Of a stretch of 64,000 nt of DNA, positions 1 to 64,000 are shown in pieces. Each line of letters begins with the position of its first letter. Position 1 is the stretch's first letter. A program made the translations under genes and the position numbers. Origin of the DNA: Holophagae bacterium (GTDB lineage Bacteria; Acidobacteriota; Holophagae; Acanthopleuribacterales; Acanthopleuribacteraceae). The notes below the pieces were generated by a model. It was not told the origin of the DNA and searched no databases. It saw nothing but the letters and a program-made list of their open reading frames with translations. The DNA lies in the NCBI GenBank assembly GCA_029263455.1, contig JAJCXM010000032.1, forward strand, positions 62,001 through 126,000, in the 5' to 3' direction.

Positions 1-109
1 GCAAGTCATCGAGTGAAAGATCAGTCACCTCGTTTGTCTGGGTTTGCGCGACACAAACCAAGCAAATAGCCAAGAAATAGGCGTACAGGAGTCGGCTCAT
101 TCGATACAT
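1..109 (-). CDS. TonB-dependent receptor, N-terminal fragment (partial)
   Basis: The reverse strand from 109 reads Met-Tyr-Arg-Met, then a hydrophobic signal peptide (LLYAYFLAICLVCVA), then VTDLSLDDL, and runs off the left edge of the window. The 'DLSL(D/E)(D/E)L' segment just after a signal peptide is typical of the mature N-terminus of TonB-dependent outer-membrane receptors, which bring large or scarce ligands across the outer membrane. Only about 36 residues are visible, so plug and barrel cannot be checked. A second start, Met at 100, would give a slightly shorter signal. It diverges from two periplasmic binding proteins and a sensor kinase, which suggests a shared ligand (inference). 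Other secreted proteins cannot be excluded. Confidence 0.6.
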   Translation of the reverse strand, partial: MYRMSRLLYAYFLAICLVCVAQTQTNEVTDLSLDDL

Positions 110-131
110 TTTCCTAGACAAGTCTACCTCA

Positions 132-160
132 TATCTAATGCTTTTAGAGCAGGTTGACAA
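132..160 (-). promoter_or_regulatory. Possible promoter of the TonB-receptor gene
   Basis: On the minus strand a -35-like TTGTCA (155-160) lies 17 bp from a weak -10-like TAGATA (132-137), about 23 bp before the receptor start at 109. The -35 matches 5 of 6 consensus bases and the -10 only 3 of 6, so this is tentative. Confidence 0.25.
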
Positions 161-202
161 GGATAATGCAAATTCGCTCGTGACGGGATCCAGTTATTAA
201 AA

Positions 203-211
203 TGCTACAAT
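203..211 (+). promoter_or_regulatory. Extended -10 promoter for the binding-protein/kinase operon
   Basis: TGC followed by TACAAT (206-211) is an extended -10 element. It would place transcription start near 218, about 20 bp ahead of the ATG at 239. No good -35 is present at the usual distance, which is tolerated for extended -10 promoters. Confidence 0.4.
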
Positions 212-238
212 GAGGGCCAATCCTCCACAGGACGGACA

Positions 239-943
239 ATGCAGGCGATCATCGTCACATTGATTTTGATGACTTTGTCTTGGCAGAGTTACTCAACTGA
301 GGGTCTCGTTTGTTACGTATATCTACCAACAACGGACCGACCTCGCGCTGTGCAGGATGGATTGTCTGGTGCTTATCCCAATGTGAGTTTTGTCGTCTTT
401 GGACGTTTTCAGGAGTTTCGCCAAAGGGTTAGCCATGAAAATCCAGACGCGATTCTGACCCTGCCCTTAATCAGTCAGGAAGTTGAGGGCTATCAGACCG
501 TTCTCCAAGGCTACGCTCAAGGACAAAGCAGCCAAGCACTCAAGTTGCTCACGGTGGGTGAACAGACCCAAATCGCAGAGGAAATGGTGGTTGGTGTTGT
601 TGATCTGTTGGGTCGTCGGGCCATGCAAGAACACACAGCAAAGATGTTGAACCTAAAGTCTGTAAGGGTTCGTACCGTCACTAAACTAGAGGATTTGTTA
701 ACGCTTTTGCAATTTCAAGACGTCGATGCGATTCTCGTTCAATCTTCAACTGTTCCTTTTTTTATCAACCGCTCGAGACTGGATTTGCATGCACATGCGC
801 TTAACCAGTCAAGACTAGGGTTGCCATCGATCGCCATTCGGGTTTCTGGCAGCGGTACCGGCAAACGCGTCAAAGAGGCGTTTGTGCCGCTGAGTTCCGA
901 GATTCAGGCGTTACTGGGGGTGGAATCATGGCAAGAACCATGA
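239..943 (+). CDS. Periplasmic substrate-binding-like protein
   Basis: A 234-residue exported protein: an N-terminal hydrophobic signal (IIVTLILMTLSWQSYS) is followed by a small alpha/beta domain. Segments such as 'NPDAILTLPLIS' and 'DVDAILVQSSTVPFF' are the strand-turn pattern of type 2 periplasmic binding folds (PhnD-like or SBP_bac-like), but the family assignment is by overall look only. An AGGA ribosome site precedes the ATG. Its 3' end overlaps the next gene, a second binding protein, by 16 bp, and a histidine kinase follows, so it probably delivers ligand to the sensor rather than to an ABC transporter: no permease or ATPase gene is nearby. The ligand is unknown. Confidence 0.55.
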   Translation: MQAIIVTLILMTLSWQSYSTEGLVCYVYLPTTDRPRAVQDGLSGAYPNVSFVVFGRFQEFRQRVSHENPDAILTLPLISQEVEGYQTVLQGYAQGQSSQALKLLTVGEQTQIAEEMVVGVVDLLGRRAMQEHTAKMLNLKSVRVRTVTKLEDLLTLLQFQDVDAILVQSSTVPFFINRSRLDLHAHALNQSRLGLPSIAIRVSGSGTGKRVKEAFVPLSSEIQALLGVESWQEP

Positions 944-1893
944 TTTTCTGGTGGGCCTTGTGCCTCTCTTATTGGCCTGCACAAAGTGCCGAACGATTCT
1001 CATTGTTGATTCTCGGTCCAGACAGTGCTGGCTTCCAGGAAGTAGTCAATGCCCTCCCTCTGGAATTAGGCAGTGAATTCACCATCACCCATCGGATCGT
1101 CAATGAGCGCACCAGTTTCGAAAGGTACATGCAATATATTGAACAAATAAAGCCCCAAGTTATGGTCCTAATGGACAATGTTTCAATTAACTACTACCGC
1201 CGATACCAGCACATCCATAGTCAGCCGGAAAAACAAATCCCAGCAGTCGCGGCCATGGCTCTTTTTATGGACCAAGCCATCGATGGGCTCAACCAGGTTG
1301 TTGGCATCCGTTACGAAGTGCCAGCCGTGATAAGTTTAGTAAATCTACGAGACTTGATGGAGCAACCCTTTACACGGGTGGGCGTCGTATATCGCGCCCA
1401 AACCAAACCCTTCTTTGAACAACAGAAGTTAACATGTAGTCGAGAGCAGATAGAATTGATAGGCGTTGAGGTTCCTAGTCAGTCGGATAAGATGAATAAA
1501 CAATTAAAAAATGCGTTGTCCCAGTTGATCAAACAAGATGATGTCGATGCACTTTGGATTTTGAATGACTCGGCTTTACTAACAGAGCACGCCCTAACAT
1601 ATGTTTGGCTACCTCGAATTCGTCGGTTTAAGGGACCGGTGGTCGTTGGTGTTAGGCCACTGGTGGAAAAAGTTCCACTTGGCAACTTTGCCGTCGTACC
1701 TGATCATCAAGGTATGGGCAAACAGATTGCAAACTTGATTTTCGAGATGGTGGAAGGCGGATTTGATTTTGATGGCCCCAAGGTTTTCAACCCAGTTTCG
1801 GTAGAAACTATTCTCAATTATCGGCAAGCTAGAAAGCAGTTTTCTATCAACTCGGAAAAATTGGGTCAGGTTGATCTGATCCTGTCGAATTGA
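928..1893 (+). CDS. ABC_sub_bind-type periplasmic binding protein
   Basis: A 321-residue protein with a signal peptide ending near 'PAQSA'. The rest resembles the ABC transporter substrate-binding family that includes TrpX-like proteins (periplasmic binding fold type 1): 'KPQVMVLMDNVSINYY', 'VGVVYRAQTKPFFEQQ' and 'DVDALWILNDSALLTEHALTYV' are the alternating strand and helix blocks, and 'VPDHQGMGKQIANLIFEMVEGG' is the usual C-terminal helix. It overlaps the preceding binding protein by 16 bp and the kinase gene begins within about 10 bp of its stop, so all three are probably co-translated. As no ABC permease accompanies it, a sensory role feeding the kinase is likely (inference). The ligand cannot be read from the sequence. 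Confidence 0.65.
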   Translation: MARTMIFWWALCLSYWPAQSAERFSLLILGPDSAGFQEVVNALPLELGSEFTITHRIVNERTSFERYMQYIEQIKPQVMVLMDNVSINYYRRYQHIHSQPEKQIPAVAAMALFMDQAIDGLNQVVGIRYEVPAVISLVNLRDLMEQPFTRVGVVYRAQTKPFFEQQKLTCSREQIELIGVEVPSQSDKMNKQLKNALSQLIKQDDVDALWILNDSALLTEHALTYVWLPRIRRFKGPVVVGVRPLVEKVPLGNFAVVPDHQGMGKQIANLIFEMVEGGFDFDGPKVFNPVSVETILNYRQARKQFSINSEKLGQVDLILSN

Positions 1894-1901
1894 GCCTTAT
1901 C

Positions 1902-4091
1902 ATGAAGTCTATTCGTCAAAAACTGACCCTGCGAAATACACTGAATTTGGCGGTGTTATTCTCCGTCGTTTTCGTTTTGCTATTTGTGGTAACTGACCGA
2001 AGAAATCGTATTCGCTTACAGCAGACCCGAGATCGAATTGAGTCAGGACTCGTAGAGAAAGGTAGATTGCTTGTTTCCAATAGCGCCTTTCTTCTAGGTG
2101 TCTATATTGAGGACAATTCGATTACCACCGTAGGCGATATGGTTCGCAACACGGTTAATGGCAATCAAGAAGTGCTTTATGGTGGCTACGTGCGCTTCGA
2201 GGACTACCAACCGTGGGTTTGGGTCACACCTGGAGATCCCGACGGCGTCATTGAAAGCGAGTTGGGCATGCGCAGCCATACTACTGAATGGGCATTCTCT
2301 CAGAAACGCACCAGTCATCGCTTAACGGAACTCGGTGGTCAACGTGTATATGAGTTTTCCGCCCCGGTTCGACTGCCTTACTCTGATGAGAGTGATCCAA
2401 TCGCAGGATCAATCATATTTGGGTTCACGTCGGCGTTGCTAGACCAGGAGTTAGCCGCGGCTGAAGACGCGTACAAGTCTGAATCCAATAGGCTTTTGGG
2501 CGCTTTTGCAATGTTAGGTGCCTTGGCTTTACTACTCGGATACTTGGTTATGCGCAGACTAGCCGAAAAAATAACTGAGCCGATTGAACGGCTGACGTCC
2601 GCAGCAAACACCATCGCTGGCGGTGAGTATGGCACGCAAGTAAAAGTAGAAAGTGAAGATGAAATCCAAGATTTAGCCACGGCCTTTAATACGATGTCTC
2701 ATGACATGAGCATTACCCTGCAGGACTTGAAAACCAAGAACACTCAACTGCAGCGGGCTCGCAATGAATTGTCGGATTTGAATCGGCTGCTCGAGGAAAA
2801 GGTTGTTGAACGAACAAGGCAATTAAGCGCAAGCGAAAACAAATTCCGAACATTATTTAATGAGTCGGCGGACGCTTTTGTTGTCGGCGACATTGATCGC
2901 ATCATTGATTGCAATCCTGCCATGTTAAGCCTGGTTCGCTGTCCCGACAAGAATACCTTCATGGCTAGCCCAGTCAAAGAATACTTCCCTAAGGTTCAGG
3001 CTGATGGACAGAAGTCATGGGTCATGCTCCAAGATGCCTACAATCGGGCTGTTACCGAGGGCAGTCAGTTGTATGAGTGGGAAATGAAGCGTCATGACGG
3101 TACGGCCTTTATGGCTGAGGCCGTTGTTACCTCATTTCCGCTTGGCGATCGAATGGTTTTACATGGTGTTCTACGCGACATAAGTGAAAGAAAACGGACC
3201 GAAGTTGCTTTGGCCCTGGCTCAAGAAAGGCTTATTAAGACAGCGCATAGCTCTGGAATGGCTGAGATAGCTACCGGTGTATTGCACAACATCGGCAATA
3301 TCATTAATAGCGTGAACATATCTGTCCAGCGACTGGAAGGAACGCTCGGCGGTCTGCGTTTCAACGCGCTTATCAAGGCCAATGAATTGTTGCAGTCTCA
3401 TAAAGACGATTTTGCTTCTTTTCTGACTGAAGATGAGAAAGGTCGCAAGTGGCCTGATTTCATGGACCGTCTAACCGGGTTCTTAAAAGAAGATTTCATT
3501 ATTGTGCGTGAAGAGACTTCAGATCTAATGGCGAAAGTTGACCTGATGCGAGATGTCATCTTCACTCAACAAAACTACGCCAAGTCTGAAATGTACGTAG
3601 AGATCACGTCCGTACGCGAATTAGTCGATGACGCCATCAAATTGCAGATCGGGGCTCTTCAACGTCAGGACATCGAAATATCGAGAATGTACCAAGCGGA
3701 GCCAAGGGGTAATGCGGCTCGCATCAAACTCATTCACGTCCTGACTAACCTCATAAAGAACGCCTTGGAGGCCATGTCTGGCAATGATCACTTGAGGAAA
3801 CCCAAACAACTCTCCATCGGCATCGATCGCACCGCAACAGGACTAGTTGAAATTGTCGTCGCTGACAACGGTTGTGGCATAGAGCGCGCAAACATAGATC
3901 GTATTTTTCACCATGGCTACACAACTAAACCTGACGGTCATGGGTTTGGCCTTCATACTTGTGCCAACTTCATGAACGAGATGGGTGGCGAACTTTACGT
4001 GACTAGCGATGGTGAGGGTTGTGGTGCCACCTTCATCATGCGGTTCCCCCTACAAGACCCGCAGGAAGTCACTTCAGTTAGTCGCGGCTGA
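1902..4091 (+). CDS. Membrane sensor histidine kinase (HAMP-PAS-HATPase)
   Basis: About 729 residues from the ATG at 1902; an in-frame TTG at 1890 is the alternative start. Order: N-terminal membrane helix, a periplasmic sensor region of about 150 residues, a second membrane helix (LLGAFAMLGALALLLGYLVM), a HAMP linker, a coiled coil, a PAS domain, then the kinase core. The likely phosphorylated histidine is in 'ATGVLHNIGNIINS' (near residue 461), an atypical dimerisation motif known from some stand-alone kinases. The ATPase boxes are clear: N box 'NLIKNALEAM', G1 'VADNGCGI', G2 'GHGFGLHTCANFM'. It follows two periplasmic binding proteins, probably its ligand sensors. No receiver domain or response regulator is adjacent. 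The gene overlaps the convergent gst gene by 18 bp at its 3' end. Confidence 0.85.
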   Translation: MKSIRQKLTLRNTLNLAVLFSVVFVLLFVVTDRRNRIRLQQTRDRIESGLVEKGRLLVSNSAFLLGVYIEDNSITTVGDMVRNTVNGNQEVLYGGYVRFEDYQPWVWVTPGDPDGVIESELGMRSHTTEWAFSQKRTSHRLTELGGQRVYEFSAPVRLPYSDESDPIAGSIIFGFTSALLDQELAAAEDAYKSESNRLLGAFAMLGALALLLGYLVMRRLAEKITEPIERLTSAANTIAGGEYGTQVKVESEDEIQDLATAFNTMSHDMSITLQDLKTKNTQLQRARNELSDLNRLLEEKVVERTRQLSASENKFRTLFNESADAFVVGDIDRIIDCNPAMLSLVRCPDKNTFMASPVKEYFPKVQADGQKSWVMLQDAYNRAVTEGSQLYEWEMKRHDGTAFMAEAVVTSFPLGDRMVLHGVLRDISERKRTEVALALAQERLIKTAHSSGMAEIATGVLHNIGNIINSVNISVQRLEGTLGGLRFNALIKANELLQSHKDDFASFLTEDEKGRKWPDFMDRLTGFLKEDFIIVREETSDLMAKVDLMRDVIFTQQNYAKSEMYVEITSVRELVDDAIKLQIGALQRQDIEISRMYQAEPRGNAARIKLIHVLTNLIKNALEAMSGNDHLRKPKQLSIGIDRTATGLVEIVVADNGCGIERANIDRIFHHGYTTKPDGHGFGLHTCANFMNEMGGELYVTSDGEGCGATFIMRFPLQDPQEVTSVSRG

Positions 4092-4715
4092 ACCTTGCTT
4101 AGCGCTTGCTGCAGCCATATTCAAGTGTCCATCGATGCTTTCAATGCGTTTGATCCATGCCTGAATCGAAACTACCGTGGATAAATCAAATCCGCCCTCG
4201 TGGGCGACATGTGTGTAAGCGTAAAGTGCAATGTCAGCTGTCGTAGCATGCGTACCACATAAGAACGGGGTTTGTTGTAGTTGGTGTTCCATGACCTCTA
4301 GCGCTTGCTTGCCTGCAACTAGATTACGCTCATATTGCTGTTGTCTGTCACTGGGCATCTTTAAGTATTGTTTAATGAAGCGATTCACGGCAATCGTTGG
4401 TTCGTGATTGTATTGCTCAAAGAATTGCCACTGCATGACTTTTGCCCTTTGCCAGCGATCATCTGGAAACAAGGAACTACCCTCAGCTAGGTAATTCAAA
4501 ATAGCGTTAGACTCGGTCAGGACCCCTTTTTCCGGGAATACGGCGACCGGGATGCGTCCATTGGGGTTCAGTGTTAGAAATTCAGCCCGTTTTGTTTGTC
4601 CGGCTAAGACATCGACATCTATCCACTTATAATCCAGACCATTTTGGTTGAGAATCCACCAGACCTTATAACAATTACCAGACCTTAGATCGCCATAAAC
4701 GCGAATTCTGGCCAC
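4074..4715 (-). CDS. Glutathione S-transferase family protein
   Basis: 213 residues, normal for cytosolic glutathione transferases. The N-terminal thioredoxin-like half has 'SGNCYKVWW' (catalytic Ser/Cys region), 'NPNGRIPV' with the cis-proline, and 'LTESNAILNYL', the Glu-Ser pair that binds the gamma-glutamyl group. The C-terminal helical domain contains the 'TTADIALYAYTHVA' N-capping motif. The start is GTG at 4715, overlapping the stop of sufT by one base (TAGTG), so it is translationally coupled to the suf operon as its last gene. A role in thiol or oxidative protection alongside iron-sulfur assembly is inferred from position; the true substrate is unknown. Confidence 0.88.
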   Translation of the reverse strand: MARIRVYGDLRSGNCYKVWWILNQNGLDYKWIDVDVLAGQTKRAEFLTLNPNGRIPVAVFPEKGVLTESNAILNYLAEGSSLFPDDRWQRAKVMQWQFFEQYNHEPTIAVNRFIKQYLKMPSDRQQQYERNLVAGKQALEVMEHQLQQTPFLCGTHATTADIALYAYTHVAHEGGFDLSTVVSIQAWIKRIESIDGHLNMAAASAKQGSAATN

Positions 4716-5044
4716 TAGATAAAACCCAACTGGAATTGCGCTTCTTCAGACATTTTTGAAGGTTCCCAGGGTGGGTCCCAAACAATGTCAACGAAGGCAG
4801 AGGCTACACCTGGAACTTGTCCCGCTTGCATTTGTACTTCAGCGGGAAGTTCTTGGGCTGCTGGACAATTGGGCGTGGTTAGGGTCATGTCGATATGTAC
4901 GGCCATCGAAACCTGATCAATGTCGATTTTGTAAATCAAACCCATATCATAGATATTGACAGGGATTTCGGGGTCGTACACCTGACGTAACGCTTCGACA
5001 ATATCAAGTCGTAATTGTTCGATCTGCAATTCATCCGTATTCAT
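4715..5044 (-). CDS. sufT: SufT-like DUF59 (MIP18 family) iron-sulfur assembly protein
   Basis: 109 residues from the ATG at 5044, which has a GGAG ribosome site and starts 5 bp after the sufU stop. A longer reading to 5122 would run far into sufU and is unlikely. The core 'VYDPEIPVNIYDMGLIYKI' and 'LTTPNCPAAQELPAEV' are hallmarks of the DUF59/MIP18 family, with the conserved acidic residues and single Cys. Members such as SufT and PaaD assist maturation of iron-sulfur proteins, probably at delivery of clusters to client proteins. The C-terminal 'VDIVWDPPWEPSKMSEEAQFQLG' also matches. Seventh gene of the suf operon, cytoplasmic. Confidence 0.88.
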   Translation of the reverse strand: MNTDELQIEQLRLDIVEALRQVYDPEIPVNIYDMGLIYKIDIDQVSMAVHIDMTLTTPNCPAAQELPAEVQMQAGQVPGVASAFVDIVWDPPWEPSKMSEEAQFQLGFI

Positions 5045-5049
5045 GACTT

Positions 5050-5505
5050 CTACTCCGTCGTGACAACTTGGTTTGATTGTTCGAGCGCCGCTTTCAGCGT
5101 GTGCCAAGGTAAGCTGGCGCACTTGACGCGCATGGGATACTTGCGGACGCCGATGAAAACAGCTAACTTGCCGAGTGTCTCCGGGTCGACGGTGTCGTTA
5201 TCGCTGGCCACCGCATGATGAAATCGGTCAAAGAGTTGATGTACTTGCTCGCGATCTTTGCCCTTAACCTGCTGAGTCATCATCGAAGAGGAGGCCGTGC
5301 AGATGGCACAACCTTTTCCCTGAAACGAGATATCATCAACTTTGTCGTTCGTCATGGAAAGAAAAACGCGAATCTGATCCCCGCATAACGGGTTAAAGCC
5401 CTCAACAGTGCTAGTCGCGTCGTCAATGACCCGAAAATTTCTCGGGGTCCGCGAGTGATCGAGAATAACTTGCTGATAGAGATCTTGTAAGTCGTTTACA
5501 TCCAT
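5050..5505 (-). CDS. sufU: SufU sulfur-transfer protein for iron-sulfur assembly
   Basis: 151 residues with the three conserved cysteine motifs of the SufU/IscU fold: 'NPLCGDQ', 'GKGCAICTASSSMM' and 'KCASLPWHTLKAAL'. The insertion between the second and third motifs fits SufU rather than IscU. SufU takes persulfide sulfur from SufS and passes it to the SufBCD scaffold; the zinc-binding Cys/Asp residues are present. Its ATG overlaps the sufS stop by one base (TAATG), so the two partners are translationally coupled. SufU in place of SufE is typical of Firmicutes, Actinobacteria and several other phyla. Confidence 0.92.
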   Translation of the reverse strand: MDVNDLQDLYQQVILDHSRTPRNFRVIDDATSTVEGFNPLCGDQIRVFLSMTNDKVDDISFQGKGCAICTASSSMMTQQVKGKDREQVHQLFDRFHHAVASDNDTVDPETLGKLAVFIGVRKYPMRVKCASLPWHTLKAALEQSNQVVTTE

Positions 5506-6758
5506 TAGCCCACTAACACCTTTCTGACGTGACGCAATCCCTCAACCAACGCATCCACTTCATCTCTGGTATTGTAAAAAGCAAAAGAAGCTCTAACCGT
5601 GGCCGGAACGTCAAAGTGTTGCATGACTGGCTGGGCACAATGGTGTCCGGTCCTTACACATATACCGGCATGACTGAGAATCGTTCCCACATCGTGGGGA
5701 TGTGCGTCTTCCATCCAAAATGATATGACACTTGCTTTTTTAGGGGCCTGTCCAATGATCCGTAAACTATTCAACTCGGATAGTTGTTGCTGACCGTATT
5801 CTAGTAAGTCTTGCTCATGCTCAGTGACAGCAACCCAATCCAACTGCGCCATATAATCAATGGCAGCACCTAAGCCAATAGCACCGGATATATTGGGCGT
5901 ACCGGCTTCGAATTTGTGGGGCAAATCATTGTAGAGGGTGCGGTCAAAAGACACGTATTTGATCATTTCACCGCCACCTTGATAAGGCGCCATGGCATCT
6001 AAGAGTTCATGGCGGCCAAAAAGGGCGCCAATGCCAGTAGGCGCAAACATTTTGTGACCGGAGATTGCATAAAAATCACAGCCAAGATCCTGCACGTCTA
6101 TCGGATAGTGAGGTGCAGCTTGAGCCCCGTCAATGATTGTGACGGCACCAACAGATTTGGCTTGTTGAATCATGTCCTTGATCGGGTTAACGGTACCAAG
6201 TGCATTTGAAACATGAATACATGCGAAAATCTTGGTCCGTTTACTGAGTAGTCCGGTAAATGCTTCCTGATTTAGGGCTCCATACTCGTCAAGAGGGATG
6301 ACCTTTAAGCTGGCGCCCGTTTGCTCACAAACCATTTGCCAGGGCACGATGTTTGAGTGATGTTCCATATGACTGATGAGCACTTCGTCGCCTGCCTGTA
6401 ACAAAGGGCGAGCGTAACTTTGCGCCAATAAGTTCATCGCTTCTGTCGTCCCGCGAACAAATATGACTTCTTTGGAGCTAGGCGCATTCAAGAAATTCTG
6501 GACCTTTTGCCGAGCGCCTTCGTAGAGGTCGGTCGCCTCTTCACTAAGGATGTGTACGCCTCGATGTACGTTAGCGTTATGGCATTCGTAATATTGAGTC
6601 ACGGCATCTAAGACGGCTTTAGGTTTTTGGCTAGTAGCGGCATTGTCTAAATAAACCAGCGGTTTCGATGATGATATGCGGCGCTTCAGTATGGGGAAGT
6701 CGTCGCGTACGGACTCTAAATTGAATTGAACTGCATGGGGTCGAGATAATAACGTCAT
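5505..6758 (-). CDS. sufS: SufS cysteine desulfurase
   Basis: 417 residues, full length for group II cysteine desulfurases. The enzyme uses pyridoxal phosphate to remove sulfur from cysteine, leaving a persulfide on an active-site cysteine. Visible motifs: 'YLDNAATSQKPKAVLDA' at the N-terminus, 'VFVRGTTEAMNL'-type nucleotide/PLP loop (here IFVRGTTEAMNL), 'EHHSNIVPW', the PLP-binding lysine in 'ISGHKMFAPTG', and the catalytic cysteine loop 'CVRTGHHCAQPVM' near the C-terminus. It overlaps sufD upstream by 4 bp (ATGA) and sufU downstream by 1 bp. Confidence 0.95.
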   Translation of the reverse strand: MTLLSRPHAVQFNLESVRDDFPILKRRISSSKPLVYLDNAATSQKPKAVLDAVTQYYECHNANVHRGVHILSEEATDLYEGARQKVQNFLNAPSSKEVIFVRGTTEAMNLLAQSYARPLLQAGDEVLISHMEHHSNIVPWQMVCEQTGASLKVIPLDEYGALNQEAFTGLLSKRTKIFACIHVSNALGTVNPIKDMIQQAKSVGAVTIIDGAQAAPHYPIDVQDLGCDFYAISGHKMFAPTGIGALFGRHELLDAMAPYQGGGEMIKYVSFDRTLYNDLPHKFEAGTPNISGAIGLGAAIDYMAQLDWVAVTEHEQDLLEYGQQQLSELNSLRIIGQAPKKASVISFWMEDAHPHDVGTILSHAGICVRTGHHCAQPVMQHFDVPATVRASFAFYNTRDEVDALVEGLRHVRKVLVG

Positions 6759-8026
6759 TTCGGCTCCTGGCCTGCGAATCTGGCATCAATGGCGCGTTCG
6801 ATGTGGTTACGCACAAAGGGTTGTTCTATTTGATCAGCAATTTCGTGGGCAAAAGCTCGTATCAACATCTGCCGTGCTTGGTGGCGGGGGATTCCGCGTG
6901 CCATTAAATAGAACAACGAATCTAAGTCTAAGCTTCCGGTTGTCGCGCCGTGTTGGCATTTGACATCGTCTGCGTAGATTTCCAGTTGCGGCATCGCATT
7001 TACGCGCGCATTATCAGAGAGCAACAGGTTTTTGTTGCTTTGACCGGCATCGGTTTTCTGAGCACCTTTACCAACCACAACACGACCCGTAAAAACGCCA
7101 TGAGATTGATCGTCAAAAATACCGCGCACCCATTGACGACTCGTACAGGATTCGGCAACGTGGCGTATGCATAACTGGTTTTCTATCTGTTCAGATGACT
7201 GACCAAGCATTAAGGCATGGATTTCGGTATGCGCATGTGTCCCGCTTAACGATATGTCGCATTGCTGTCGAAACTGCTTTCCAGATAAATTGAATACCAA
7301 GAATTTGTAATTCGCGTCCTTTTGAACATCAATTTGTGTGTCGCGAAAATGAAATTGCTGCTGGCCCTCTTCAACCACTAAGGTATGGGTCAACTGAGCT
7401 CCTGGTTGCAACTCAATATCAACGACGCTGTTCGTCCAAGCTGAATCTTGATTACGGCTCTCGTAGCGCTCAATAAAATGAACTTGAGCGCCAGCTCCAA
7501 TCTTTAAGGTGACCTTAGGGTGGCGGCTGATCTTGCCATCATGGTCCTGTACGTAATGGAGCAGGATCGGTGCGACAAGTTTCGTGTTTGCCGCAACATC
7601 GATGACTGGACCTGCTTGCAAAAGGGCCGTATTTAGCGCACGAAATACGTTGGATTGAGCAAAAGCTGACTGTTCAGGCAACATCCCGTGTTGACGGATG
7701 GCTCGCCAATCATCGACTTTGACGCCTTGCACGTCGACACCATTCTTGATCTGTTGTCCGTTGACATAATGGATATGAGATTCAGTAATGTGCAACCAGG
7801 GGTCGTCAACAACATTTGAGCTGGCCGCATGTTCATCCAGGTTTTGACCAAAATGTTGCTTGGTGAACTCTTTGAGTTTCGTAAATCGAAAACTCTCCTC
7901 TCGATTGCTAGGCCAACCTTGATCCGTGACAAGACGCAACGCCTCGTGACGTACGGCTCGTAGTGATTGGGCTTCACCTTCAATGAGACTACTTAATGAC
8001 TCAATGGATTGCGATTCAGCGCTCAT
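6755..8026 (-). CDS. sufD: SufD iron-sulfur scaffold subunit
   Basis: 423 residues from the ATG at 8026, preceded by GGAG and lying 4 bp after the sufC stop; an upstream in-frame start at 8062 would overlap sufC. SufD pairs with SufB and two SufC ATPases to form the SufBC2D scaffold where clusters are built. The right-handed beta-helix core is seen in the middle, and the conserved C-terminal block 'VKCQHGATTGSLDLDSLFYL' followed by 'MARGIPRHQARQMLIRAF' is diagnostic for the SufB/SufD family. SufD is needed for iron entry in the Escherichia coli system (family knowledge). Confidence 0.93.
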   Translation of the reverse strand: MSAESQSIESLSSLIEGEAQSLRAVRHEALRLVTDQGWPSNREESFRFTKLKEFTKQHFGQNLDEHAASSNVVDDPWLHITESHIHYVNGQQIKNGVDVQGVKVDDWRAIRQHGMLPEQSAFAQSNVFRALNTALLQAGPVIDVAANTKLVAPILLHYVQDHDGKISRHPKVTLKIGAGAQVHFIERYESRNQDSAWTNSVVDIELQPGAQLTHTLVVEEGQQQFHFRDTQIDVQKDANYKFLVFNLSGKQFRQQCDISLSGTHAHTEIHALMLGQSSEQIENQLCIRHVAESCTSRQWVRGIFDDQSHGVFTGRVVVGKGAQKTDAGQSNKNLLLSDNARVNAMPQLEIYADDVKCQHGATTGSLDLDSLFYLMARGIPRHQARQMLIRAFAHEIADQIEQPFVRNHIERAIDARFAGQEPK

Positions 8027-8030
8027 GGCT

Positions 8031-8795
8031 TTACTCCGCTCCCGCGCCTGCATGTTCTTCAACCCACGCGTAGCCGCGGTCTTCTAGCTCTAATGCCAGG
8101 TCCTTGCCTCCGGATTTGGCGATTCGGCCGTCGACCAGGACATGGACAAAATCTGGAACGATGTAGTTTAGTAAGCGCTGATAGTGGGTGATGACCAAGA
8201 ACGATCGCTCAGGCGTTCGCATACGGTTGACCGCATCAGAAACAACTTTGAGTGCATCAATATCAAGACCCGAATCGACTTCATCCAATACAATGAGCTG
8301 GGGCTCAAGGACGGCCATTTGCAACATTTCGTTGCGCTTTTTTTCGCCACCTGAGAAGCCTTCATTGACCGCTCTTTTGAGATCGTCAAAGGAGATGTTG
8401 ACCTCCCGTGCTTTTTCTTTGAATAGAGACATGAGGTCCATCGCGTCCAGCTCTTCTTGGCCGCGGAAAGCGCGAACTGCGTTGACGGCAGCACGTAGAA
8501 ACTGCAGGCCACTCACACCTGGAATTTCGTGCGGGTATTGAAAGGCTAGAAAGAAGCCCTCGCAGGCTCGTTCATGGGGCTCCATCTCAGCTAAGTCCTT
8601 GGACTTAAACGTCATCGATCCTTGGGTAATCTCGTACGCGTCTCTACCGGCAAGCACCTGAGCTAAAGTGCTCTTGCCAGAACCATTTGGGCCCATAATG
8701 CAGTGCACTTCGCCCGGCTGTATTTTTAGGTTAAGCCCTTTTAGAATGGGTTCACCTTGAACAGAAGCATGTAAGTTCTCGATATTCAATATCAT
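8031..8795 (-). CDS. sufC: SufC iron-sulfur assembly ATPase
   Basis: 254-residue ABC-type ATPase. Walker A is 'GPNGSGKSTLAQVL', the ABC signature is 'FSGGEKKRNEM', Walker B is 'LIVLDEVDSGLDIDAL', and the H-loop is 'VITHYQRLL'. These, with the 'GFFLAFQYPHEIPGV' Q-loop region, identify SufC rather than a transporter ATPase. It dimerises on the SufB-SufD core and drives conformational changes during cluster assembly in the cytoplasm. It lies 32 bp downstream of sufB and 4 bp upstream of sufD. Confidence 0.96.
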   Translation of the reverse strand: MILNIENLHASVQGEPILKGLNLKIQPGEVHCIMGPNGSGKSTLAQVLAGRDAYEITQGSMTFKSKDLAEMEPHERACEGFFLAFQYPHEIPGVSGLQFLRAAVNAVRAFRGQEELDAMDLMSLFKEKAREVNISFDDLKRAVNEGFSGGEKKRNEMLQMAVLEPQLIVLDEVDSGLDIDALKVVSDAVNRMRTPERSFLVITHYQRLLNYIVPDFVHVLVDGRIAKSGGKDLALELEDRGYAWVEEHAGAGAE

Positions 8796-8827
8796 CTACT
8801 GGACCTCTAATTTTAGTTGAGCGTTTG

Positions 8828-10273
8828 TTAGCCGACGCTTCCTTCTAAGCTGACCGCCAACAGTTTCGTGGCTTCGACTGCAAACTCCATCGGCAATTCT
8901 TTAAAGACTTCTTTGCAAAAGCCATTGACGATTAATGACACGGCGTTTTCCGCGTCCAATCCTCGTTGTTGAACGTAAAAGAGCTGGTCCTCAGCGATCT
9001 TTGACGTTGATGCTTCATGCTCAACTTGAGCCGTAGAATTGCGGACGTCGATGTATGGAAAGGTGTGAGCGCCGCACCGATCACCGATAAGTAGTGAATC
9101 GCATTGTGTGTAGTTGCGGGCATCTTTTGCGCCCTTCATCATCTTGACTAGACCACGGTAGCTTTGTTGACCACGTCCGGCGGATATCCCCTTAGACACA
9201 ATCGTACTCTTGGTGTTCTTGCCAAGATGGATCATTTTGGACCCCGTATCGGCACGCTGGCAATGGTTAGTCAACGCTACGGAATAAAACTCGCCGACAG
9301 ATTCGTCGCCCTGAAGAATACAAGACGGATATTTCCAAGTGATAGCGGAGCCTGTTTCAACTTGTGTCCATGAAATGTGAGAGCGGTCGCCGGCGCACTT
9401 TCCGCGCTTGGTGACAAAATTATAGATGCCGCCCTTTCCGTTTTCATCGCCAGGATACCAATTTTGTACAGTCGAGTATTTAATAGAAGCGTCTTTGTGA
9501 GCGACCAATTCTACGACGGCTGCATGAAGTTGATTCTCGTCACGCATCGGTGCCGTACAACCTTCAAGATAACTCACATAACTGCCCTCATCGGCAATGA
9601 TCAATGTTCTTTCAAATTGTCCCGTTGCAGCTGCGTTGATCCGAAAATAGGTGCTCAATTCCATCGGGCAACGGACGCCTTTGGGGATGTAAACAAAAGA
9701 GCCATCCGTAAATACAGCTGAATTTAGGGCTGAAAAATAGTTGTCGGATTGTGGGACCACTGATCCCAAATACTGTCTTACCAATTCTGGATGTTCTTGG
9801 ACCGCTTCAGAGATTGGGCAAAAAATGACACCTTTTTCGGCAAGTTTCCCCTTAAAGGTGGTAGCGACCGATACGCTATCAAAAACGGCGTCGACCGCTA
9901 CGCCAGCAAGTCGTTCGCGTTCATGGATGGGAATCCCGAGTTTTTCATAGGTTTCAAGCAGTTTTGGGTCAACTTCATCTAACGACTTGGGTCCGTCTGA
10001 ATTCTGTTTAGGGGCCGAATAGTAAGAAACAGCCTGATAATCAATGGGGTTGTATTCAAAGTGCGGCCAATGAGGTTCTTCCATGGTTTGCCAGTGCCGA
10101 AAGGCTTTGAGGCGCCAATCTAGTAGCCATTGAGGCTCTTTCTTGACGGCTGAGATGTGTGCTATCACTGACTCATCTAAACCAGGAGGCAGGGTTTCCG
10201 ATTCGATGTCGGTGACAAATCCGTAGTCGTACTCACGTTTTGCGAGTCTTTCAATTTCTTGTGAAGGGCTCAT
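8828..10273 (-). CDS. sufB: SufB iron-sulfur scaffold subunit
   Basis: 481 residues, the normal SufB length. Recognisable blocks: '[18 protein letters not shown]', '[17 protein letters not shown]', '[20 protein letters not shown]' and the C-terminal '[19 protein letters not shown]' then '[17 protein letters not shown]'. SufB holds the nascent cluster and accepts persulfide sulfur; several conserved cysteines are present, including '[18 protein letters not shown]'. Its start overlaps the stop of the rrf2 regulator by 4 bp, so the regulator and scaffold are co-translated. Confidence 0.96.
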
Positions 10274-10725
10274 ACGGATACTCCAATGGGTCTAGCATAG
10301 GCATGGTCGTGAATTAAATCGGCCAAATTCATGGTATTCAGAAAATGATTCAAGAGTTGGTTAAAACGTTGGATTGGATGGCTTATGGGACAACTTTCAA
10401 TGATCTGGCAATGACTATGGTCATCGTCTTCGTCGGTGCACAGGGCAAGTTTGACACGACCCTCTAATGCTTCAATCACTTGAAGAAGCGATATTGTGCG
10501 CGGATCGCGGGTCAAATAATAACCGCCATTACTGCCTCGTCGTGAATCAATCAATTCGGCACGATGCAACTCTTTAAGGGTGTTAATTAGCAGTGCGTGG
10601 GGCAGGTCGAAGGTGTCTGCAATGGTTCGTGCACTGATAGGGCCAGCGTTATTTACCCATTCACGGGCTAGCTGCGCCAGTGCGATAAGTGCGTAATCTG
10701 TTTTTCGAGTGAGATTAAAGCTCAC
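10270..10725 (-). CDS. Rrf2-family regulator of the suf operon (SufR/IscR-like)
   Basis: 151-residue winged-helix protein. The N-terminus '[16 protein letters not shown]' and the wing '[28 protein letters not shown]' are typical of Rrf2/IscR. Three cysteines follow in the region where IscR binds its cluster: 'LALCTDEDD', '[13 protein letters not shown]'. The spacing differs from the classic CX5CX7C of IscR, so it may be a distinct cluster-sensing variant. Being first in the operon and sitting just downstream of a palindrome that overlaps the expected transcription start, it probably represses its own operon when clusters are plentiful (inference from position and family). Confidence 0.9.
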
Positions 10726-10748
10726 GATCTATGCCCCTAGATGATTTA

Positions 10749-10763
10749 GGACTAATTAGGTCC
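10749..10763. promoter_or_regulatory. Putative Rrf2 operator of the suf operon
   Basis: GGAC-TAATTAG-GTCC: perfect 4-bp outer arms around an internal palindromic CTAATTAG. It begins 7 bp downstream of the -10 on the minus strand, covering the predicted transcription start, a position suited to repression. It is the only clear palindrome between the promoter and the regulator gene. Confidence 0.5.
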
Positions 10764-10769
10764 CAATTA

Positions 10770-10798
10770 AAAATAGCCTAAATTGAGCTTAAATTCAA
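10770..10798 (-). promoter_or_regulatory. Promoter of the suf operon
   Basis: On the minus strand TTGAAT (-35, 10793-10798) and TATTTT (-10, 10770-10775) are separated by exactly 17 bp. Each matches 4 of 6 sigma-70 consensus bases. The -10 lies about 45 bp ahead of the rrf2 start at 10725. Confidence 0.5.
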
Positions 10799-10799
10799 G

Positions 10800-11164
10800 C
10801 CTCGCAATCAGGCCGTTATTCTTATCTCAAAGTAGGCGACCAAGACGTGATGCGAATTCCCCCTCACATAACGAATTGTCCTTGATCCGCGGTCCCCTCA
10901 AATTCACTCATTGACCGGCCCGTAAAATCTAAGAGGTTTTGGATAGGCTCAACACTAGATCCCTGACACGGGTGATTCCGTGGTTCGAATGTAAGATTCG
11001 ACTGACAATTTGATATCTGGTTTTGGGAATCGCGCTCGCCTTCGTACCTCCCATGTTCGCCATTAATTTGTTAAGAGAACGTAACCTAGGTTGATCAATT
11101 GGCGATTGGGTAAGTTAAATGGACGTGTTGTTCTTTTTCTATGTCCAGGATGTTGAACACGCCG
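10800..11164. other. Non-coding stretch with small hairpins and palindromes
   Basis: No convincing gene lies between the suf promoter and the end of the kinase gene. It holds two adjacent short hairpins, CACGG/CCGTG (10967-10982) and TCGAAT/ATTCGA (10985-11001), and two touching palindromes, AACCTAGGTT (11083-11092) and TTGATCAA (11091-11098). A T-loop-like GGTTCGAAT is present but no cloverleaf can be built. A small RNA or regulatory region is possible. Confidence 0.3.
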
Positions 11165-13300
11165 TTACGGGCTAAAGACTAGGACATAGCCCTTACTCGT
11201 GCCCACGTAGAGCCTGCCTTGTCGATATGCTAATCCCTTGGGCGATTTGATCTGCTGGCTGTCGCCGCTTTCTAGTTGAAATAGCCACTTTCTGGTTACC
11301 AAGTCAAAAATCTGGATTCTATGATTACCTGTGTCGGCGACAAATAAGAAACCGTCGCCGCTAATAGCGGCTTGAGGTTCATCAAATTCGGATTGTCCTG
11401 AGCCTTTCTCGCCTAGTACCCACCATCTCTTTCCTGATTGATTGATGCAAATGACGCGATGTTTACCCGACTCTGTGATAATCAAGTTCCCACGTTCGTC
11501 AAAGGCGATGGATGCAGGTCTTTTGATGTCTTCAATTACTTTGAGTAATTGGCCTTTCGCGTCGCATTGAACGACACGATCATTTTCTGTGTCGGCAATC
11601 CAGAAATTATCGTGTTTGTCAGCGATAACGGCTCGGCAGCCATCGAAATCAAGGTCAAGCACGCCCTTCTTGCCGAAACTAGAAACGAGTTTACCACCCG
11701 AGTCGTACATGCGAATAACCGAGTCACCTGGGTCAGGAACGAGAATGCGGCCTCTTGAGTCGATACCGATTGATCCTGGCTCGTCGGGCAAGTCAAATGA
11801 GCTTAATTTTTTTGCGAATGAAGAATCCCAAATTTCCACAGTTTCTGAACTCTTATTGGCGATATGCATTCGATCATTAACTAGCACCATGCCTTGTATG
11901 TGACCGATGTCTTTGGCCAGGTAGTTCAGAAATTTTGAAGGCGGCTTGGGACGCGCAGGTACAACCCTATCCGTCGTGTGTTCAACGGGGCGAGTAACTG
12001 CTTTTGTGACTTTCTTATGAGCAGGCTCACTATTTGGTTCAGTCTTACGATCAGCGGCTGGCTTAGATGCGTCCTGCTCAGACTCAAGCAGTGTTGATTG
12101 TGAGGCCGCTTCTAGTACGGTGTCACCGGACGAAAATGTTGCCGCTTGATTTTGGGCGCGATCTGCGTCGTCTAATTCCGAAGAGTTAGATTCGTGGATG
12201 CCGAGATTGATCTGGCTATCGGTCTCGATCGACTCGTTGATGGTATCAGCGCCTGACTGCTTCAGCATGTCAGGACTTTGGATCGTTTTTGGTTTGAAGA
12301 GAATCCATCCACATATAGCCAAAACAATGGCCGCCCCAAGGAAGAACCAAACCTGGGAGACTTTCTTTTGAGAGCTGGGCCGCATAGGGGCCTGAGCTTC
12401 ATGTATGGGAGGTTGTATGGGTGTTTTGTCTTCTAAAGCGGGCATGAGTTCCGTCATTTCCATGGACGGACTAGGCGCCTGTTGTTGGTTGAAGGCAATT
12501 TGCAATTCGTTGGCAAATGATTCGGCATTTGGAAAACGCTGCTCAGGGTCCTTGGCCAAGGCGATGGCCATCACTTGATCGATTGCGGCTGGCAATTGAC
12601 TAGAAAAATGAGTTGTAGATGGTGGCGCCTCGTGGACGATTTTGTAAGCCACAGTCGTGATTGAATCGCCAGGAAATGGTGTCTGCCCAGTGATCATTTC
12701 GTAAGTTAAAACGGCCAACGAGAATAAGTCACTGCGGTAGTCGACACGTTTGCCCGTGACCTGCTCGGGCGACATATAAAAAGGTGTCCCTAATACCATC
12801 CCTGTTGCTGTCATTTTGCCATCAATGAGTTTGGCGATACCAAAGTCGGTCAATTTCACTAATTTTTCGGGTCCAACAAGAAGAATATTGGCAGGTTTAA
12901 TATCGCGATGGATAACCTGATGCCGATGAGCGTGGTCTAAGGCCGCCGCCATGGCTTTGAGTATCCGAAGTACTTCGAGTAAATCCAGAGAACCCTTACG
13001 TTTTAATTCTTCGTGCAGGCTCAGGCCCTCCAGGAACTCCATGGCAATGAAATTTTCGCCCACATCAAAGATAGTGACGATATTAGGGTGCGAAAGTCGG
13101 CCAGCGATTTGAGCTTCTTGATGAAATCGTTCAACTAATTGCTTTTGTTCGTCTTCAGCGAACGCTTGTAAATTGAACGTCTTAAGAGCGACGGTACGGT
13201 CGATTTTTGGGTCATATCCTCGATAGACGGTACCCATCGCACCCTTGCCAACGATCGACTCAACCCGGTAACGACCGAGCCTGTCTGGAAGCTGAGCCAT
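11165..13300 (-). CDS. Transmembrane Ser/Thr protein kinase with NHL-repeat propeller
   Basis: About 711 residues from the ATG at 13300, which has a GAGGAG ribosome site; an in-frame start at 13360 is less likely. Order: PknB-type kinase domain with glycine loop 'VGKGAMGTVYRG', catalytic 'VIHRDIKPANIL' and 'LTDFGIAKL' (canonical RD kinase), activation segment 'MVLGTPFYMSPEQV'; a low-complexity linker; one membrane helix (VWFFLGAAIVLAICGWILF); a polar Ser/Glu/Lys-rich stalk; and a C-terminal six-bladed NHL-type beta-propeller with repeats such as 'IGIDSRGRILVPDPGDSVI' and 'FLFVADTGNHRIQIFD'. The propeller lies outside the membrane and probably binds a ligand or protein, with the kinase signalling inside. 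Substrates are unknown. Confidence 0.9.
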   Translation of the reverse strand: MAQLPDRLGRYRVESIVGKGAMGTVYRGYDPKIDRTVALKTFNLQAFAEDEQKQLVERFHQEAQIAGRLSHPNIVTIFDVGENFIAMEFLEGLSLHEELKRKGSLDLLEVLRILKAMAAALDHAHRHQVIHRDIKPANILLVGPEKLVKLTDFGIAKLIDGKMTATGMVLGTPFYMSPEQVTGKRVDYRSDLFSLAVLTYEMITGQTPFPGDSITTVAYKIVHEAPPSTTHFSSQLPAAIDQVMAIALAKDPEQRFPNAESFANELQIAFNQQQAPSPSMEMTELMPALEDKTPIQPPIHEAQAPMRPSSQKKVSQVWFFLGAAIVLAICGWILFKPKTIQSPDMLKQSGADTINESIETDSQINLGIHESNSSELDDADRAQNQAATFSSGDTVLEAASQSTLLESEQDASKPAADRKTEPNSEPAHKKVTKAVTRPVEHTTDRVVPARPKPPSKFLNYLAKDIGHIQGMVLVNDRMHIANKSSETVEIWDSSFAKKLSSFDLPDEPGSIGIDSRGRILVPDPGDSVIRMYDSGGKLVSSFGKKGVLDLDFDGCRAVIADKHDNFWIADTENDRVVQCDAKGQLLKVIEDIKRPASIAFDERGNLIITESGKHRVICINQSGKRWWVLGEKGSGQSEFDEPQAAISGDGFLFVADTGNHRIQIFDLVTRKWLFQLESGDSQQIKSPKGLAYRQGRLYVGTSKGYVLVFSP

Positions 13301-13324
13301 GGATTCTCCTCGGTGCATTTTGTT

Positions 13325-13337
13325 GAGTATTATACTC
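13325..13337. promoter_or_regulatory. -10 box inside a perfect palindrome upstream of the NHL kinase
   Basis: On the minus strand the sequence GAGTAT-A-ATACTC is a perfect 13-bp palindrome containing a consensus TATAAT (13329-13334). It would start transcription about 22 bp before the kinase ATG at 13300. No clear -35 lies at 17 bp; a TTGATA is 20 bp away. A protein bound here would block the promoter. Confidence 0.45.
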
Positions 13338-13619
13338 CTTAAGAATGGATCTCGTATCAATCAGGTCTCAACCTGTTCGAGCTCAACTTATGAATCCGTT
13401 AATTTCGATTCCGGCAGATCATGACATGGCTCACCACGCCTCTCTTACATGCAGGCGAAAACGACTAGGTGTGCATTTGTTTACCTGCCCATTTATCACA
13501 ATACAGTGACATAAGGCGCTCGACATTTTAGTCAATATGGTCGTGCGACGATGACCATCTAAATCGGCTCCGGGAAACATCAAAGTCGCGGCAAGTTTTA
13601 AAGGGCCAGGTTCTCGTTT
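13338..13619. other. Intergenic region between the NHL kinase and the psp/CULT operon
   Basis: About 280 bp without a gene. It holds the inverted repeat CAGGT-CTCA-ACCTG (13362-13375) near the kinase promoter and TCAC-N6-GTGA (13496-13509) some 110 bp before the plus-strand operon. I could not find a convincing sigma-70 or sigma-54 promoter for that operon. Confidence 0.35.
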
Positions 13620-14156
13620 ATGACAATTCGTGTCATGATGGACTTGAGAGAGGCTATGGTATTTCCCCGACTACTATTTTTGTTCGTTGCTGGCTTTGCG
13701 TATTGGCAATACGCGCACTACGACGCCTTGCTGCCAGATGTCGTGGCAACTCACTTTGACGGAAGCGGTGTGGCAAATGGTTGGCAATCCAGAGCCGGTT
13801 TTTGGCAGTTTTATGGCATCTTCTTGTTTTGTATCTGGTTCATCTTCTTTTTGATCGGGTGGTCTCTAAAGTTTATGCCGTCGTCGCTCATTAATGTTCC
13901 AAATCGTGACTATTGGTTGACTAATGAGAGGCGTGAGTCTTGCCTTGCTCGTGTTCGTTTTGCATTGGATTGGTATGGCGCGGCTACAGCGTTGTGGATC
14001 CTTTGGATGATGCAAAGTCTTATCCAATTGAACCTATCAGAGTCAACACAATTAGGTTCCATGTTTCTTATGCAAATCGTGCTGATGATTGTGGGTACAT
14101 GTATTTGGGTGGTGTGGTTACTTTCGATGTTTAGATTGCCTAATTCTGAGCGTTGA
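13620..14156 (+). CDS. DUF1648-like integral membrane protein
   Basis: 178 residues with four probable membrane helices. The segment after the first helix, 'LLPDVVATHFDGSGVANGWQSR', matches the DUF1648 signature (a Pro, a His and a 'G.ancW/gW' turn) found in SdpI-type and related small membrane proteins. Function is unknown; some relatives give immunity or sense envelope damage. The start could be 13620, 13635, 13638 or 13656; the last has a GAGAGG just upstream. It is the first gene of a compact operon and ends 23 bp before the yjfI-like gene, so an envelope-stress role is suggested by position only. Confidence 0.65.
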   Translation: MTIRVMMDLREAMVFPRLLFLFVAGFAYWQYAHYDALLPDVVATHFDGSGVANGWQSRAGFWQFYGIFLFCIWFIFFLIGWSLKFMPSSLINVPNRDYWLTNERRESCLARVRFALDWYGAATALWILWMMQSLIQLNLSESTQLGSMFLMQIVLMIVGTCIWVVWLLSMFRLPNSER

Positions 14157-14179
14157 AAGCTGGGGTCGGAGGTAAATTG

Positions 14180-14578
14180 ATGGCCAACTTTAGTACCGTA
14201 CGAGAATTTATGCAGCATATGGATGTGACAATTGTGCGAGAGGATAGGGACGAATGCGTTCTGGTTGTTGACGCACCTCAAAATGGGATCAGGAATTTGG
14301 TTGTGCTATGTGATCAACCCATTTTGATCATGCATCAAACGGTTGTGCCGGTTTCGGAGCCTTCAGTTGAGTTCTATGCGAGAATCCTGCAACTTAATGC
14401 GCAACTCGTACATGGTGCATTCGTGTTAGACGCTGACGCGGGGAGCATCAATTGGCGTCATACTCTGCAATTAGAAAATCTAGACTTTAACGAATTAGAT
14501 GCAGCGGTCAACGCGCTGTCCTTAGCCATGGCTGAATTTGCATTCGAATTTGTTAGCAGTTCCAGGCCAATAGAATAA
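14180..14578 (+). CDS. YjfI-like (DUF2170) protein, PspA partner
   Basis: 132 residues from the ATG at 14180, which has GGAGG 8 bp upstream; the in-frame TTG at 14153 lies inside the previous gene's end and lacks a site. The length and pattern match DUF2170/YjfI: an N-terminal two-strand block, 'VPVSEPSVEFYARILQLNAQ', then a strand ('INWRHTLQLENLDFNELD') and a final long helix. In Escherichia coli yjfI sits directly before the PspA paralogue yjfJ, just as this gene sits 8 bp before pspA. It may act as a chaperone-like binding partner of the PspA family (inference). Recognition is by pattern from memory. Confidence 0.7.
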   Translation: MANFSTVREFMQHMDVTIVREDRDECVLVVDAPQNGIRNLVVLCDQPILIMHQTVVPVSEPSVEFYARILQLNAQLVHGAFVLDADAGSINWRHTLQLENLDFNELDAAVNALSLAMAEFAFEFVSSSRPIE

Positions 14579-14586
14579 AGGTTTTT

Positions 14587-15303
14587 ATGGGTTTTTTTCA
14601 ACGAGTAATCAAAGCACTTCAACGTGAGCCTAAGTCCCTGCTTGACCGTTTCGATGAATCGATTCAAGAGACAGAGCAAGGTGTCGTGCGGCTGAAGAAG
14701 GAATTACAAACTACCATTGTAAGTTTGTCTGAAATTCGCGGTGTCGCAACTCGATTGCGACATCAAGTAGATGACGAAACGCAACGTACGCTCAGCTGCG
14801 AGCGGCGTGCGATGTTGGCTCTATCCGCCAGTGCAAAAGGTGATCTGAGCGAACAGGAAGCCGAAAGAAGAGCCTTGGATGCGCTTCGCGACCAGGAACT
14901 CGCGGCTCATCGCTTAATCACCCTAACAGACGATCTCAAAACACAAGATGCGCTTGCAGATCGTCTCAAAAACAAGGTCGATCGATTGCGCCATTCTATT
15001 CAACGGCTGGAAAATGAATTGGTGACGCTAAGAGCTCGGGCGCGCACCGCTCAATCAGTGCGTAAGATTAATCGACAACTCAGTCAAGTTGATAGTCACT
15101 CTACCATCGCGCTGTTAGAGAAAATGAAGCAACGGGTGATTGAAGAAGAGAGCCTTGCAGATGCCTACGGTGACCTTGCAGACATAGAAGCGGACGTGGA
15201 ACGGCGCATGACGGACATTGGCTCCGACGATAATCCGCCTTCTGCAGAAACGGCGTTGGACTTGCTAAAGCAACGAGTCAGCGACCAGGAAAAACAGCCT
15301 TGA
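14587..15303 (+). CDS. pspA: PspA/IM30 family envelope-stress protein
   Basis: 238 residues, almost wholly helical. The N-terminal amphipathic helix 'GFFQRVIKALQREP' is the membrane-anchoring helix of PspA/Vipp1, followed by a coiled-coil hairpin rich in Arg and Glu, including 'LENELVTLRARARTAQSVRKI', a region resembling the conserved 'K..YE.L..R...A' block. PspA binds stressed inner membrane and oligomerises like ESCRT-III to keep it sealed. No pspF/pspBC genes are present; instead it is preceded by a YjfI-like gene and followed, with a 4-bp TTGA overlap, by the CULT gene. Confidence 0.88.
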   Translation: MGFFQRVIKALQREPKSLLDRFDESIQETEQGVVRLKKELQTTIVSLSEIRGVATRLRHQVDDETQRTLSCERRAMLALSASAKGDLSEQEAERRALDALRDQELAAHRLITLTDDLKTQDALADRLKNKVDRLRHSIQRLENELVTLRARARTAQSVRKINRQLSQVDSHSTIALLEKMKQRVIEEESLADAYGDLADIEADVERRMTDIGSDDNPPSAETALDLLKQRVSDQEKQP

Positions 15304-15686
15304 GGTCCCAAGTCCTGCGTTTCAAGGAGCAGGAGATCGCGGCTGCTTCTTCAGCAAGGCGCGCAAATCGCGTCATTGTCGTATGTGCAACCTGCCGCCT
15401 TCAGCTCTGCTCATTTGAAGACCGTATTGAAGTTAAAGGAAGTCATGACCACACGTTTTCGAATCCAGTTGGTCGAATTTTCCCGCTTCGTTGCTTTAGC
15501 CGGGCCGCCGGCTGTCAACAAGTTGGCCTACCGACGCAGGAATTTACGTGGTTCCCTGGCTGTTCGTGGACCTTGTTGCATTGTCGCGGCTGTGTTAGTC
15601 ACCTGGGCTGGCACTATTCGGGGCCCTTAAACTTCGATGGTTTGATCACATTTCGCGTCAAGGACATGGAGGTTAAGAATGTCTGA
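15300..15686 (+). CDS. Bacterial CULT-domain (cereblon-type) protein
   Basis: 128 residues starting at a TTG that overlaps the pspA stop (TTGA), with AGGA about 10 bp upstream. It matches the single-domain bacterial cereblon homologue of Magnetospirillum (MsCI4) along the length: zinc ligands C29-x2-C32 and C95-x2-C98; 'HDHTFSNPVGRIF'; 'PTQEFTWFPGCSW'; 'SHLGWHY'; 'FDGLI'. The three tryptophans forming the ligand cage are W84, W90 and W104, with the same 6 and 14 residue spacing as MsCI4. This domain binds uridine, thalidomide-type drugs and, in eukaryotes, C-terminal cyclic imide degrons. No Lon or DDB1-binding domain is attached. The natural role in bacteria is not established; here it sits between PspA and an M20 hydrolase, overlapping the latter by 8 bp. 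Confidence 0.9.
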   Translation: MRSQVLRFKEQEIAAASSARRANRVIVVCATCRLQLCSFEDRIEVKGSHDHTFSNPVGRIFPLRCFSRAAGCQQVGLPTQEFTWFPGCSWTLLHCRGCVSHLGWHYSGPLNFDGLITFRVKDMEVKNV

Positions 15687-16674
15687 AGTGTTGGATTTGG
15701 CTGCAGAGCTGATTAATATTGAGTCGGTGACCGGCAATGAAAAAGGCATGTGCGATTGGCTCGAGAATTGGTGCCAACGGCAGGGCTTAGAAGTGGTTCG
15801 TCAGACGGTTGCGCCCGATCGCGATAATTTGTTTGCCAAAGTACCAGGGGTGAAAGCACGCTTGTTGTTTAATTCACATATTGATACGGTTCCGCCCTTT
15901 TTTGAGGCTCGTTTTGAGGGCGGTCGTTTAATGGGCCGCGGTGCCTGTGATACCAAAAGTCTCATCGCCGCCCAGTTACTAGCTGCTCGGCGTTTGCTGG
16001 CTGAAAAGAAGCCGATTGGCTTGCTCTATGTTGTCGGTGAGGAAGTGGATCATTGCGGGATGATCAAAGCAAACGAACTGGGATTGGACCCTGAATTCTT
16101 GATCGTGGGTGAGCCAACCGAGTCTAAGTTAGCTAATCGACAAAAGGGAATGCTTAAGATTCGACTTAAATGCCAAGGAAAAGCTGCACATTCAGGATAT
16201 CCAGAATTAGGCGTGTCAGCCATTACTTTGATGTTGGATGTTCTGGCCGACCTAAACGGGATCGCGTGGCCAAACGACGAAACGCTGGGACAAACGACGA
16301 TGAATATTGGGGTTTTGAAAGGCGGGCGTGCTGCCAATGTCGTGCCTGACTATTGTGAAGCCGAATGTTTGGTGAGGGTGGTCACCGATCACCGATCGAT
16401 TTTGGAAACGATCACAGAAACGATCGCTAACCGTGCAAAGATCGAGGTAGTGGCCGGCAATGACCCAACGGATTTATCGGTCGTTGACGGAATGGAGACA
16501 AGTGTTGTGTCCTTTAATACGGACATCCCTTATTTCAATTTCAGTGGCAAGGCTTTCTTGTGGGGAGCCGGTTCGATTCTGGACGCACATACTGACCATG
16601 AATTTATAGAAACCAGCGATTTGGAACATGCCGTAACGGTATACGAACAATTGGCGCGCCAACTATTGGCATAA
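15679..16674 (+). CDS. M20-family metallohydrolase (ArgE/DapE-like deacylase)
   Basis: 331 residues of the M20 peptidase/deacylase family. The di-zinc site is visible in order: 'NSHIDTVPP' (His, Asp), 'GRGACDTKSL' (Asp), 'GEEVDHCGM' (catalytic Glu and metal Glu), 'VGEPTESKL' (metal ligand) and the C-terminal 'AHTDHEF' (His). The lid domain has 'GKAAHSGYPELG'. Relatives remove acetyl, succinyl or amino-acid groups from small amides such as N-acetyl-ornithine or -lysine. The gene overlaps the CULT gene by 8 bp and no arginine or lysine biosynthesis genes are near, so a salvage or damage-clearing role is conceivable. The substrate is not readable. Confidence 0.85.
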   Translation: MSEVLDLAAELINIESVTGNEKGMCDWLENWCQRQGLEVVRQTVAPDRDNLFAKVPGVKARLLFNSHIDTVPPFFEARFEGGRLMGRGACDTKSLIAAQLLAARRLLAEKKPIGLLYVVGEEVDHCGMIKANELGLDPEFLIVGEPTESKLANRQKGMLKIRLKCQGKAAHSGYPELGVSAITLMLDVLADLNGIAWPNDETLGQTTMNIGVLKGGRAANVVPDYCEAECLVRVVTDHRSILETITETIANRAKIEVVAGNDPTDLSVVDGMETSVVSFNTDIPYFNFSGKAFLWGAGSILDAHTDHEFIETSDLEHAVTVYEQLARQLLA

Positions 16675-16690
16675 AAGGAGAATTTTTAGT

Positions 16691-17263
16691 TTGAATTCTA
16701 GCCGCGACTCACTTGCATCAACGTCTGTCTTACTTGCAGCCGTTCAAAACGGCGATGAGTCTGCCCGCAATATGCTGTTTGAACGATATCTGCCCATCAT
16801 GCAGAAATGGGCCCATGGTCGTCTGCCAAGATATGCACGTCATACATTAGATACGGATGATCTTGTGCAGGTTTGCCTGTTTCGGGCGTTAAACCATTTA
16901 GAAGGGTTTGAACAGCATAGGGAAGGTGCCTTTCTTGCCTATCTTCGTCAAATACTTTTGAATTCTATCCGCGACGAAATTCGGCGGACCGTACGTCGGC
17001 CCGATGGCGAACGGTTTGAGACCGAAGACGAAATCCCGAGTTTGGTCGAGCAGTCAGTGGGGAAGGAAACAGTCATGGCATATGAGGCGGCCCTTGCAGA
17101 ATTGTCACCGGCACAGCGAGAAGCTGTCGTTTTGAGAATAGAGTTTGGCTTTAGTTTTCCCGAAATAGCTACGGCTATGAACAAGCCCTCGGCTAACGCC
17201 GCGCGAATGATGGTCAGTCGCGCACTTGTAGAGTTAGCCCAAGGGATGGGCGGGCGGCCATGA
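16691..17263 (+). CDS. ECF-type RNA polymerase sigma factor
   Basis: 190 residues. Region 2 includes 'DTDDLVQVCLFRALNHLEGF' and 'FLAYLRQILLNSIRDEIRR'; region 4 is 'LAELSPAQREAVVLRIEFG' followed by a helix-turn-helix 'FSFPEIATAMNKPSANAARM'. The start is TTG at 16691, with GGAG about 11 bp upstream, 16 bp after the M20 gene. Its stop overlaps the next gene, a membrane Ser/Thr kinase, by 4 bp. ECF factors coupled to kinases are controlled by phosphorylation instead of an anti-sigma factor in known cases (ECF43-like groups), and the same is likely here (inference). Confidence 0.88.
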   Translation: MNSSRDSLASTSVLLAAVQNGDESARNMLFERYLPIMQKWAHGRLPRYARHTLDTDDLVQVCLFRALNHLEGFEQHREGAFLAYLRQILLNSIRDEIRRTVRRPDGERFETEDEIPSLVEQSVGKETVMAYEAALAELSPAQREAVVLRIEFGFSFPEIATAMNKPSANAARMMVSRALVELAQGMGGRP

Positions 17264-18900
17264 CCCAAGAACTTGACACCTTAAGCAGAGCGGCTACGTC
17301 GGTGGCAGATTTTGATCTGTTCGATGCACATGACCCATCTGAGGCCGACCCACACGTCCGGAAAACCATCGAGAATCTGCGCGTCGTTTCAAGGTTGGCA
17401 GAAGCATATCGACAGGTAAGTCGATATCACAAACGGGCGCCAGGGCCAGTACCGCAATTTATGTGGGGCGATCTTGAAGTGTACGAAAAGATAGGTGAAG
17501 GGGCCTTTGCTGAGGTGTTTAGAGCGTTTGATCCGAAGCTGTCTCGAGATGTGGCATTGAAACTCTTAAAGCCATCAGCTGGCAGTGAAAATCGACAACG
17601 GCGATTTATCGAAGAAGCTCGTTTATTAGCAAAAATAAGGCATCCTAATGTACTGACTATCTTTGGTGTTGACGTACACGATGGTCGCGCAGGTTTATGG
17701 GCCGACCTTTTGGATGGTGTGACGCTCGAAGAGTGGGTCACAGAGAACGGACAGTTAGGTCCACAGGAGGCGGCCGTAATTGGCATGCACATGTGCCGCG
17801 CCTTAGCTGCAGTACACCGTTCTGGTCTAATTCACGGCGACATAAAACCGGCAAATATCATCCGTGAAAAGGGTGGTCGAATTGTGCTACTCGATTTTGG
17901 GACAGTAAGAGAGATTCCGCATCCGGACGAGCCAGTTTCTATACCCATTGGAACGCCGTTAACTATGGCACCAGAAGTATTGCTAGGCGATCATCCAACA
18001 CCACAATCCGATGTTTATTCACTTGGCGTCGTTCTTTATTGGATGGTGGCAGGTCGATATCCCATCGAAGCTGAGCGTCTGGATCAACTAATTGATAAAC
18101 ACCGTTCTTTTAAACGCAACAGAATGATTGAGTCCCGGCCAGAAATGCCTCGGGGTTTTATCGAAGTCGTTGATCGAGCGTTGGAATCTGATGCCAACAG
18201 CCGAACGGCCAGTCCGGGTGAATTTGAAGAAGAATTGGCACAATTTGTCGGCGAAAAACCGACGCAACTTCCGTTGCCGTGGCCTTGGAAAAAAACGGGC
18301 GCATTAACTTTAGTGGCAGCATTGGCCGTCTTTTTTCTGTGGGCTGCGCTGAAGACGCCTGCAGCTATGTCATTAGATGCCCAATTGGTGTGTACTAGAA
18401 TTGGTGAATCGATTCTGCTGCCAACGCGGGGGACTGTCCACTTGGGTGACCAGCTGCATATGGAATTCATGGCCGATCGAGAGACGTATGTGTTTGTATT
18501 TAACCAAGACGATCTGGGCGCATTTCATGTTCTGTTTCCAATTGAATCGTCGGGTCTCCAGAATCCGTTACCGGCTAATCAACGACATTATCTGCCTGGT
18601 AAAGTTGACGGAGAATGGATGGATTGGCAGGTAACCTCATTGGCGGGTTATGAGGATTTCCTGTTGGTGGCCACAGATGTGCCCGTACCGGCGTTAGCGG
18701 ATTTGATACAACGCCATCATGTTGCCAATCAACAGACTGTTGCCATGAATACGCGCGGTGTAGGTGGCTTAACGGCTGCTGCTTTGCCTGTCGACCTGCC
18801 ACAACAATTAAGCGATGTGAAAAATTTGGTGGATTCTCTTATGCAGCGTGGGGTTTTGGTCGAGACGGTAGAGTACCGGCTAACGAGTTCGATGGACTAA
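17260..18900 (+). CDS. Transmembrane Ser/Thr kinase with DUF4384-like C-terminal domain
   Basis: 546 residues. A 70-residue N-terminal extension precedes the kinase: glycine loop 'IGEGAFAEVFRAF', lysine 'DVALKLLK', catalytic loop 'LIHGDIKPANII' and 'LLDFGTVREI', activation segment 'PIGTPLTMAPEVLL'. The catalytic loop has HGD in place of HRD, a non-RD kinase, so activation-loop phosphorylation may not control it. One membrane helix (ALTLVAALAVFFLWAAL, about 350) is followed by about 180 residues outside the membrane with 'GDQLHMEFMADRETYVFVFNQDDLG' spacing, resembling DUF4384, a domain often found on kinases and caspase-like proteins. It overlaps the sigma-factor gene by 4 bp and is last in the seven-gene operon. 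Confidence 0.87.
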   Translation: MTQELDTLSRAATSVADFDLFDAHDPSEADPHVRKTIENLRVVSRLAEAYRQVSRYHKRAPGPVPQFMWGDLEVYEKIGEGAFAEVFRAFDPKLSRDVALKLLKPSAGSENRQRRFIEEARLLAKIRHPNVLTIFGVDVHDGRAGLWADLLDGVTLEEWVTENGQLGPQEAAVIGMHMCRALAAVHRSGLIHGDIKPANIIREKGGRIVLLDFGTVREIPHPDEPVSIPIGTPLTMAPEVLLGDHPTPQSDVYSLGVVLYWMVAGRYPIEAERLDQLIDKHRSFKRNRMIESRPEMPRGFIEVVDRALESDANSRTASPGEFEEELAQFVGEKPTQLPLPWPWKKTGALTLVAALAVFFLWAALKTPAAMSLDAQLVCTRIGESILLPTRGTVHLGDQLHMEFMADRETYVFVFNQDDLGAFHVLFPIESSGLQNPLPANQRHYLPGKVDGEWMDWQVTSLAGYEDFLLVATDVPVPALADLIQRHHVANQQTVAMNTRGVGGLTAAALPVDLPQQLSDVKNLVDSLMQRGVLVETVEYRLTSSMD

Positions 18901-18903
18901 ATT

Positions 18904-20916
18904 CTAACTACCCAAAATTCTTTTCATTTCACGGATAAGCTGATTGGCCTTGTAGGGTTTTTGAATGAAGCCCGAGATCGTTTCTCGGGTAAATTCATTG
19001 ATCGTGTCGTGTTCGTTGTAGCCGCTGGTGAGCAGTACTTTGATGTCTGGATCAATAGCAACTAACCTCTTCAGGGCATCTTCACCGCCCATGATGGGCA
19101 TCGCTAAATCGAGTAATGTTAACGTTACCTCACTGTGATGGGTCTTGAAAAGTTCGACCGCTTGGACGCCATTACTCGCTGTCATAATATGAAAACCATG
19201 TTGTCGCAACATCATGGCGGTCACATCCGAAACTAATTGTTCGTCTTCGACCAAAAGAATAAGTCCGCCGTCTAAGGTCGTTTCTAATTCAACTTCAACT
19301 TCCTGGACGCTTGCTTCAAGTTCGCTAGCTGGGAAAAGTAACGTGAATTCGGTGCCTTTGCCGGGCGTGCTATCGACTGAAATGGCCCCCTTGTGGCTAC
19401 GAACGATACCTCTCACCGATGCCATACCCAAACCACGTCCGTGGGCCTTAGTTGTATAAAAGGGGTCGTATATTCTTGCTATCGTGGCGGGTTCCATACC
19501 TGCGCCGGTATCTTTGACCCGCATATATACGTAAAAACCTGAACTCAATTCATCCGTTGGGAATTTGTTAAGTAGGTCCTCTTCGCTCATGAACTTGGCC
19601 CATGTCTTGATATGAATGGCACCATGAAAACTACCGATGGCTTCAGATGCATTGGTCAATAAATTCATGATCACTTGTCTTAGTTGGGTGACATCTGCTT
19701 CAACTGCAGGTACTTTATCCGCTAGTTCGAAATTGACATCGACGTTCTTGTTGATGGTGACGTCCAGTAAATTGTACATGTCGCGAATAACTTCATTCAA
19801 TTGGACGGGTTCTACGATGAACCGGCCTTTGCCTGAATAGGCTAATAGTTCCCTACACAACTCGGCCGCTCGAGTTGAAGCTTTAACAATAGCGTCGAGA
19901 CATGTCCGTATCTCGGTGTCTTTGGGTGACTTGGCTATGGCTAAATCTGCGTTACCTAAAATGCCCATTAACAAATTATTGAAGTCGTGCGCAATACCAC
20001 CGGCAAGCACACCAATGCTTTCAAGTTTCTGGGCTTCCTGCATTTTGGTCTGAAATCGATGTTGTTCCCGTTGAAGTTGGACACGATCATTGATGTCCAT
20101 CAATGTACCAGCAACGCGTCGCGCATGTCCTTTGGTCGCCCATCCCACGACACGGCCCTTCAATAGAAACCAACGCCAACTTCCATCCGAATGTTTAAGG
20201 CGTACTTCGCGTTCAAAAGTTGTACTTTTGCCATCAATGTGCGCTCTAAGCGCATCAAACGTGCTCTCACTCTCATCGGGATGAATCAGTTTACGCCACC
20301 AATTCAAAGATGGTGTGCAATCCAGAATGTCGAAGCCTAAGAGTGATCCCCATATTTCGTTGATAGCCAAAAGGCCAGTTGCCAAGTCCAAATCCCAAAA
20401 ACCGAGTTCGGAACCTTCGGCAATTAAAATGAGACGTTCTTCTGCTGACCGCCGTTTAGAAACATCCAAAGTGGTGGTTACATGGGTAATAAGTGTGTGG
20501 TCGTCGGACAATCGCGGTTGAAAGTTCATGCTTACCCAGCGATATTCACCCGACTGGCACATGAGTCTTAGCTCAAACGAAAATTTGTCTTTGCTTCGGG
20601 TTCCTTCGTGAATGGCCCGCTCAACTTGAGCTAGATCAGCTGGATGAATCAGCAATTTCCAATTGCTTCCCATTAATTGTTCGCTACTGCGGCCTGTAAA
20701 CGCGAGCCAACTAGGATTCACGTACGTAAAATTTGCTTGCTCAGAAATCGTACTTACCAAGATGTCCAGCGCGTCGAAGGCGTGCACGCTTAGGTTGGCA
20801 CCTGCAGCCAATTCACGCTCGCGTTCAAAGTCTGAAACGACTTTCTTTTGGCGTTCGAAATCAGCCTTTATTTGCGTCAGCTGTCTCAGTATTTGCTCGG
20901 ATTCTGCGTCTAGCAC
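18904..20916 (-). CDS. PAS hybrid histidine kinase with receiver domain
   Basis: About 670 residues, soluble: no membrane helix is seen. After a short coiled coil come two PAS/PAC units ('FTYVNPSWLAFTGRSSEQLM', 'GEYRWVSMNFQPR'; 'GSWRWFLLKGRVVGW'), a HisKA-like motif 'GGIAHDFNNLLMGILGNADL' with the phosphorylated His, ATPase boxes 'MNLLTNASEAI', 'VKDTGAGM' and 'GRGLGMASVRGIVRSHKG', and a C-terminal receiver whose Asp is in 'LTLLDLAMPIMGGEDAL'. The start is GTG at 20916; the reading frame stays open upstream without a better start. It faces away from the CULT operon, end to end, and has no partner regulator next to it. Confidence 0.9.
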   Translation of the reverse strand: MLDAESEQILRQLTQIKADFERQKKVVSDFERERELAAGANLSVHAFDALDILVSTISEQANFTYVNPSWLAFTGRSSEQLMGSNWKLLIHPADLAQVERAIHEGTRSKDKFSFELRLMCQSGEYRWVSMNFQPRLSDDHTLITHVTTTLDVSKRRSAEERLILIAEGSELGFWDLDLATGLLAINEIWGSLLGFDILDCTPSLNWWRKLIHPDESESTFDALRAHIDGKSTTFEREVRLKHSDGSWRWFLLKGRVVGWATKGHARRVAGTLMDINDRVQLQREQHRFQTKMQEAQKLESIGVLAGGIAHDFNNLLMGILGNADLAIAKSPKDTEIRTCLDAIVKASTRAAELCRELLAYSGKGRFIVEPVQLNEVIRDMYNLLDVTINKNVDVNFELADKVPAVEADVTQLRQVIMNLLTNASEAIGSFHGAIHIKTWAKFMSEEDLLNKFPTDELSSGFYVYMRVKDTGAGMEPATIARIYDPFYTTKAHGRGLGMASVRGIVRSHKGAISVDSTPGKGTEFTLLFPASELEASVQEVEVELETTLDGGLILLVEDEQLVSDVTAMMLRQHGFHIMTASNGVQAVELFKTHHSEVTLTLLDLAMPIMGGEDALKRLVAIDPDIKVLLTSGYNEHDTINEFTRETISGFIQKPYKANQLIREMKRILGS

Positions 20917-21056
20917 CTGTTGAGCTTGCCTTTCTTGGCCAAAAAATGGGTTATGAGAAGAGTGATTGATTGTAATCTCCCGGACAAATAACGAAAAGAG
21001 ATGAATTGTCTCAATAAAGTTATCGGACCGAATTCAAACATGCTTTATTACTTACG

Positions 21057-22136
21057 CTAGCTAATTGTGTCTTGCGCAAACTTTTTCAGGTGTGACTGCA
21101 TTAAGACAGCGCCGCCACCAAATATTAACGTGGCACCATAATAACTAGTCCGATGTAACAGCGTGGCTGCAGTTGCTAATGCCGGGTCGACTCCTACGTA
21201 AGTGTAAAGTTGGATCAAGAAAAACTCGGTCGCACCGATTCCGCCCATTGTGCCAACCGCAGTGCCAGCAAAATAGCCTAATATGACGGCGTTGGCGATG
21301 GTCAGGATAGACGCGTCAGACCCGAGAGCCTTAAAGACCATGGCGTTGGCAATGCACAGGGCCGCAAAAGAACAGGCAGCGAGCAGTAAATCGCTGCCTG
21401 CCTGTGCGGGTGACGAATCTGGACCCAATAGGGGTTCTAATACACGGGCGGCAAACCCTTTGTCTTCTCCCGCAGCCGTTGACTCAGGATTGCTTCGTTT
21501 GAGTTTTTCGGGTGTCCATTTTCGAACACGGCGCAGCCACTTGGGGCTCTGCACTAAGTCCCAAAGGCGTCGCCGCCCGCGCAAGTACAGATAAACCAAA
21601 AAAACGGTTAACCCACCCGCGGCAAACAACGGAAAACGAATGGCTGGGTCGCGCAAGGCAAAGGCGGCTGACAAGGCTAGCGCCGCAAACAACAGTGCAT
21701 TGCCCAATGAATTGGTGAGTTGATCAGCCAATGACCATCCGTAGGCGACAGATTTTCTTAGCCCAGTGATGCGATGGATGTACAGTGAGCGAACGATGCC
21801 ACCACCTAACTTAGCTGTTGGGGTAACTAAATTAATGAAGGCCCCAGACAAAATAGCTAACATAACTGGTCGATGTGCAATCGGCGTTGCCCTTAGTAAC
21901 ATGCGACGCCATTTATAAGACCAAATGACAAATCGCAGGGCGATTGGGATCAGTGACGCGGCTAGCCACCAGGGGTCAGCCTCCAGCGCCACCGCAAAAA
22001 CACGATCGACACCCATCCCACGTACGGTCCACCATACGGCCGCTACGCACAGCAGCACGATGGCTACTTGCAATAATGTACGCAGTTGTTTTCCGGAAAG
22101 TGTCACGGAAAGTCCGGTGGGTTGAGTTGATGCCAT
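21057..22136 (-). CDS. Flippase-like integral membrane protein (UPF0104/LPG synthase TM type)
   Basis: 359 residues with about eight membrane helices. Motifs 'FINLVTPTAKLGGGIVRSLYI' and the C-terminal 'GGIGATEFFLIQLYTYVGVD' are typical of the lysylphosphatidylglycerol synthetase transmembrane / UPF0104 (YbhN, AglD-like) family. The catalytic aminoacyl-transferase half of MprF is absent, so the protein is likelier to move or modify a lipid-linked substrate. The 5' end overlaps the amidase gene by 34 bp, suggesting coupled expression in the order esterase-amidase-flippase. Confidence 0.75.
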   Translation of the reverse strand: MASTQPTGLSVTLSGKQLRTLLQVAIVLLCVAAVWWTVRGMGVDRVFAVALEADPWWLAASLIPIALRFVIWSYKWRRMLLRATPIAHRPVMLAILSGAFINLVTPTAKLGGGIVRSLYIHRITGLRKSVAYGWSLADQLTNSLGNALLFAALALSAAFALRDPAIRFPLFAAGGLTVFLVYLYLRGRRRLWDLVQSPKWLRRVRKWTPEKLKRSNPESTAAGEDKGFAARVLEPLLGPDSSPAQAGSDLLLAACSFAALCIANAMVFKALGSDASILTIANAVILGYFAGTAVGTMGGIGATEFFLIQLYTYVGVDPALATAATLLHRTSYYGATLIFGGGAVLMQSHLKKFAQDTIS

Positions 22137-23740
22137 TGGGTGGCCTGTTGATATGCCCAGGCGACCTCTAGTGCTTGATGATCTTCATACAGATCACCGA
22201 CAATAGTAAGGCTGGGTATCCCGGACTCAGCGTATGCGCCAACCGGTAATACAACGCTGGGATGGCCAGTCAAATTAGTGAGAAGAAGACTATTGCCTGT
22301 AAATGGCGGGCACACATAGACGTCTATACTCTCAAATAACAGATCCAGTTGTCTGCCGAGGGCGACTCGATGTCGGTTGGCTTGAATGTATTCCACGGCT
22401 GGGATAGTGCGCGCAGCCCTAAAAACGTTGGGCCAAGCGTCTGCAATCTGTCGTACTAACTGATCATCTCTATTTGATCGAGTCAACTCATCAAACGCCG
22501 CCGCCGCTTCGGCGGTCAGGACGATGCTCAACGATGCGACAGGAAAGTCAGGAAGCTCGATGGGGACTAATTCGGCACCTAGTTTTTTCATTTGAGCGAG
22601 GAAGCTATCGTAAGCGAGCTTATTGTCCGTCGCTTCGGAAAATGCTGCTGTCACAACGCCAATCCGATAACCTTCAAGCTTCCGTTGAGACTGGAACGGG
22701 AACGTCATTTCAACACTTGCCAAGTCACCAGAGTCAATGCCTCTAATGGCATCAAAAACCATGGCGCAATCTTGTGCGTTTCGGGTGATGGGACCCAATT
22801 TGTCCATCGACCACGAAAGGGCCATCGCACCGCTTCGGGACACAGCTCCAAACGTGGGACGAAAACCGGTTACCCCGCAGCGAGTGCTGGGCGAAACGAT
22901 CGAACCATAAGTTTCACTGCCTATGGCGAATGGCACCAATCCAGCGGAGGTTGCGGCAGCAGGCCCAGCTGAAGATCCACTGGACCCCTGCGTTGTATTC
23001 CAGGGATTTTTAGTCGTACCGCCAAACCAAACGTCACCCCATGCCAAGGCACCCAAGGTCAACTTGGCCACCAAGATAGCCCCAGCCTCATCCAATTTTG
23101 TGATGACCGCGGCATCACGTTCTAAACGCTGATTCTGGTACGGCTTTGCGCCCCAAGTAGTGAGATCACCGGCAGTGGCTAGTAAATCTTTGGCGCCATA
23201 GGGAATGCCATGCAAGGGACCGCGATAAATACCGTTTGCCAACTCCAAATCCCGCTCGCTTGCAGTATTTAGCGCGCGTGACTCAGTTAGACTAATAACA
23301 CATTCAAGTTGGGGTCCATAAAGCTTCAGTCGCTGTAAACAAACTTCGGTTAATTCACGGCAACTTATGACCCGATGTCGAATCATGGCACCAAGATCAG
23401 ATACAGATAAGTAAGCTAAATCGTTTAGATTAGCGGGCCTTGCTGGCATCGGTGCGTAAGACCAACGAGCCTTTATTGCGGGCCGATCTGGCGGTGGTTT
23501 GCTTGTTTGAAATACCAATGCTGGCGGCATATCATTGCCCAAACTCCACTGATGAAGCGCCCGGTAGGCTTCTAAAAGGTCGTTCAGTTCAGATGCCATC
23601 AATAAGCGTTCAGTCTCACTAAATTCCAAATCTGACAAACGTTCCAGCGCAGGAATGTTTTTGACGAGCTCAGCGCCCGGTTCGGTATTCGTCGCTGATT
23701 CTTGGATCGTTCCGGTCATCAGAAGAAAGAGCATCAACAT
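22103..23740 (-). CDS. Exported amidase-signature family hydrolase
   Basis: 545 residues. The amidase signature is complete: catalytic lysine in 'HGIPYGAKDLLATAGDLTTW', the Gly/Ser stretch 'TQGSSGSSAGPAAATSAG' with the cis-serine, and the nucleophile serine in 'IGSETYGSIVSPSTRCG'. The short hydrophobic N-terminus (LMLFLLMTG) suggests export or membrane attachment, followed by an N-terminal extension of about 100 residues not seen in GatA. GatB and GatC are not nearby and the protein is not likely to be the tRNA amidotransferase. The amide substrate is unknown. It overlaps the esterase gene upstream by 7 bp. Confidence 0.85.
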   Translation of the reverse strand: MLMLFLLMTGTIQESATNTEPGAELVKNIPALERLSDLEFSETERLLMASELNDLLEAYRALHQWSLGNDMPPALVFQTSKPPPDRPAIKARWSYAPMPARPANLNDLAYLSVSDLGAMIRHRVISCRELTEVCLQRLKLYGPQLECVISLTESRALNTASERDLELANGIYRGPLHGIPYGAKDLLATAGDLTTWGAKPYQNQRLERDAAVITKLDEAGAILVAKLTLGALAWGDVWFGGTTKNPWNTTQGSSGSSAGPAAATSAGLVPFAIGSETYGSIVSPSTRCGVTGFRPTFGAVSRSGAMALSWSMDKLGPITRNAQDCAMVFDAIRGIDSGDLASVEMTFPFQSQRKLEGYRIGVVTAAFSEATDNKLAYDSFLAQMKKLGAELVPIELPDFPVASLSIVLTAEAAAAFDELTRSNRDDQLVRQIADAWPNVFRAARTIPAVEYIQANRHRVALGRQLDLLFESIDVYVCPPFTGNSLLLTNLTGHPSVVLPVGAYAESGIPSLTIVGDLYEDHQALEVAWAYQQATQWHQLNPPDFP

Positions 23741-24279
23741 GGTGTGGTCCTATAAGTTTTGTTTGCTGAAGAGGCATTTAGAAAATCCCTGATGGCATTG
23801 CACTGACATAACCATGCGGGATTCGAGAGCAAAAGGTGATCGTCGTCGAAGACATGGAAGCCGACATTAAGATTAGGTGAACGCCTGATCAAATCTCTGA
23901 TGGCGGATAGTCGGACAACTTCGTCGTGTTTTCCTGCTAGCACCTCAACCGGGATTCCGTCGGGAATGACAATCTCAGCCAGTTGCTGATCTATTTCTGG
24001 TGTGTCGTAGTCAGGGTCGTATAAACCAACGGCAGGCGCTATGAGAATCATACCTGACACCAGATGAGGGTAATCCCTTGCAAAAACTAACGTGGTCAAG
24101 CCACCTAGCGAAGAACCGATCAAAATCGACGGCTCACGTATCATGTGTGCAAGAGCCTTGATGCGCCGGTCAATATTATTTGTGAGCTGAGGTATTTTTA
24201 TGGTCGGGAAAAGGGTCTTAAGCCGGGATGCCCGCTGGCCAAAGGGTCCACTGTCCATGCCATGGATATAGATCAACAC
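23734..24279 (-). CDS. Small alpha/beta-hydrolase (YqiA-like esterase)
   Basis: 181 residues from a GTG at 24279 with AAGGAA upstream. 'IYIHGMDSGP' is the oxyanion-hole strand, 'ILIGSSLGGLTTLVFA' holds the nucleophile serine (GxSxGG), the acid is probably in 'AGKHDEVVRL', and the histidine in 'DDDHLLLSNP'. This compact arrangement matches the YqiA/UPF0227 esterases. The substrate is unknown. It is the first gene of a three-gene overlapping set with the amidase and flippase-like protein. Confidence 0.8.
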   Translation of the reverse strand: MLIYIHGMDSGPFGQRASRLKTLFPTIKIPQLTNNIDRRIKALAHMIREPSILIGSSLGGLTTLVFARDYPHLVSGMILIAPAVGLYDPDYDTPEIDQQLAEIVIPDGIPVEVLAGKHDEVVRLSAIRDLIRRSPNLNVGFHVFDDDHLLLSNPAWLCQCNAIRDFLNASSANKTYRTTPC

Positions 24280-24396
24280 GGGTATTCCTTGTTGTTTGTT
24301 GTGTCCGGTTACCTAGGCTGGCGCATTTTAACATGCATTGATGGCCTCAAATGATTGAGGATGACGACTTTAGGCAGCGACAAAGTAACTAGCTTC

Positions 24397-26001
24397 TTAA
24401 TCTTGAGATTGCCAGATATTCTCAAGGCCAGAAGGGGCATTAAGTAACTTAAGACCTTCGTATTGGCGCATGGCGTATTCAACTTCCCATTCTCCTTGGA
24501 AAAGGACGGCTAGGTGTTCTTCAGAATCTCGCACCCGTTTGAGAAGGTCAGTCGATTGCGGCTGATATCCCTGAGGATCGACCCAGCGGCATAACGAATA
24601 GGGAAGAGGCTCGCGATTTAATGGAACACTATATTCCTCTTCCATGCGCGCAAAGAACACGTCGAATTGCAGTTGGCCCACCGCAGCGACAATCGGGTGA
24701 GCGTGCCCGCCTTCTGGATAGAAAACTTGAATCACCCCTTCTTCGCCTAACTGTTTGATGCCTTTGGTGAATCCCTTACGTTTAGAGGGGTCCGGTAGCG
24801 TGACCGAGACGAATGTTTCTGGCGAAAAAACGGGAAATCTCTTGATGGCAAACGGCTGGCCAGCTGAAATAACGTCACCGATCTTGAATATGCCAGGATT
24901 TACCAGACCCATGACGTCACCAGGAAAGGCATCGTCGATCGTGTGCCTTTCTCCACCAAATAACCGACATGGGTAAGCCATTTTTATGTCGCGCTTTAAG
25001 CGCACATGAGTGGCCTTCATGCCACGTTCAAATTTGCCCGAAACAACACGAATAAATGCCACACGATCCCTATGTGACTTGTCCATATTTGCTTGTATCT
25101 TATAAACGAAGCCAGAAAAACTAGCGGATTCTGGGGGCAAAGTACCTAGAGACGTCTCCTGTGGACGCGGTTTTGGTGCCATTTTGATGAAATGCTGCAT
25201 GAAATTCTCAACGCCAAAATGCGTCAACGCGGAGCCGAAAAAAACGGGCGTCATTTCACCTTGTCTGAATTCGTTTTGATCAAATGAATGCATGCCATCT
25301 TCGACTAGTTCCATGTCGTGAATAAGTCGTTCTTGAGCCTTGATTCCAACGAGTTCTTTGATGTTTTTGTCATCTGGACCGCCGGTTGTTAAGGCTGCTT
25401 TGTGTTTGTTGCCAGCCGTTCGCTCAAAAACATGCACGGATTGGCTCTGTCGTTCGTATACGCCGCGAAAGTCTCCTGGCTCACCAACCGGCCATGTCAT
25501 CGGTACGGCAATAATGCCCAAGACAGATTCAACCTCATCGATCAGGTCGTATGGGTCTTGATAAGGTCGATCCATTTTGTTGATGAACGTAAAAATGGGG
25601 ATGCCTCGTTCGCGGCAAACGGCAAATAACTTTCGTGTCTGCGCTTCAACGCCTTTTGCGGCGTCGAGTACCATCACAGCGCTATCGACCGCCATCAAAG
25701 TGCGATAAGTGTCTTCACTAAAATCTTCGTGACCAGGTGTGTCAAGCAAGTTAATGACATGGTCTTCATATTCAAATTGTAAAGCGCTTGAAGTAATGGA
25801 AATGCCACGTTCTTGTTCCATGGACATCCAGTCGGAGGCCGCGTGTTTCTGACCCTTTTTTGCCGTAACCGATCCGGAAATTCGGATGGCACCGCTGTAG
25901 AGCAGCAAATTTTCGGTCAATGTTGTTTTCCCTGCGTCAGGGTGAGAAATGATCGCAAACGTTCTACGACGCGAGATCTCACGGTTCAATTCTTCAGACA
26001 T
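24397..26001 (-). CDS. prfC: Peptide chain release factor 3
   Basis: 534 residues from the ATG at 26001, which has GGAGGA just upstream; a longer in-frame reading to 26076 lacks a site. GTPase motifs: G1 'SHPDAGKTTLTENLLL', G2 'EQERGISITSS', G3 'LLDTPGHEDFSEDTYRTL', G4 'FINKMDRP'. The 'AVDSAVMVLDAAKGVEAQTRKLF' and 'FRQGEMTPVFFGSALTHFGV' blocks separate RF3 from EF-G. RF3 uses GTP to recycle RF1 and RF2 from the ribosome after termination. It stands alone; a 20-bp near-palindrome lies 46 bp upstream. Confidence 0.96.
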   Translation of the reverse strand: MSEELNREISRRRTFAIISHPDAGKTTLTENLLLYSGAIRISGSVTAKKGQKHAASDWMSMEQERGISITSSALQFEYEDHVINLLDTPGHEDFSEDTYRTLMAVDSAVMVLDAAKGVEAQTRKLFAVCRERGIPIFTFINKMDRPYQDPYDLIDEVESVLGIIAVPMTWPVGEPGDFRGVYERQSQSVHVFERTAGNKHKAALTTGGPDDKNIKELVGIKAQERLIHDMELVEDGMHSFDQNEFRQGEMTPVFFGSALTHFGVENFMQHFIKMAPKPRPQETSLGTLPPESASFSGFVYKIQANMDKSHRDRVAFIRVVSGKFERGMKATHVRLKRDIKMAYPCRLFGGERHTIDDAFPGDVMGLVNPGIFKIGDVISAGQPFAIKRFPVFSPETFVSVTLPDPSKRKGFTKGIKQLGEEGVIQVFYPEGGHAHPIVAAVGQLQFDVFFARMEEEYSVPLNREPLPYSLCRWVDPQGYQPQSTDLLKRVRDSEEHLAVLFQGEWEVEYAMRQYEGLKLLNAPSGLENIWQSQD

Positions 26002-26046
26002 TGCCGCTCCTCCAAAGCGCAGTAGCATAACATGACCACTGCTACG

Positions 26047-26066
26047 CCACACACTATAGGGTGTGG
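26047..26066. promoter_or_regulatory. Near-perfect 20-bp palindrome between prfC and the EIIA gene
   Basis: Arms CCACAC and GTGTGG enclose a core with CTATAG; only one base pair of the ten is mismatched. On the minus strand the core reads TATAGT, a 5 of 6 match to a -10, about 52 bp before prfC, so the site may be an operator over its promoter. Confidence 0.35.
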
Positions 26067-26161
26067 TCGATGCCAAAAACGCGCATAATCAATGATCGAC
26101 TCTGAGAAATCGAAACCATATACTTATGGTGCGTATCGGCTGGCACCTCAAAGGCAAGGGC

Positions 26162-26593
26162 ATGATTGGACTTGAGCAAATTGCCTTGCTAAAAGGGCAA
26201 AACAAAACGGAAATTCTGCAGGAATTGGTGGCGATAGCTGCTGGTAGCACTCAGGTCGTTGATGCTGATCAGCTGCTTAGAGCGATCATGGATCGTGAGA
26301 ATCAATACACAACGGCGATCGGATTGGGAATTGCCGTGCCCCACGCGCGGACTGATGCTGTCCATGAGCAGATAATCGTGTTCGGTCGCAGCCAGTCGCC
26401 TATCGAATGTGAGGCGCTTGATGGTATTGGCGTGTCCATTTTTATCCTCATTGCCGTGACTGCCAATGGCCACAAGGAATACATTCGAATGTTAGCGCGA
26501 GCGGCTCGCTTTCTTAAGAATGAAGATCACCGCCAAGCCATTATGGAAGCAGCTGATGAAAACCAATTGTTTGCAACCATTCGAGCAATGTAG
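26162..26593 (+). CDS. PTS EIIA domain protein (fructose/Ntr type)
   Basis: 143 residues from the ATG at 26162; the ATG at 26126 is possible but adds residues not expected in the family. The phosphorylatable histidine lies in 'GLGIAVPHARTDAV', the defining motif of the PTS EIIA type-2 (FruA/PtsN) family. No EIIB, EIIC, HPr or EI gene is near, so it is probably regulatory rather than for sugar uptake. It is 27 bp upstream of a CLC chloride channel, and the two are probably one operon; EIIA proteins can bind and control transporters (family knowledge), so control of the channel is a reasonable guess. Confidence 0.85.
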   Translation: MIGLEQIALLKGQNKTEILQELVAIAAGSTQVVDADQLLRAIMDRENQYTTAIGLGIAVPHARTDAVHEQIIVFGRSQSPIECEALDGIGVSIFILIAVTANGHKEYIRMLARAARFLKNEDHRQAIMEAADENQLFATIRAM

Positions 26594-26620
26594 GTCAGCG
26601 GTATTAAAGGTCATATCTTA

Positions 26621-28492
26621 TTGAAAATATTCAACCGCAAACTTAAAGCTCGGATATGGAATCATTCAGCGAGAATGGTTTTTTTGAGCGTTGTCGTTGG
26701 TGCCGTAAGTGGCGTGGCCTCCGCTGTGTTTATGTATGGTCTTGATTATACGAGCGCCTTATTTCAAGGTCAGTGGATGGGCATTCTACATCCACATCCA
26801 AGCGGAGAGTCGACCTCGTTTGGGTTCCATGAGTCGGGTCTGGTCATGGGATTCGAATTCATGCAAACAACGGCCAATCATTGGTGGAAGATATTGTTAA
26901 TTCCCTGTCTTGGTGGCCTCGTGAGTGGCTGGCTTGTCTTCAAATTTGCCCCGGAAGCCAAGGGTCACGGCATAGACGCGCTGATTACAGCTTTTCACCA
27001 TCAGAAAGGAAAATTACGACCACGGGTTCCAATCGTGAAAATGTTGGCTTCGGTTGCGACCTTAGGCAGTGGCGGCTCCGGCGGACGCGAGGGTCCAATT
27101 GCCTTAATTGGTGGTGGCTTTGGGTCATGGTTGGCGGATCGTTTTCGGCTGCGGTCAAGAGAACGCCGGCATTTACTGTTGGCGGGCGCTGCTGGGGGTA
27201 TCGGTTCTATTTTCAGGGCACCCCTTGGTGGAGCCATCAGTGCTATTGAAATCCTATATTCCGAAGATATGGAAACCGAAGCCCTCGTCCCGGCTGTGGT
27301 GAGCAGCGTGACCGCATTCTCTGTATTCACGCTCATTGCTTCTCCTTTATTTGGATTCGATGGGCATTTCGTTTTTGAAGTACCAAAACTGGATTTTCAC
27401 CCTGTCCATCTCTTTCCATACCTTGTATTGGCCATTGTTTGCTCATTGCTCGGTAAACTCTATGTGACCTTGTTCCACCGTATGAGAACGCACGTTTTCG
27501 AGCGCATTCCTATACCTCGCGTCCTGCGACCAGCTTTAGGTGGCTTAATTATTGGGATGGTGGCGCTGGTCGTACCACAGACCTTGGGTATGGGCATGGG
27601 CTACATACAACAAGCTATTTCCTTTGACGCGACGAGTGCAGACTTAATGCTCGTAGCACGATTCTGCGTCGTCCTTCTGCTATTCAAAATGCTCACTGTT
27701 TCGGTGACGATCGGCAGCGGAGGTTCAGCTGGTGTGTTTGGGCCCAGCCTCTTAATCGGCGGCTTGGGTGGCTTTGTGGTGGGCTGTGTCTTTTACGCAC
27801 TTGCACCTACTTTTTTCCCTTCGTTATCGTTACCTCCGATAGCCGCCTTTGTCATATTGGGGATGTCGGCCTTTTTTGCTGCGGTTGCCAACGCGCCACT
27901 TGGTGCTTTGGTCATGTCCAGCGAGATGACATTTGGCTATGAACTCTTGGCTCCGTTGATGTTGGCGTCAATCGTCGCCATGCTTTACACGCGTAAGTAC
28001 TCTATTTATCATGCTCAAGTTAAAGATAAGTTCCGTTCTCCTGCCCATTTGGGGGATATTAGTTTTGATATCTTAAGTAATATCAAATTAGGTCAAATCT
28101 TTAAGGCACAAGAGACAAGATCTATTGCGGCCCGCGCAACCTTGCATGAACTTAGAGAAGTCATTAAAGACGAGTCTTTTGCGTTTCCGCTTGCCGTGAA
28201 GGATCGCAACCACGAATTGGTAGGCATGCTGACAATGAATGCGTTCCGTGAAGCGATCTTTGATCAGGAGCTAAGCCACTTGATCATTGTAGAAGACATC
28301 ATGACGCATATCGTTACCTGCAGCTTGGAGGACGATTTAAAACAAGTTCTCAATCAGTTTGCCACTCACGGATATGGGCGTTTACCCGTCGTTGCCAATG
28401 AAAACGCACATGACATTATCGGGTTTGTCCAGTATCAAGAGATTATGGAGGCCTACCAAAGCGAGGTAGCGCGATTACGCGCGTCTGACTGA
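26621..28492 (+). CDS. CLC-family chloride channel/antiporter with CBS domains
   Basis: 623 residues, starting at a TTG with AAAGG about 10 bp upstream. The CLC core has 10 or more membrane helices. The selectivity motifs are 'GSGGSGGREGPIALIGG' (with the gating glutamate in GREGP) and 'GSGGSAGVFGPSLLIGG'; a third conserved block is 'AAVANAPLGALVMSSEMT'. The last 130 residues are two CBS domains ('IVEDIMTHIVTCSLEDDLKQ', 'HGYGRLPVVANENAHDIIGF') that sense nucleotides or ions in the cytoplasm. The gating glutamate suggests a proton-coupled exchanger, but this cannot be decided here. Confidence 0.93.
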   Translation: MKIFNRKLKARIWNHSARMVFLSVVVGAVSGVASAVFMYGLDYTSALFQGQWMGILHPHPSGESTSFGFHESGLVMGFEFMQTTANHWWKILLIPCLGGLVSGWLVFKFAPEAKGHGIDALITAFHHQKGKLRPRVPIVKMLASVATLGSGGSGGREGPIALIGGGFGSWLADRFRLRSRERRHLLLAGAAGGIGSIFRAPLGGAISAIEILYSEDMETEALVPAVVSSVTAFSVFTLIASPLFGFDGHFVFEVPKLDFHPVHLFPYLVLAIVCSLLGKLYVTLFHRMRTHVFERIPIPRVLRPALGGLIIGMVALVVPQTLGMGMGYIQQAISFDATSADLMLVARFCVVLLLFKMLTVSVTIGSGGSAGVFGPSLLIGGLGGFVVGCVFYALAPTFFPSLSLPPIAAFVILGMSAFFAAVANAPLGALVMSSEMTFGYELLAPLMLASIVAMLYTRKYSIYHAQVKDKFRSPAHLGDISFDILSNIKLGQIFKAQETRSIAARATLHELREVIKDESFAFPLAVKDRNHELVGMLTMNAFREAIFDQELSHLIIVEDIMTHIVTCSLEDDLKQVLNQFATHGYGRLPVVANENAHDIIGFVQYQEIMEAYQSEVARLRASD

Positions 28493-28515
28493 CGCAATGA
28501 CGCGCGTCCGACTGA
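28477..28515 (+). repeat. 16-bp direct repeat across the CLC stop codon
   Basis: ACGCGCGTCTGACTGA at 28477-28492 is repeated with one change at 28500-28515 (C for T at position 10). The first copy contains the TGA stop. A short CTGAG/CTCAG hairpin follows. Confidence 0.6.
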
Positions 28516-28533
28516 GTTCATCTCAGACACGTA

Positions 28534-29640
28534 TTAGTGATCCGCAAATGCGAATTTCGCGAATGCCATTTCTGCAGTGCTAAACCACAAATATGATTCC
28601 TCACGCGATTTTTTCCAGGAATTGTAGACGTTTGCGTAAGCGGGATCTTGAGCAGCAAATTCGTCCATGATTTCGAAGGACGATTTCTGTGCCGCAGCAA
28701 GGATATCGTCTGAAAATGCGCGCAACTTGACACCCGCACCGATGAGCCGACCCAATGCAGGCGGATTCTTGGCGTCATAACTCGCTAGCATCTGGACGTT
28801 GGCCTCAGCCGAAGCCACTTCAATTGCCTGTTGATAGAGGGAAGGTAATTTGTCCCAATCTGATCGATTCACATAAAAGGAGAGCGATGGTCCTGGCTCC
28901 CACCAGCCCGGATAATAATAATGTGAAACGATTTTATGGAAGCCGAGCTTTTCGTCGTCGTAGGGACCAACCCATTCTGTGGCATCAATGGCACCCCGTT
29001 CCAGAGCGGGAAAAATGTCACCACCGCCGAGTACCTGAACGGTGACACCAAGTCGGTGCATAACTTCACCGCCTAAGCCAGGAATCCTCATTCGCAAACC
29101 CTTGAGGTCTTGCAAGTTAGCGATCTCCTCTCGAAACCAGCCGCCCATTTGCATGCCTGTGTTGCCGCCTGGAAAATTGATGATGCCAAAGTCTGAAAAT
29201 GCGCGCCGCATGTGATCTAGTCCGCCGCCGTAGTAGAACCAAGCATTTTGTTGTCTTGCGGTTAGGCCAAAGGGAACGGTGCAGTCAAACGCTAAAACCG
29301 GGTTCTTGCCTTTGTAGTAGTAGCTGGCCGTGTGACCCATTTGCACCGTACCTTGCTGGACGGCATCGAGCACTTGCAGGGCGGGAACCAGTTCTCCGGC
29401 ATCATAGGCGATTATCTGGAACTTGTTAGCTGTTAGCTCGGCCACCCGTGAGGCCATTAATTCAGCTGCGCCATAAATCGTATCTAATGCCTGCGGAAAA
29501 CTTGATGCAAGTCTCCATGTCAATGATGGCAGCGTATGAATTGCCGCAGATTTGTTTGATTGATCGACGGAACCGCCACAAGAAAGTGCGCTTGCGGTAG
29601 CGGCCAGACCCGCCTTAGTCAGAAAGTTTCTGCGTTTCAT
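28534..29640 (-). CDS. TRAP-type (DctP) solute-binding lipoprotein, Tat-exported
   Basis: 368 residues from the ATG at 29640. The N-terminus 'MKRRNFLTKAGLAATA' is a twin-arginine signal, and 'ASALSCGG' is a lipobox, so the mature protein is a lipid-anchored periplasmic protein. The body shows DctP features: 'WRLASSFPQALDTIYGAAEL', 'AVQQGTVQMGHTASYYYKGK', 'LKGLRMRIPGLGGEVMHRLG' and 'GAIDATEWVGPYDDEKLGFH', as in the keto-acid/mannonate-type binding proteins. No DctQ or DctM membrane subunits are adjacent, so it is an orphan whose transporter must lie elsewhere. Confidence 0.88.
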   Translation of the reverse strand: MKRRNFLTKAGLAATASALSCGGSVDQSNKSAAIHTLPSLTWRLASSFPQALDTIYGAAELMASRVAELTANKFQIIAYDAGELVPALQVLDAVQQGTVQMGHTASYYYKGKNPVLAFDCTVPFGLTARQQNAWFYYGGGLDHMRRAFSDFGIINFPGGNTGMQMGGWFREEIANLQDLKGLRMRIPGLGGEVMHRLGVTVQVLGGGDIFPALERGAIDATEWVGPYDDEKLGFHKIVSHYYYPGWWEPGPSLSFYVNRSDWDKLPSLYQQAIEVASAEANVQMLASYDAKNPPALGRLIGAGVKLRAFSDDILAAAQKSSFEIMDEFAAQDPAYANVYNSWKKSREESYLWFSTAEMAFAKFAFADH

Positions 29641-29675
29641 AATGATGTTTCCTTCATAGCAGGGATGTGACCCGC

Positions 29676-29704
29676 ATTCTAGCGAGGGCACTAGCTTGGG
29701 GCAA
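29676..29704 (-). promoter_or_regulatory. Promoter of the TRAP binding-protein gene
   Basis: On the minus strand TTGCCC (-35, 29699-29704) and TAGAAT (-10, 29676-29681) are 17 bp apart, matching 4 and 5 of 6 bases. The -35 overlaps a perfect inverted repeat, AGCTTG-GGG-CAAGCT (29693-29707), a possible operator. Confidence 0.5.
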
Positions 29705-29736
29705 GCTTTGCACCGTGATAGAGTGATTCAGCGAAT

Positions 29737-29751
29737 CCGTGTCACACACGG
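29737..29751 (+). promoter_or_regulatory. Inverted repeat just upstream of the DUF2231 gene
   Basis: CCGTGT-CAC-ACACGG is a perfect 6-bp inverted repeat ending 6 bp before the ATG at 29758. It may be an operator or a leader hairpin that occludes the ribosome site. Confidence 0.35.
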
Positions 29752-29757
29752 GCACCC

Positions 29758-30216
29758 ATGGAGACGATGCTAAACATGCCCATTCACCCGCTTGCGGCAC
29801 ACGTGCCCATCGCACTCTGTTTGCTCTTTCCCTGTTTGATTGTCTATTCCATGTTTGTGGACCGTACGCCAAAAAAAGCGACCTTAGTTGGACTCTGGGT
29901 TTACCTATGTCTATTAATGGTTTCGGCCTTAATTACTCGACAACTTGGTGAAGGTGATGGGCAAAAAGTGAGCCCGTATGTGCAAGCGCAAAATTTGACG
30001 GAACATCAGAGCGATGCACAGCAATTGGCGGTTGCGTCCCTCTTGAGCGTGTCCATTTTTGGGCTTCTCTTGTTGAATCGTCGCGTAACCCAGTTCGGGC
30101 GAATCGCCCTGTTACTTTTTAGCCTCGTCCTATTACTGTTAGCGCTGCGGGCAGGACACTCTGGCGGTGAACTGGTGTACGGTGATCAAGCTAGCGCCGC
30201 TTTTGTTGAAGACTAA
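29758..30216 (+). CDS. DUF2231-type small membrane protein
   Basis: 152 residues with four predicted membrane helices. The N-terminal 'MPIHPLAAHVPIALCLLFPC' has the His-Pro ... His-x-Pro-Ile pattern of the DUF2231 family, and the last helix is followed by 'GHSGGELVYG', the usual C-terminal tail of that family. Histidines in helices could bind haem or metal; function is not established. The start may be 29758 or the Met at 29776. Its stop overlaps the end of the convergent sigma-factor gene by 4 bp. Confidence 0.7.
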   Translation: METMLNMPIHPLAAHVPIALCLLFPCLIVYSMFVDRTPKKATLVGLWVYLCLLMVSALITRQLGEGDGQKVSPYVQAQNLTEHQSDAQQLAVASLLSVSIFGLLLLNRRVTQFGRIALLLFSLVLLLLALRAGHSGGELVYGDQASAAFVED

Positions 30217-30770
30217 TTATGCGTGTCCATAAAATCGTATAGGAACATTTTTGCCTTCAGCCAATCTCGTTCGGCTGTTCTTGTAGAGATGTCTAGCAAT
30301 GTGGCAATTTCCGCGGTTGAGAATCCGCCAAACATTTTGAGATCAATCAGGTGAACCAATCGATGATGCGTCTGCGACAATTTATCAATGGCACGATTGA
30401 GGTCCAACATGTCGATGGCGGGGTTTCGTTCCGCTAATTCTCGATCATCAATAGTTATCGCCGCATTGCCATCGCCTCGTTTTGCGGCATGCTTTTCGCG
30501 AACATACTCAACAGCGACCATGCGCATAGCTCGGCAACAAAGTGCCATAAAATGAGCGCGATCATTAATTTGTAGTTCCGCTCCTTTGCCAAAAAGCTTT
30601 AGGTAGGTTTCATTTACTAAGGCCGTGGCTGACAGAGTCTGGTTGGGCTTTTTCTGGTGTCCACGAGCGATTTGCTTGAGTTCTAGGTAGATTGAATCCC
30701 AAATCTCTGCAGCTGCTTGTTGGTTACCTTGCCGAAACGATTGCAATAGTCCTGCAAATTCATCTGTCAT
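30213..30770 (-). CDS. ECF-type sigma factor (ECF43-like, kinase-associated)
   Basis: 185 residues from the ATG at 30770, with GAGGAGCG upstream; an earlier in-frame start at 30788 is less likely. Region 2: 'LSATALVNETYLKLFG', 'DRAHFMALCCRAMRMVAVEY'; region 4: 'SQTHHRLVHLIDLKMFGGFS' then the helix-turn-helix 'TAEIATLLDISTRTAERDW'. This pattern, with 'VNETYLKL' and 'RAHFFA', belongs to the ECF group found beside Ser/Thr kinases carrying TPRs in Acidobacteria, Planctomycetes and xanthomonads. No anti-sigma factor is near; the divergent TPR kinase at 31315 is the likely controller. Confidence 0.9.
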   Translation of the reverse strand: MTDEFAGLLQSFRQGNQQAAAEIWDSIYLELKQIARGHQKKPNQTLSATALVNETYLKLFGKGAELQINDRAHFMALCCRAMRMVAVEYVREKHAAKRGDGNAAITIDDRELAERNPAIDMLDLNRAIDKLSQTHHRLVHLIDLKMFGGFSTAEIATLLDISTRTAERDWLKAKMFLYDFMDTHN

Positions 30771-30901
30771 TTGCGTTCCGCTCCTCATCGCCGAATATAG
30801 GCTATTTTAGGTGTCTTTAGGCAGATTGGTGCAATGGTAGGGTGAGTTGGTTTTAAGGTACGTTGTTGATGGGCGTGATCAAGAGATTGGCGAAATTGAG
30901 G

Positions 30902-31258
30902 TTAATCGACGAAGAATGCAGCCAACGCGCGATAAAGAAGGGCGGTCGTGAAAAGCAGTGCGATCCCGTAGCACCAAAACAGGAGGCGGTACAGTGACTT
31001 GCGACGATGGTCCTGGAAAAATGGATAACCAATCAAAAAGATGAAAAGGGCTGGTACGGCAGGTAAAAGTACCGTGAATAGTAGCCAGAACGAATAAGAG
31101 AAAAACAATTGTCCCAAGTGCTCAAGATCTTGAATTGCTTGAATGGCCACAAGCCCAAGCCAAATAAGGGAATAGATGCCACAGGTTACCCATGGGAATC
31201 TAAGCGGTATTCGCCGAAATCCCTGTTTTGAGTGTGGCGTTTGGTAACGATCAAGCAC
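30902..31258 (-). CDS. Small integral membrane protein of unknown function
   Basis: 118 residues from a GTG at 31258, with three hydrophobic segments ('WVTCGIYSLIWLGLVAIQAI', 'SFWLLFTVLLPAVPALFIFL', 'LFWCYGIALLFTTALLYRAL') and short charged loops. I do not recognise a family. It lies between the sigma factor (131 bp downstream) and the divergent TPR kinase (56 bp away), so it may belong to the same signalling unit. The sequence composition fits a real gene, but there is no motif to support a function. Confidence 0.6.
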   Translation of the reverse strand: MLDRYQTPHSKQGFRRIPLRFPWVTCGIYSLIWLGLVAIQAIQDLEHLGQLFFSYSFWLLFTVLLPAVPALFIFLIGYPFFQDHRRKSLYRLLFWCYGIALLFTTALLYRALAAFFVD

Positions 31259-31297
31259 AGCTCTATTCTACGCTGACTGGAAGCCCATAAAATCGCC

Positions 31298-31303
31298 TAT
31301 ACT
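31298..31303 (+). promoter_or_regulatory. -10 box of the TPR kinase gene
   Basis: TATACT matches 5 of 6 consensus bases and lies 12 bp before the ATG at 31315, giving a very short leader with no ribosome site. A weak CTGACT -35 is 19 bp upstream. An ECF promoter would look different, so this is tentative. Confidence 0.3.
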
Positions 31304-31314
31304 AAATTAATGCC

Positions 31315-34071
31315 ATGATTGACCCACAAGAACTTGACCCCTTTTTGGACGAATTTCTGGATCTATCTGAATCAGAACGACCCGCCTTTATCGAGAAACT
31401 CAGATCTGTGCGTCCTGAATTGGCCGACGAGATTCAAAGACTATGGGCCAACATGAATGCCCAGCCGAGCTTGCTGGACCGCACGGCAGATTTACCGTTA
31501 ATTGGGCATCAGGAAGATGCGGATACATCCATTCCGACCGAGCTCGGCGCTTATCGTGTACTTCGAGAGATCGGACAGGGTGGTATGGGCAGGGTGTTTC
31601 TGGCTGAGCGTGCAGACGGCCAATTTACACGCGAAGTAGCCGTGAAGTTTATTCGCATCGAACTTTCACGGTCGTCAGACCGGCTCCGTTTCGAACATGA
31701 GCGAAACATCATGGCCCAGTTGAGCCATCCCAATATTGCCCAGCTGCAAGATAGCGGCATTACAGATGAAGGGCATCCGTACTTCATCATGGAGTACGTT
31801 CAAGGCACGCCCATACTCATCTACTGTGACCAGCGACTCCTCAGTGTGTCTGCTAGGTTGAAGTTGTTTTCGGAAGTTTGTGGCGCCGTGCAATACGCCC
31901 ATGAGCAGTTAGTTGTTCACCGAGACCTGAAATCAAATAACATTTTGGTAACTGGTGACGGTGAAATCAAATTGTTAGATTTCGGGATTGCAAAAGTCTT
32001 GCAAGAGCAAGACGGTGATTCGGTTTATCAGTTGACGCAAACCGGAAATGCGGTGTTTACACCGGAATGTGCGAGCCCGGAACAAGTGATCGGAGAATCT
32101 GTTACTCCTGCAACGGACATTTATGCATTAGGTGTCTTGCTATATCGCATGTTGTGTGGCCGCCCGCCTCTAAAGTTGCCCCATGCTTTTGACCCATCAT
32201 TCATGCACGTTATTCTGAACGATGAGCCGAGTCGGCCCAGTCAAGCGGCACTGCAGACCGACGATTTATTGAATCCTGCTTCTCACGCAGATCAAATCGC
32301 TAAAAATCGTCAAGTCTCACCAAACCGGCTTAGCCGAATCCTCAAAGGCGATTTAGACAAGATAACACTCAAGTGCCTTCGCAAAGAGAAGCGTGCGCGT
32401 TACGGTTCGGTGGCGGCACTTCAGGCAGACATCGAACGTTATCGATTGGGCCTTCCTATTTCTGCAAGGTCATCAAATTGGCGCTACCAAACCGTGAAAT
32501 TTGTGCATCGCAACCGCTGGTTGTTGGCCATGGGTTGTACCGCGTTAATGGCACTCATTGGTTACGCGGTTATCGTGACTGTGATGACGCAAAAGGTGAG
32601 CCTGGAAAGAGATCGCGCTCGTGAAGTTTCGGCCTTCTTGGGCTCAATGCTTGAGACGGCCGACCCCCATCTCAAGGGTCGAGATGCTACGGTCGCGGAT
32701 TTCTTGGATGGAGCAGCAGAAAGCCTATCAACAAAGTACCTCGATCGTCCCGATCTCAAGGGCTCATTACATCGAATAATTGGAACTACGTACCGAGGTC
32801 TATCCGACTACAAGCCTGCCAAACAACAGCTTGAGAAGAGTCTCGAATACTTGACAGAGAGTGATCCCTTTGGGGCCGAGTGGTTTGACTGTAAGCTTGA
32901 AGTGGCCTCGATCACGATGGAAATGGGCGATATACAAGGTGCGATCTCAACGCTCGATCAACTAGGTCCTCAGCTTGAATACCATCATCCTCGCGATAAA
33001 ATGCTTCGTCGCAAACATCGATTGATTCAAATCTTGGGCGTGTCGCAGACGGGCGACTGGGATAAATCGATGCAACTAGTTCGTGCCCTGGAGGATGAGT
33101 TAGGAGACGAGCCGCATGATGATGTTGCTCAAATCAAAATGGAGTTGGCCCAGCGAAAAGGAAGCATCCTGATTTGGGATCGTAGACCAGACGAAGCGGC
33201 CGCCGCCTATAGAGAAGCGCTTGAGATAGCCATTCGAGTGTTTGGTGAATCGCATGTGAATACGCTTGAATGTGAGACCGACTTGGCTGGCGCTTTAATG
33301 CGAGCCACCCGATACAGAGAAGCCAAGGACCTGTTACAAAGTGCGATCCCAAAGGCGCGACTCTTGCTCGGTGACAATCATTTCTTGACCATTGACGCCA
33401 TATTTCGCGCGGGCATTTTGCACAGTCGCGAAAAGGATTTCCAGCCGGCTCGATTACTGTTAAGTGAGGCTCGAGACCGATTTGCCCAAGCCTTTGATTC
33501 TGAACACCACACCACTAGTGCGGCTCGTAGTGAACTAGCGACGGTACTACATCAAACAGGATACCTTTTCGAGGCGGAGTCTGAGTTTAGCGATCTATAC
33601 CGTATTCGCTGTCAGCAAATGGGCGCTAGTCATCCTAATACGCTAGTTATGATGCAGCGTTTAGCTGCGATCTACACGGATTTGGGTGATTACGTCGCAG
33701 CCGAGGATTGGTTATGTAACGGGATTACCATAGCTGAAAGCAGCTATCCAGCCGATCATCACCTAGTGCTGAGACTGAAACGCAAACTTGCCACCACATA
33801 TCAGCAAGCAGGCCGATTTGACCAGGCTCACTCGCTTTTAAAAGAAATATACCCACTGCTTTTGGCCCGCCAGTCTTGGAGCCGTGACGTTCTGTCCGTC
33901 TGTCAAGCGCTGATTGACGCTTACCTGCGTTCTGCACAAACAAGCGAGGCAAAAGCACTGCTTCATGAGATGCGCGACGCGATCTTGAGTCTCGAAAAGC
34001 CAGAACAGGAAATAGTGGCTTGGTGTGACGAAACGTTGACTCGTATTGAGCAGCTCCATAAAGGCAACTAA
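31315..34071 (+). CDS. Ser/Thr protein kinase with TPR sensor domain
   Basis: 918 residues. An N-terminal segment of about 75 residues ('DPFLDEFLDLSESERPAFIE') is the short domain typical of kinases paired with ECF sigma factors. The kinase domain has 'IGQGGMGRVFLAERADGQ', 'VVHRDLKSNNILV' (RD kinase), 'LLDFGIAKVL' and 'FTPECASPEQV'. A membrane helix (WLLAMGCTALMALIGYAVIV, near 405) follows, then about 490 residues of tetratricopeptide repeats, e.g. 'LGDYVAAEDWLCNGITIAES' and 'AGRFDQAHSLLKEIYPLLLA'. The TPRs lie outside the cytoplasm and probably sense a protein or peptide. It likely phosphorylates the ECF factor encoded at 30213-30770. Confidence 0.92.
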   Translation: MIDPQELDPFLDEFLDLSESERPAFIEKLRSVRPELADEIQRLWANMNAQPSLLDRTADLPLIGHQEDADTSIPTELGAYRVLREIGQGGMGRVFLAERADGQFTREVAVKFIRIELSRSSDRLRFEHERNIMAQLSHPNIAQLQDSGITDEGHPYFIMEYVQGTPILIYCDQRLLSVSARLKLFSEVCGAVQYAHEQLVVHRDLKSNNILVTGDGEIKLLDFGIAKVLQEQDGDSVYQLTQTGNAVFTPECASPEQVIGESVTPATDIYALGVLLYRMLCGRPPLKLPHAFDPSFMHVILNDEPSRPSQAALQTDDLLNPASHADQIAKNRQVSPNRLSRILKGDLDKITLKCLRKEKRARYGSVAALQADIERYRLGLPISARSSNWRYQTVKFVHRNRWLLAMGCTALMALIGYAVIVTVMTQKVSLERDRAREVSAFLGSMLETADPHLKGRDATVADFLDGAAESLSTKYLDRPDLKGSLHRIIGTTYRGLSDYKPAKQQLEKSLEYLTESDPFGAEWFDCKLEVASITMEMGDIQGAISTLDQLGPQLEYHHPRDKMLRRKHRLIQILGVSQTGDWDKSMQLVRALEDELGDEPHDDVAQIKMELAQRKGSILIWDRRPDEAAAAYREALEIAIRVFGESHVNTLECETDLAGALMRATRYREAKDLLQSAIPKARLLLGDNHFLTIDAIFRAGILHSREKDFQPARLLLSEARDRFAQAFDSEHHTTSAARSELATVLHQTGYLFEAESEFSDLYRIRCQQMGASHPNTLVMMQRLAAIYTDLGDYVAAEDWLCNGITIAESSYPADHHLVLRLKRKLATTYQQAGRFDQAHSLLKEIYPLLLARQSWSRDVLSVCQALIDAYLRSAQTSEAKALLHEMRDAILSLEKPEQEIVAWCDETLTRIEQLHKGN

Positions 34072-34182
34072 TGCGGCTTTTTCCTAGGAATGATGTCCCG
34101 AATCCAGCTGGCCAAAGCGTGAAGCCCGCTGAAATCTAAGACGAGCTGCTGTGCTAATATCAGCGATTCGGAGTGAATCCCT

Positions 34183-35823
34183 ATGTTGCGTACGCTTAAA
34201 GCCGAAAACCTGGCCTTATTGGAGTTTGCCGAGCTCGAATTAGGTCCGGGATTTGTATGTTTGACAGGTGAAACGGGTGCGGGTAAGTCGCTTCTGATGG
34301 ATGCCTTGCGCCTTTTGTCTGGTGGTAGAGGATCGGCTGATTATGTCCGTACAGGATGTCGTAAAGCATCGGTTGAAGCCTGCTTCGAGCTTCATGAAAA
34401 TCATCCTGAGCTTGATCTAATTGATGGCAATGAGTTGTTCTTACGGCGTGAAATTACTGCGGATGGTCGATCGCGGGCCTATGTGAACGGTGTCGCTGTC
34501 CCCATATCCCTGCTTGAAAGTTACTCGTCCATTGTTTTCGAGTTGTTCGGTCAAGGTGGACAACAGAAACTGCTCACCGAAAGTAGACATTTGGAGTTTT
34601 TCGATCACAGTATGGGTTTAGAAAAAAAGGGCTTGCAATTGAGCCACCTCGTTCGTGATTTTCAACTAAAGTGGGCGAGCTATTGGACGTTAGTGGATGG
34701 CGAACGAGAGCGTTTACGCGAGATGGATGCGATCTCAATGCAGATCCGTGAGATTGATGAAGTGGACCCCAACGAGGAAGATTTAGATCTGGATGTCCGA
34801 TTTGAACGCGTACGACATGGCGAAGAAATTAGACAACGCGCACAATCCGCATCTACGCTCATTGACGATCAGTTGTCGAGCGATTTAGCTCGCCTATCTA
34901 AAGACATTCAGTTTCTAATGAAATTTGTACCTGCATGGGAACCTTATGGGCAACAGCTTCAAGAAGCCAGCTCAACGATCGACGATTTGGCGCGCGATTT
35001 GAGCAGCCTAGCGAATGACGATGAAGACGAAGATCTGGCAATCCTTGAAGCTAGAAACAACGCATTGAATCGTCTGTATATGAAGTATGGGCGCGATTTG
35101 CCTGAGGTCATTGAGGAACACAAAAACTTAAGTAAGCGATTGTCTCTTTTAAAGGGCCAAAGTGGCGAACTACCGCTGTTGTGGTCTCAGCTCGAGAAGG
35201 ATTACGAATCGCTTAAGAACCAAAAAGGTGCCTTAGACAAAGAACGTGTTGCAGCGCAGCTTCAGTTTTCTCAGCGTGTAGCAAGCGAGCTAGCGGAATT
35301 GTCATTTCCTAACGCAGCCTTTTCAATGGACTACGATTGGCCTGCATGGCCTTCCAAGTTGGAGCCACGGCCCGAATTGTCCTTACCAGGCGCAAAATTG
35401 AAATTTCTGTTCTCACCCAATCCCGGTGAGCAGCCAAGAGGGTTGGCCAAAATCGCTTCTGGTGGCGAACTCTCACGGGTCTTATTGGCCGTTATTTGCG
35501 CGGCCGAGCGCTCGGATAAAGTGACGATGGTTTTTGATGAGGTCGATGCAGGCATTGGTGGTGAAACGGCGACACAAGTTGGTAAGAAACTAGCGCGATT
35601 AGGGGATTCATACCAAACAATTTGCGTGACTCATTTAGCTCAAGTCGCGAGTAAAGCACGTCAACACTTGGTGATCGAAAAACAGGTTGCCAATGAACGC
35701 ACATCAACCAAGATTTTCGAATGTCGCGATGAAAACCGGGTCCGAGAATTGGCAAGATTAATGGGTGGCGACGCCGAGTCCGCAGCATTGCAAGAACATG
35801 CGTCCTCAATGTTGCATCGCTAA
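34183..35823 (+). CDS. recN: DNA repair protein RecN
   Basis: 546 residues, an SMC-like ATPase for double-strand break repair. Walker A is 'GETGAGKSLLMDALRLL', followed by the RecN-typical 'FELFGQGGQQKLL' region; a coiled-coil arm fills the middle; the C-terminal half has the signature 'KIASGGELSRVLLAVI' and Walker B 'TMVFDEVDAGIGGETA', then 'ICVTHLAQVASKA'. The ATG has GGAG about 10 bp upstream. It stands alone, with coaD following 86 bp later. No recognisable LexA box was found upstream. Confidence 0.95.
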   Translation: MLRTLKAENLALLEFAELELGPGFVCLTGETGAGKSLLMDALRLLSGGRGSADYVRTGCRKASVEACFELHENHPELDLIDGNELFLRREITADGRSRAYVNGVAVPISLLESYSSIVFELFGQGGQQKLLTESRHLEFFDHSMGLEKKGLQLSHLVRDFQLKWASYWTLVDGERERLREMDAISMQIREIDEVDPNEEDLDLDVRFERVRHGEEIRQRAQSASTLIDDQLSSDLARLSKDIQFLMKFVPAWEPYGQQLQEASSTIDDLARDLSSLANDDEDEDLAILEARNNALNRLYMKYGRDLPEVIEEHKNLSKRLSLLKGQSGELPLLWSQLEKDYESLKNQKGALDKERVAAQLQFSQRVASELAELSFPNAAFSMDYDWPAWPSKLEPRPELSLPGAKLKFLFSPNPGEQPRGLAKIASGGELSRVLLAVICAAERSDKVTMVFDEVDAGIGGETATQVGKKLARLGDSYQTICVTHLAQVASKARQHLVIEKQVANERTSTKIFECRDENRVRELARLMGGDAESAALQEHASSMLHR

Positions 35824-35826
35824 TTA

Positions 35827-35855
35827 TGGTCAAGGAGACAAGCTTTGCGTAGAAT
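35827..35855 (+). promoter_or_regulatory. Promoter of the coaD-tol gene cluster
   Basis: TGGTCA (35827-35832) and TAGAAT (35850-35855) are separated by 17 bp and match 4 and 5 of 6 consensus bases. The start site would be near 35862, about 48 bp before the coaD ATG. Confidence 0.45.
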
Positions 35856-35909
35856 AGGGCCAATGGTATTTAAACGTCCGCACATTTTGGCTGCACGTGT
35901 GAAATCGAA

Positions 35910-36389
35910 ATGATCCGCGCAATCCTTCCGGGATCATTTGACCCGTTGACCAACGGACATGTGGATTTGGCGATGAGAGCCATAAAGATGTTTGACGAAG
36001 TCGTCATTGCCGTTTTGGTCAACTCTCAGAAGCAACCTTTGTTCTCGGTGGAAGAAAGATTACATTTTATTGAAGAAAGTATCGACAATTCGAGGATCTC
36101 GTGCGTCAGTTTTGAAGGGCTGCTTGTGGATTTCGCCAAAGAAATGGGCGCAAAAGTTCTAATTCGCGGTCTTCGAGCAGTGTCTGATTTTGAATATGAA
36201 TGTCAAATGGCGATGATGAATAGAGACCTAGAACCTGATATTGAAACGGCGTTTTTGATGCCAAAAACAAGCTATTCTTTTTTGTCTAGCCGCATGGTTA
36301 AAGAGGTTGCAGCCTTGCGCGGCAATGTATCTCACCTTGTTCCACCTGTTGTCATGCAAGCCTTGCGGGAAAAATTCAGGTCCACTTAA
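35910..36389 (+). CDS. coaD: Phosphopantetheine adenylyltransferase
   Basis: 159 residues, the normal size. It transfers AMP from ATP to 4'-phosphopantetheine, the penultimate step of coenzyme A synthesis. The nucleotidyltransferase motif 'PGSFDPLTNGHVDLAMRA' (T/HxGH) and the C-terminal 'SYSFLSSRMVKEVAALRGN' (the ISSTxVRE motif, with L/S changes) are present, as is 'AKVLIRGLRAVSDFEYECQM'. It is the first gene of the cluster that continues with tolQ 28 bp later. Confidence 0.96.
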   Translation: MIRAILPGSFDPLTNGHVDLAMRAIKMFDEVVIAVLVNSQKQPLFSVEERLHFIEESIDNSRISCVSFEGLLVDFAKEMGAKVLIRGLRAVSDFEYECQMAMMNRDLEPDIETAFLMPKTSYSFLSSRMVKEVAALRGNVSHLVPPVVMQALREKFRST

Positions 36390-36417
36390 TCCACTGAATA
36401 TATCTAAGGAACCTTCT

Positions 36418-37110
36418 ATGTTACTGCTCGTATCGGAAAATCAAGACTTACTCAGATTGGTGCTTCAGGCCAGTTTTGTCGCAAAGCTTGTCATGATTGC
36501 CTTGCTGCTCTTTTCAGTTTCTTGTTGGGTACTGATCTTTCAAAAGCAGATTCTTCTAAAGAAAACGCAGCGCGACACCACCCATTTCTTGAGTGTTTTC
36601 AGAAACTCAGTGCGATTCTCCGAAGTAAAGAGTGTGTGCGATCGCTACCCGTTCTCGCCGCAGGTTGGTCTATTCCTGGCCGGCTTTAGCGAACTAAATT
36701 TTCAACTTAAACACAACAATAGCAGTACAACAGGTCAACCCAAGGTCAAGAGCCTGGAATCAATTAATCGTGTATTGCAGCGAGCTAGCTTCGTAGAACT
36801 GTCAAAACTAGAAAAGAGTTTGACTATGTTGGCTACAACCGCGGCTGTCGCGCCATTCGTGGGCTTATTGGGCACCGTTTGGGGCATTATTGAGGCTTTT
36901 CGAGAAATTGGTCAGCAAAAATCGGCTTCTTTGGCCGTTGTCGCGCCTGGCATTGCTGAGGCCTTAATCGCCACTGCATTTGGCTTGTTTGCGGCTATTC
37001 CTGCCGTTATGGCCTACAACTTTTTCACCAGTAAGATCCGGTCGGTGGCTGCTTCAATGGAAGATTTTTCGTTGGAGTTCTTGGGCATCGTCGAAAAGAA
37101 TTTTACCTGA
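36418..37110 (+). CDS. tolQ: TolQ, proton-channel subunit of the Tol-Pal system
   Basis: 230 residues from the ATG at 36418 with AAGGA 7 bp upstream; a longer reading starting inside coaD at 36307 is an artefact. Three membrane helices: 'VAKLVMIALLLFSVSCWVLIF', 'LTMLATTAAVAPFVGLLGTV' and 'IAEALIATAFGLFAAIPAVM'. The MotA/TolQ/ExbB signature 'VGLLGTVWGIIEAFREIG' is clear. TolQ with TolR uses the proton gradient to energise TolA and keep the outer membrane attached during division. ExbB is the alternative, but the downstream tolB and pal settle it as TolQ. Confidence 0.93.
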   Translation: MLLLVSENQDLLRLVLQASFVAKLVMIALLLFSVSCWVLIFQKQILLKKTQRDTTHFLSVFRNSVRFSEVKSVCDRYPFSPQVGLFLAGFSELNFQLKHNNSSTTGQPKVKSLESINRVLQRASFVELSKLEKSLTMLATTAAVAPFVGLLGTVWGIIEAFREIGQQKSASLAVVAPGIAEALIATAFGLFAAIPAVMAYNFFTSKIRSVAASMEDFSLEFLGIVEKNFT

Positions 37111-37118
37111 GGTAAAGC

Positions 37119-37532
37119 ATGGGATTTTCAACTGGCCAAGGCCCACCGCAGTCACTCACCGAAATCAATGTCACACCGTTTGTGGATGTGATGTTGGTTT
37201 TGTTAATTGTATTCATGATATCGGCACCTCTTTTGCAAACAGGTATCGATATCGATTTGCCGCAAGGCAACGTCGAGATGCAGCAGTCTGACAACGCCTT
37301 AGTCGTGTCAATCGATGGCAAAGGCAAACACTATCTGAATGAAACCTACCTACAGCCTGAGATCTTAATGGAAAACGTCAAAAAGGCGCGCGCAGCGTCC
37401 AGTAATAAGGTTGTTTATGTACGCGCAGATAAGTCGTTACCTTATGGTTCGGTCATTGAGTTGATTAGCCAGATGCGCGAGGCAGGCATTCAAGAAGTCA
37501 GCTTGATCACCTTACCGCCGGAACGTAAATAA
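37119..37532 (+). CDS. tolR: TolR, inner-membrane energising subunit
   Basis: 137 residues: one N-terminal membrane helix with the proton-carrying aspartate in '[18 protein letters not shown]', then a periplasmic ExbD/TolR domain ('[20 protein letters not shown]'). TolR forms a dimer within the TolQ pentamer. It starts 8 bp after tolQ and its stop overlaps the start of the tolA/tonB-like gene by 1 bp. Confidence 0.94.
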
Positions 37533-38290
37533 TGGCTGGCCTTACCGCGCGTCTACCTGCCAAACAAGCGGATGTCGGCTTTAAATTCGCTGTCACCTTG
37601 TCGGTAGCCGTGCATGTGTTGGCCATCGGGGGCATGATTGCAGGAGGACTTATCAAGGGCCGAAAAGAGAAGCCCCTGATGCAGGTGTTAAGCGTTGGGT
37701 TAGCCGATCCACAGATGGCGCAGCTTGGCGGTAAAGAACGCAAGGCACCAGCCGTCATGCGTAAAGTAGAAAAGCAACAGCCTAAACCAAAAGAGGTTAC
37801 CAAAAAGGCACCGCCTAAAATCGAGCCAACCAAAGACCAGATTGGTTTGAATCGCGACAAAAAACCGGTTAAAGAGAAGGAGCCTGCCGCTTCCATTGAA
37901 AAGCCTCAACCTACCATTGAGCAACCCAAGAAGCGAACAAATGTAGGCGGAACAGGCGGTAGCGAAGAAAGTGGTGTTGCTTTTGATCTCAGCTCGGATC
38001 GCCCGAACCTAGATCAGAACGTTGAATTCATCGAATACTACCGTTTGGTTTTGGGTGAAGTAGGGCGGCGCTGGACAAAAGGGGGGCTGGACGGAGGTTC
38101 GACCGCTATTACGTTCGAGATCTTACGCGATGGCGCAATCCAGCATGTGGAGATTTCGGAATCTAGTGGACGAGCATTTTTGGATGGCCCGGCAAAACGC
38201 GCCGTTTTAGGGGCTCGATTACCGCCGCTACCGCAAGGTTACAAAGACGATAGATTAATCTTTACCATCCGCTTTAGATATGGTGAATAG
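37532..38290 (+). CDS. TolA/TonB-like energy-transducing protein
   Basis: 252 residues. A short cytoplasmic N-terminus is followed by one membrane helix (FAVTLSVAVHVLAIGGMIAGG), containing the SxxxH arrangement (SVAVH) of TonB/TolA, then about 90 residues rich in Lys, Pro and Glu spanning the periplasm, and a C-terminal domain with 'GAIQHVEISESSGRAFLDGPAKRAVLGA' character typical of TonB/TolA C-termini. By its position between tolR and tolB it is the TolA of this system, although the C-terminal domain looks more TonB-like, as in many bacteria outside the Proteobacteria. Confidence 0.87.
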   Translation: MAGLTARLPAKQADVGFKFAVTLSVAVHVLAIGGMIAGGLIKGRKEKPLMQVLSVGLADPQMAQLGGKERKAPAVMRKVEKQQPKPKEVTKKAPPKIEPTKDQIGLNRDKKPVKEKEPAASIEKPQPTIEQPKKRTNVGGTGGSEESGVAFDLSSDRPNLDQNVEFIEYYRLVLGEVGRRWTKGGLDGGSTAITFEILRDGAIQHVEISESSGRAFLDGPAKRAVLGARLPPLPQGYKDDRLIFTIRFRYGE

Positions 38291-38314
38291 ATACATAATG
38301 GACAGGAGTCATCA

Positions 38315-39634
38315 ATGAAGAGGATTGTGATTTGGGGATTATTGGCGATTTCGTGGGCCTATGGTCAGCAACACGTTGAGCTAGAAATCGTTGGCGAAGC
38401 GATTAAGAAGAGTGATATCGCGGTGCCCGATTTTGCCCTGCTCGAACGATCAGGCCTATACGACAAACCGTGGCGAACACTCAATGAAGTGCTCAGAAAT
38501 GACCTGATCTATTCAGGTTACTTCAATGTTTTGGCTGAGTCGCGTATTCGCATGATTAAGAGCCCGCACATTGGCCCGATCGATTTCGCAGAGTGGGGTA
38601 GCATTGAAGCGCAACACTTGGTGGTTGGGTCAGTCCAGAACAAAGACGGCAAGATGTACGTCGAAGTTCGTGTGTATGAGGTGGCTACCAAACAGCACAT
38701 TATCGCTAAGGCTTACCACACCAAGCCGGAACTGGCTCGCAAGACAGCGCACATTATCGCCGATGAGATCATGCTGCACTTGCGCAATATTCAATTCGCT
38801 ACATCCAAGATCATTTACACTCAGGAACGCACAAAAAAGATGCCTGATGGCGATCGTCCTATCAAAGAAATCTACATGATGGACTATGACGGTTTTAGCC
38901 CTGTCCCATTGACCGAGGGCGGTCTTGCGCTGTCACCTTCAGCCGTTGTTTCCGGCAATAACACTTTGATCGCCTACTGCGTCTATGAAAAGGCTTTTAC
39001 CTATGACGCCAGTTATGGCCTCTACTTCAAACCAAGCCTAACTGCTCGTCCACAGGTCCTCTTTTCTGACAATAAACGTAAGGCGTCTACACCAGCGCTT
39101 TCGCCTGACGGACGAAAAGTCGCTTTTTCGATCGCTCAAGATGGCAATGTTGACATTTATGTCATGAACTTAGACGGTTCAGACCTCTTGCGCTTGACCC
39201 GTCATCCCGGCGTCGACACCAACCCTTCGTGGGCACCAGGCGGTGGCTCCCTGACGTTCACGTCTGATCGCACCGGCGCGCCTCAAATTTATTTGATGGA
39301 CGGTGACGGACTAAATCTACGGCGAATCACATTTGATTACGATTATTGTGATAGCGCCGTGTATAACCCGCATTACGACTACATATCCTTTGTAAGCCGT
39401 TTTGAAAATGACTTTGACATATTCATCATGGATATGAAAACAACCAAAAACTATCGTGTCACGCGTTACGAAGGTAGCAATGAAGATCCTTGCTGGGGAC
39501 CTGACGGTGAGCGCTTGGCGTTCTGTTCCAATCGCACAGGGTCTTGGCAGCTGTTTATGGTCAATCGAACCGGCGAGAACCTGACACAAATTACACGTAG
39601 TGGCAATAATCGAAATCCTACTTGGATTCCATAA
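38315..39634 (+). CDS. tolB: TolB, periplasmic beta-propeller of the Tol-Pal system
   Basis: 439 residues with a signal peptide (IVIWGLLAISWAYG). An N-terminal alpha/beta domain ('VPDFALLERSGLYDKPWRTL', 'LRNDLIYSGYFNVLAESR') is followed by a six-bladed propeller of TolB/PD40 repeats, for example 'STPALSPDGRKVAFSIAQDG', 'DTNPSWAPGGGSLTFTSDRT' and 'DPCWGPDGERLAFCSNRTG'. TolB binds Pal and is released by TolA. A ribosome site (CAGGAG) lies close to the ATG. Spacing to pal is 123 bp. Confidence 0.95.
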   Translation: MKRIVIWGLLAISWAYGQQHVELEIVGEAIKKSDIAVPDFALLERSGLYDKPWRTLNEVLRNDLIYSGYFNVLAESRIRMIKSPHIGPIDFAEWGSIEAQHLVVGSVQNKDGKMYVEVRVYEVATKQHIIAKAYHTKPELARKTAHIIADEIMLHLRNIQFATSKIIYTQERTKKMPDGDRPIKEIYMMDYDGFSPVPLTEGGLALSPSAVVSGNNTLIAYCVYEKAFTYDASYGLYFKPSLTARPQVLFSDNKRKASTPALSPDGRKVAFSIAQDGNVDIYVMNLDGSDLLRLTRHPGVDTNPSWAPGGGSLTFTSDRTGAPQIYLMDGDGLNLRRITFDYDYCDSAVYNPHYDYISFVSRFENDFDIFIMDMKTTKNYRVTRYEGSNEDPCWGPDGERLAFCSNRTGSWQLFMVNRTGENLTQITRSGNNRNPTWIP

Positions 39635-39684
39635 ACCACGAAAACCATTGACTGCCGTAGGCTTTCCTTTTAGGCTTAGGGCGA

Positions 39685-39711
39685 TTGACTAGCGGAAGTG
39701 ACGTCAATAAT
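39685..39711 (+). promoter_or_regulatory. Possible internal promoter before pal
   Basis: TTGACT (39685-39690) and AATAAT (39706-39711) each match 5 of 6 consensus bases but the spacer is only 15 bp, which is short. It would allow pal and cpoB to be expressed apart from tolQRAB. Confidence 0.35.
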
Positions 39712-39757
39712 TATCATTACTTCCTAGAATCCACATCGTTGGAGGGTATTTACCGAA

Positions 39758-40303
39758 ATGAAGCGCTTTCAATGGATCTTCATCGCGATTGCGATCTTAG
39801 CTCTCACCGTATCCTGTAAAAAGAAAGTGGAAGAAACGGAGCCGCCCCCGGTTCCTGTCGCTACCACACCTACTGAAGAAGTTGAATCTGAGCCAGTTAT
39901 TCCTGTCAAAGTGGAAGATGAAACCGCTCAACCTACCGGTCTTGAATTATTGGAACATCTGAAAAACAGTCTAGAAGACGTGTATTTCGATTTCGATAAG
40001 TCTGACCTGCGTGAAGATACACGTGCCACATTGCAAAGGCATGCACGTGTGCTTAGTGCGAACCCAACTGTCAACGTTTTAGTGGAAGGCCACTGTGACG
40101 AGCGAGGTACTGAAGAGTACAACGTGGCATTGGGCGAACGCAGAGCAGAGCGGGTGCGTAGTTACCTAACCAGTTTAGGTGTCGATAATTCTCGTATGAA
40201 AACCGTGAGTTATGGGGAAATTCGCCCCAGAGCCCAAGGCCATGACGAATCAGCTTGGGCGGAAAATCGCCGTAGCCACTTCGTTTTAAGCCTCAGCCAG
40301 TAG
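39758..40303 (+). CDS. pal: Pal, peptidoglycan-associated outer-membrane lipoprotein
   Basis: 181 residues. A lipoprotein signal (AIAILALTVSC) is followed by a Pro/Glu-rich spacer and a C-terminal OmpA domain: 'YFDFDKSDLREDTRATLQRH', 'VLVEGHCDERGTEEYNVALG' and 'ERRAERVRSYLTSLGV', with the Asp and Arg that bind meso-diaminopimelate. Pal anchors the outer membrane to the cell wall and is the partner of TolB. GGAGG lies 12 bp upstream of the start. Confidence 0.96.
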   Translation: MKRFQWIFIAIAILALTVSCKKKVEETEPPPVPVATTPTEEVESEPVIPVKVEDETAQPTGLELLEHLKNSLEDVYFDFDKSDLREDTRATLQRHARVLSANPTVNVLVEGHCDERGTEEYNVALGERRAERVRSYLTSLGVDNSRMKTVSYGEIRPRAQGHDESAWAENRRSHFVLSLSQ

Positions 40304-40324
40304 ACATTCTAAAGCTCTAAATCG

Positions 40325-40350
40325 TCGGACGGAGCTTCGGTTCCGTCCGG
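40325..40350 (+). terminator. Strong UUCG-loop hairpin between pal and cpoB
   Basis: A 10-bp stem (40326-40335 with 40340-40349) closed by a C(TTCG)G tetraloop, one of the most stable RNA loops, plus a T-G pair at the base. It is followed by CTCTTGTTG, a mild T-rich stretch. It could act as a partial terminator that lowers cpoB expression or as an RNA stabiliser for the upstream message. Confidence 0.6.
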
Positions 40351-40377
40351 CTCTTGTTGTGCAAGGCAGGTGTCAAT

Positions 40378-41130
40378 ATGAAGCGACTCTTATGTTTATG
40401 TGTTCCTTTTCTTATCTGGTCCTGTTCCAGTGATGAGGAACTCATCAAGATCAAACGAGATGTCGCCAGCCTGCAAGAGCAAGTTTATCGTTTGGAAACA
40501 TCGAATAAACAAAGTCAGGATGAACTAAACAAGACGTTGGAAGAGATTAGAGTTGTTTTGGCCGATCGTGCCACTCAGGCGAATCAAACCGAGCAGATGA
40601 ATCTGGTGCGCGAGACCCTGTCTCAACTTGAAGCCAGAATGGCCGATGTCGAAACCAGAAATGCACGTCAGACCAGTTCGACAATGCATTCGCAAGTCAC
40701 AACCACCTCCCAGGCAGGAACCGATCATGTTGAAACCGTTGCCAACTCGGACGTTGAAATACAGTTTCGTACCTCCTACGGAGATTTCCAGCGTGGAAAA
40801 TACGAATTGGCGGCCTATGGTTTTGAAGAGCTACTCAATAATTTCCCTAATTCCCCTCTAACCGAGCAATGTTTGTATTATTTAGGTCGTTCGTACTACG
40901 AACTCAAAAACTACACTCGAGCCAACGAGCAATTTGGAACGGTGGCCGACCGCTTTGGCCAGGGCGATTTTTCACGCCAGTCGATGCTCTATCAGGGCAA
41001 ATGCTATTACTATTTGAATATGCACAACAAAGCGATCTCGCGACTTTCTGACTTGATCAAGAACCACCCCGGCACGCAAGAGTCAGAATTGGCTCGCTCG
41101 TTTATGCGCAAAGCGGGATACGAAAACTAG
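40378..41130 (+). CDS. cpoB: CpoB/YbgF-like cell-division coordinator
   Basis: 250 residues from the ATG at 40378. The signal 'LLCLCVPFLIWSCSS' has a lipobox-like cysteine, which is unusual as Proteobacterial CpoB is soluble. A coiled-coil stretch ('DVASLQEQVYRLETSNKQ') leads into a C-terminal TPR domain ('YGDFQRGKYELAAYGFEEL', 'EQCLYYLGRSYYELKNYTRA') that matches the CpoB/YbgF family. CpoB links Tol-Pal to PBP1B activity in Escherichia coli (family knowledge); here a PBP1A gene lies 2.7 kb downstream. rsmD begins 1 bp after its stop. Confidence 0.88.
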   Translation: MKRLLCLCVPFLIWSCSSDEELIKIKRDVASLQEQVYRLETSNKQSQDELNKTLEEIRVVLADRATQANQTEQMNLVRETLSQLEARMADVETRNARQTSSTMHSQVTTTSQAGTDHVETVANSDVEIQFRTSYGDFQRGKYELAAYGFEELLNNFPNSPLTEQCLYYLGRSYYELKNYTRANEQFGTVADRFGQGDFSRQSMLYQGKCYYYLNMHNKAISRLSDLIKNHPGTQESELARSFMRKAGYEN

Positions 41131-41131
41131 T

Positions 41132-41728
41132 ATGGCAGCTCGGTCACGACCGGGCGAGGTTCGCATACCACGTGGCCAGTTTCGTGGCCGACGTCTCCGT
41201 TTTGATCCATCCGATGGATTGCGACCAACTGCCGCACGCACGTTGGAGGCGTTGTTAAGTATTGTCCAGCCATTAGCGGCAACCCACAGTTTCCTGGATG
41301 CTTTTTCCGGTTCTGGACTAGTTGGATTCTCCGCCGCTAGCATTGGGTTCAATGATGTCGTGATGGTGGAACGGCACTTGCCAGCTGTTGATCAGCTTAA
41401 ACGACACGCAAGCGCGTTGGACAGTGCGGTACGCATCGTTGCCGGTGATGTGTTCAAAGTCTGGCCTTCGATTGTTATGGCTCAACCGCTGCTTGTTTAC
41501 GCAGATCCTCCTTTTACAGATGAATCGGCGTTGCTTCGGCTTCAGACTTTATTGAGTCAGTCGTCTTTATCTGATGTGAGACTGGTTATTGAGCATCCGA
41601 CCCTCCGTGAATTACCGCTGATCGAGTCTGCAAAAGTCATAGATCAGCGTGCATATGGACGTTCTACACTCACGCAACTCACTTTTTCTATGGCGCATAA
41701 CCTTGGCGTAGCCGATATGGACGAGTAG
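41132..41728 (+). CDS. rsmD: 16S rRNA (guanine-966 N2) methyltransferase
   Basis: 198 residues. The N-terminal 'IPRGQFRGRRLRFD' and 'LRPTAARTLEALLSIV' are typical of RsmD (consensus RP.T.R.RE..FN). SAM-binding motif I is 'FLDAFSGSGLVGFSAAS', and the catalytic motif is 'YADPPF', the RsmD-type DPPF/Y. It methylates G966 of 16S rRNA during ribosome assembly. Its place directly after cpoB, with one base between them, suggests co-transcription with the tol cluster. Confidence 0.88.
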   Translation: MAARSRPGEVRIPRGQFRGRRLRFDPSDGLRPTAARTLEALLSIVQPLAATHSFLDAFSGSGLVGFSAASIGFNDVVMVERHLPAVDQLKRHASALDSAVRIVAGDVFKVWPSIVMAQPLLVYADPPFTDESALLRLQTLLSQSSLSDVRLVIEHPTLRELPLIESAKVIDQRAYGRSTLTQLTFSMAHNLGVADMDE

Positions 41729-41738
41729 AATATGGATT

Positions 41739-42053
41739 ATGCAAGGAAGTGCAAAACAAGGGCTTTGGGCCTATTATCGAGGGATTTTCTACTCGATGCC
41801 GTTTGATGAGCACAATCAGAACCTGGACCATGTCTCTTGGTTTGATGAGATTGGGCTGCCTCATTACGGGCCCGGATTTGATCGTATTGTACGGGGTCGT
41901 CTTATTTGGCATCAGAATTACCAACAGTATGTCTTGAGTTGGTACAGCTTACCGATGCTGCCGAATCGTATTTATAGGGCGGTAGTCAAAGCGTTTGGTG
42001 CCCATCAACACCCCATTGTTGAGAAGCCGATCGTTACCGAATGGGTGAGATAA
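41739..42053 (+). CDS. Conserved-looking hypothetical protein
   Basis: 104 residues, rich in aromatic residues and histidine: 'GLWAYYRGIFYSMPFDEH', 'GLPHYGPGFDRIVRGRLIWH', 'YVLSWYSLPMLPNRIYRAVV'. There is no signal peptide or membrane helix. I do not recognise a family. It fits tightly between rsmD (10 bp) and the secretion ATPase gene (1 bp), which argues that it is a real, co-expressed gene; a similar small protein is not part of standard Tol or type II secretion sets. Resembling features suggest a compact soluble domain. Confidence 0.6.
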   Translation: MQGSAKQGLWAYYRGIFYSMPFDEHNQNLDHVSWFDEIGLPHYGPGFDRIVRGRLIWHQNYQQYVLSWYSLPMLPNRIYRAVVKAFGAHQHPIVEKPIVTEWVR

Positions 42054-42054
42054 A

Positions 42055-43836
42055 TTGGCTTTAGATGTCGAATTCTTAGTTACCTTATTGGAGGAACGTC
42101 ACTTCATAACGTCAGAAGAAAGTGTTGAATTGGTTCGCGAAGAGGTTCGTCTTAGACAACGTTTGTTCCGAGAGAATCGGGACGAATACGTTGGTCGCAT
42201 GGCGAATGCCAACTCAGTTCACCCAATAGACGTTGTCCTTGCTTATGAGCTATTCAAACAGCCTGGCAGAGAGTTAGACGAAAACAAACTTACCCAGTTC
42301 ATTGCCGACAAGAAAAAACTGACTCTAAAACATCTTGATCCACTTAAAGTTAATTTGGAGATTCTAACCAAACACATCTCTAGGCCCTTTGCGCGCAAAC
42401 ATCTGGTAATCCCGCTATCTGAAACCAAAGATGAACTGGAATGCGCCCTGATTGATCCTTTCGATGCGGAACTCCTGTTCAGCCTAAAACGCAACACGGG
42501 CATGGTGATAAAGCCGGTTGTCTCTCCCAAGAGCGAAATTGTGCGTATTTTGACGGAATATTACGGTTTCCGTCAGTCGGTTAAAAAGGCCGAAAAAGAC
42601 CTTGACCCTATTCGTAATCTCGGTAATTTGGAACAGCTGGTCCAGCTCAAGACCGAACGTGAGTTGGAAGCATCTGACTCACACGTGATTAAGGCAGTTG
42701 AGTACCTTTTACACTATGCCTATGATCAACGCGCGTCTGACGTTCATATCGAACCTAAACGTGACCAATCACTGATCCGATTCCGTATTGATGGCGTGCT
42801 ACATGATATCCAAAACATGTCAGGCAAAGTTCATGCTGCTGTACTTTCGCGTCTAAAACTACTTGGGCGCATGGACATTGCCGAGAGACGCAAACCTCAA
42901 GATGGCCGCATTAAGACCAAACTCAAGGATAAAGAGGTGGAACTGCGTTGCTCCATCTTGCCCGTGGCATTTGGCGAAAAACTAGTCATACGTATTTTTG
43001 ATCCTGACGTGGTCTTTAAAGATCTGCACTACCTAGGTTTTCGTGAAAGGGAAATGAAGGCCTTTGACAGTATGATCTCTGAGCCTAACGGGTTGGTGTT
43101 AGTGACGGGACCCACAGGCAGTGGTAAAACAACGACGCTGTATTCAGCATTGAAACAACGCGCAACTAGTGATGTGAACGTCACAACCATTGAGGACCCT
43201 GTGGAGATGGTTTACGAGACGTTCAATCAGGTCACGGTAAGTCCATTATTGGGACTGAGCTTCGCCGGCGCCTTGCGCACGGTGCTCAGGCAAGATCCAG
43301 ATATTATTATGGTAGGTGAAATCAGGGACACGGAAACCACGACCTATTCCTTGCAATCAGCACTTACTGGACACCTTGTCTTCTCCACCCTGCATACGAA
43401 TGATGCCGCCGGTTCCATTTCGCGCTTGTTCGATTTGGGCGCAGAGCCTTTCTTGCTGGCAAGTGTGTTGCTGGGATCATTGGCACAACGTCTGGTGAGG
43501 CGAATATGCCCGCATTGTCGCGCCGATGACATCCTTACCCATGCGCAGCTGCAATCATTAAATATTCGCACCAAAACGGGACGTCCTTTGAAGGTCCAAA
43601 AGGGGACGGGCTGCCATTATTGCCGGTATACGGGTCTTTTTGGTCGAACAGGTCTATTTGAATTGATGGAAGTGGACGATACGATTCGTAAATTCATCAT
43701 GAATCGAGACGATACATTCACGATTAAGCAAACATTGCGTAATAAAGGTATGGAGACGCTCAAGGAGTGTGGTATTCGAAAGATGTTAGCTAGTGAAACC
43801 ACATTTGAAGAAGTGATTCGTGTGTGTATGGGATGA
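42055..43836 (+). CDS. GspE/PilB-type secretion or pilus assembly ATPase
   Basis: 593 residues starting at TTG right after the previous gene. The N-terminal region resembles the GspE/PilB N-domain. The ATPase core has Walker A 'GPTGSGKTTTLYSAL', an Asp box 'TIEDPVEMVYETFNQV', Walker B 'RQDPDIIMVGEIRD', a His box 'TGHLVFSTLHTND', and a tetracysteine zinc motif 'CPHCRADD ... CHYC'. These enzymes power assembly of type IV pili or type II secretion pseudopili at the inner membrane. No other gsp/pil genes are in the window, so the partner complex is elsewhere. Its stop overlaps the PBP1A start (ATGA). Confidence 0.93.
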   Translation: MALDVEFLVTLLEERHFITSEESVELVREEVRLRQRLFRENRDEYVGRMANANSVHPIDVVLAYELFKQPGRELDENKLTQFIADKKKLTLKHLDPLKVNLEILTKHISRPFARKHLVIPLSETKDELECALIDPFDAELLFSLKRNTGMVIKPVVSPKSEIVRILTEYYGFRQSVKKAEKDLDPIRNLGNLEQLVQLKTERELEASDSHVIKAVEYLLHYAYDQRASDVHIEPKRDQSLIRFRIDGVLHDIQNMSGKVHAAVLSRLKLLGRMDIAERRKPQDGRIKTKLKDKEVELRCSILPVAFGEKLVIRIFDPDVVFKDLHYLGFREREMKAFDSMISEPNGLVLVTGPTGSGKTTTLYSALKQRATSDVNVTTIEDPVEMVYETFNQVTVSPLLGLSFAGALRTVLRQDPDIIMVGEIRDTETTTYSLQSALTGHLVFSTLHTNDAAGSISRLFDLGAEPFLLASVLLGSLAQRLVRRICPHCRADDILTHAQLQSLNIRTKTGRPLKVQKGTGCHYCRYTGLFGRTGLFELMEVDDTIRKFIMNRDDTFTIKQTLRNKGMETLKECGIRKMLASETTFEEVIRVCMG

Positions 43837-46472
43837 GAGATTTGAAAATTTTTGACCGCCGTTTTCTCAAGAGAATACTTTTGTGGACACTCATATCATG
43901 CGCAGTGGCCGTGTTGTGTGGCTACGGTTTGGCGTCCTATATCCTTTATAAGGGTGGGACGTACGACGACCTGCAGGTCCTGCAGAACTATCAGCCCAAA
44001 ATGTTCACGCGCATCTATGATCGGCATGGAAATCTAATTGATATTATTTCGTCAGAAAAACGTATTCTGTTGGAATTCGACGACATCCCTAAGGATTTTG
44101 TTCATGCGCTCGTTGCCTTAGAAGACGAAGACTTTTTTGAGCACATTGGTGTGTCGCCATTAGGTATTTTGAGTGCCGTCAAAGATAACCTCATCACAGG
44201 CAGTCATCGTGGCGCGTCCACGCTCACCCAACAACTCGTGAAGAATATAACCAAAGACAAAAGGCAGAGCTATCAACGCAAGTTGAAAGAACAGTTCTTA
44301 GCCGTACAGCTGGAATCTACCTTTACCAAAGGTGAGATTTTTGCCATGTACGCCAATGAAGTTCCGCTTGGTAATCAACAGTTTGGCATCGAAGCCGCGG
44401 CACGCTACTACTTTGGCAAGTCGGTCGGTGCACTTAGCTTAATGGAATGCGCAACTTTAGCCGGGATCCCACAGGCGCCTTCCAGATTGAATCCCTATCG
44501 AAATCCCGAAGCCTGCACGCGCAAACGCAACCTGACACTCACCCGTATGTATGAAGAGGGTTATATAGAACAAGATGTGTTGGAAGCAACCAAGAAGGAA
44601 CCATTAGTGCTTGTGGAGCGCAGTTCGGTTTCAAGTCGACCGGTTGCAGCTCATTTTGTCGATAAAGTTCGTGAATACTTATTCCGCGTTTATGGGGAAG
44701 ATGTGGTGCGTTCTTCGGGCTGGGACGTTCATACAACTCTCAACATGGAGCATCAGCACATTGCGGAATCGATGGTCGTCAAAGGTCTTAAGGAGGTAGA
44801 CAAACGTGGCGGCTACCGACCATGGGATTGTCCCAGTGTTCTCAAAGGCGAAGCTGCCAAGCTGGAGAACCCTTTAACTGATTACTTTGACCCTAGCTGG
44901 CATACGCCTATCCAACATGGCGTCGAGTTGCGTGGCGTGGTTATGAAGGTGGCTAAAGAACTGGCACTAGTTCGTGTTCGCGATACATTATTTGAAGTTG
45001 GCCTCGCTCAGGTTAAGTGGACGCGACAGAAAGACCTTACCCACGTGTTTAAGGTCGGTGATGTACCCATTTTTTATGTGCAAGAAAAACCAGTAGAAAC
45101 GACGGGCGATGCGCCAACCCCAGAATCGCCAGATTTAGACGAAACCGTTGCTGAGGATGGCGAGCCTCTACCAAAGAAAATTCTTGAGTTGGTTTTGGAA
45201 CAAGAACCGGTGGTCGAAGGCGCTTTTCTTTCGTTAGACCCCACAAACGGCGACATTATCGCTATGGTGGGTGGATACGACTACAACAAGTCGAAATTCA
45301 ATCGTGCTGAACAGGCAAAGCGCCAAGTGGGTTCTGCCTTTAAACCAGTGGTTTATGGGGCGGCCCTGGAACAGGGGTTTACGCTTTCAGATAAGTTATT
45401 TGACGAACCTACCATGTTCGTTGATCCCTCGCTCTTTTCGATTGAGCCGGACGGGACAATAAAGCCTCGTAGTAAATCGGCGGCTGAGGCACGAGCCATT
45501 CGATTGGGTCTAAAACAGGTACAGAAAGTCTATGAACCGGCCAACTTCTATTTGAGTTATGCCGGTAATGTGACGCTTAGGCAGGCACTGGCCCAATCCA
45601 AGAATATTGTTGCTGTCAAACTGCTCAACTCGGTAGGCTACGATCACGTGATTGAATATGCCTATCGGCTAGGGCTTGGCCAAAACGAGTTACAGCCATT
45701 CCCGAGCATGGCACTGGGTTCGTTTGAAATGAGTCTTTTGGATTTGTGCTCAGCATACGGAACTTTTGCCAAAGAGGGGATTCGATTTGAGCCTCGTTTT
45801 ATTTCCCTCATTGTTGATCGCCGCGGCCAAGTCATCGAACGCAATTTGCCTAAGGGCGAACAGATGATCTCACCTGAGAACGCCTTTTTGGTCACAAGTG
45901 CTATGACATCTACGGTCACAGAGCGCAAAGGAACGGCTCATCGCGCCAACCGTTTGGGTTTACCTCTGGCTGGCAAAACAGGCACTACCGATGATTACGC
46001 AGATACTTGGTTCATTGGATTCCATCCATCTTTGGTCGGTGGCGTTTGGGTCGGCCACAACGATAAGGAAACCATTGGCCGAAATGCAACGGGGGCGAAT
46101 ACGGCTCTTCCCATTTGGTACGATTATTTTGATGCTATTAAAGACGAGCTTTCCACCGACGGTTTCAAGACACCCGAAGGCATAATTGATGTGGCGATTG
46201 ACAAGAATACGGGCACACGCCTTACTCATGACTGTGACTGTACGACTGAGAATAAGGTGTTCGAGATTTACCGGAAAGGGACCGAACCGGTTGACATCTG
46301 TCAACGACAAGAGCAGCTTGATGCGGCCCTGCCTTGGTTCCTTCAAAAGAAGATGTACGAATTTGACACGAGAGTTGGACGAATAAAACCATCGGTCGTC
46401 ATGGTTGATTACGCGTCTCAACAAAGGGCTCTTGTGTTCTTGAAAAGTCAAGAAGAGCTAAGACTCAATTAG
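43833..46472 (+). CDS. mrcA: Penicillin-binding protein 1A, bifunctional peptidoglycan synthase
   Basis: About 879 residues from the ATG at 43833, which overlaps the ATPase stop. One N-terminal membrane helix, then a GT51 glycosyltransferase domain ('VALEDEDFFEHIGVSPLGIL', 'RGASTLTQQLVKNI', 'KLKEQFLAVQLE', 'ECATLAGIPQAPSRLNPYR'), an OB-like insert with a Glu/Pro-rich stretch, and a transpeptidase domain with SxxK 'VGSAFKPVVYGAA', SxN 'AQSKNIVAVKLL' and KTG 'LAGKTGTTDDYADTWFIG'. It polymerises and cross-links peptidoglycan in the periplasm. The long insert and genes upstream match the PBP1A type. Confidence 0.95.
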   Translation: MRDLKIFDRRFLKRILLWTLISCAVAVLCGYGLASYILYKGGTYDDLQVLQNYQPKMFTRIYDRHGNLIDIISSEKRILLEFDDIPKDFVHALVALEDEDFFEHIGVSPLGILSAVKDNLITGSHRGASTLTQQLVKNITKDKRQSYQRKLKEQFLAVQLESTFTKGEIFAMYANEVPLGNQQFGIEAAARYYFGKSVGALSLMECATLAGIPQAPSRLNPYRNPEACTRKRNLTLTRMYEEGYIEQDVLEATKKEPLVLVERSSVSSRPVAAHFVDKVREYLFRVYGEDVVRSSGWDVHTTLNMEHQHIAESMVVKGLKEVDKRGGYRPWDCPSVLKGEAAKLENPLTDYFDPSWHTPIQHGVELRGVVMKVAKELALVRVRDTLFEVGLAQVKWTRQKDLTHVFKVGDVPIFYVQEKPVETTGDAPTPESPDLDETVAEDGEPLPKKILELVLEQEPVVEGAFLSLDPTNGDIIAMVGGYDYNKSKFNRAEQAKRQVGSAFKPVVYGAALEQGFTLSDKLFDEPTMFVDPSLFSIEPDGTIKPRSKSAAEARAIRLGLKQVQKVYEPANFYLSYAGNVTLRQALAQSKNIVAVKLLNSVGYDHVIEYAYRLGLGQNELQPFPSMALGSFEMSLLDLCSAYGTFAKEGIRFEPRFISLIVDRRGQVIERNLPKGEQMISPENAFLVTSAMTSTVTERKGTAHRANRLGLPLAGKTGTTDDYADTWFIGFHPSLVGGVWVGHNDKETIGRNATGANTALPIWYDYFDAIKDELSTDGFKTPEGIIDVAIDKNTGTRLTHDCDCTTENKVFEIYRKGTEPVDICQRQEQLDAALPWFLQKKMYEFDTRVGRIKPSVVMVDYASQQRALVFLKSQEELRLN

Positions 46473-46622
46473 GTCTGCCGATAAACCCAAGCCAAATCGC
46501 CCGTGACAAGATTGATCCTAGTTATGCAAAATCAGCGCTGTAACTGAGTTTGTTGGTTGGGTTATGATCTTGTACTCAGGGGGCAAGAGGTCGTTAAGCA
46601 TGTGGGAGACAATGACAATTCA

Positions 46623-48080
46623 ATGACTAAAAAGAGTTTCATGGATCGAACGGTTGTACGATTGCAAAAACGACGTTCCAAGATTGTTGCGACATTGGGG
46701 CCAGCAACGGCCGATCCGACTTCCATAAAGCGGTTAATCGAACTCGGAGTCAACGTTTTCAGGCTCAATATGTCCCATGGCGAGCACGCAGGCCACGCCC
46801 AAATCTATCAATTGATTCGATCTGCGTCAAAAGAATTAGGTGTTGATGTGACGGTCCTGGCCGACCTCTGTGGTCCAAAGATCAGGGTTGGTCGCTTTGA
46901 GGGCGGCTCAATCAATTTAGCAAATGGTGAGACAGTTCGCATTCGCTATAGCCAGGATTTGGGCGTAGCCGGGGTAATCTCAACCAGTTATGCCCATATC
47001 GCCCGTGATGTAGAAGCGGGAAGTCGAATTTTGCTTGATGACGGCAACCTAGAATTGAAAGTCATCGCCCGTGAAAACGAAAATGTGATAGCGGAAGTCA
47101 TCACTGGCGGTGTATTGAAAGACCGGAAAGGCATGAATATGCCTGATTCAGAATTGACGGCCCGCGCCCCTACCGCAAAAGACCTCAAAGATGCTGTGTT
47201 TGCGTGTGAATTAGGGGCTGATGTATTGGCTTTGTCCTTTGTACGTTCGGCCCAGGACATCGTTAAGTTGAGAGCAAAACTCCCTGTAGCTTTACCCATC
47301 ATCGCAAAGATAGAGATGCCCGAAGCCTTGGACGAAATCGAAGCGATCGTCGCAGAAGCAGACGGCGTGATGGTGGCCCGCGGTGATTTGGGCGTGGAAT
47401 TAGCGGCAGAAGACGTGCCCATCGTTCAGGACAGACTGGTGGACATGGGTCGAACGCTCAATAAACCTGTGATCGTGGCTACCCAGATGCTAGATTCGAT
47501 GATGCGTAACCCGCGCCCGACTCGTGCTGAAGTGACTGATATATCACATGCTGTTTGGCGAGGTGCTGACGCGGTCATGTTGTCTGGAGAAACGGCTGCC
47601 GGTTCTTTTCCTTTTGAAGCTGTATCGACGATGGACAAAGTTGCCCGCAGAACTGAAGGCTACATGTGGGCTCAAGGTCATTTTGCGCATATTGCCCAAT
47701 TGGACCACCTCGCACTGCCCGTGGGCGTGCCTGATTCCTTTGCCAAGGCGACGGCCATGATGTCGCGCGACCTTCAAGTCAGGGCGATTGTTGTCATATC
47801 ACGGACGGGGCGTTCCGCCAATATCGTAAGCTCAGCGCGACCTGCGGCTCCAATCTTAGCGCTTAGCTCGCAGCAAAATGTGTGTCGCTGTATGAACCTG
47901 CTGTGGGGCGTTTACCCTTTTTTAGTTGATGCCCATGTTATGGCACATCCTCTTGGGCTAGCGCGTGAATTGATCATTGAACAAGGATTAGCAGAAAAAG
48001 GAGATCACTTTCTGCTCGTCAAGGGCTTTAGTAGAGATGCAGATATGGATGCACCAAGCGTCACCATTCTCCAAGTCTGA
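46623..48080 (+). CDS. pyk: Pyruvate kinase
   Basis: About 485 residues from the ATG at 46623; starts at 46557 (TTG) and 46641 (ATG) are possible. It converts phosphoenolpyruvate and ADP to pyruvate and ATP at the end of glycolysis. Motifs: 'IVATLGPATADPTSIKRLIE', 'NVFRLNMSHGEHAGHAQIY', 'DLCGPKIRVG', the active-site signature 'IIAKIEMPEALDEIEAI' and 'DGVMVARGDLGVELAAEDV', then 'MLDSMMRNPRPTRAEVTDI' and 'DAVMLSGETAAGSFPFEAV'. The C-terminal allosteric domain is complete. It stands alone in its own transcription unit after PBP1A. Confidence 0.96.
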   Translation: MTKKSFMDRTVVRLQKRRSKIVATLGPATADPTSIKRLIELGVNVFRLNMSHGEHAGHAQIYQLIRSASKELGVDVTVLADLCGPKIRVGRFEGGSINLANGETVRIRYSQDLGVAGVISTSYAHIARDVEAGSRILLDDGNLELKVIARENENVIAEVITGGVLKDRKGMNMPDSELTARAPTAKDLKDAVFACELGADVLALSFVRSAQDIVKLRAKLPVALPIIAKIEMPEALDEIEAIVAEADGVMVARGDLGVELAAEDVPIVQDRLVDMGRTLNKPVIVATQMLDSMMRNPRPTRAEVTDISHAVWRGADAVMLSGETAAGSFPFEAVSTMDKVARRTEGYMWAQGHFAHIAQLDHLALPVGVPDSFAKATAMMSRDLQVRAIVVISRTGRSANIVSSARPAAPILALSSQQNVCRCMNLLWGVYPFLVDAHVMAHPLGLARELIIEQGLAEKGDHFLLVKGFSRDADMDAPSVTILQV

Positions 48081-48194
48081 GATGGCTTGTAATTAGTGAT
48101 TAATGTGTACGGTGAGCCGAGACAATGGCCGAGGCATCATGCGAGGCGCTATATTGTAAGGACATGAACTCTTTCACATAGGTCCGGTGCATTA

Positions 48195-51100
48195 ATGCGT
48201 ATCCTTATCATAATCACATCTTTTTCTTTTCTCTTTTCGCAAGACCTGTATTTAAACGTTACTTTTGACCCCCAAGGCTGGGTCTTTTCGCCGGATGAGC
48301 AGATAACGTTTCAAGCAGAAAACGGGTTGGATGAAAGAACGCTAACCATTCAGTGGGATTTTGGTGATGGCACGCGAGCATCAGGCAACGTTGTACAGCA
48401 CAGCTATGCTCAGTCCGGTCAATATCAAATCAATGTGTTTGGCACGACCGCTCAAGCTGAAAAGAGTCAAGTATTCTATGCTCCCATTTTCATTAATGCT
48501 GTGAACGGCGACGACCGCGTGGATGCGTTCATCGTCGAGCCCAGCTCATTTGTGGTCGCACAAGCGGGGTCGACGGTTCGATTCGAAGGCGCGTCTAATT
48601 TTCCGGTGAACTATTTCTTTTGGGAATTGGCGGGTAGTAACGTCACTCATCGCGGGGCGACTTTTGATTATCAAGTACCACGAGATCTAGACGATGATTA
48701 CCTGGAGATACGGTTGTTTGCCGTGAACTCCGATGGGTTTGCATCGATTTACCCTGACTACAGATCGATTTACGTTTATCAAACCAATATTCCTCCGGAA
48801 GGCACGCTTATTTCGCCAAGTTTGGATGAAGAAGGCGTTTATGCCGCCGAACTTGGGGAATCTGTGGTCTTCGAAGCCACTGGAATCGATGTCGATGGCA
48901 CCGCGCCTTTAGCGTATTTTTGGACGGTGGATAAACCGTCAGGAACCGTTACGGGCGAGGGCAGTACCTTCCAACTGCAGGCGGACGAACAAGGGTTCTA
49001 TTATGGTTACGTGGATGTCATCTCACCTGATGGCGGTTACGATCCGTTTCCGCCTGAATTCTATGTTTGGGTTCGAGGCGATGCAAACGAGAATCCTGTT
49101 GTCTGGTCGCAACATGGAACATTGACAGCCTATGAAGGCGAGGCGCTCAGCATGGGCGCTGGCGGTTACGATGTAGATGGTGACGAAATTACTTTTAATT
49201 GGGATCTTGGTGATGGTCGACAAATGACTGGAGAAACGATTTCGGTTATTTATGAAACTGCTGGCCCATATGTTGTGACTATTACGGCTGTAGACTCTCT
49301 GGGCGGCCAGTCAAATCGATTCGAGACCTGGGCTCTGATCAATCGTGCTGTTCCAACAACCAACATCGAGCCGCAGGCGGCCATAATCACTCCGAAAACG
49401 GGTGAGATGTTTATGGAAGGAAGTACCGTCTCCTTTAAGGGTCAAGGATACGATTATGAAGGCGGAGGCGTAGACTATTTCTGGAGTTTTGGTGACGGCG
49501 TCACAGCAAACGGAGAAATGATCGATCGGGTCTTTAGTTGCGATGACGATTCAAGTTGCCTTTTAGATCTTGAGCTCTATGTGCGCGACGAAGGTGGCCT
49601 TTTCAGTTGGTATGGTGACTATGTCACGACCGCAATTTACAAAGAAACTCGGCCACCAAATGGTCTAATCGTGGCACCAAAGCCGGTTACTGAGTCTTAT
49701 AACCAACCGGTCCACCAAATGAAACCCGGAGAAAACGTCTCACTGGTTGGCGATGTTGAGGGCGGCGATCGATCCGGGGCTGATGCCGTTTGGCGATTCT
49801 ATCAGGGCGACGAATTCTTCGAGGTGAATGGATTTGAGCCTCAAGCGATTTCTTATGAATCATTCCCAAGTACCGGCTTTTGGGACGCCTATTTCCATGT
49901 CACGTCGGATTTAGGTATTGAGGATCCGATCGCCGATTCTGTCATTATTTGGGTCAGAGACTCTAATGAAGCGCCCCATGTAGAAATCGCCATGCCTGGT
50001 CCGGAAGTAGCTATTGATCCTGGCGGTGTATTGGACCTATCCGCCTATTATTTTGATAATGATGGCGATGATGTGTCGCTGGAATGGATCTTGTCAGACG
50101 GACGTCGATTTACCGGTGATTATGTGGCAGAAGTGAAGTTCGAACAACCAGGTCTCTTTTGGCTTGACCTGATCGCACGGGACGGGGAACTAGAAGGCGA
50201 ATCCCGAGCGCTTGTGCGTAGATATATCATTGTAAATCCATCGTCGGAATCCGAAGTTGGGCCTCCTGAGTTACAACTTCTTGGTCCATTTGGCGATGAT
50301 CTCGTTGGCCCTGTGGGCTCTCGTTACCATTTTTTAGTGGACGTGGAGGACGGTTATGAGGGTACGGTCACCGAATGGTTGTGGGACCTGGGGAATGGCG
50401 ATATAAGAAGCACTCAGAATCCCGGTATTGCCACCTATATTGATCCCGGGCCTGTTTATGTGCGGGTGTTTGCGCGTAACTCAAACGGATTGTGGACGCC
50501 ATCGGTGTACGCTTGGCGACTTTTCATTTATGGCTCTAATGTGCCTCCAAACGGGGTAATCGTGGAGCCTGCACTTCGCATGCATTCCGATTTTGACGAA
50601 CAACATGTGATGCCCGTCTTAATCAATAGCGAGATCCGATTTAATGCGATTGCCCAAGATCCTGATGGAGACCTTCCGCTGTATACAACCTGGTACGTGG
50701 ACGGAGAGACTTATAGTTTTGATCTGACACCACCACCTTTGATGTATTCAGAACGTGGACAGCACTTGATTGACTTTTATGTCACCGATGCAAGGGATCT
50801 GGATGATCCATTCGGCGATTATCGTTACGTCAAAGTGGCTGATCCCAGTTTGAAACCTGAATCTTACATTTCAAGCCCAGATGGAGACATCACCGTAGAG
50901 CCAGGCCAAGAGCTTTACTTCAGCGGATACGGCGAAGATCCTAATGAGCTGGAAATGAATTATCAATGGGATTTTGGACCTGAAGCTAACATTGCGACGG
51001 TCTCTGGTCCTGAAGCTGATGAAATTGTCTTTAACAGTGAATCGCCGCCCAATGATCCCTATATTGTTCGTTTTACAGCGCGAACTCAGTTCACTGTAGA

Positions 51101-52823
51101 TCCCACGCCTGCTGAACTTCGTGTGACGGTCAAGAGCTATCAAGACAATGACTTTGAGCCCAATAACAGTCTAGATGAGGCTAAAGACATACAACAGGGA
51201 ACCTATTCCAATTTGAGCTTGGATGCAGGTGCTGCCGATCAAAGTGATGTTTTTCGTTTTTCCGTTGATCAACCGGGACGTGACCTGCGTTTGCACATTA
51301 AGAGTCAACAGGGCGAACATATCGGGATCGAGTTATTTCGTTTTATCGACGGCGATTGGCAGGCATTCGGGATAGCGACCCAGTCTTTTGGGTCGAATAC
51401 GTTGGTTTCAGAGAATTTACCAATAGGCACGTATGCCGTTGAGATTAAACCTGGATCGTCGAAAAAAAGAGATGGCATACCCTACGGATTTGGGATTGGG
51501 ACGGAAAAGCCGGCTTTGTACTTACCGTTCGTGGTGGAGGACGGGGTTCTCAAATCGAATTTCGGCATTATTAATCCATTTGGCGAAACAGTTGATTTGG
51601 CTATTGTCGGTTTAGATTCGAACGGAAAAACGGTTGATACAAAAACGCACCAACTGGCGCCCTACGGGCGAATGCGCGCAAGTAGTCTTGCCTTTTTTGG
51701 AAGCGAAAATCGAATTGAGAAAGCACGTTCTGTGGTTTGGTTAAAGATACAAAGCACCCAGCGAATGGTTGGCTATATGACGGCTGAATCGCTTGATGGG
51801 TCGCAGTTATTTAGTACCGGCGCCATTGGCAGTCTCATGCCATCCCTCGTCGTGCCACACATTGCTGTGCGAACGGATCAGTGGTACACACGCGCCATTA
51901 CGATTGATACGGGCGCTAAGCGACATTCGTTGGATTTCGTGTCGCCAGCGTCTGCTACTGAGATCACGGGCACCGCTGGCGTAAATAGGCAACAAGATTT
52001 TAGATTCGCCGATGTTTTCGATACGCTTCCCAGCTGGGGTCGCTTTTCTAACCGAGAAGGAGAAGCAACGCTTGCTGGCGTGGAACTGTTTGGTCGTGTA
52101 GACGGCGCGCGTCAAGTTGCGGGTCTAAACTACATTTATGATCGCGGTTCAAACCCTAACTTTTTTCAACTTGAACGATCACTTTATTTCCCGCACGTGG
52201 CGACCGATACAGCCAATTTTTGGACCGGGATTTCTATCATTAATCCATCGCAATCAGAGTCAGTCTTAGAAATTGTGGCCTACGACAATGCAGGCATCGA
52301 ATTGGTCCGTCAATCTGAAGTGCGATTGCCTGCGGGTGGCAAAATTTTGAATACTGTTACTGGACTGTTCCCCGGAATCCAGGGCATCTCATGGTTGAGA
52401 GTTGACACAACAGAAACCCTTGAAGGCTTTGAGCTCTTTGGTGATCATCAGGACACGCGATTAGCAGGCTTTGAGGCACCGAGGTTTGCCAGCGATTTAC
52501 TCTATTTCCCCTATATTGGCGTTAGCGATTCCGAGTGGACTGGGATTGCCTTAGTCAACGTGGCTGCTGAATCAGTGGTAGTCACATTTACGGCCTTTGA
52601 CAATAGTGGCCAGGAACTAATCCAAACCAATGTGTCATTGGCAGCAAGGACGAAGTTTCTTGCGCTTGCTCAAGACATATTTGGTGCTGGATTGCCGGAC
52701 GGGATCACATACATCACGGCACAGGCCGACCAAAAGTCTATTGTCGCGTTTGAACTTTTTGGGAGTTTGGTTAATGGCGGACTGGGTGGTCGAATGGCCG
52801 GACTGCTGGCATTGACCCCTTAA
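48195..52823 (+). CDS. Giant secreted PKD-repeat protein with PPC domain and four C-terminal repeats
   Basis: 1542 residues with a short signal peptide (ILIIITSFSFLFS). About residues 20-990 hold a string of PKD or PKD-like beta-sandwich domains marked by 'WDFGDG', 'WDLGDG', 'WSFGDG', 'WDLGNG' and 'YQWDFG'. Next comes a pre-peptidase C-terminal-type domain ('DFEPNNSLDEAKDIQQGTYS', 'SDVFRFSVDQPG'). The last 435 residues consist of four related units of about 107-112 residues starting near 1108, 1218, 1330 and 1436, each beginning like 'LYFPHVAT' or 'LYFPYIGV', with 'WTGIxIxN' and ending near 'ExFELFG'. No catalytic domain is seen; an adhesive or surface-layer role is likely. I do not recognise a name for the repeated C-terminal unit. 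Confidence 0.85.
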   Translation: MRILIIITSFSFLFSQDLYLNVTFDPQGWVFSPDEQITFQAENGLDERTLTIQWDFGDGTRASGNVVQHSYAQSGQYQINVFGTTAQAEKSQVFYAPIFINAVNGDDRVDAFIVEPSSFVVAQAGSTVRFEGASNFPVNYFFWELAGSNVTHRGATFDYQVPRDLDDDYLEIRLFAVNSDGFASIYPDYRSIYVYQTNIPPEGTLISPSLDEEGVYAAELGESVVFEATGIDVDGTAPLAYFWTVDKPSGTVTGEGSTFQLQADEQGFYYGYVDVISPDGGYDPFPPEFYVWVRGDANENPVVWSQHGTLTAYEGEALSMGAGGYDVDGDEITFNWDLGDGRQMTGETISVIYETAGPYVVTITAVDSLGGQSNRFETWALINRAVPTTNIEPQAAIITPKTGEMFMEGSTVSFKGQGYDYEGGGVDYFWSFGDGVTANGEMIDRVFSCDDDSSCLLDLELYVRDEGGLFSWYGDYVTTAIYKETRPPNGLIVAPKPVTESYNQPVHQMKPGENVSLVGDVEGGDRSGADAVWRFYQGDEFFEVNGFEPQAISYESFPSTGFWDAYFHVTSDLGIEDPIADSVIIWVRDSNEAPHVEIAMPGPEVAIDPGGVLDLSAYYFDNDGDDVSLEWILSDGRRFTGDYVAEVKFEQPGLFWLDLIARDGELEGESRALVRRYIIVNPSSESEVGPPELQLLGPFGDDLVGPVGSRYHFLVDVEDGYEGTVTEWLWDLGNGDIRSTQNPGIATYIDPGPVYVRVFARNSNGLWTPSVYAWRLFIYGSNVPPNGVIVEPALRMHSDFDEQHVMPVLINSEIRFNAIAQDPDGDLPLYTTWYVDGETYSFDLTPPPLMYSERGQHLIDFYVTDARDLDDPFGDYRYVKVADPSLKPESYISSPDGDITVEPGQELYFSGYGEDPNELEMNYQWDFGPEANIATVSGPEADEIVFNSESPPNDPYIVRFTARTQFTVDPTPAELRVTVKSYQDNDFEPNNSLDEAKDIQQGTYSNLSLDAGAADQSDVFRFSVDQPGRDLRLHIKSQQGEHIGIELFRFIDGDWQAFGIATQSFGSNTLVSENLPIGTYAVEIKPGSSKKRDGIPYGFGIGTEKPALYLPFVVEDGVLKSNFGIINPFGETVDLAIVGLDSNGKTVDTKTHQLAPYGRMRASSLAFFGSENRIEKARSVVWLKIQSTQRMVGYMTAESLDGSQLFSTGAIGSLMPSLVVPHIAVRTDQWYTRAITIDTGAKRHSLDFVSPASATEITGTAGVNRQQDFRFADVFDTLPSWGRFSNREGEATLAGVELFGRVDGARQVAGLNYIYDRGSNPNFFQLERSLYFPHVATDTANFWTGISIINPSQSESVLEIVAYDNAGIELVRQSEVRLPAGGKILNTVTGLFPGIQGISWLRVDTTETLEGFELFGDHQDTRLAGFEAPRFASDLLYFPYIGVSDSEWTGIALVNVAAESVVVTFTAFDNSGQELIQTNVSLAARTKFLALAQDIFGAGLPDGITYITAQADQKSIVAFELFGSLVNGGLGGRMAGLLALTP

Positions 52824-52906
52824 TGTAAAGGTTGGCGATCAATATCACCGCCTATGTCGTTCGTGTTTGGGCTCAATAAGCTCGGTCGATTGTGACGTTG
52901 CAATGT

Positions 52907-53392
52907 CTATTCTTTAATTGCTTTGCCTAACGCTTGAAGGTCCTTGTCTCGTAAGCCAATAAGAATACTCTTGCCTTTCGAGTCCACAACCAATTCCCCA
53001 TAAACGGCTTCTTCGAAAATGGGCCCCTGACCCTCTTCAAAGAAGAAAGACTCCGCGCCCAAGGAGATTCGATGTTTGCCTACCTTATAGGTTAAATAAT
53101 ATTCTTGAGCGCTGAGATTTGTACCGTCATCTATTCTCACCAATTGGGCTACGCCCTGTTCGTTGTCTCGAAGGACAAAGCGCCCTCGCTGCGTTGCTTC
53201 ATTTGGGATGTTCTGGCGAATTTCGTAGTCAAGGATCATGTAATCGCCCTGCATCAATGAACGGGGGTCCGTCGGTGCGAGCTTCAAAAGCACGCGACGT
53301 CCTCCATCCAATAGGCGTTCCTTTTTCCACACACTCGTATTGAATGAAAGTAAGACCAAGATCCCCCAACCGAGAATCCATTTAGATTTCAC
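52907..53392 (-). CDS. GDYXXLXY-domain membrane-anchored protein
   Basis: 161 residues: an N-terminal hydrophobic anchor (WILGWGILVLLSFNTSVW) and an extracytoplasmic domain with the exact motif GDYMILDY that names the GDYXXLXY family. The rest is beta-rich with 'GRRVLLKLAPTDPRSLMQGD' preceding the motif. Function is unknown. Genes of this family typically follow DUF4401 and DUF2157 genes, exactly the arrangement here; the start overlaps the end of the DUF4401 gene by 11 bp. Confidence 0.85.
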   Translation of the reverse strand: MKSKWILGWGILVLLSFNTSVWKKERLLDGGRRVLLKLAPTDPRSLMQGDYMILDYEIRQNIPNEATQRGRFVLRDNEQGVAQLVRIDDGTNLSAQEYYLTYKVGKHRISLGAESFFFEEGQGPIFEEAVYGELVVDSKGKSILIGLRDKDLQALGKAIKE

Positions 53393-54407
53393 TGGTAGCT
53401 CCTCTTCTAAGTAAGACGAAACGAGCTAATAACAACACAGACCCTGCAGTACTCAGGAGCAGTGATTTGTGCAGTAAGCTGACATCCAAATAATAGTAGT
53501 AAAACCAGATAGATAGAGAAAATGCGACCACTGAAATGCCGAACAGCCAAGATTCTCGGTTAGCGTAAGCGACGATCATAAGTGTGAGCGCAATCAAGAT
53601 GGAGGGCGTCGTCAACCACGCAATGATGGTCATCACGGCTAAAGCTGCTGATGGCCACAATAGACTCTGTTTTGCCCGCGGCCGAATTCGCCACATGAAC
53701 GCCGCCAGAACCGTCATCACACCAAGGTTCACAATCCACCATTGGATTTGTGGATTGTCGTGCCAAACGTCTATAGGAACTAATGAAAAACCTGAAGCGC
53801 ACGCGGCACTCAGAGCCAAAGCGTACGCGAGTGGACGTTGAAACGCACCTGCATGGGGGCTAGAGAAGAAATAGACGGTTGTGGCGGTGGTAAGTAACAC
53901 GTAAATCGGGAGACTGAAGATCTGCGTATCCACCGCCAACCATGCGAGAACGTTTCCAAGGAAGACCGAAAGCCAAAGGAAACGCAGGAGTTGGTTGCGA
54001 AACGCAATCAGGAAAAGGCATGTTACTCCGTTCGCAATGACCATCTGCCCATGACTGTCGCTCAATATCGCCCAGCCGACAAGGACCATGCCCAATCCTC
54101 CCAAGCTCAAAGCCAAAGCCATATACCCCAAGAAACGGTGCGCGGTGACACGGAAGGTAGTCAATGACATGCCGATAAATAAGAGTCCCAGGAGGATCCA
54201 AACCCATCTGAATTCGCTGATGGCGCCGAATGCTGAGACGAATACCATGAAGAATATCGCAGCAATAAATGCTGCAAATCCAAGTGCTGCCTCTAAGTAC
54301 CATACTTTCTGAGGCGGCATAAGAATTGCCCTAGCCGTGGCGGATTCTGGCAATAAACCTTCTGACTCAAGGCGCGATAGGATCGTCTCAATCTGGTTCG
54401 CGCTCAA
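53382..54407 (-). CDS. DUF4401 multi-spanning membrane protein
   Basis: 341 residues with about ten membrane helices after a short cytoplasmic N-terminus ('IETILSRLESEGLLPES'). Its position between a DUF2157 and a GDYXXLXY gene and its topology identify DUF4401; there are no catalytic motifs. It overlaps the DUF2157 gene by 4 bp and the GDYXXLXY gene by 11 bp, so the three proteins are probably made in fixed ratio and act as a complex in the inner membrane. Role unknown. Confidence 0.82.
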   Translation of the reverse strand: MSANQIETILSRLESEGLLPESATARAILMPPQKVWYLEAALGFAAFIAAIFFMVFVSAFGAISEFRWVWILLGLLFIGMSLTTFRVTAHRFLGYMALALSLGGLGMVLVGWAILSDSHGQMVIANGVTCLFLIAFRNQLLRFLWLSVFLGNVLAWLAVDTQIFSLPIYVLLTTATTVYFFSSPHAGAFQRPLAYALALSAACASGFSLVPIDVWHDNPQIQWWIVNLGVMTVLAAFMWRIRPRAKQSLLWPSAALAVMTIIAWLTTPSILIALTLMIVAYANRESWLFGISVVAFSLSIWFYYYYLDVSLLHKSLLLSTAGSVLLLARFVLLRRGATSEI

Positions 54408-55378
54408 AGGTCACTTCCCATGGCTCGTTTCACACGATAGAGGAAGAGAGTCGACGTTGAGATAGCGGCCATAATGACTAAGCCCGCCAGCAAGTACTGG
54501 ACAATAGCGTTTATTTCTGCGGTGAATCTAACCAACAAGCTACAAACCATGCAGGCCATACTGAGAACCGTCAAAGCAAAAGCGTTGAAGTCGGGTCGAC
54601 GATAGCGAAAGAAGGCAAATAACAGCCCGTGGATAACAAGCCAGATTGGCAGCGCCACCATCTGAGCTGTGGTTGGAGAACTTAGGTTATCTACGATCCA
54701 GGCGAAAAGTGGTATGTCGGAAAAAATCAAGAGTGCCGTTAGGACCGGGATTTGGGGTAGGTCACCTTTTTGCCACAGTTCTCCGACAACGAGGACCGCC
54801 GCATTAAAAGCGGTTAAGATGATGGGGACAAACATATCGTCGTGTTTAATAAGCTGGTAACCAGCTTGATCAAAGAACAAGACCAGACCCAGATTAGCAA
54901 TCACCAGCCAAAGGATCCATAAGGATTTGAAACGGAGCAGCACGACCCAAGGCAGTATGAGCACAGACCACGCTCGAAACAGCTCATAGCTATCTGCGCC
55001 TGTTTGATAAACTTGACCGTAGAAGGCTAATAAAACGCCAAGAATCAGCGCTGCCGATAGCAATGATATTTTACTGACCAGATTCTGGTAGCCTTTATAA
55101 ATACCAATCCCCAGACAAACCAGAATGGCAACCTGCAGGATACTGAACTTAACCATGGGTGGCATGTCAGCCCAGTTGTAGGCAAAAAAGAAAAGGATCC
55201 CAGCCAGCAGGTGGGCGCTACCTAGTGCCAACAAAAGGCGGTCGACACCCCACCACCAAGCGGTGTGAACGGGCACTAGAGCAAGTGCGCGGTCTCGAGC
55301 CTCTTGGGTGAGCGCGTGCTGGTCAAATGCCTGATTGATCAATCGCCGCGTCTTAGAGCGAGCAAACATCGCCAACAT
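54404..55378 (-). CDS. DUF2157 multi-spanning membrane protein
   Basis: 324 residues. The cytoplasmic N-terminus is followed by 'LLLALGSAHLLAGILFFFAYNW' and 'KFSILQVAILVCLGIGIYKG', the conserved first helices of DUF2157, then about eight more helices including 'LGVLLAFYGQVYQTGADSYELF', another family hallmark (the 'YGQiYQtgad' block). First gene of the three-gene membrane cluster. A Met three residues in (55369) is an alternative start. No function is established for the family. Confidence 0.85.
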   Translation of the reverse strand: MLAMFARSKTRRLINQAFDQHALTQEARDRALALVPVHTAWWWGVDRLLLALGSAHLLAGILFFFAYNWADMPPMVKFSILQVAILVCLGIGIYKGYQNLVSKISLLSAALILGVLLAFYGQVYQTGADSYELFRAWSVLILPWVVLLRFKSLWILWLVIANLGLVLFFDQAGYQLIKHDDMFVPIILTAFNAAVLVVGELWQKGDLPQIPVLTALLIFSDIPLFAWIVDNLSSPTTAQMVALPIWLVIHGLLFAFFRYRRPDFNAFALTVLSMACMVCSLLVRFTAEINAIVQYLLAGLVIMAAISTSTLFLYRVKRAMGSDL

Positions 55379-55447
55379 TTCGGACCCCCTGAACGGTAAA
55401 CAGTATTCTGCTTGGCACCTTTTTGTCCCAACGGTCGGTCGATAAAT

Positions 55448-57298
55448 CTATTCCAGATGTTGTTGAATAATCAAATGCTGATTTAGGGCAGGCGATTCGA
55501 TGATTTGTTTGGAGCCATCAGGCCATGTGATTGCCAATTCTACCGCTTTTGATTGGGTCCCTAGCCCAAAAGTAACAGGCAATTCCACTTGTGACAGGTA
55601 ACTGCGAGTTGGCATTACTTGCCTCGTTTGAACGGACTCAGCTGTTTTCAAACTAACCCAAGCACCAATGGCATCCAGATTAGGGCTTCGACCCTTAAGT
55701 CGAACGCGTAACCAATGATTTGAGCTATCGAGTTCGTTTCGAAGTACCAGCGGCCGATCGGCGACCTGAGTCAGAACAACATCAAGGTCTCCGTCTCCAT
55801 CCAAGTCGGCATATGCGCTGCCCCGACCGACGATGGCTTTGGATAAATCACCGACTTTATCAGCCGCAACCTGAGTAAATCGGGCTCCCGAGTCAGAACC
55901 CTGATTCCAAAACAATTGAGCAGGCTGATGATAGTGCTGACTAGGTTGGATTTCGTTAATTTCGTCCTCCAAATGGCCATTGGCCTGTAACATATCAAGG
56001 CGTCCGTCTAGGTCGAAGTCAAAGAAGAACAAACCAAAACTCAAGTGCAATCGGCTAGGTGAACCTATCCCTTGGGCATTCGACATGTCTGTGAACAGCC
56101 ATGGGTTTGTGGCTTGTTGTACGTAGAATGAAGTGCTTTCGTTGGCAAAATTGGCCACGCCCACAGCCAAAGATCCGTCATTGGCATAATCGACCAAATC
56201 GATACCCATCGCTCCCGTTGCGCTACCCATCTGATCAAATGCGACACCACTTTCAGATCCCACTTCAATAAATCTACCGGCTTCGTTCTTGAATAAGAAG
56301 TTAGCGGTGGTGTCGTTTGCAACCAATATATCTATCCAACCGTCACGGTCGACATCGGCAAATGAGACGGCCAATGATTTCGCGATGGGTAGCCCTGTCG
56401 CAGGATTCTTTATCTGCAAGCCAACGGATTCGGAGACGTCCTCAAACGTGCCGTCTCCTTTATTGCGATACAGATACGGGAAGGTGCCTTGATAGTTCGT
56501 TGGCGGGCCATAGGCTCGATCGCGGCCGTTGATGCTGAAGTTAAGTTGCAGGTCAATGTCTTTGGACCACTTCACGTAATTACAAACAAAAAGGTCTAGA
56601 TGTCCGTCGTTGTCGTAATCGAGAAATCCTGCGCTTGTGCTCCACGTATTTGCATCACCTGCTACTCCCGCTGATTTAGTGATGTCTAGAAATTTGCCTA
56701 ATTTGTTGCTGTACAATCGGTTTTCGCCCAAAGCGGCCACAAATAGATCCAAATAACCGTCATGATCGATGTCCCCGTAGGCAACGCCCGTCCCGTAAAA
56801 GGAATCATTAAGGCCAACTTTTTCGGTCACATCTTCGAAAACGGCTTGGCCGTTATTTCGGTATAGCGAGTTGGTCGTCTGCAAAGACTGACTGGCGTTG
56901 GGCCACGATGTAGCGTTAACAAAAAAGATATCCTGATTGCCGTCTTGATCGAAGTCGAAACATGCAACGCCGCTGCCCATGGTTTCCGGCAACAGCTTTT
57001 CACCCGTTGCTCCGTTATGGTGTTTGAACGAGATACCAGACTCTTCGGTAATATCTGTGAAGGGAACGGTAGGAACGTCGCCCGTTGCCATCTTCAAATT
57101 ATCGGGCGGTTCAACATCAACCCGTTCGATGGTATCTGCGACCGCTGGTTCTTTGTGGCGCCAATAATAAACGGTAGCTACAACGCACGCGATAATGGCG
57201 ATGCCTGCTAGCGACCACCGAAAGGCGACGCCGATGATTGCATCATCGCGTTCTTCTGCTTCAAGATCGTGACCGTTATTCTCTGGGTCAAGGTTCAT
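55448..57298 (-). CDS. CRTAC1/ASPIC-UnbV protein with FG-GAP (VCBS) repeats
   Basis: 616 residues. An N-terminal membrane anchor (WSLAGIAIIACVVATVYYW) holds a large outer-facing propeller. It is built from calcium-binding FG-GAP/VCBS repeats, for example 'DFDQDGNQDIFFVNA', 'DIDHDGYLDLFVAAL', 'DYDNDGHLDLFVCNY', 'DVDRDGWIDILVAND', 'DFDLDGRLDMLQANG' and 'DLDGDGDLDVVLTQV'. The C-terminal ASPIC/UnbV domain includes 'NHWLRVRLKGRSPNLDAIGA' and 'TFGLGTQSKAVELAITWPDG'. Catalytic function is unknown. The start overlaps the upstream five-haem cytochrome gene by 11 bp, so the two are co-translated and probably work together on the periplasmic face. Confidence 0.92.
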   Translation of the reverse strand: MNLDPENNGHDLEAEERDDAIIGVAFRWSLAGIAIIACVVATVYYWRHKEPAVADTIERVDVEPPDNLKMATGDVPTVPFTDITEESGISFKHHNGATGEKLLPETMGSGVACFDFDQDGNQDIFFVNATSWPNASQSLQTTNSLYRNNGQAVFEDVTEKVGLNDSFYGTGVAYGDIDHDGYLDLFVAALGENRLYSNKLGKFLDITKSAGVAGDANTWSTSAGFLDYDNDGHLDLFVCNYVKWSKDIDLQLNFSINGRDRAYGPPTNYQGTFPYLYRNKGDGTFEDVSESVGLQIKNPATGLPIAKSLAVSFADVDRDGWIDILVANDTTANFLFKNEAGRFIEVGSESGVAFDQMGSATGAMGIDLVDYANDGSLAVGVANFANESTSFYVQQATNPWLFTDMSNAQGIGSPSRLHLSFGLFFFDFDLDGRLDMLQANGHLEDEINEIQPSQHYHQPAQLFWNQGSDSGARFTQVAADKVGDLSKAIVGRGSAYADLDGDGDLDVVLTQVADRPLVLRNELDSSNHWLRVRLKGRSPNLDAIGAWVSLKTAESVQTRQVMPTRSYLSQVELPVTFGLGTQSKAVELAITWPDGSKQIIESPALNQHLIIQQHLE

Positions 57299-60110
57299 GA
57301 TTCATGTTTCCCTTCGTTGCTAGCGGGTCAGCTTCTCGCTGTAGATCGTATATCACCACATCCTCTGCTGCGTGATTGGCTGCCGGATAACGAATGCGTG
57401 CCGTCGCGACGGCTTGGTCACGGGCGTTGTCGTCCGGTTTGTATTTCCCATGTAATTCGGCGTGTATCTTTTCTTTCTCGGGATTCTTGATAAAGGCGTA
57501 GTACTGTTTTAATCCCCAATGGGCGGTCAAATTTTCCGGATCCATGCTCAGCACTTTCAAATAATTCGATTCGGTTTCTTCAAGGAATGAAGCCTGAGGG
57601 TTACCACTTGAACTGAGTGATAATTGGAAAGCCGCAGCGGCCAAGTGGTTAAGTACCCGGTAATCCTTGGAAAAGTCGAATCCTCGGCCTTCGGCTTGCG
57701 CAAACCCGCCTCGCACCAAGTCACGATAGTTGGCGATGGCCTTGGAATAGTCTCCGTTCTGTGCAGCCACCTGGCCTCCAAACCACAGCAACCACCAAGC
57801 TGGTGCATTTAGACTACCAGCGCGCGCCAAAGCCTCAGGTGCATGTGTTTGCACGAGACCTTCTTTAAGGTAAGTACGAGTTAAGTTAATAGGTCCCTCT
57901 GGGTGGCCCAGCCTTTCAACTTCACGAAAAGCTTCTTGTGCTTGTCGCAATTCGGCGCCTCGGCCTTTGAGTAATAAGCCAATACCATAATCGTTCCATC
58001 TTTGCCAAAGCGGAATTTCGGAATCCAGTTGACTAGACTCGACGGGCGCGTTTGCGATAGCAAACGTGATTTCGTCCTGCGCTAGGGTCGTTATCGGTAG
58101 ATTATTCGCATATTTAGGGTCGTTTGTTACCAACCTCATGTATTCCGTATCGAACTTCCGATAATGCAGTGCCACTTTCAGAGTAATTGAATTGCCGGCA
58201 TCCTCCGGAACACGAAACCGATAATGGACGACGTCAGCTGCGCCAGGGGGGATTTGATTGTTGTAGAGTGGGGTGAATATGTCTTCGGCGTTGCGGCGAT
58301 TGATACGATTACCGTGCCTATCCAACAGAAAGACATTTACGAAATGAGACCATGGGTCCACGGTTTGAGTGACAGGCTCTCTTAGCCCGCTGTGACCCAA
58401 TAGACGTTCATCAGAATGAACGGTGGCTTCTAACCAGATCTCATTAGAGTCGACCGTCCCTTGCGTGAAGTGGTGACCCATTTTCATGGTTCTTATGATG
58501 GTTTCGAAAAGATAGGTCTTTCCTGGCTCTAGAACAGGTACTGAAGGACGTAAGGGAGCAATTAAGTTGCCATCAACTTGCCCACCCTCGCGGATCCCGA
58601 ACAAGTCGAGGCGCATCACGCCATCTAAGAATTCGCGATGTTTTTGGATGGCCCCTTCATGATCACCCATTTGCTCTTTGACCAAGTGGGGGATAGCTGT
58701 GTTTGCGGACGGGAACATATGGTCGTGGGTTTTTAAGAAACCTGAATCATCAAAATGAGCAGCGCCAAAATTTGGCTGCTCGCTAATTCCTTCCAACGGC
58801 ATATGGCAGCCATTGCAATTATCATGGGCTTTTTTTGGGTAGTAGAAACTTCCGGGCGCGTGACCAGAAACGCCGCTCAACCAGAACGAATCATAGTGAT
58901 TTTGACCTCGGAGCCACTTGTAATCATTAAGTTCAGGAGGTAGATGGACTTTATGGCATGTACCGCAAAACTCAGGAGATTTATGAAGAGGTTTCAAGAA
59001 GGTAGCTTTGTGAAATTCCGGTTTGGCCTTAATAAGTTGCCGGTTTAACCAGCCAAGGAAGGGTTGTTCACTGAAAGCGAAAGGATAGTGAACCGGCTCG
59101 GTAATCGTGTAGTCGGCGTTGCCTCGGGGACTATTAATATGGGAGATACTGTGGCAGACAGTACAAGTGATGCCGGCTTGCGCGCTTTCGTCGCTTGAAA
59201 GATCATATTCAGGGTCATCAAATTTCGGGTCATCAAATGCGCCACTAAAAAAAGGAACTGGGTCGTGACAGCCAGCGCAGAATCGTGACCCTCGAACGTG
59301 GCCGTCGCGTTCCATCATGGCGCGTCTTGTTGCCTTAACGCTGAATTCGTATGGTGGATTATTAAAAGAACTTATTCGATGAACACTGTTTGACCATGAG
59401 TCGTGTACATCGCTGTGACATTCCTGGCAATATTGATCGTTCCTGAGTACCTGTTTTGGTATGAAGTTACCGGTCGATGTGCGGGAAAGTGATGGGAAAA
59501 AATAGGTTTCTCCACTTTCGGGACCGGTAACGTTCCAGGCTCGGGGATCCTTACTGTGCAAGAAAAGCATGGCTGTGGCAAAGATAGCGGCCACTGCAGC
59601 CCAGCTAAGACCCCGCCTCCACATGATCTTTTTACCCGCGAGCCGATGCAGAATGAAAAGCCAAATGGCCGCGAGTGGCGTCGCGACGTGAAGGACATAC
59701 GAAATTTGCCTAGTAAATGCATCGTTAATTTCGAATCGGTAGCCAAAAACGTCAATACGGGTCAGGATAATGCCGGTGACAAACAAAAGAATTGACACGC
59801 TGAAAAGCGCATATCCGACGCGAATAGCGCGTCTATTTTTACGGTAGTGGGTGTTGCGGATATGGGCGATACCAAAAACAATGACCGGAACAATGATGAG
59901 AAGGCCGAGGGCCAAATGCATAGCAAACATCATCATATAGAACCAATTCTGGTATTGAGTACCAGCGATGGTGATGCTGCTTAGATAGACTGAATTGACA
60001 ACTAACAGGGCAAATAACGCAAATACCACCGCCAACAAACGTTTCAGTCTGGGTCCAACGGGTGGAACATATTTCTTTTTTGGTTTTTTGGCTAACTGGT
60101 CATTTTGCAT
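57288..60110 (-). CDS. Membrane-anchored five-haem cytochrome c with TPR C-terminus
   Basis: 940 residues. The N-terminus has five probable membrane helices with histidines in them ('FAMHLALGLLI', 'YVLHVATPLAAIWLFILHRL'), which could hold b-type haem. Five CXXCH sites follow at about residues 228, 277, 315, 381 and 431 (CQECH, CAGCH, CTVCH, CGTCH, CNGCH). Then comes a beta-rich domain ('MGHHFTQGTVDSNEIWLEA') and tetratricopeptide-like repeats near the C-terminus ('AQNGDYSKAIANYRDLVRGG'). It looks like a quinol- or periplasm-linked electron carrier; the first haem region resembles multihaem cytochromes of the c554/NrfA class. The combination with TPRs is uncommon. Partner: CRTAC1 protein overlapping downstream. 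Confidence 0.88.
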   Translation of the reverse strand: MQNDQLAKKPKKKYVPPVGPRLKRLLAVVFALFALLVVNSVYLSSITIAGTQYQNWFYMMMFAMHLALGLLIIVPVIVFGIAHIRNTHYRKNRRAIRVGYALFSVSILLFVTGIILTRIDVFGYRFEINDAFTRQISYVLHVATPLAAIWLFILHRLAGKKIMWRRGLSWAAVAAIFATAMLFLHSKDPRAWNVTGPESGETYFFPSLSRTSTGNFIPKQVLRNDQYCQECHSDVHDSWSNSVHRISSFNNPPYEFSVKATRRAMMERDGHVRGSRFCAGCHDPVPFFSGAFDDPKFDDPEYDLSSDESAQAGITCTVCHSISHINSPRGNADYTITEPVHYPFAFSEQPFLGWLNRQLIKAKPEFHKATFLKPLHKSPEFCGTCHKVHLPPELNDYKWLRGQNHYDSFWLSGVSGHAPGSFYYPKKAHDNCNGCHMPLEGISEQPNFGAAHFDDSGFLKTHDHMFPSANTAIPHLVKEQMGDHEGAIQKHREFLDGVMRLDLFGIREGGQVDGNLIAPLRPSVPVLEPGKTYLFETIIRTMKMGHHFTQGTVDSNEIWLEATVHSDERLLGHSGLREPVTQTVDPWSHFVNVFLLDRHGNRINRRNAEDIFTPLYNNQIPPGAADVVHYRFRVPEDAGNSITLKVALHYRKFDTEYMRLVTNDPKYANNLPITTLAQDEITFAIANAPVESSQLDSEIPLWQRWNDYGIGLLLKGRGAELRQAQEAFREVERLGHPEGPINLTRTYLKEGLVQTHAPEALARAGSLNAPAWWLLWFGGQVAAQNGDYSKAIANYRDLVRGGFAQAEGRGFDFSKDYRVLNHLAAAAFQLSLSSSGNPQASFLEETESNYLKVLSMDPENLTAHWGLKQYYAFIKNPEKEKIHAELHGKYKPDDNARDQAVATARIRYPAANHAAEDVVIYDLQREADPLATKGNMNHEP

Positions 60111-60291
60111 AGGGTTTCCAATGACGGTAAAAAATGTTTTGAGGCACGAAGCGCTAGATTATAACCCGATGGTGCGGCCCGTTTGTGTGTCCTCGGATGA
60201 AATTCGAGAAGTTTACAAATAGATGGCTTTTAGTCTCTTATGCGTGGGTTTCCAGTACAATAGGTTGTAGTGGCCACGAAGGAGGCAAGAA

Positions 60292-62706
60292 TTGATCATC
60301 ATCGCTATTTGTGCCTTGATCCAGACGGGTGTAAGCCCGTTCAGTCATTTAGAATCATGGGAGACATTAGCAAGACCTTGGATGACCGGTGTTGAGTCGA
60401 CATTATTTGATGCCTTGACTGAAGAAGAAAGAGTACGATTCCGCGGAACTTTTGTGGCTCGCCGCCAAGAACATCCCGAGGTTTGGTCCGATCAAGGTCT
60501 TTACCTGCCCATCTTTTTTTGTGACCGGACTTATGATGATATCCGTGACTACTTGCTCGCGACCGTGGGTGAACCTGATCGAGTTGTAAAAAATGCGACC
60601 AACCCGTCAGTCCCTTCCGAATGGCATTATCCCGACTATGAGTTTCATTTTGTGGCTGTAGCGCGCACCCGAATTACTTTGACCGAACGCAGCGTGCAAG
60701 AATGGGAGCGGGTGAAACAACGCATGATCCTACACCCGCAAATGCTCTACAGTTTTTCTTCAAAGTCGTTTGGCAGGACGCGCCTTCCCGAGGACATCAC
60801 TTGGTTCGATACGAATGTCGTGTCTTATTTGCTGGATCCAGATCCCCGTGGCGAGCATTTGAGGGTCGTCGTGGCTTTGCCGGCGAGCTTTATTGAGGCC
60901 GTAAAAGCACGAGGCGCGGATTCGGAAGTAGCACTAGAGCTGCTAATTGAACTGGACAAGGGAACCGGAGAAACCGAGTTCCGCCACGATTCGAGTGTCG
61001 TTCAAGTAACCGACGATCGTGTAGCTGTGTTTGAGGCCCACCTGCCGCCCGGCCACTTCAACGCCAAGCTAATGATCTATTCGGGCTTCCTACCTGTTGG
61101 TTTACAGGCTCAGACATCAATTTATGTGGCTCCTCCTGAATTACCGCGCATTGGCACACCCATCATTGTGCAGCAATGGGCACCCGAAGGCTTGATTCAA
61201 CCTGGCAAGAATGAACTCATGTTGGGTGGATTTCGCTATCGATGGGATCAAGCATATGACAACAAGAAAATGGCTATGGTGCTGGTTCATGCGCAAGCAC
61301 TACCCGCAGAAGTGTTCATCCTCAAAGGAGACGCTAGTCCCCAACCTTTGACGTTTCTGAATCGGGTTGGGACTTGGTTCCTTTTTGAGTTGCCACCGCA
61401 GACTGGGCCTTTCCAGTTGATTGCGCAAACCATTGCCGACGGTAATGGTTTGCGCGGATTTCGAACGTTTCCACCCCAATGGCCTACCCATAGACAATCG
61501 ACAGCTCTATCTTTAAAAACAGAGACTAAGAATTATTTGGAACTTGAAGAATTGCAACTGGGAGAAACCTCCGCGCTGTCGTATCTGTTCATTGCTGGAC
61601 AACCCTACCTCGCGACTGATAGTCAGACGATTCCATGGCTACCATTTAACTGGGGTGAGCAAGCGGAACTGAGGGTAGGCGCAATGAAGGACTCTTCTTG
61701 GCAGGAGGCCACCGCGATCTTAAATCGATCCGAAGTATATACAGAACTTGACGTCAGAAATGAACATTTGGTTTTGGGTTCAAGGAATGCTGAGGGCGAC
61801 GTGCAAGCCGTTCCAACCATATTGCGGGATGGCGTTCCGCTGCAAGGTGCCTTGCAAACACCGATTGCAAAAATAGATCAAGTTTGGGGACTTGTTTTCA
61901 AAGACGATGTGTTGGACCGATCACTTTGGCCCTTCGCACGTGAAGAATTGATTCGCTGGCTCGAAAGTCATCTGAAACCAACGGATTTGGTCTATGTGGT
62001 GCTGATCTCGCAGCGGCCCCAGCTAGTTCTGCCGCCGACGTTGTCGCGCGCGGATTTGGTTGCTACCTTAAATTCATTAACGCCGTCCCTTCAACGCGAT
62101 ACCAGTTTTGATCTGCAATACCTAATTGATGAAATCACCCATCTCGAATACCACACCAAAAAGCCCCACCAAGTTGTGATGATGACGCCTCAGCTTACAG
62201 ATGATTTGACCCAACTAGAGAGCCTGCTGCTTGAGTTACGTCGCACCGGTTTACAGGTCTACAATTTGGAGTTCCCTGATCCATTAAGAGTGGCAGATTC
62301 TCGCAAGAGTTTGAAAGATCGTGCCATTCCGATGGAAACGATGAAGCCGGATACAGAATCCATTCGTGATAATTTTCAAGAGACGCGCAACACAAAGGTA
62401 GGGTTTCGCATTTCTTTGGCGGAGAAAAAACTAAATCAGGCTCGCCGTGATCAGTTGACCAAAGAAGCTGCCGCTAGGTCGGCGTTTTCAGATCAGATTC
62501 AACTTAGGACGGCTGGTCTGTGTATGAGGGCAGAGCCTGGACAAGAACGTCAAACGCTAAGTGAGTTCTTTAGGCATCTGACCCTTTGGTTTGATGCTCT
62601 GACACACGTGCAATTGCCCGTAAACACCGATCCTGAAAGCTTAACGTTCCAAGTAGAACCCGGAACACAGGTCTATTGGACTTCCGTTCAGTGGACGGCA
62701 AAGTAG
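60292..62706 (+). CDS. GWxTD-like domain protein with VWA-like C-terminal part
   Basis: 804 residues from TTG 60292, with GGAGG 6 bp upstream. After a short signal peptide, the first 140 residues resemble the GWxTD domain common in Acidobacteria: 'WMTGVESTLFDALTEEERVRF', then 'VGEPDRVVKNATNPSVPSEW'. The middle is beta-rich and unassigned. Residues about 530-670 read like a von Willebrand A-type or VWFA-related fold ('WGLVFKDDVLDRSLWPFARE', 'LVYVVLISQRPQLVLPP', 'HQVVMMTPQLTDDLTQLESL'). Function unknown. It diverges from the cytochrome gene and precedes a small TPR protein by 122 bp. Confidence 0.65.
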   Translation: MIIIAICALIQTGVSPFSHLESWETLARPWMTGVESTLFDALTEEERVRFRGTFVARRQEHPEVWSDQGLYLPIFFCDRTYDDIRDYLLATVGEPDRVVKNATNPSVPSEWHYPDYEFHFVAVARTRITLTERSVQEWERVKQRMILHPQMLYSFSSKSFGRTRLPEDITWFDTNVVSYLLDPDPRGEHLRVVVALPASFIEAVKARGADSEVALELLIELDKGTGETEFRHDSSVVQVTDDRVAVFEAHLPPGHFNAKLMIYSGFLPVGLQAQTSIYVAPPELPRIGTPIIVQQWAPEGLIQPGKNELMLGGFRYRWDQAYDNKKMAMVLVHAQALPAEVFILKGDASPQPLTFLNRVGTWFLFELPPQTGPFQLIAQTIADGNGLRGFRTFPPQWPTHRQSTALSLKTETKNYLELEELQLGETSALSYLFIAGQPYLATDSQTIPWLPFNWGEQAELRVGAMKDSSWQEATAILNRSEVYTELDVRNEHLVLGSRNAEGDVQAVPTILRDGVPLQGALQTPIAKIDQVWGLVFKDDVLDRSLWPFAREELIRWLESHLKPTDLVYVVLISQRPQLVLPPTLSRADLVATLNSLTPSLQRDTSFDLQYLIDEITHLEYHTKKPHQVVMMTPQLTDDLTQLESLLLELRRTGLQVYNLEFPDPLRVADSRKSLKDRAIPMETMKPDTESIRDNFQETRNTKVGFRISLAEKKLNQARRDQLTKEAAARSAFSDQIQLRTAGLCMRAEPGQERQTLSEFFRHLTLWFDALTHVQLPVNTDPESLTFQVEPGTQVYWTSVQWTAK

Positions 62707-62828
62707 TGACTTTAGTCTGGCATTGTTTTTGCCTTCAATTGTTTGTGCCTGTAAAGGGCCAAAATCGCCGACTCAATACAGGGCGAAATGGTTACTGTCT
62801 CATCTAATCTTAGTTTGGGGAGTTCAAA

Positions 62829-63431
62829 ATGCGTTTCTTTTTGATAGCTATCTCGTTTTGTGGTTTATCCTTCGCCCAGTCGGCTCAATCCCATATGATG
62901 AAAGCAAGAGCCGCCATCTGCGATAAGAATTATGCGGCGGCAAAAACCTCGTTGGATGCTGCTCTGGCGTCCGATCCTAACAATGCAGAGGCTCAATTAC
63001 TTTTTGTGGCGACGCTCTGTTACCAGAAAAAACAACCCGATGCCAAGACATTTGCTTCGTCTAAAACGGCTAGCGGGACATCGACTTTGCTAGATGCTCA
63101 AGTTGCCTTGTTCTCAAGAGACGTCTCGCTTGCCAAGGATATTCTAAATAAACGATTACAAAAGGGTGATGATTATTTGACACGCTACTTATTAGGCTAT
63201 AGCGGCGTATTGGAGCGTAAAACCGATGATGCTTTGAAACATTTAAAGCGTGCTTACGAATTAAATTCGTCCCATCCGGAGACGCTCTTTCTCTTAGGTG
63301 ATCTCTATCGCGCCAAGGATCAAGTTAGTGATGTAGCCATATACTGGTCAAAGTACCTTGAATTAGTGCTGCCTGGCAATGGCTGTTCGTCTTATGTTCA
63401 TGACTATCTGGCGAGGGCTGGAGGCCGATAA
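62829..63431 (+). CDS. Exported TPR protein
   Basis: 200 residues with a clear signal peptide ('FFLIAISFCGLSFAQS'). Tetratricopeptide-like helical pairs follow: 'NYAAAKTSLDAALASDPNNA', 'LLFVATLCYQKKQPDAKTFA', 'DDALKHLKRAYELNSSHPET' and 'LFLLGDLYRAKDQVSDVAIY'. There is no catalytic domain; such proteins act as periplasmic adaptors. The start at 62829 has GGGGAG a few bases upstream. The next gene begins at the base after its stop, so it is probably co-transcribed with the AsmA/TamB-like gene. Confidence 0.8.
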   Translation: MRFFLIAISFCGLSFAQSAQSHMMKARAAICDKNYAAAKTSLDAALASDPNNAEAQLLFVATLCYQKKQPDAKTFASSKTASGTSTLLDAQVALFSRDVSLAKDILNKRLQKGDDYLTRYLLGYSGVLERKTDDALKHLKRAYELNSSHPETLFLLGDLYRAKDQVSDVAIYWSKYLELVLPGNGCSSYVHDYLARAGGR

Positions 63432-64000
63432 TTGAAGAAAAGGTGGGTCATACTCGCCGCGATTGTTCTTACGATAGTCATCCTGCCGCATACGCCAATC
63501 GTGGAGCGATCTTTATTGAATCGGACGATCAAGGCTTTGCGCGAGTTGGGCATAGACCTTGAGGCAAAAGAGCTCCAGCTGAATCTGTTCAGGTTATCTG
63601 TACGCTTGACGTCGGTACAAATTTCGGGTCAAGGGTGGGCGGCCGATTGCGGCCACGTGTCAATCAATTTAGGGCGTGGAGTATTGACTGGACGCATTGA
63701 TGTTGACGAAATTGTCCTACGAAGCGGACAACTCAGATTGGATGACGCCTTATTTGAAGCGAACAATAAAGAGTCCACTAGTCTCCAGATTCCCAACATA
63801 CGATTAGGCCGCTTGCAGGTTGACGATTTCTCTTTCGGTGCCCAAGGCAAAGTAGTCGAAACGTCCGTAACGGCCGATGATCTGTCTATCCTTCGAGATA
63901 ATGCCCATCTAATTTTTCGGGCTGCAGCAGACAAAGTTAAGCTAGCCAATTTGGAACTCGCAGAAGTATCCATTGCACTTGATTTGGATACGGACGATTT
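63432..64000 (+). CDS. AsmA/TamB-like inner-membrane protein, N-terminal fragment (partial)
   Basis: Open from TTG 63432, directly after the TPR gene's stop, to the window edge (about 189 codons). The N-terminal membrane helix (WVILAAIVLTIVILPHTPIV) is followed by 'LGIDLEAKELQLNLFRLSV' and 'VSINLGRGVLTGRIDVDEIV', the repeated beta pattern of AsmA/TamB-family proteins, which span the periplasm and move lipids to the outer membrane or help insert beta-barrels. Only the start is visible, so AsmA, TamB and YhdP-type cannot be separated. Confidence 0.6.
   Translation, partial: MKKRWVILAAIVLTIVILPHTPIVERSLLNRTIKALRELGIDLEAKELQLNLFRLSVRLTSVQISGQGWAADCGHVSINLGRGVLTGRIDVDEIVLRSGQLRLDDALFEANNKESTSLQIPNIRLGRLQVDDFSFGAQGKVVETSVTADDLSILRDNAHLIFRAAADKVKLANLELAEVSIALDLDTDD

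What the first reader, a model, noticed from the sequence alone, without database searches (positions are those of the whole stretch)
15300..15686. Intact tri-tryptophan cage and zinc site in the CULT protein
W84, W90 and W104 have the 6 and 14 residue spacing of the MsCI4 pocket, and C29/C32/C95/C98 form the zinc site, so ligand binding should be retained. The protein starts at a TTG fused by TTGA to the pspA stop, tying its amount to PspA.
Basis: partly seen in the sequence, partly recalled or inferred. Interest (0 to 1): 0.6.

Follow-up and report, generated by a model that had tools for sequence, protein, structure and literature searches.

The report
Ordinary bacterial cereblon-like (CULT) binding protein
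An Acidobacteriota genome carries a small protein with the same zinc site and three-tryptophan pocket that binds thalidomide in human cereblon; it is a fast-changing member of a known bacterial family, and its tie to a neighbouring membrane-stress gene looks like a local accident of gene order.

Summary
ORF 15300-15686 (+, 128 aa, TTG start) is a single-domain CULT protein. C29/C32/C95/C98 and W84/W90/W104 align with the MsCI4 zinc site and tri-Trp cage (phmmer E 1.8e-21), and an AlphaFold2 model (pLDDT 90.7) matches thalidomide-bound MsCI4 at Z 19.5, 1.0 A over 101 residues. Two parts of the interpretation need correction. (1) 'Intact' is too strong: the tyrosine that buttresses the cage (MsCI4 Y83, human Y384, whose Ala mutant is described as binding-deficient) is C88, here and in the sister species. 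Cys recurs there in other bacterial CULTs, so loss of binding does not follow; affinity is untested. (2) The PspA link is not conserved. The CesT/Tir-PspA dyad is absent from the sister species, where CULT abuts DUF1648, and lies away from CULT in three other family genomes. The 8-bp overlap with a downstream M20 hydrolase is shared only within the genus. No neighbour is general among 84 bacterial CULT loci. CULT is in 7 of 7 held family genomes and 12 of 396 Acidobacteriota. Within the genus it diverges fast (40% identity; M20 69%) yet keeps cage and zinc site. Verdict: new member of a known kind; natural ligand unknown.

The parts
15300..15686 (+). single-domain CULT protein, 128 aa, TTG start
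   Evidence: phmmer to MsCI4 E 1.8e-21; Pfam Yippee-Mis18 PF03226 25.8 bits, just under its 26.6 cut-off
15384..15395 (+). zinc knuckle 1, C29-x2-C32
   Evidence: position by translation; both Cys in 84 of 84 alignment rows
15462..15473 (+). hairpin tip N55-P-x-G58
   Evidence: N, P, G invariant in 84 of 84 rows; NPxG motif described in PMC4449219
15549..15569 (+). cage segment W84-F-P-G-C88-S-W90, with Cys in place of the buttressing Tyr
   Evidence: alignment to MsCI4; column 88 is Y 51, F 26, C 7 of 84 rows
15582..15593 (+). zinc knuckle 2, C95-x2-C98
   Evidence: 84 of 84 rows
15609..15617 (+). third cage Trp W104 and cage-floor Y106 (MsCI4 Y101)
   Evidence: W104 in 84 of 84 rows; column 106 is F 52, Y 32; role of Y101 from PMC8900816 passages
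14587..15303 (+). PspA/IM30-family protein, upstream neighbour, 4-nt overlap with CULT
   Evidence: PF04012 68.6 bits; not next to CULT in the other 6 family genomes
14153..14578 (+). CesT/Tir-like chaperone (PF22550), forms a dyad with the PspA-family gene
   Evidence: dyad described in PMC11237479 (passages)
13620..14156 (+). DUF1648 protein, first gene of the run; directly abuts CULT in the sister species
15679..16674 (+). M20 hydrolase, ArgE/DapE-like, overlaps CULT by 8 bp
   Evidence: overlap shared with sister species; no curated cut-off met among the 25 NCBIfam families shown

Best explanation
This is a single-domain bacterial CULT protein whose aromatic cage binds a small cyclic imide or pyrimidine-like group, either free or at the end of a damaged peptide. 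Shown here: family membership, zinc site, cage residues, predicted fold, presence in every held genome of its family, and retention of cage and zinc site despite fast divergence. Inferred: that it binds ligands at all, that it is cytosolic, that it orders on binding as MsCI4 does, that the ligand is a cyclic imide, and that it acts as a binder or sensor rather than an enzyme. Its expression is set by a tightly packed run of genes that differs between sister species; a special tie to PspA is unlikely.
For: Sequence and fold: phmmer E 1.8e-21 to MsCI4; AF2 pLDDT 90.7, pTM 0.78; Foldseek top hits are MsCI4 chains; VIA Z 19.5, rmsd 1.0 over 101 residues to 4v2y_B. Selection on the pocket: between the window and sister G001 CULTs 40 of 106 aligned residues match, yet all 7 cage and zinc residues do (crude P 0.0008). 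CULT is in 7 of 7 family genomes and 0 of 86 genomes of other families in the class. Ligand class: MsCI4 binds glutarimides through Trp79/85/99 and the backbone of Phe77 and Trp79 (PMC8900816 passages) and uracil/uridine (PMC4287342 section 9); human CRBN binds C-terminal cyclic imides (PMC11974815 passages).
Against: C88 replaces the Tyr whose Ala mutant in human CRBN is described as binding-deficient. CULT in this genus has diverged more than CULTs of the sister genera at similar M20 distance, which could mean relaxed or changed function. AF2 may reproduce the ligand-bound state because of its training structures, so the match shows no binding. No conserved neighbour points to a pathway. PIMT, the enzyme that makes C-terminal cyclic imides in human cells, is widespread in the phylum and so gives no support.
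Confidence: 0.7

Rival explanations
1. The CULT works with the overlapping M20 hydrolase: the cage captures imide-ended peptides or small imides or their derivatives, and the M20 enzyme hydrolyses them.
For: 8-bp overlap with M20 kept in both held genomes of the genus, while the genes upstream of CULT changed.
Against: In the other four family genomes with a close M20 orthologue (58-63% identity to the window's) it lies away from CULT; G002 has CULT but only a distant M20 match (29%). Two genomes are few. The M20 may simply be an ArgE-type enzyme (TIGR01892 145 bits, below its 298 cut-off).
Confidence: 0.08
2. The CULT is an envelope-stress partner of the PspA-family protein, its amount set by translational coupling at TTGA.
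For: 4-nt overlap with the PspA-family stop.
Against: Seen in 1 of 7 family genomes. The dyad is missing from the sister species and lies elsewhere in G003, G005 and G006; in the sister CULT abuts DUF1648.
Confidence: 0.05
3. In this genus the pocket has lost imide binding (Tyr to Cys, fast evolution) and the domain keeps the Trp and Cys residues for fold stability or for another ligand.
For: C88 in both held genus members; raised divergence; human Y384A is described as binding-deficient.
Against: Cys recurs at this site in six other loci of other lineages (L024, L031, L050, L055, L087, L126), about 6 changes on a weak tree; 26 of 84 rows have Phe there. All three cage Trp and the NPxG tip are kept.
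Confidence: 0.15

Closest known systems
MsCI4 (MGR_0879, cereblon isoform 4, Magnetospirillum gryphiswaldense; PDB 4v2y, 5amh)
   Same: Single-domain bacterial CULT; two CxxC; three Trp at identical spacing; NPxG tip; Phe two before the first cage Trp; Tyr on the cage floor (Y106 = Y101); same predicted fold
   Different: 38-41% identity in structural alignments; Y83 is C88; extra C37; N-terminal segment 2-24 predicted helical at low confidence
Human cereblon thalidomide-binding domain
   Same: Fold (Z about 17, 1.2-2.0 A over 98-105 residues in several chains), zinc site, W380/W386/W400
   Different: No LON domain, no DDB1 link; about 24% identity; Y384 replaced by Cys
Yippee/Mis18 (PF03226)
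   Same: Distant relative with the two-CxxC zinc site; matched at 25.8 bits, below the 26.6 cut-off
   Different: CULT is recognised by the tri-Trp cage, as set out in PMC4287342 (passages)
CesT/Tir-PspA dyad (PMC11237479)
   Same: The two genes upstream of CULT have this make-up
   Different: CULT is not named in the passages of that paper that I read (terms CesT, YbjN, chaperone); the adjacency to CULT is local to this genome among the 7 family genomes

Membership tests
CULT domain family (single-domain bacterial group) | two CxxC zinc motifs | tested here: met
   C29/C32/C95/C98; 84 of 84 alignment rows
CULT domain family (single-domain bacterial group) | three cage Trp with spacing 6 and 14 | tested here: met
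   W84/W90/W104, in register with MsCI4
CULT domain family (single-domain bacterial group) | NPxG at the hairpin tip | tested here: met
   N55-P56-V57-G58
CULT domain family (single-domain bacterial group) | beta-tent fold like solved CULT domains | tested here: met
   predicted model only: Z 19.5, 1.0 A over 101 residues to 4v2y_B
CULT domain family (single-domain bacterial group) | protein consists of the CULT domain alone | tested here: met
   128 aa; match spans 26-120
Imide-binding CULT as proven for MsCI4 and human CRBN | binding of thalidomide, glutarimide or uracil | not testable with these tools
   needs purified protein
Imide-binding CULT as proven for MsCI4 and human CRBN | aromatic buttress at MsCI4 Y83/human Y384 (supports the cage; not defining for CULT as a whole) | tested here: not met
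   C88; the column holds Y 51, F 26, C 7 of 84 rows. So it is filed as a CULT, not as a proven imide binder
Cereblon | LON domain N-terminal to CULT | tested here: not met
   128-aa ORF without room for it
PspA equivalog (TIGR02977), for the upstream gene | score over the curated cut-off | tested here: not met
   26 bits vs 242.95; superfamily PF04012 met

The most novel reading that the evidence does not exclude
In this genus the thalidomide-type pocket has become redox-gated: the buttressing Tyr and a commonly conserved Thr are both replaced by Cys (C88 and C37), a pair present together only in the two genus members among 84 aligned CULTs, so that oxidation would lock or release the folding-upon-binding cage, which delivers imide-ended, damaged peptides to the overlapping M20 hydrolase.
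Probability: 0.03. Interest if true: 0.75.

Novelty: new member of a known kind. Interest (0 to 1): 0.28.

Why it matters
Natural ligands and partners of bacterial CULT proteins are open questions. This case adds two constraints: all seven cage and zinc residues persist in a genus where the rest of the protein changes quickly, and the gene's neighbours change between sister species, so gene context (PspA included) is a poor guide. The natural Cys at the site of a well-known non-binding human mutation also offers a simple test of whether that tyrosine is needed for imide binding.

Tried and rejected
Conserved partner gene: clustering of neighbours within four genes in 84 loci gave no general partner; the widest cluster (10 loci) is histidine-kinase-like and at scattered offsets, the tightest is uroporphyrinogen-III methyltransferase/synthase just upstream in 7 loci, mostly Desulfobulbales relatives. 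Bacterial LON-CULT fusion: two Acidobacteriota open frames of 297 and 301 aa (L121, L124) looked like candidates, but their N-terminal parts read as low-complexity frame with no early start codon; by eye only, not searched against Pfam. PIMT association as a test of the cyclic-imide idea: 298 of 396 Acidobacteriota exceed the cut-off, so the strong hits in 11 of 12 CULT genomes (read off the table; G432 has only a weak one) say nothing, and family member G002 has CULT but only weak PIMT matches. Mobile origin: no CULT match in phages, plasmids or viral contigs. Arginine pathway as the role of M20: argB-like match under cut-off, no ArgJ; left open. Monophyly test of the family's CULTs did not finish. 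The gene tree rests on 115 columns and is weak; counts from it are rough.

Bias to note: the genome-contig scan used the single pattern [FW][TS]WF[PKA]G[YCF]xW, so invariance of W84, F85, G87 and W90 and the Y/F/C spectrum at 88 in the 84-row set are partly built in; W104 and the four Cys are not. 298 loci matched, the best 80 were kept; four duplicates of family genomes (L020, L027, L029, L042) were dropped before counts on 84 rows. In the six-frame HMM search without that pattern one genome (G395) has His at the position and another (G305) Cys.

Full report
What is there. The ORF at 15300-15686 (+) reads as 128 residues from a TTG. Its only Trp residues are 84, 90 and 104; Cys are at 29, 32, 37, 65, 72, 88, 95 and 98. 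phmmer against solved structures gives MsCI4 (4v2y) at E 1.8e-21 over residues 26-120, followed by cereblon chains. Pfam gives Yippee-Mis18 at 25.8 bits, just under its cut-off of 26.6; NCBIfam has no match. With an alignment of 84 bacterial CULTs, AlphaFold2 gives pLDDT 90.7 and pTM 0.78. Foldseek's best hits are MsCI4 chains, and VIA-align gives Z 19.5 and 1.0 A over 101 residues to 4v2y_B, a thalidomide complex. I had no coordinates, so side-chain superposition of the three Trp was not done.

The pocket in detail. By the phmmer alignment (chain index one above paper numbering), W84/W90/W104 are MsCI4 W79/W85/W99; F82 is Phe77, E81 Glu76, P56 Pro51, V57 Ala52, and Y106 is Tyr101, which in MsCI4 gives a third hydrogen bond and higher affinity than Phe (PMC8900816 passages). 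One cage-supporting residue differs: MsCI4 Y83 is C88. PMC4449219 (passages) says that Y83 corresponds to human Y384, that Y384A is thalidomide-binding deficient, and that the tyrosine holds the second and third flexible regions together. PMC9217950 and PMC11203266 (passages) use the double mutant Y384A/W386A as a non-binding control. The sister species also has Cys here. In the 84-row alignment the column is Y 51, F 26, C 7; Cys rows include a gammaproteobacterium, Desulfobacterales/Desulfobulbus-type and Sandaracinaceae loci, about 6 changes on a weak tree. So Cys is a recurrent natural state, and loss of binding does not follow, but 'intact' overstates the case. C37, where 70 of 84 rows have Thr, is also Cys in both genus members; C37 and C88 occur together in those two rows only.

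Is the pocket under selection? The window and sister (G001) CULTs share 40% identity while their M20 neighbours share 69%. Three pairs of other genera with M20 at 66-72% (G003 with G004, G005, G006) have CULT at 53-56%; two more pairs with M20 at 64-66% (G004 with G005, G006) have CULT at 45-49%. So CULT has diverged unusually in this genus. Even so all seven named zinc and cage residues are kept among 40 identities in 106 aligned positions (crude P 0.0008 if identities were spread at random; Trp and Cys are conserved residues in general, so this overstates the case somewhat).

Distribution. CULT was found in 7 of 7 family genomes, 0 of 86 genomes of other families of the class, and 1 of 7 others of the phylum; an HMM search found it in 12 of 396 Acidobacteriota. 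The genome-contig scan confirmed 298 relatives, among them Desulfobacterota-type, Spirochaetota, Nitrospirae, Riflebacteria, Aminicenantes and proteobacterial records in the 80 kept. PMC4287342 (passages) described the bacterial group mainly from delta-, with alpha- and gammaproteobacteria and a spirochete, so Acidobacteriota is an extension. One full-text search for cereblon with Acidobacteria found two papers; in the passages read of one (PMC13001092) the Acidobacteria mention concerns graspetide gene clusters, and the other was seen in the search listing only. Phage, plasmid and viral collections gave nothing.

The PspA link. The window order is DUF1648 (13620), CesT/Tir-like (14153), PspA-family (14587), CULT (15300), M20 hydrolase (15679), all on + with overlaps or short gaps. 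In the sister species the order Rrf2, kinase-NHL, DUF1648, CULT, M20, histidine kinase is kept on one contig (with other genes between Rrf2 and the kinase), but the CesT/Tir and PspA-family genes are missing; a possible CULT ATG starts on the last base of the DUF1648 stop (TGATG), and CULT overlaps M20 by 8 bp as in the window. No match to either dyad gene was found anywhere in G001, G002 or G004; G003, G005 and G006 have both genes side by side at places away from CULT. The dyad is a known unit (PMC11237479 passages). The simplest reading is a cassette gained or lost between DUF1648 and CULT; which of the two was not tested. The upstream protein fits PF04012 (68.6 bits) but not the PspA equivalog (26 vs 243 bits).

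The M20 link. A good M20 orthologue (58-69% identity to the window's) is in G001 and G003-G006; it adjoins CULT only in G000 and G001; G002 has only a distant match. The enzyme scores best as ArgE/DapE but under every cut-off listed. The own genome has an argB-like match under cut-off and no ArgJ match, so an arginine role is possible and not shown.

Context in other bacteria. Among 563 neighbours in 84 loci no family recurs generally; the tightest is uroporphyrinogen-III methyltransferase/synthase immediately upstream in 7 loci, with an eighth case, L071, where the same frame runs on into CULT.

How it most likely works. Established for relatives: MsCI4 binds glutarimides and uracil or uridine in the cage, and a third of the domain folds on binding; human cereblon binds C-terminal cyclic imides, which PCMT1 can make. 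Inferred for this protein: it binds a small imide-like group with affinity altered by C88, and acts as a binder or sensor without ubiquitin machinery. PIMT presence does not discriminate.

Verdict. A new member of a known kind, of modest interest.

Noticed in passing
L022 4314-5870, and L051, L055, L056, L061, L073, L075 (gene just upstream of CULT); L071 4339-6294: In 7 of 84 CULT loci the gene immediately upstream, same strand, is a uroporphyrinogen-III C-methyltransferase/synthase (siroheme/haem route); in L071 the same frame runs on into CULT. UROD, another haem enzyme, is a reported CRBN substrate (PMC11974815 passages), possibly coincidence.
   Followed up: partly
15408-15410 (C37) and 15561-15563 (C88): A Cys pair present together only in the two members of this genus among 84 aligned CULTs; spatial distance not measured.
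   Followed up: partly
14153-15303 and L009 6383-7257: The CesT/Tir-PspA dyad sits between DUF1648 and CULT here but is absent in the sister species: a small cassette gained or lost inside a packed run of genes.
   Followed up: partly
14153-14206: The CesT/Tir-like ORF starts at a TTG overlapping DUF1648, but an in-frame ATG at 14180 may be the real start.
   Followed up: no
11165-13360 (-) and 16691-18900 (+): Two Ser/Thr kinases flank the CULT region, one with NHL repeats and one with a DUF4384 tail next to an ECF sigma factor.
   Followed up: no
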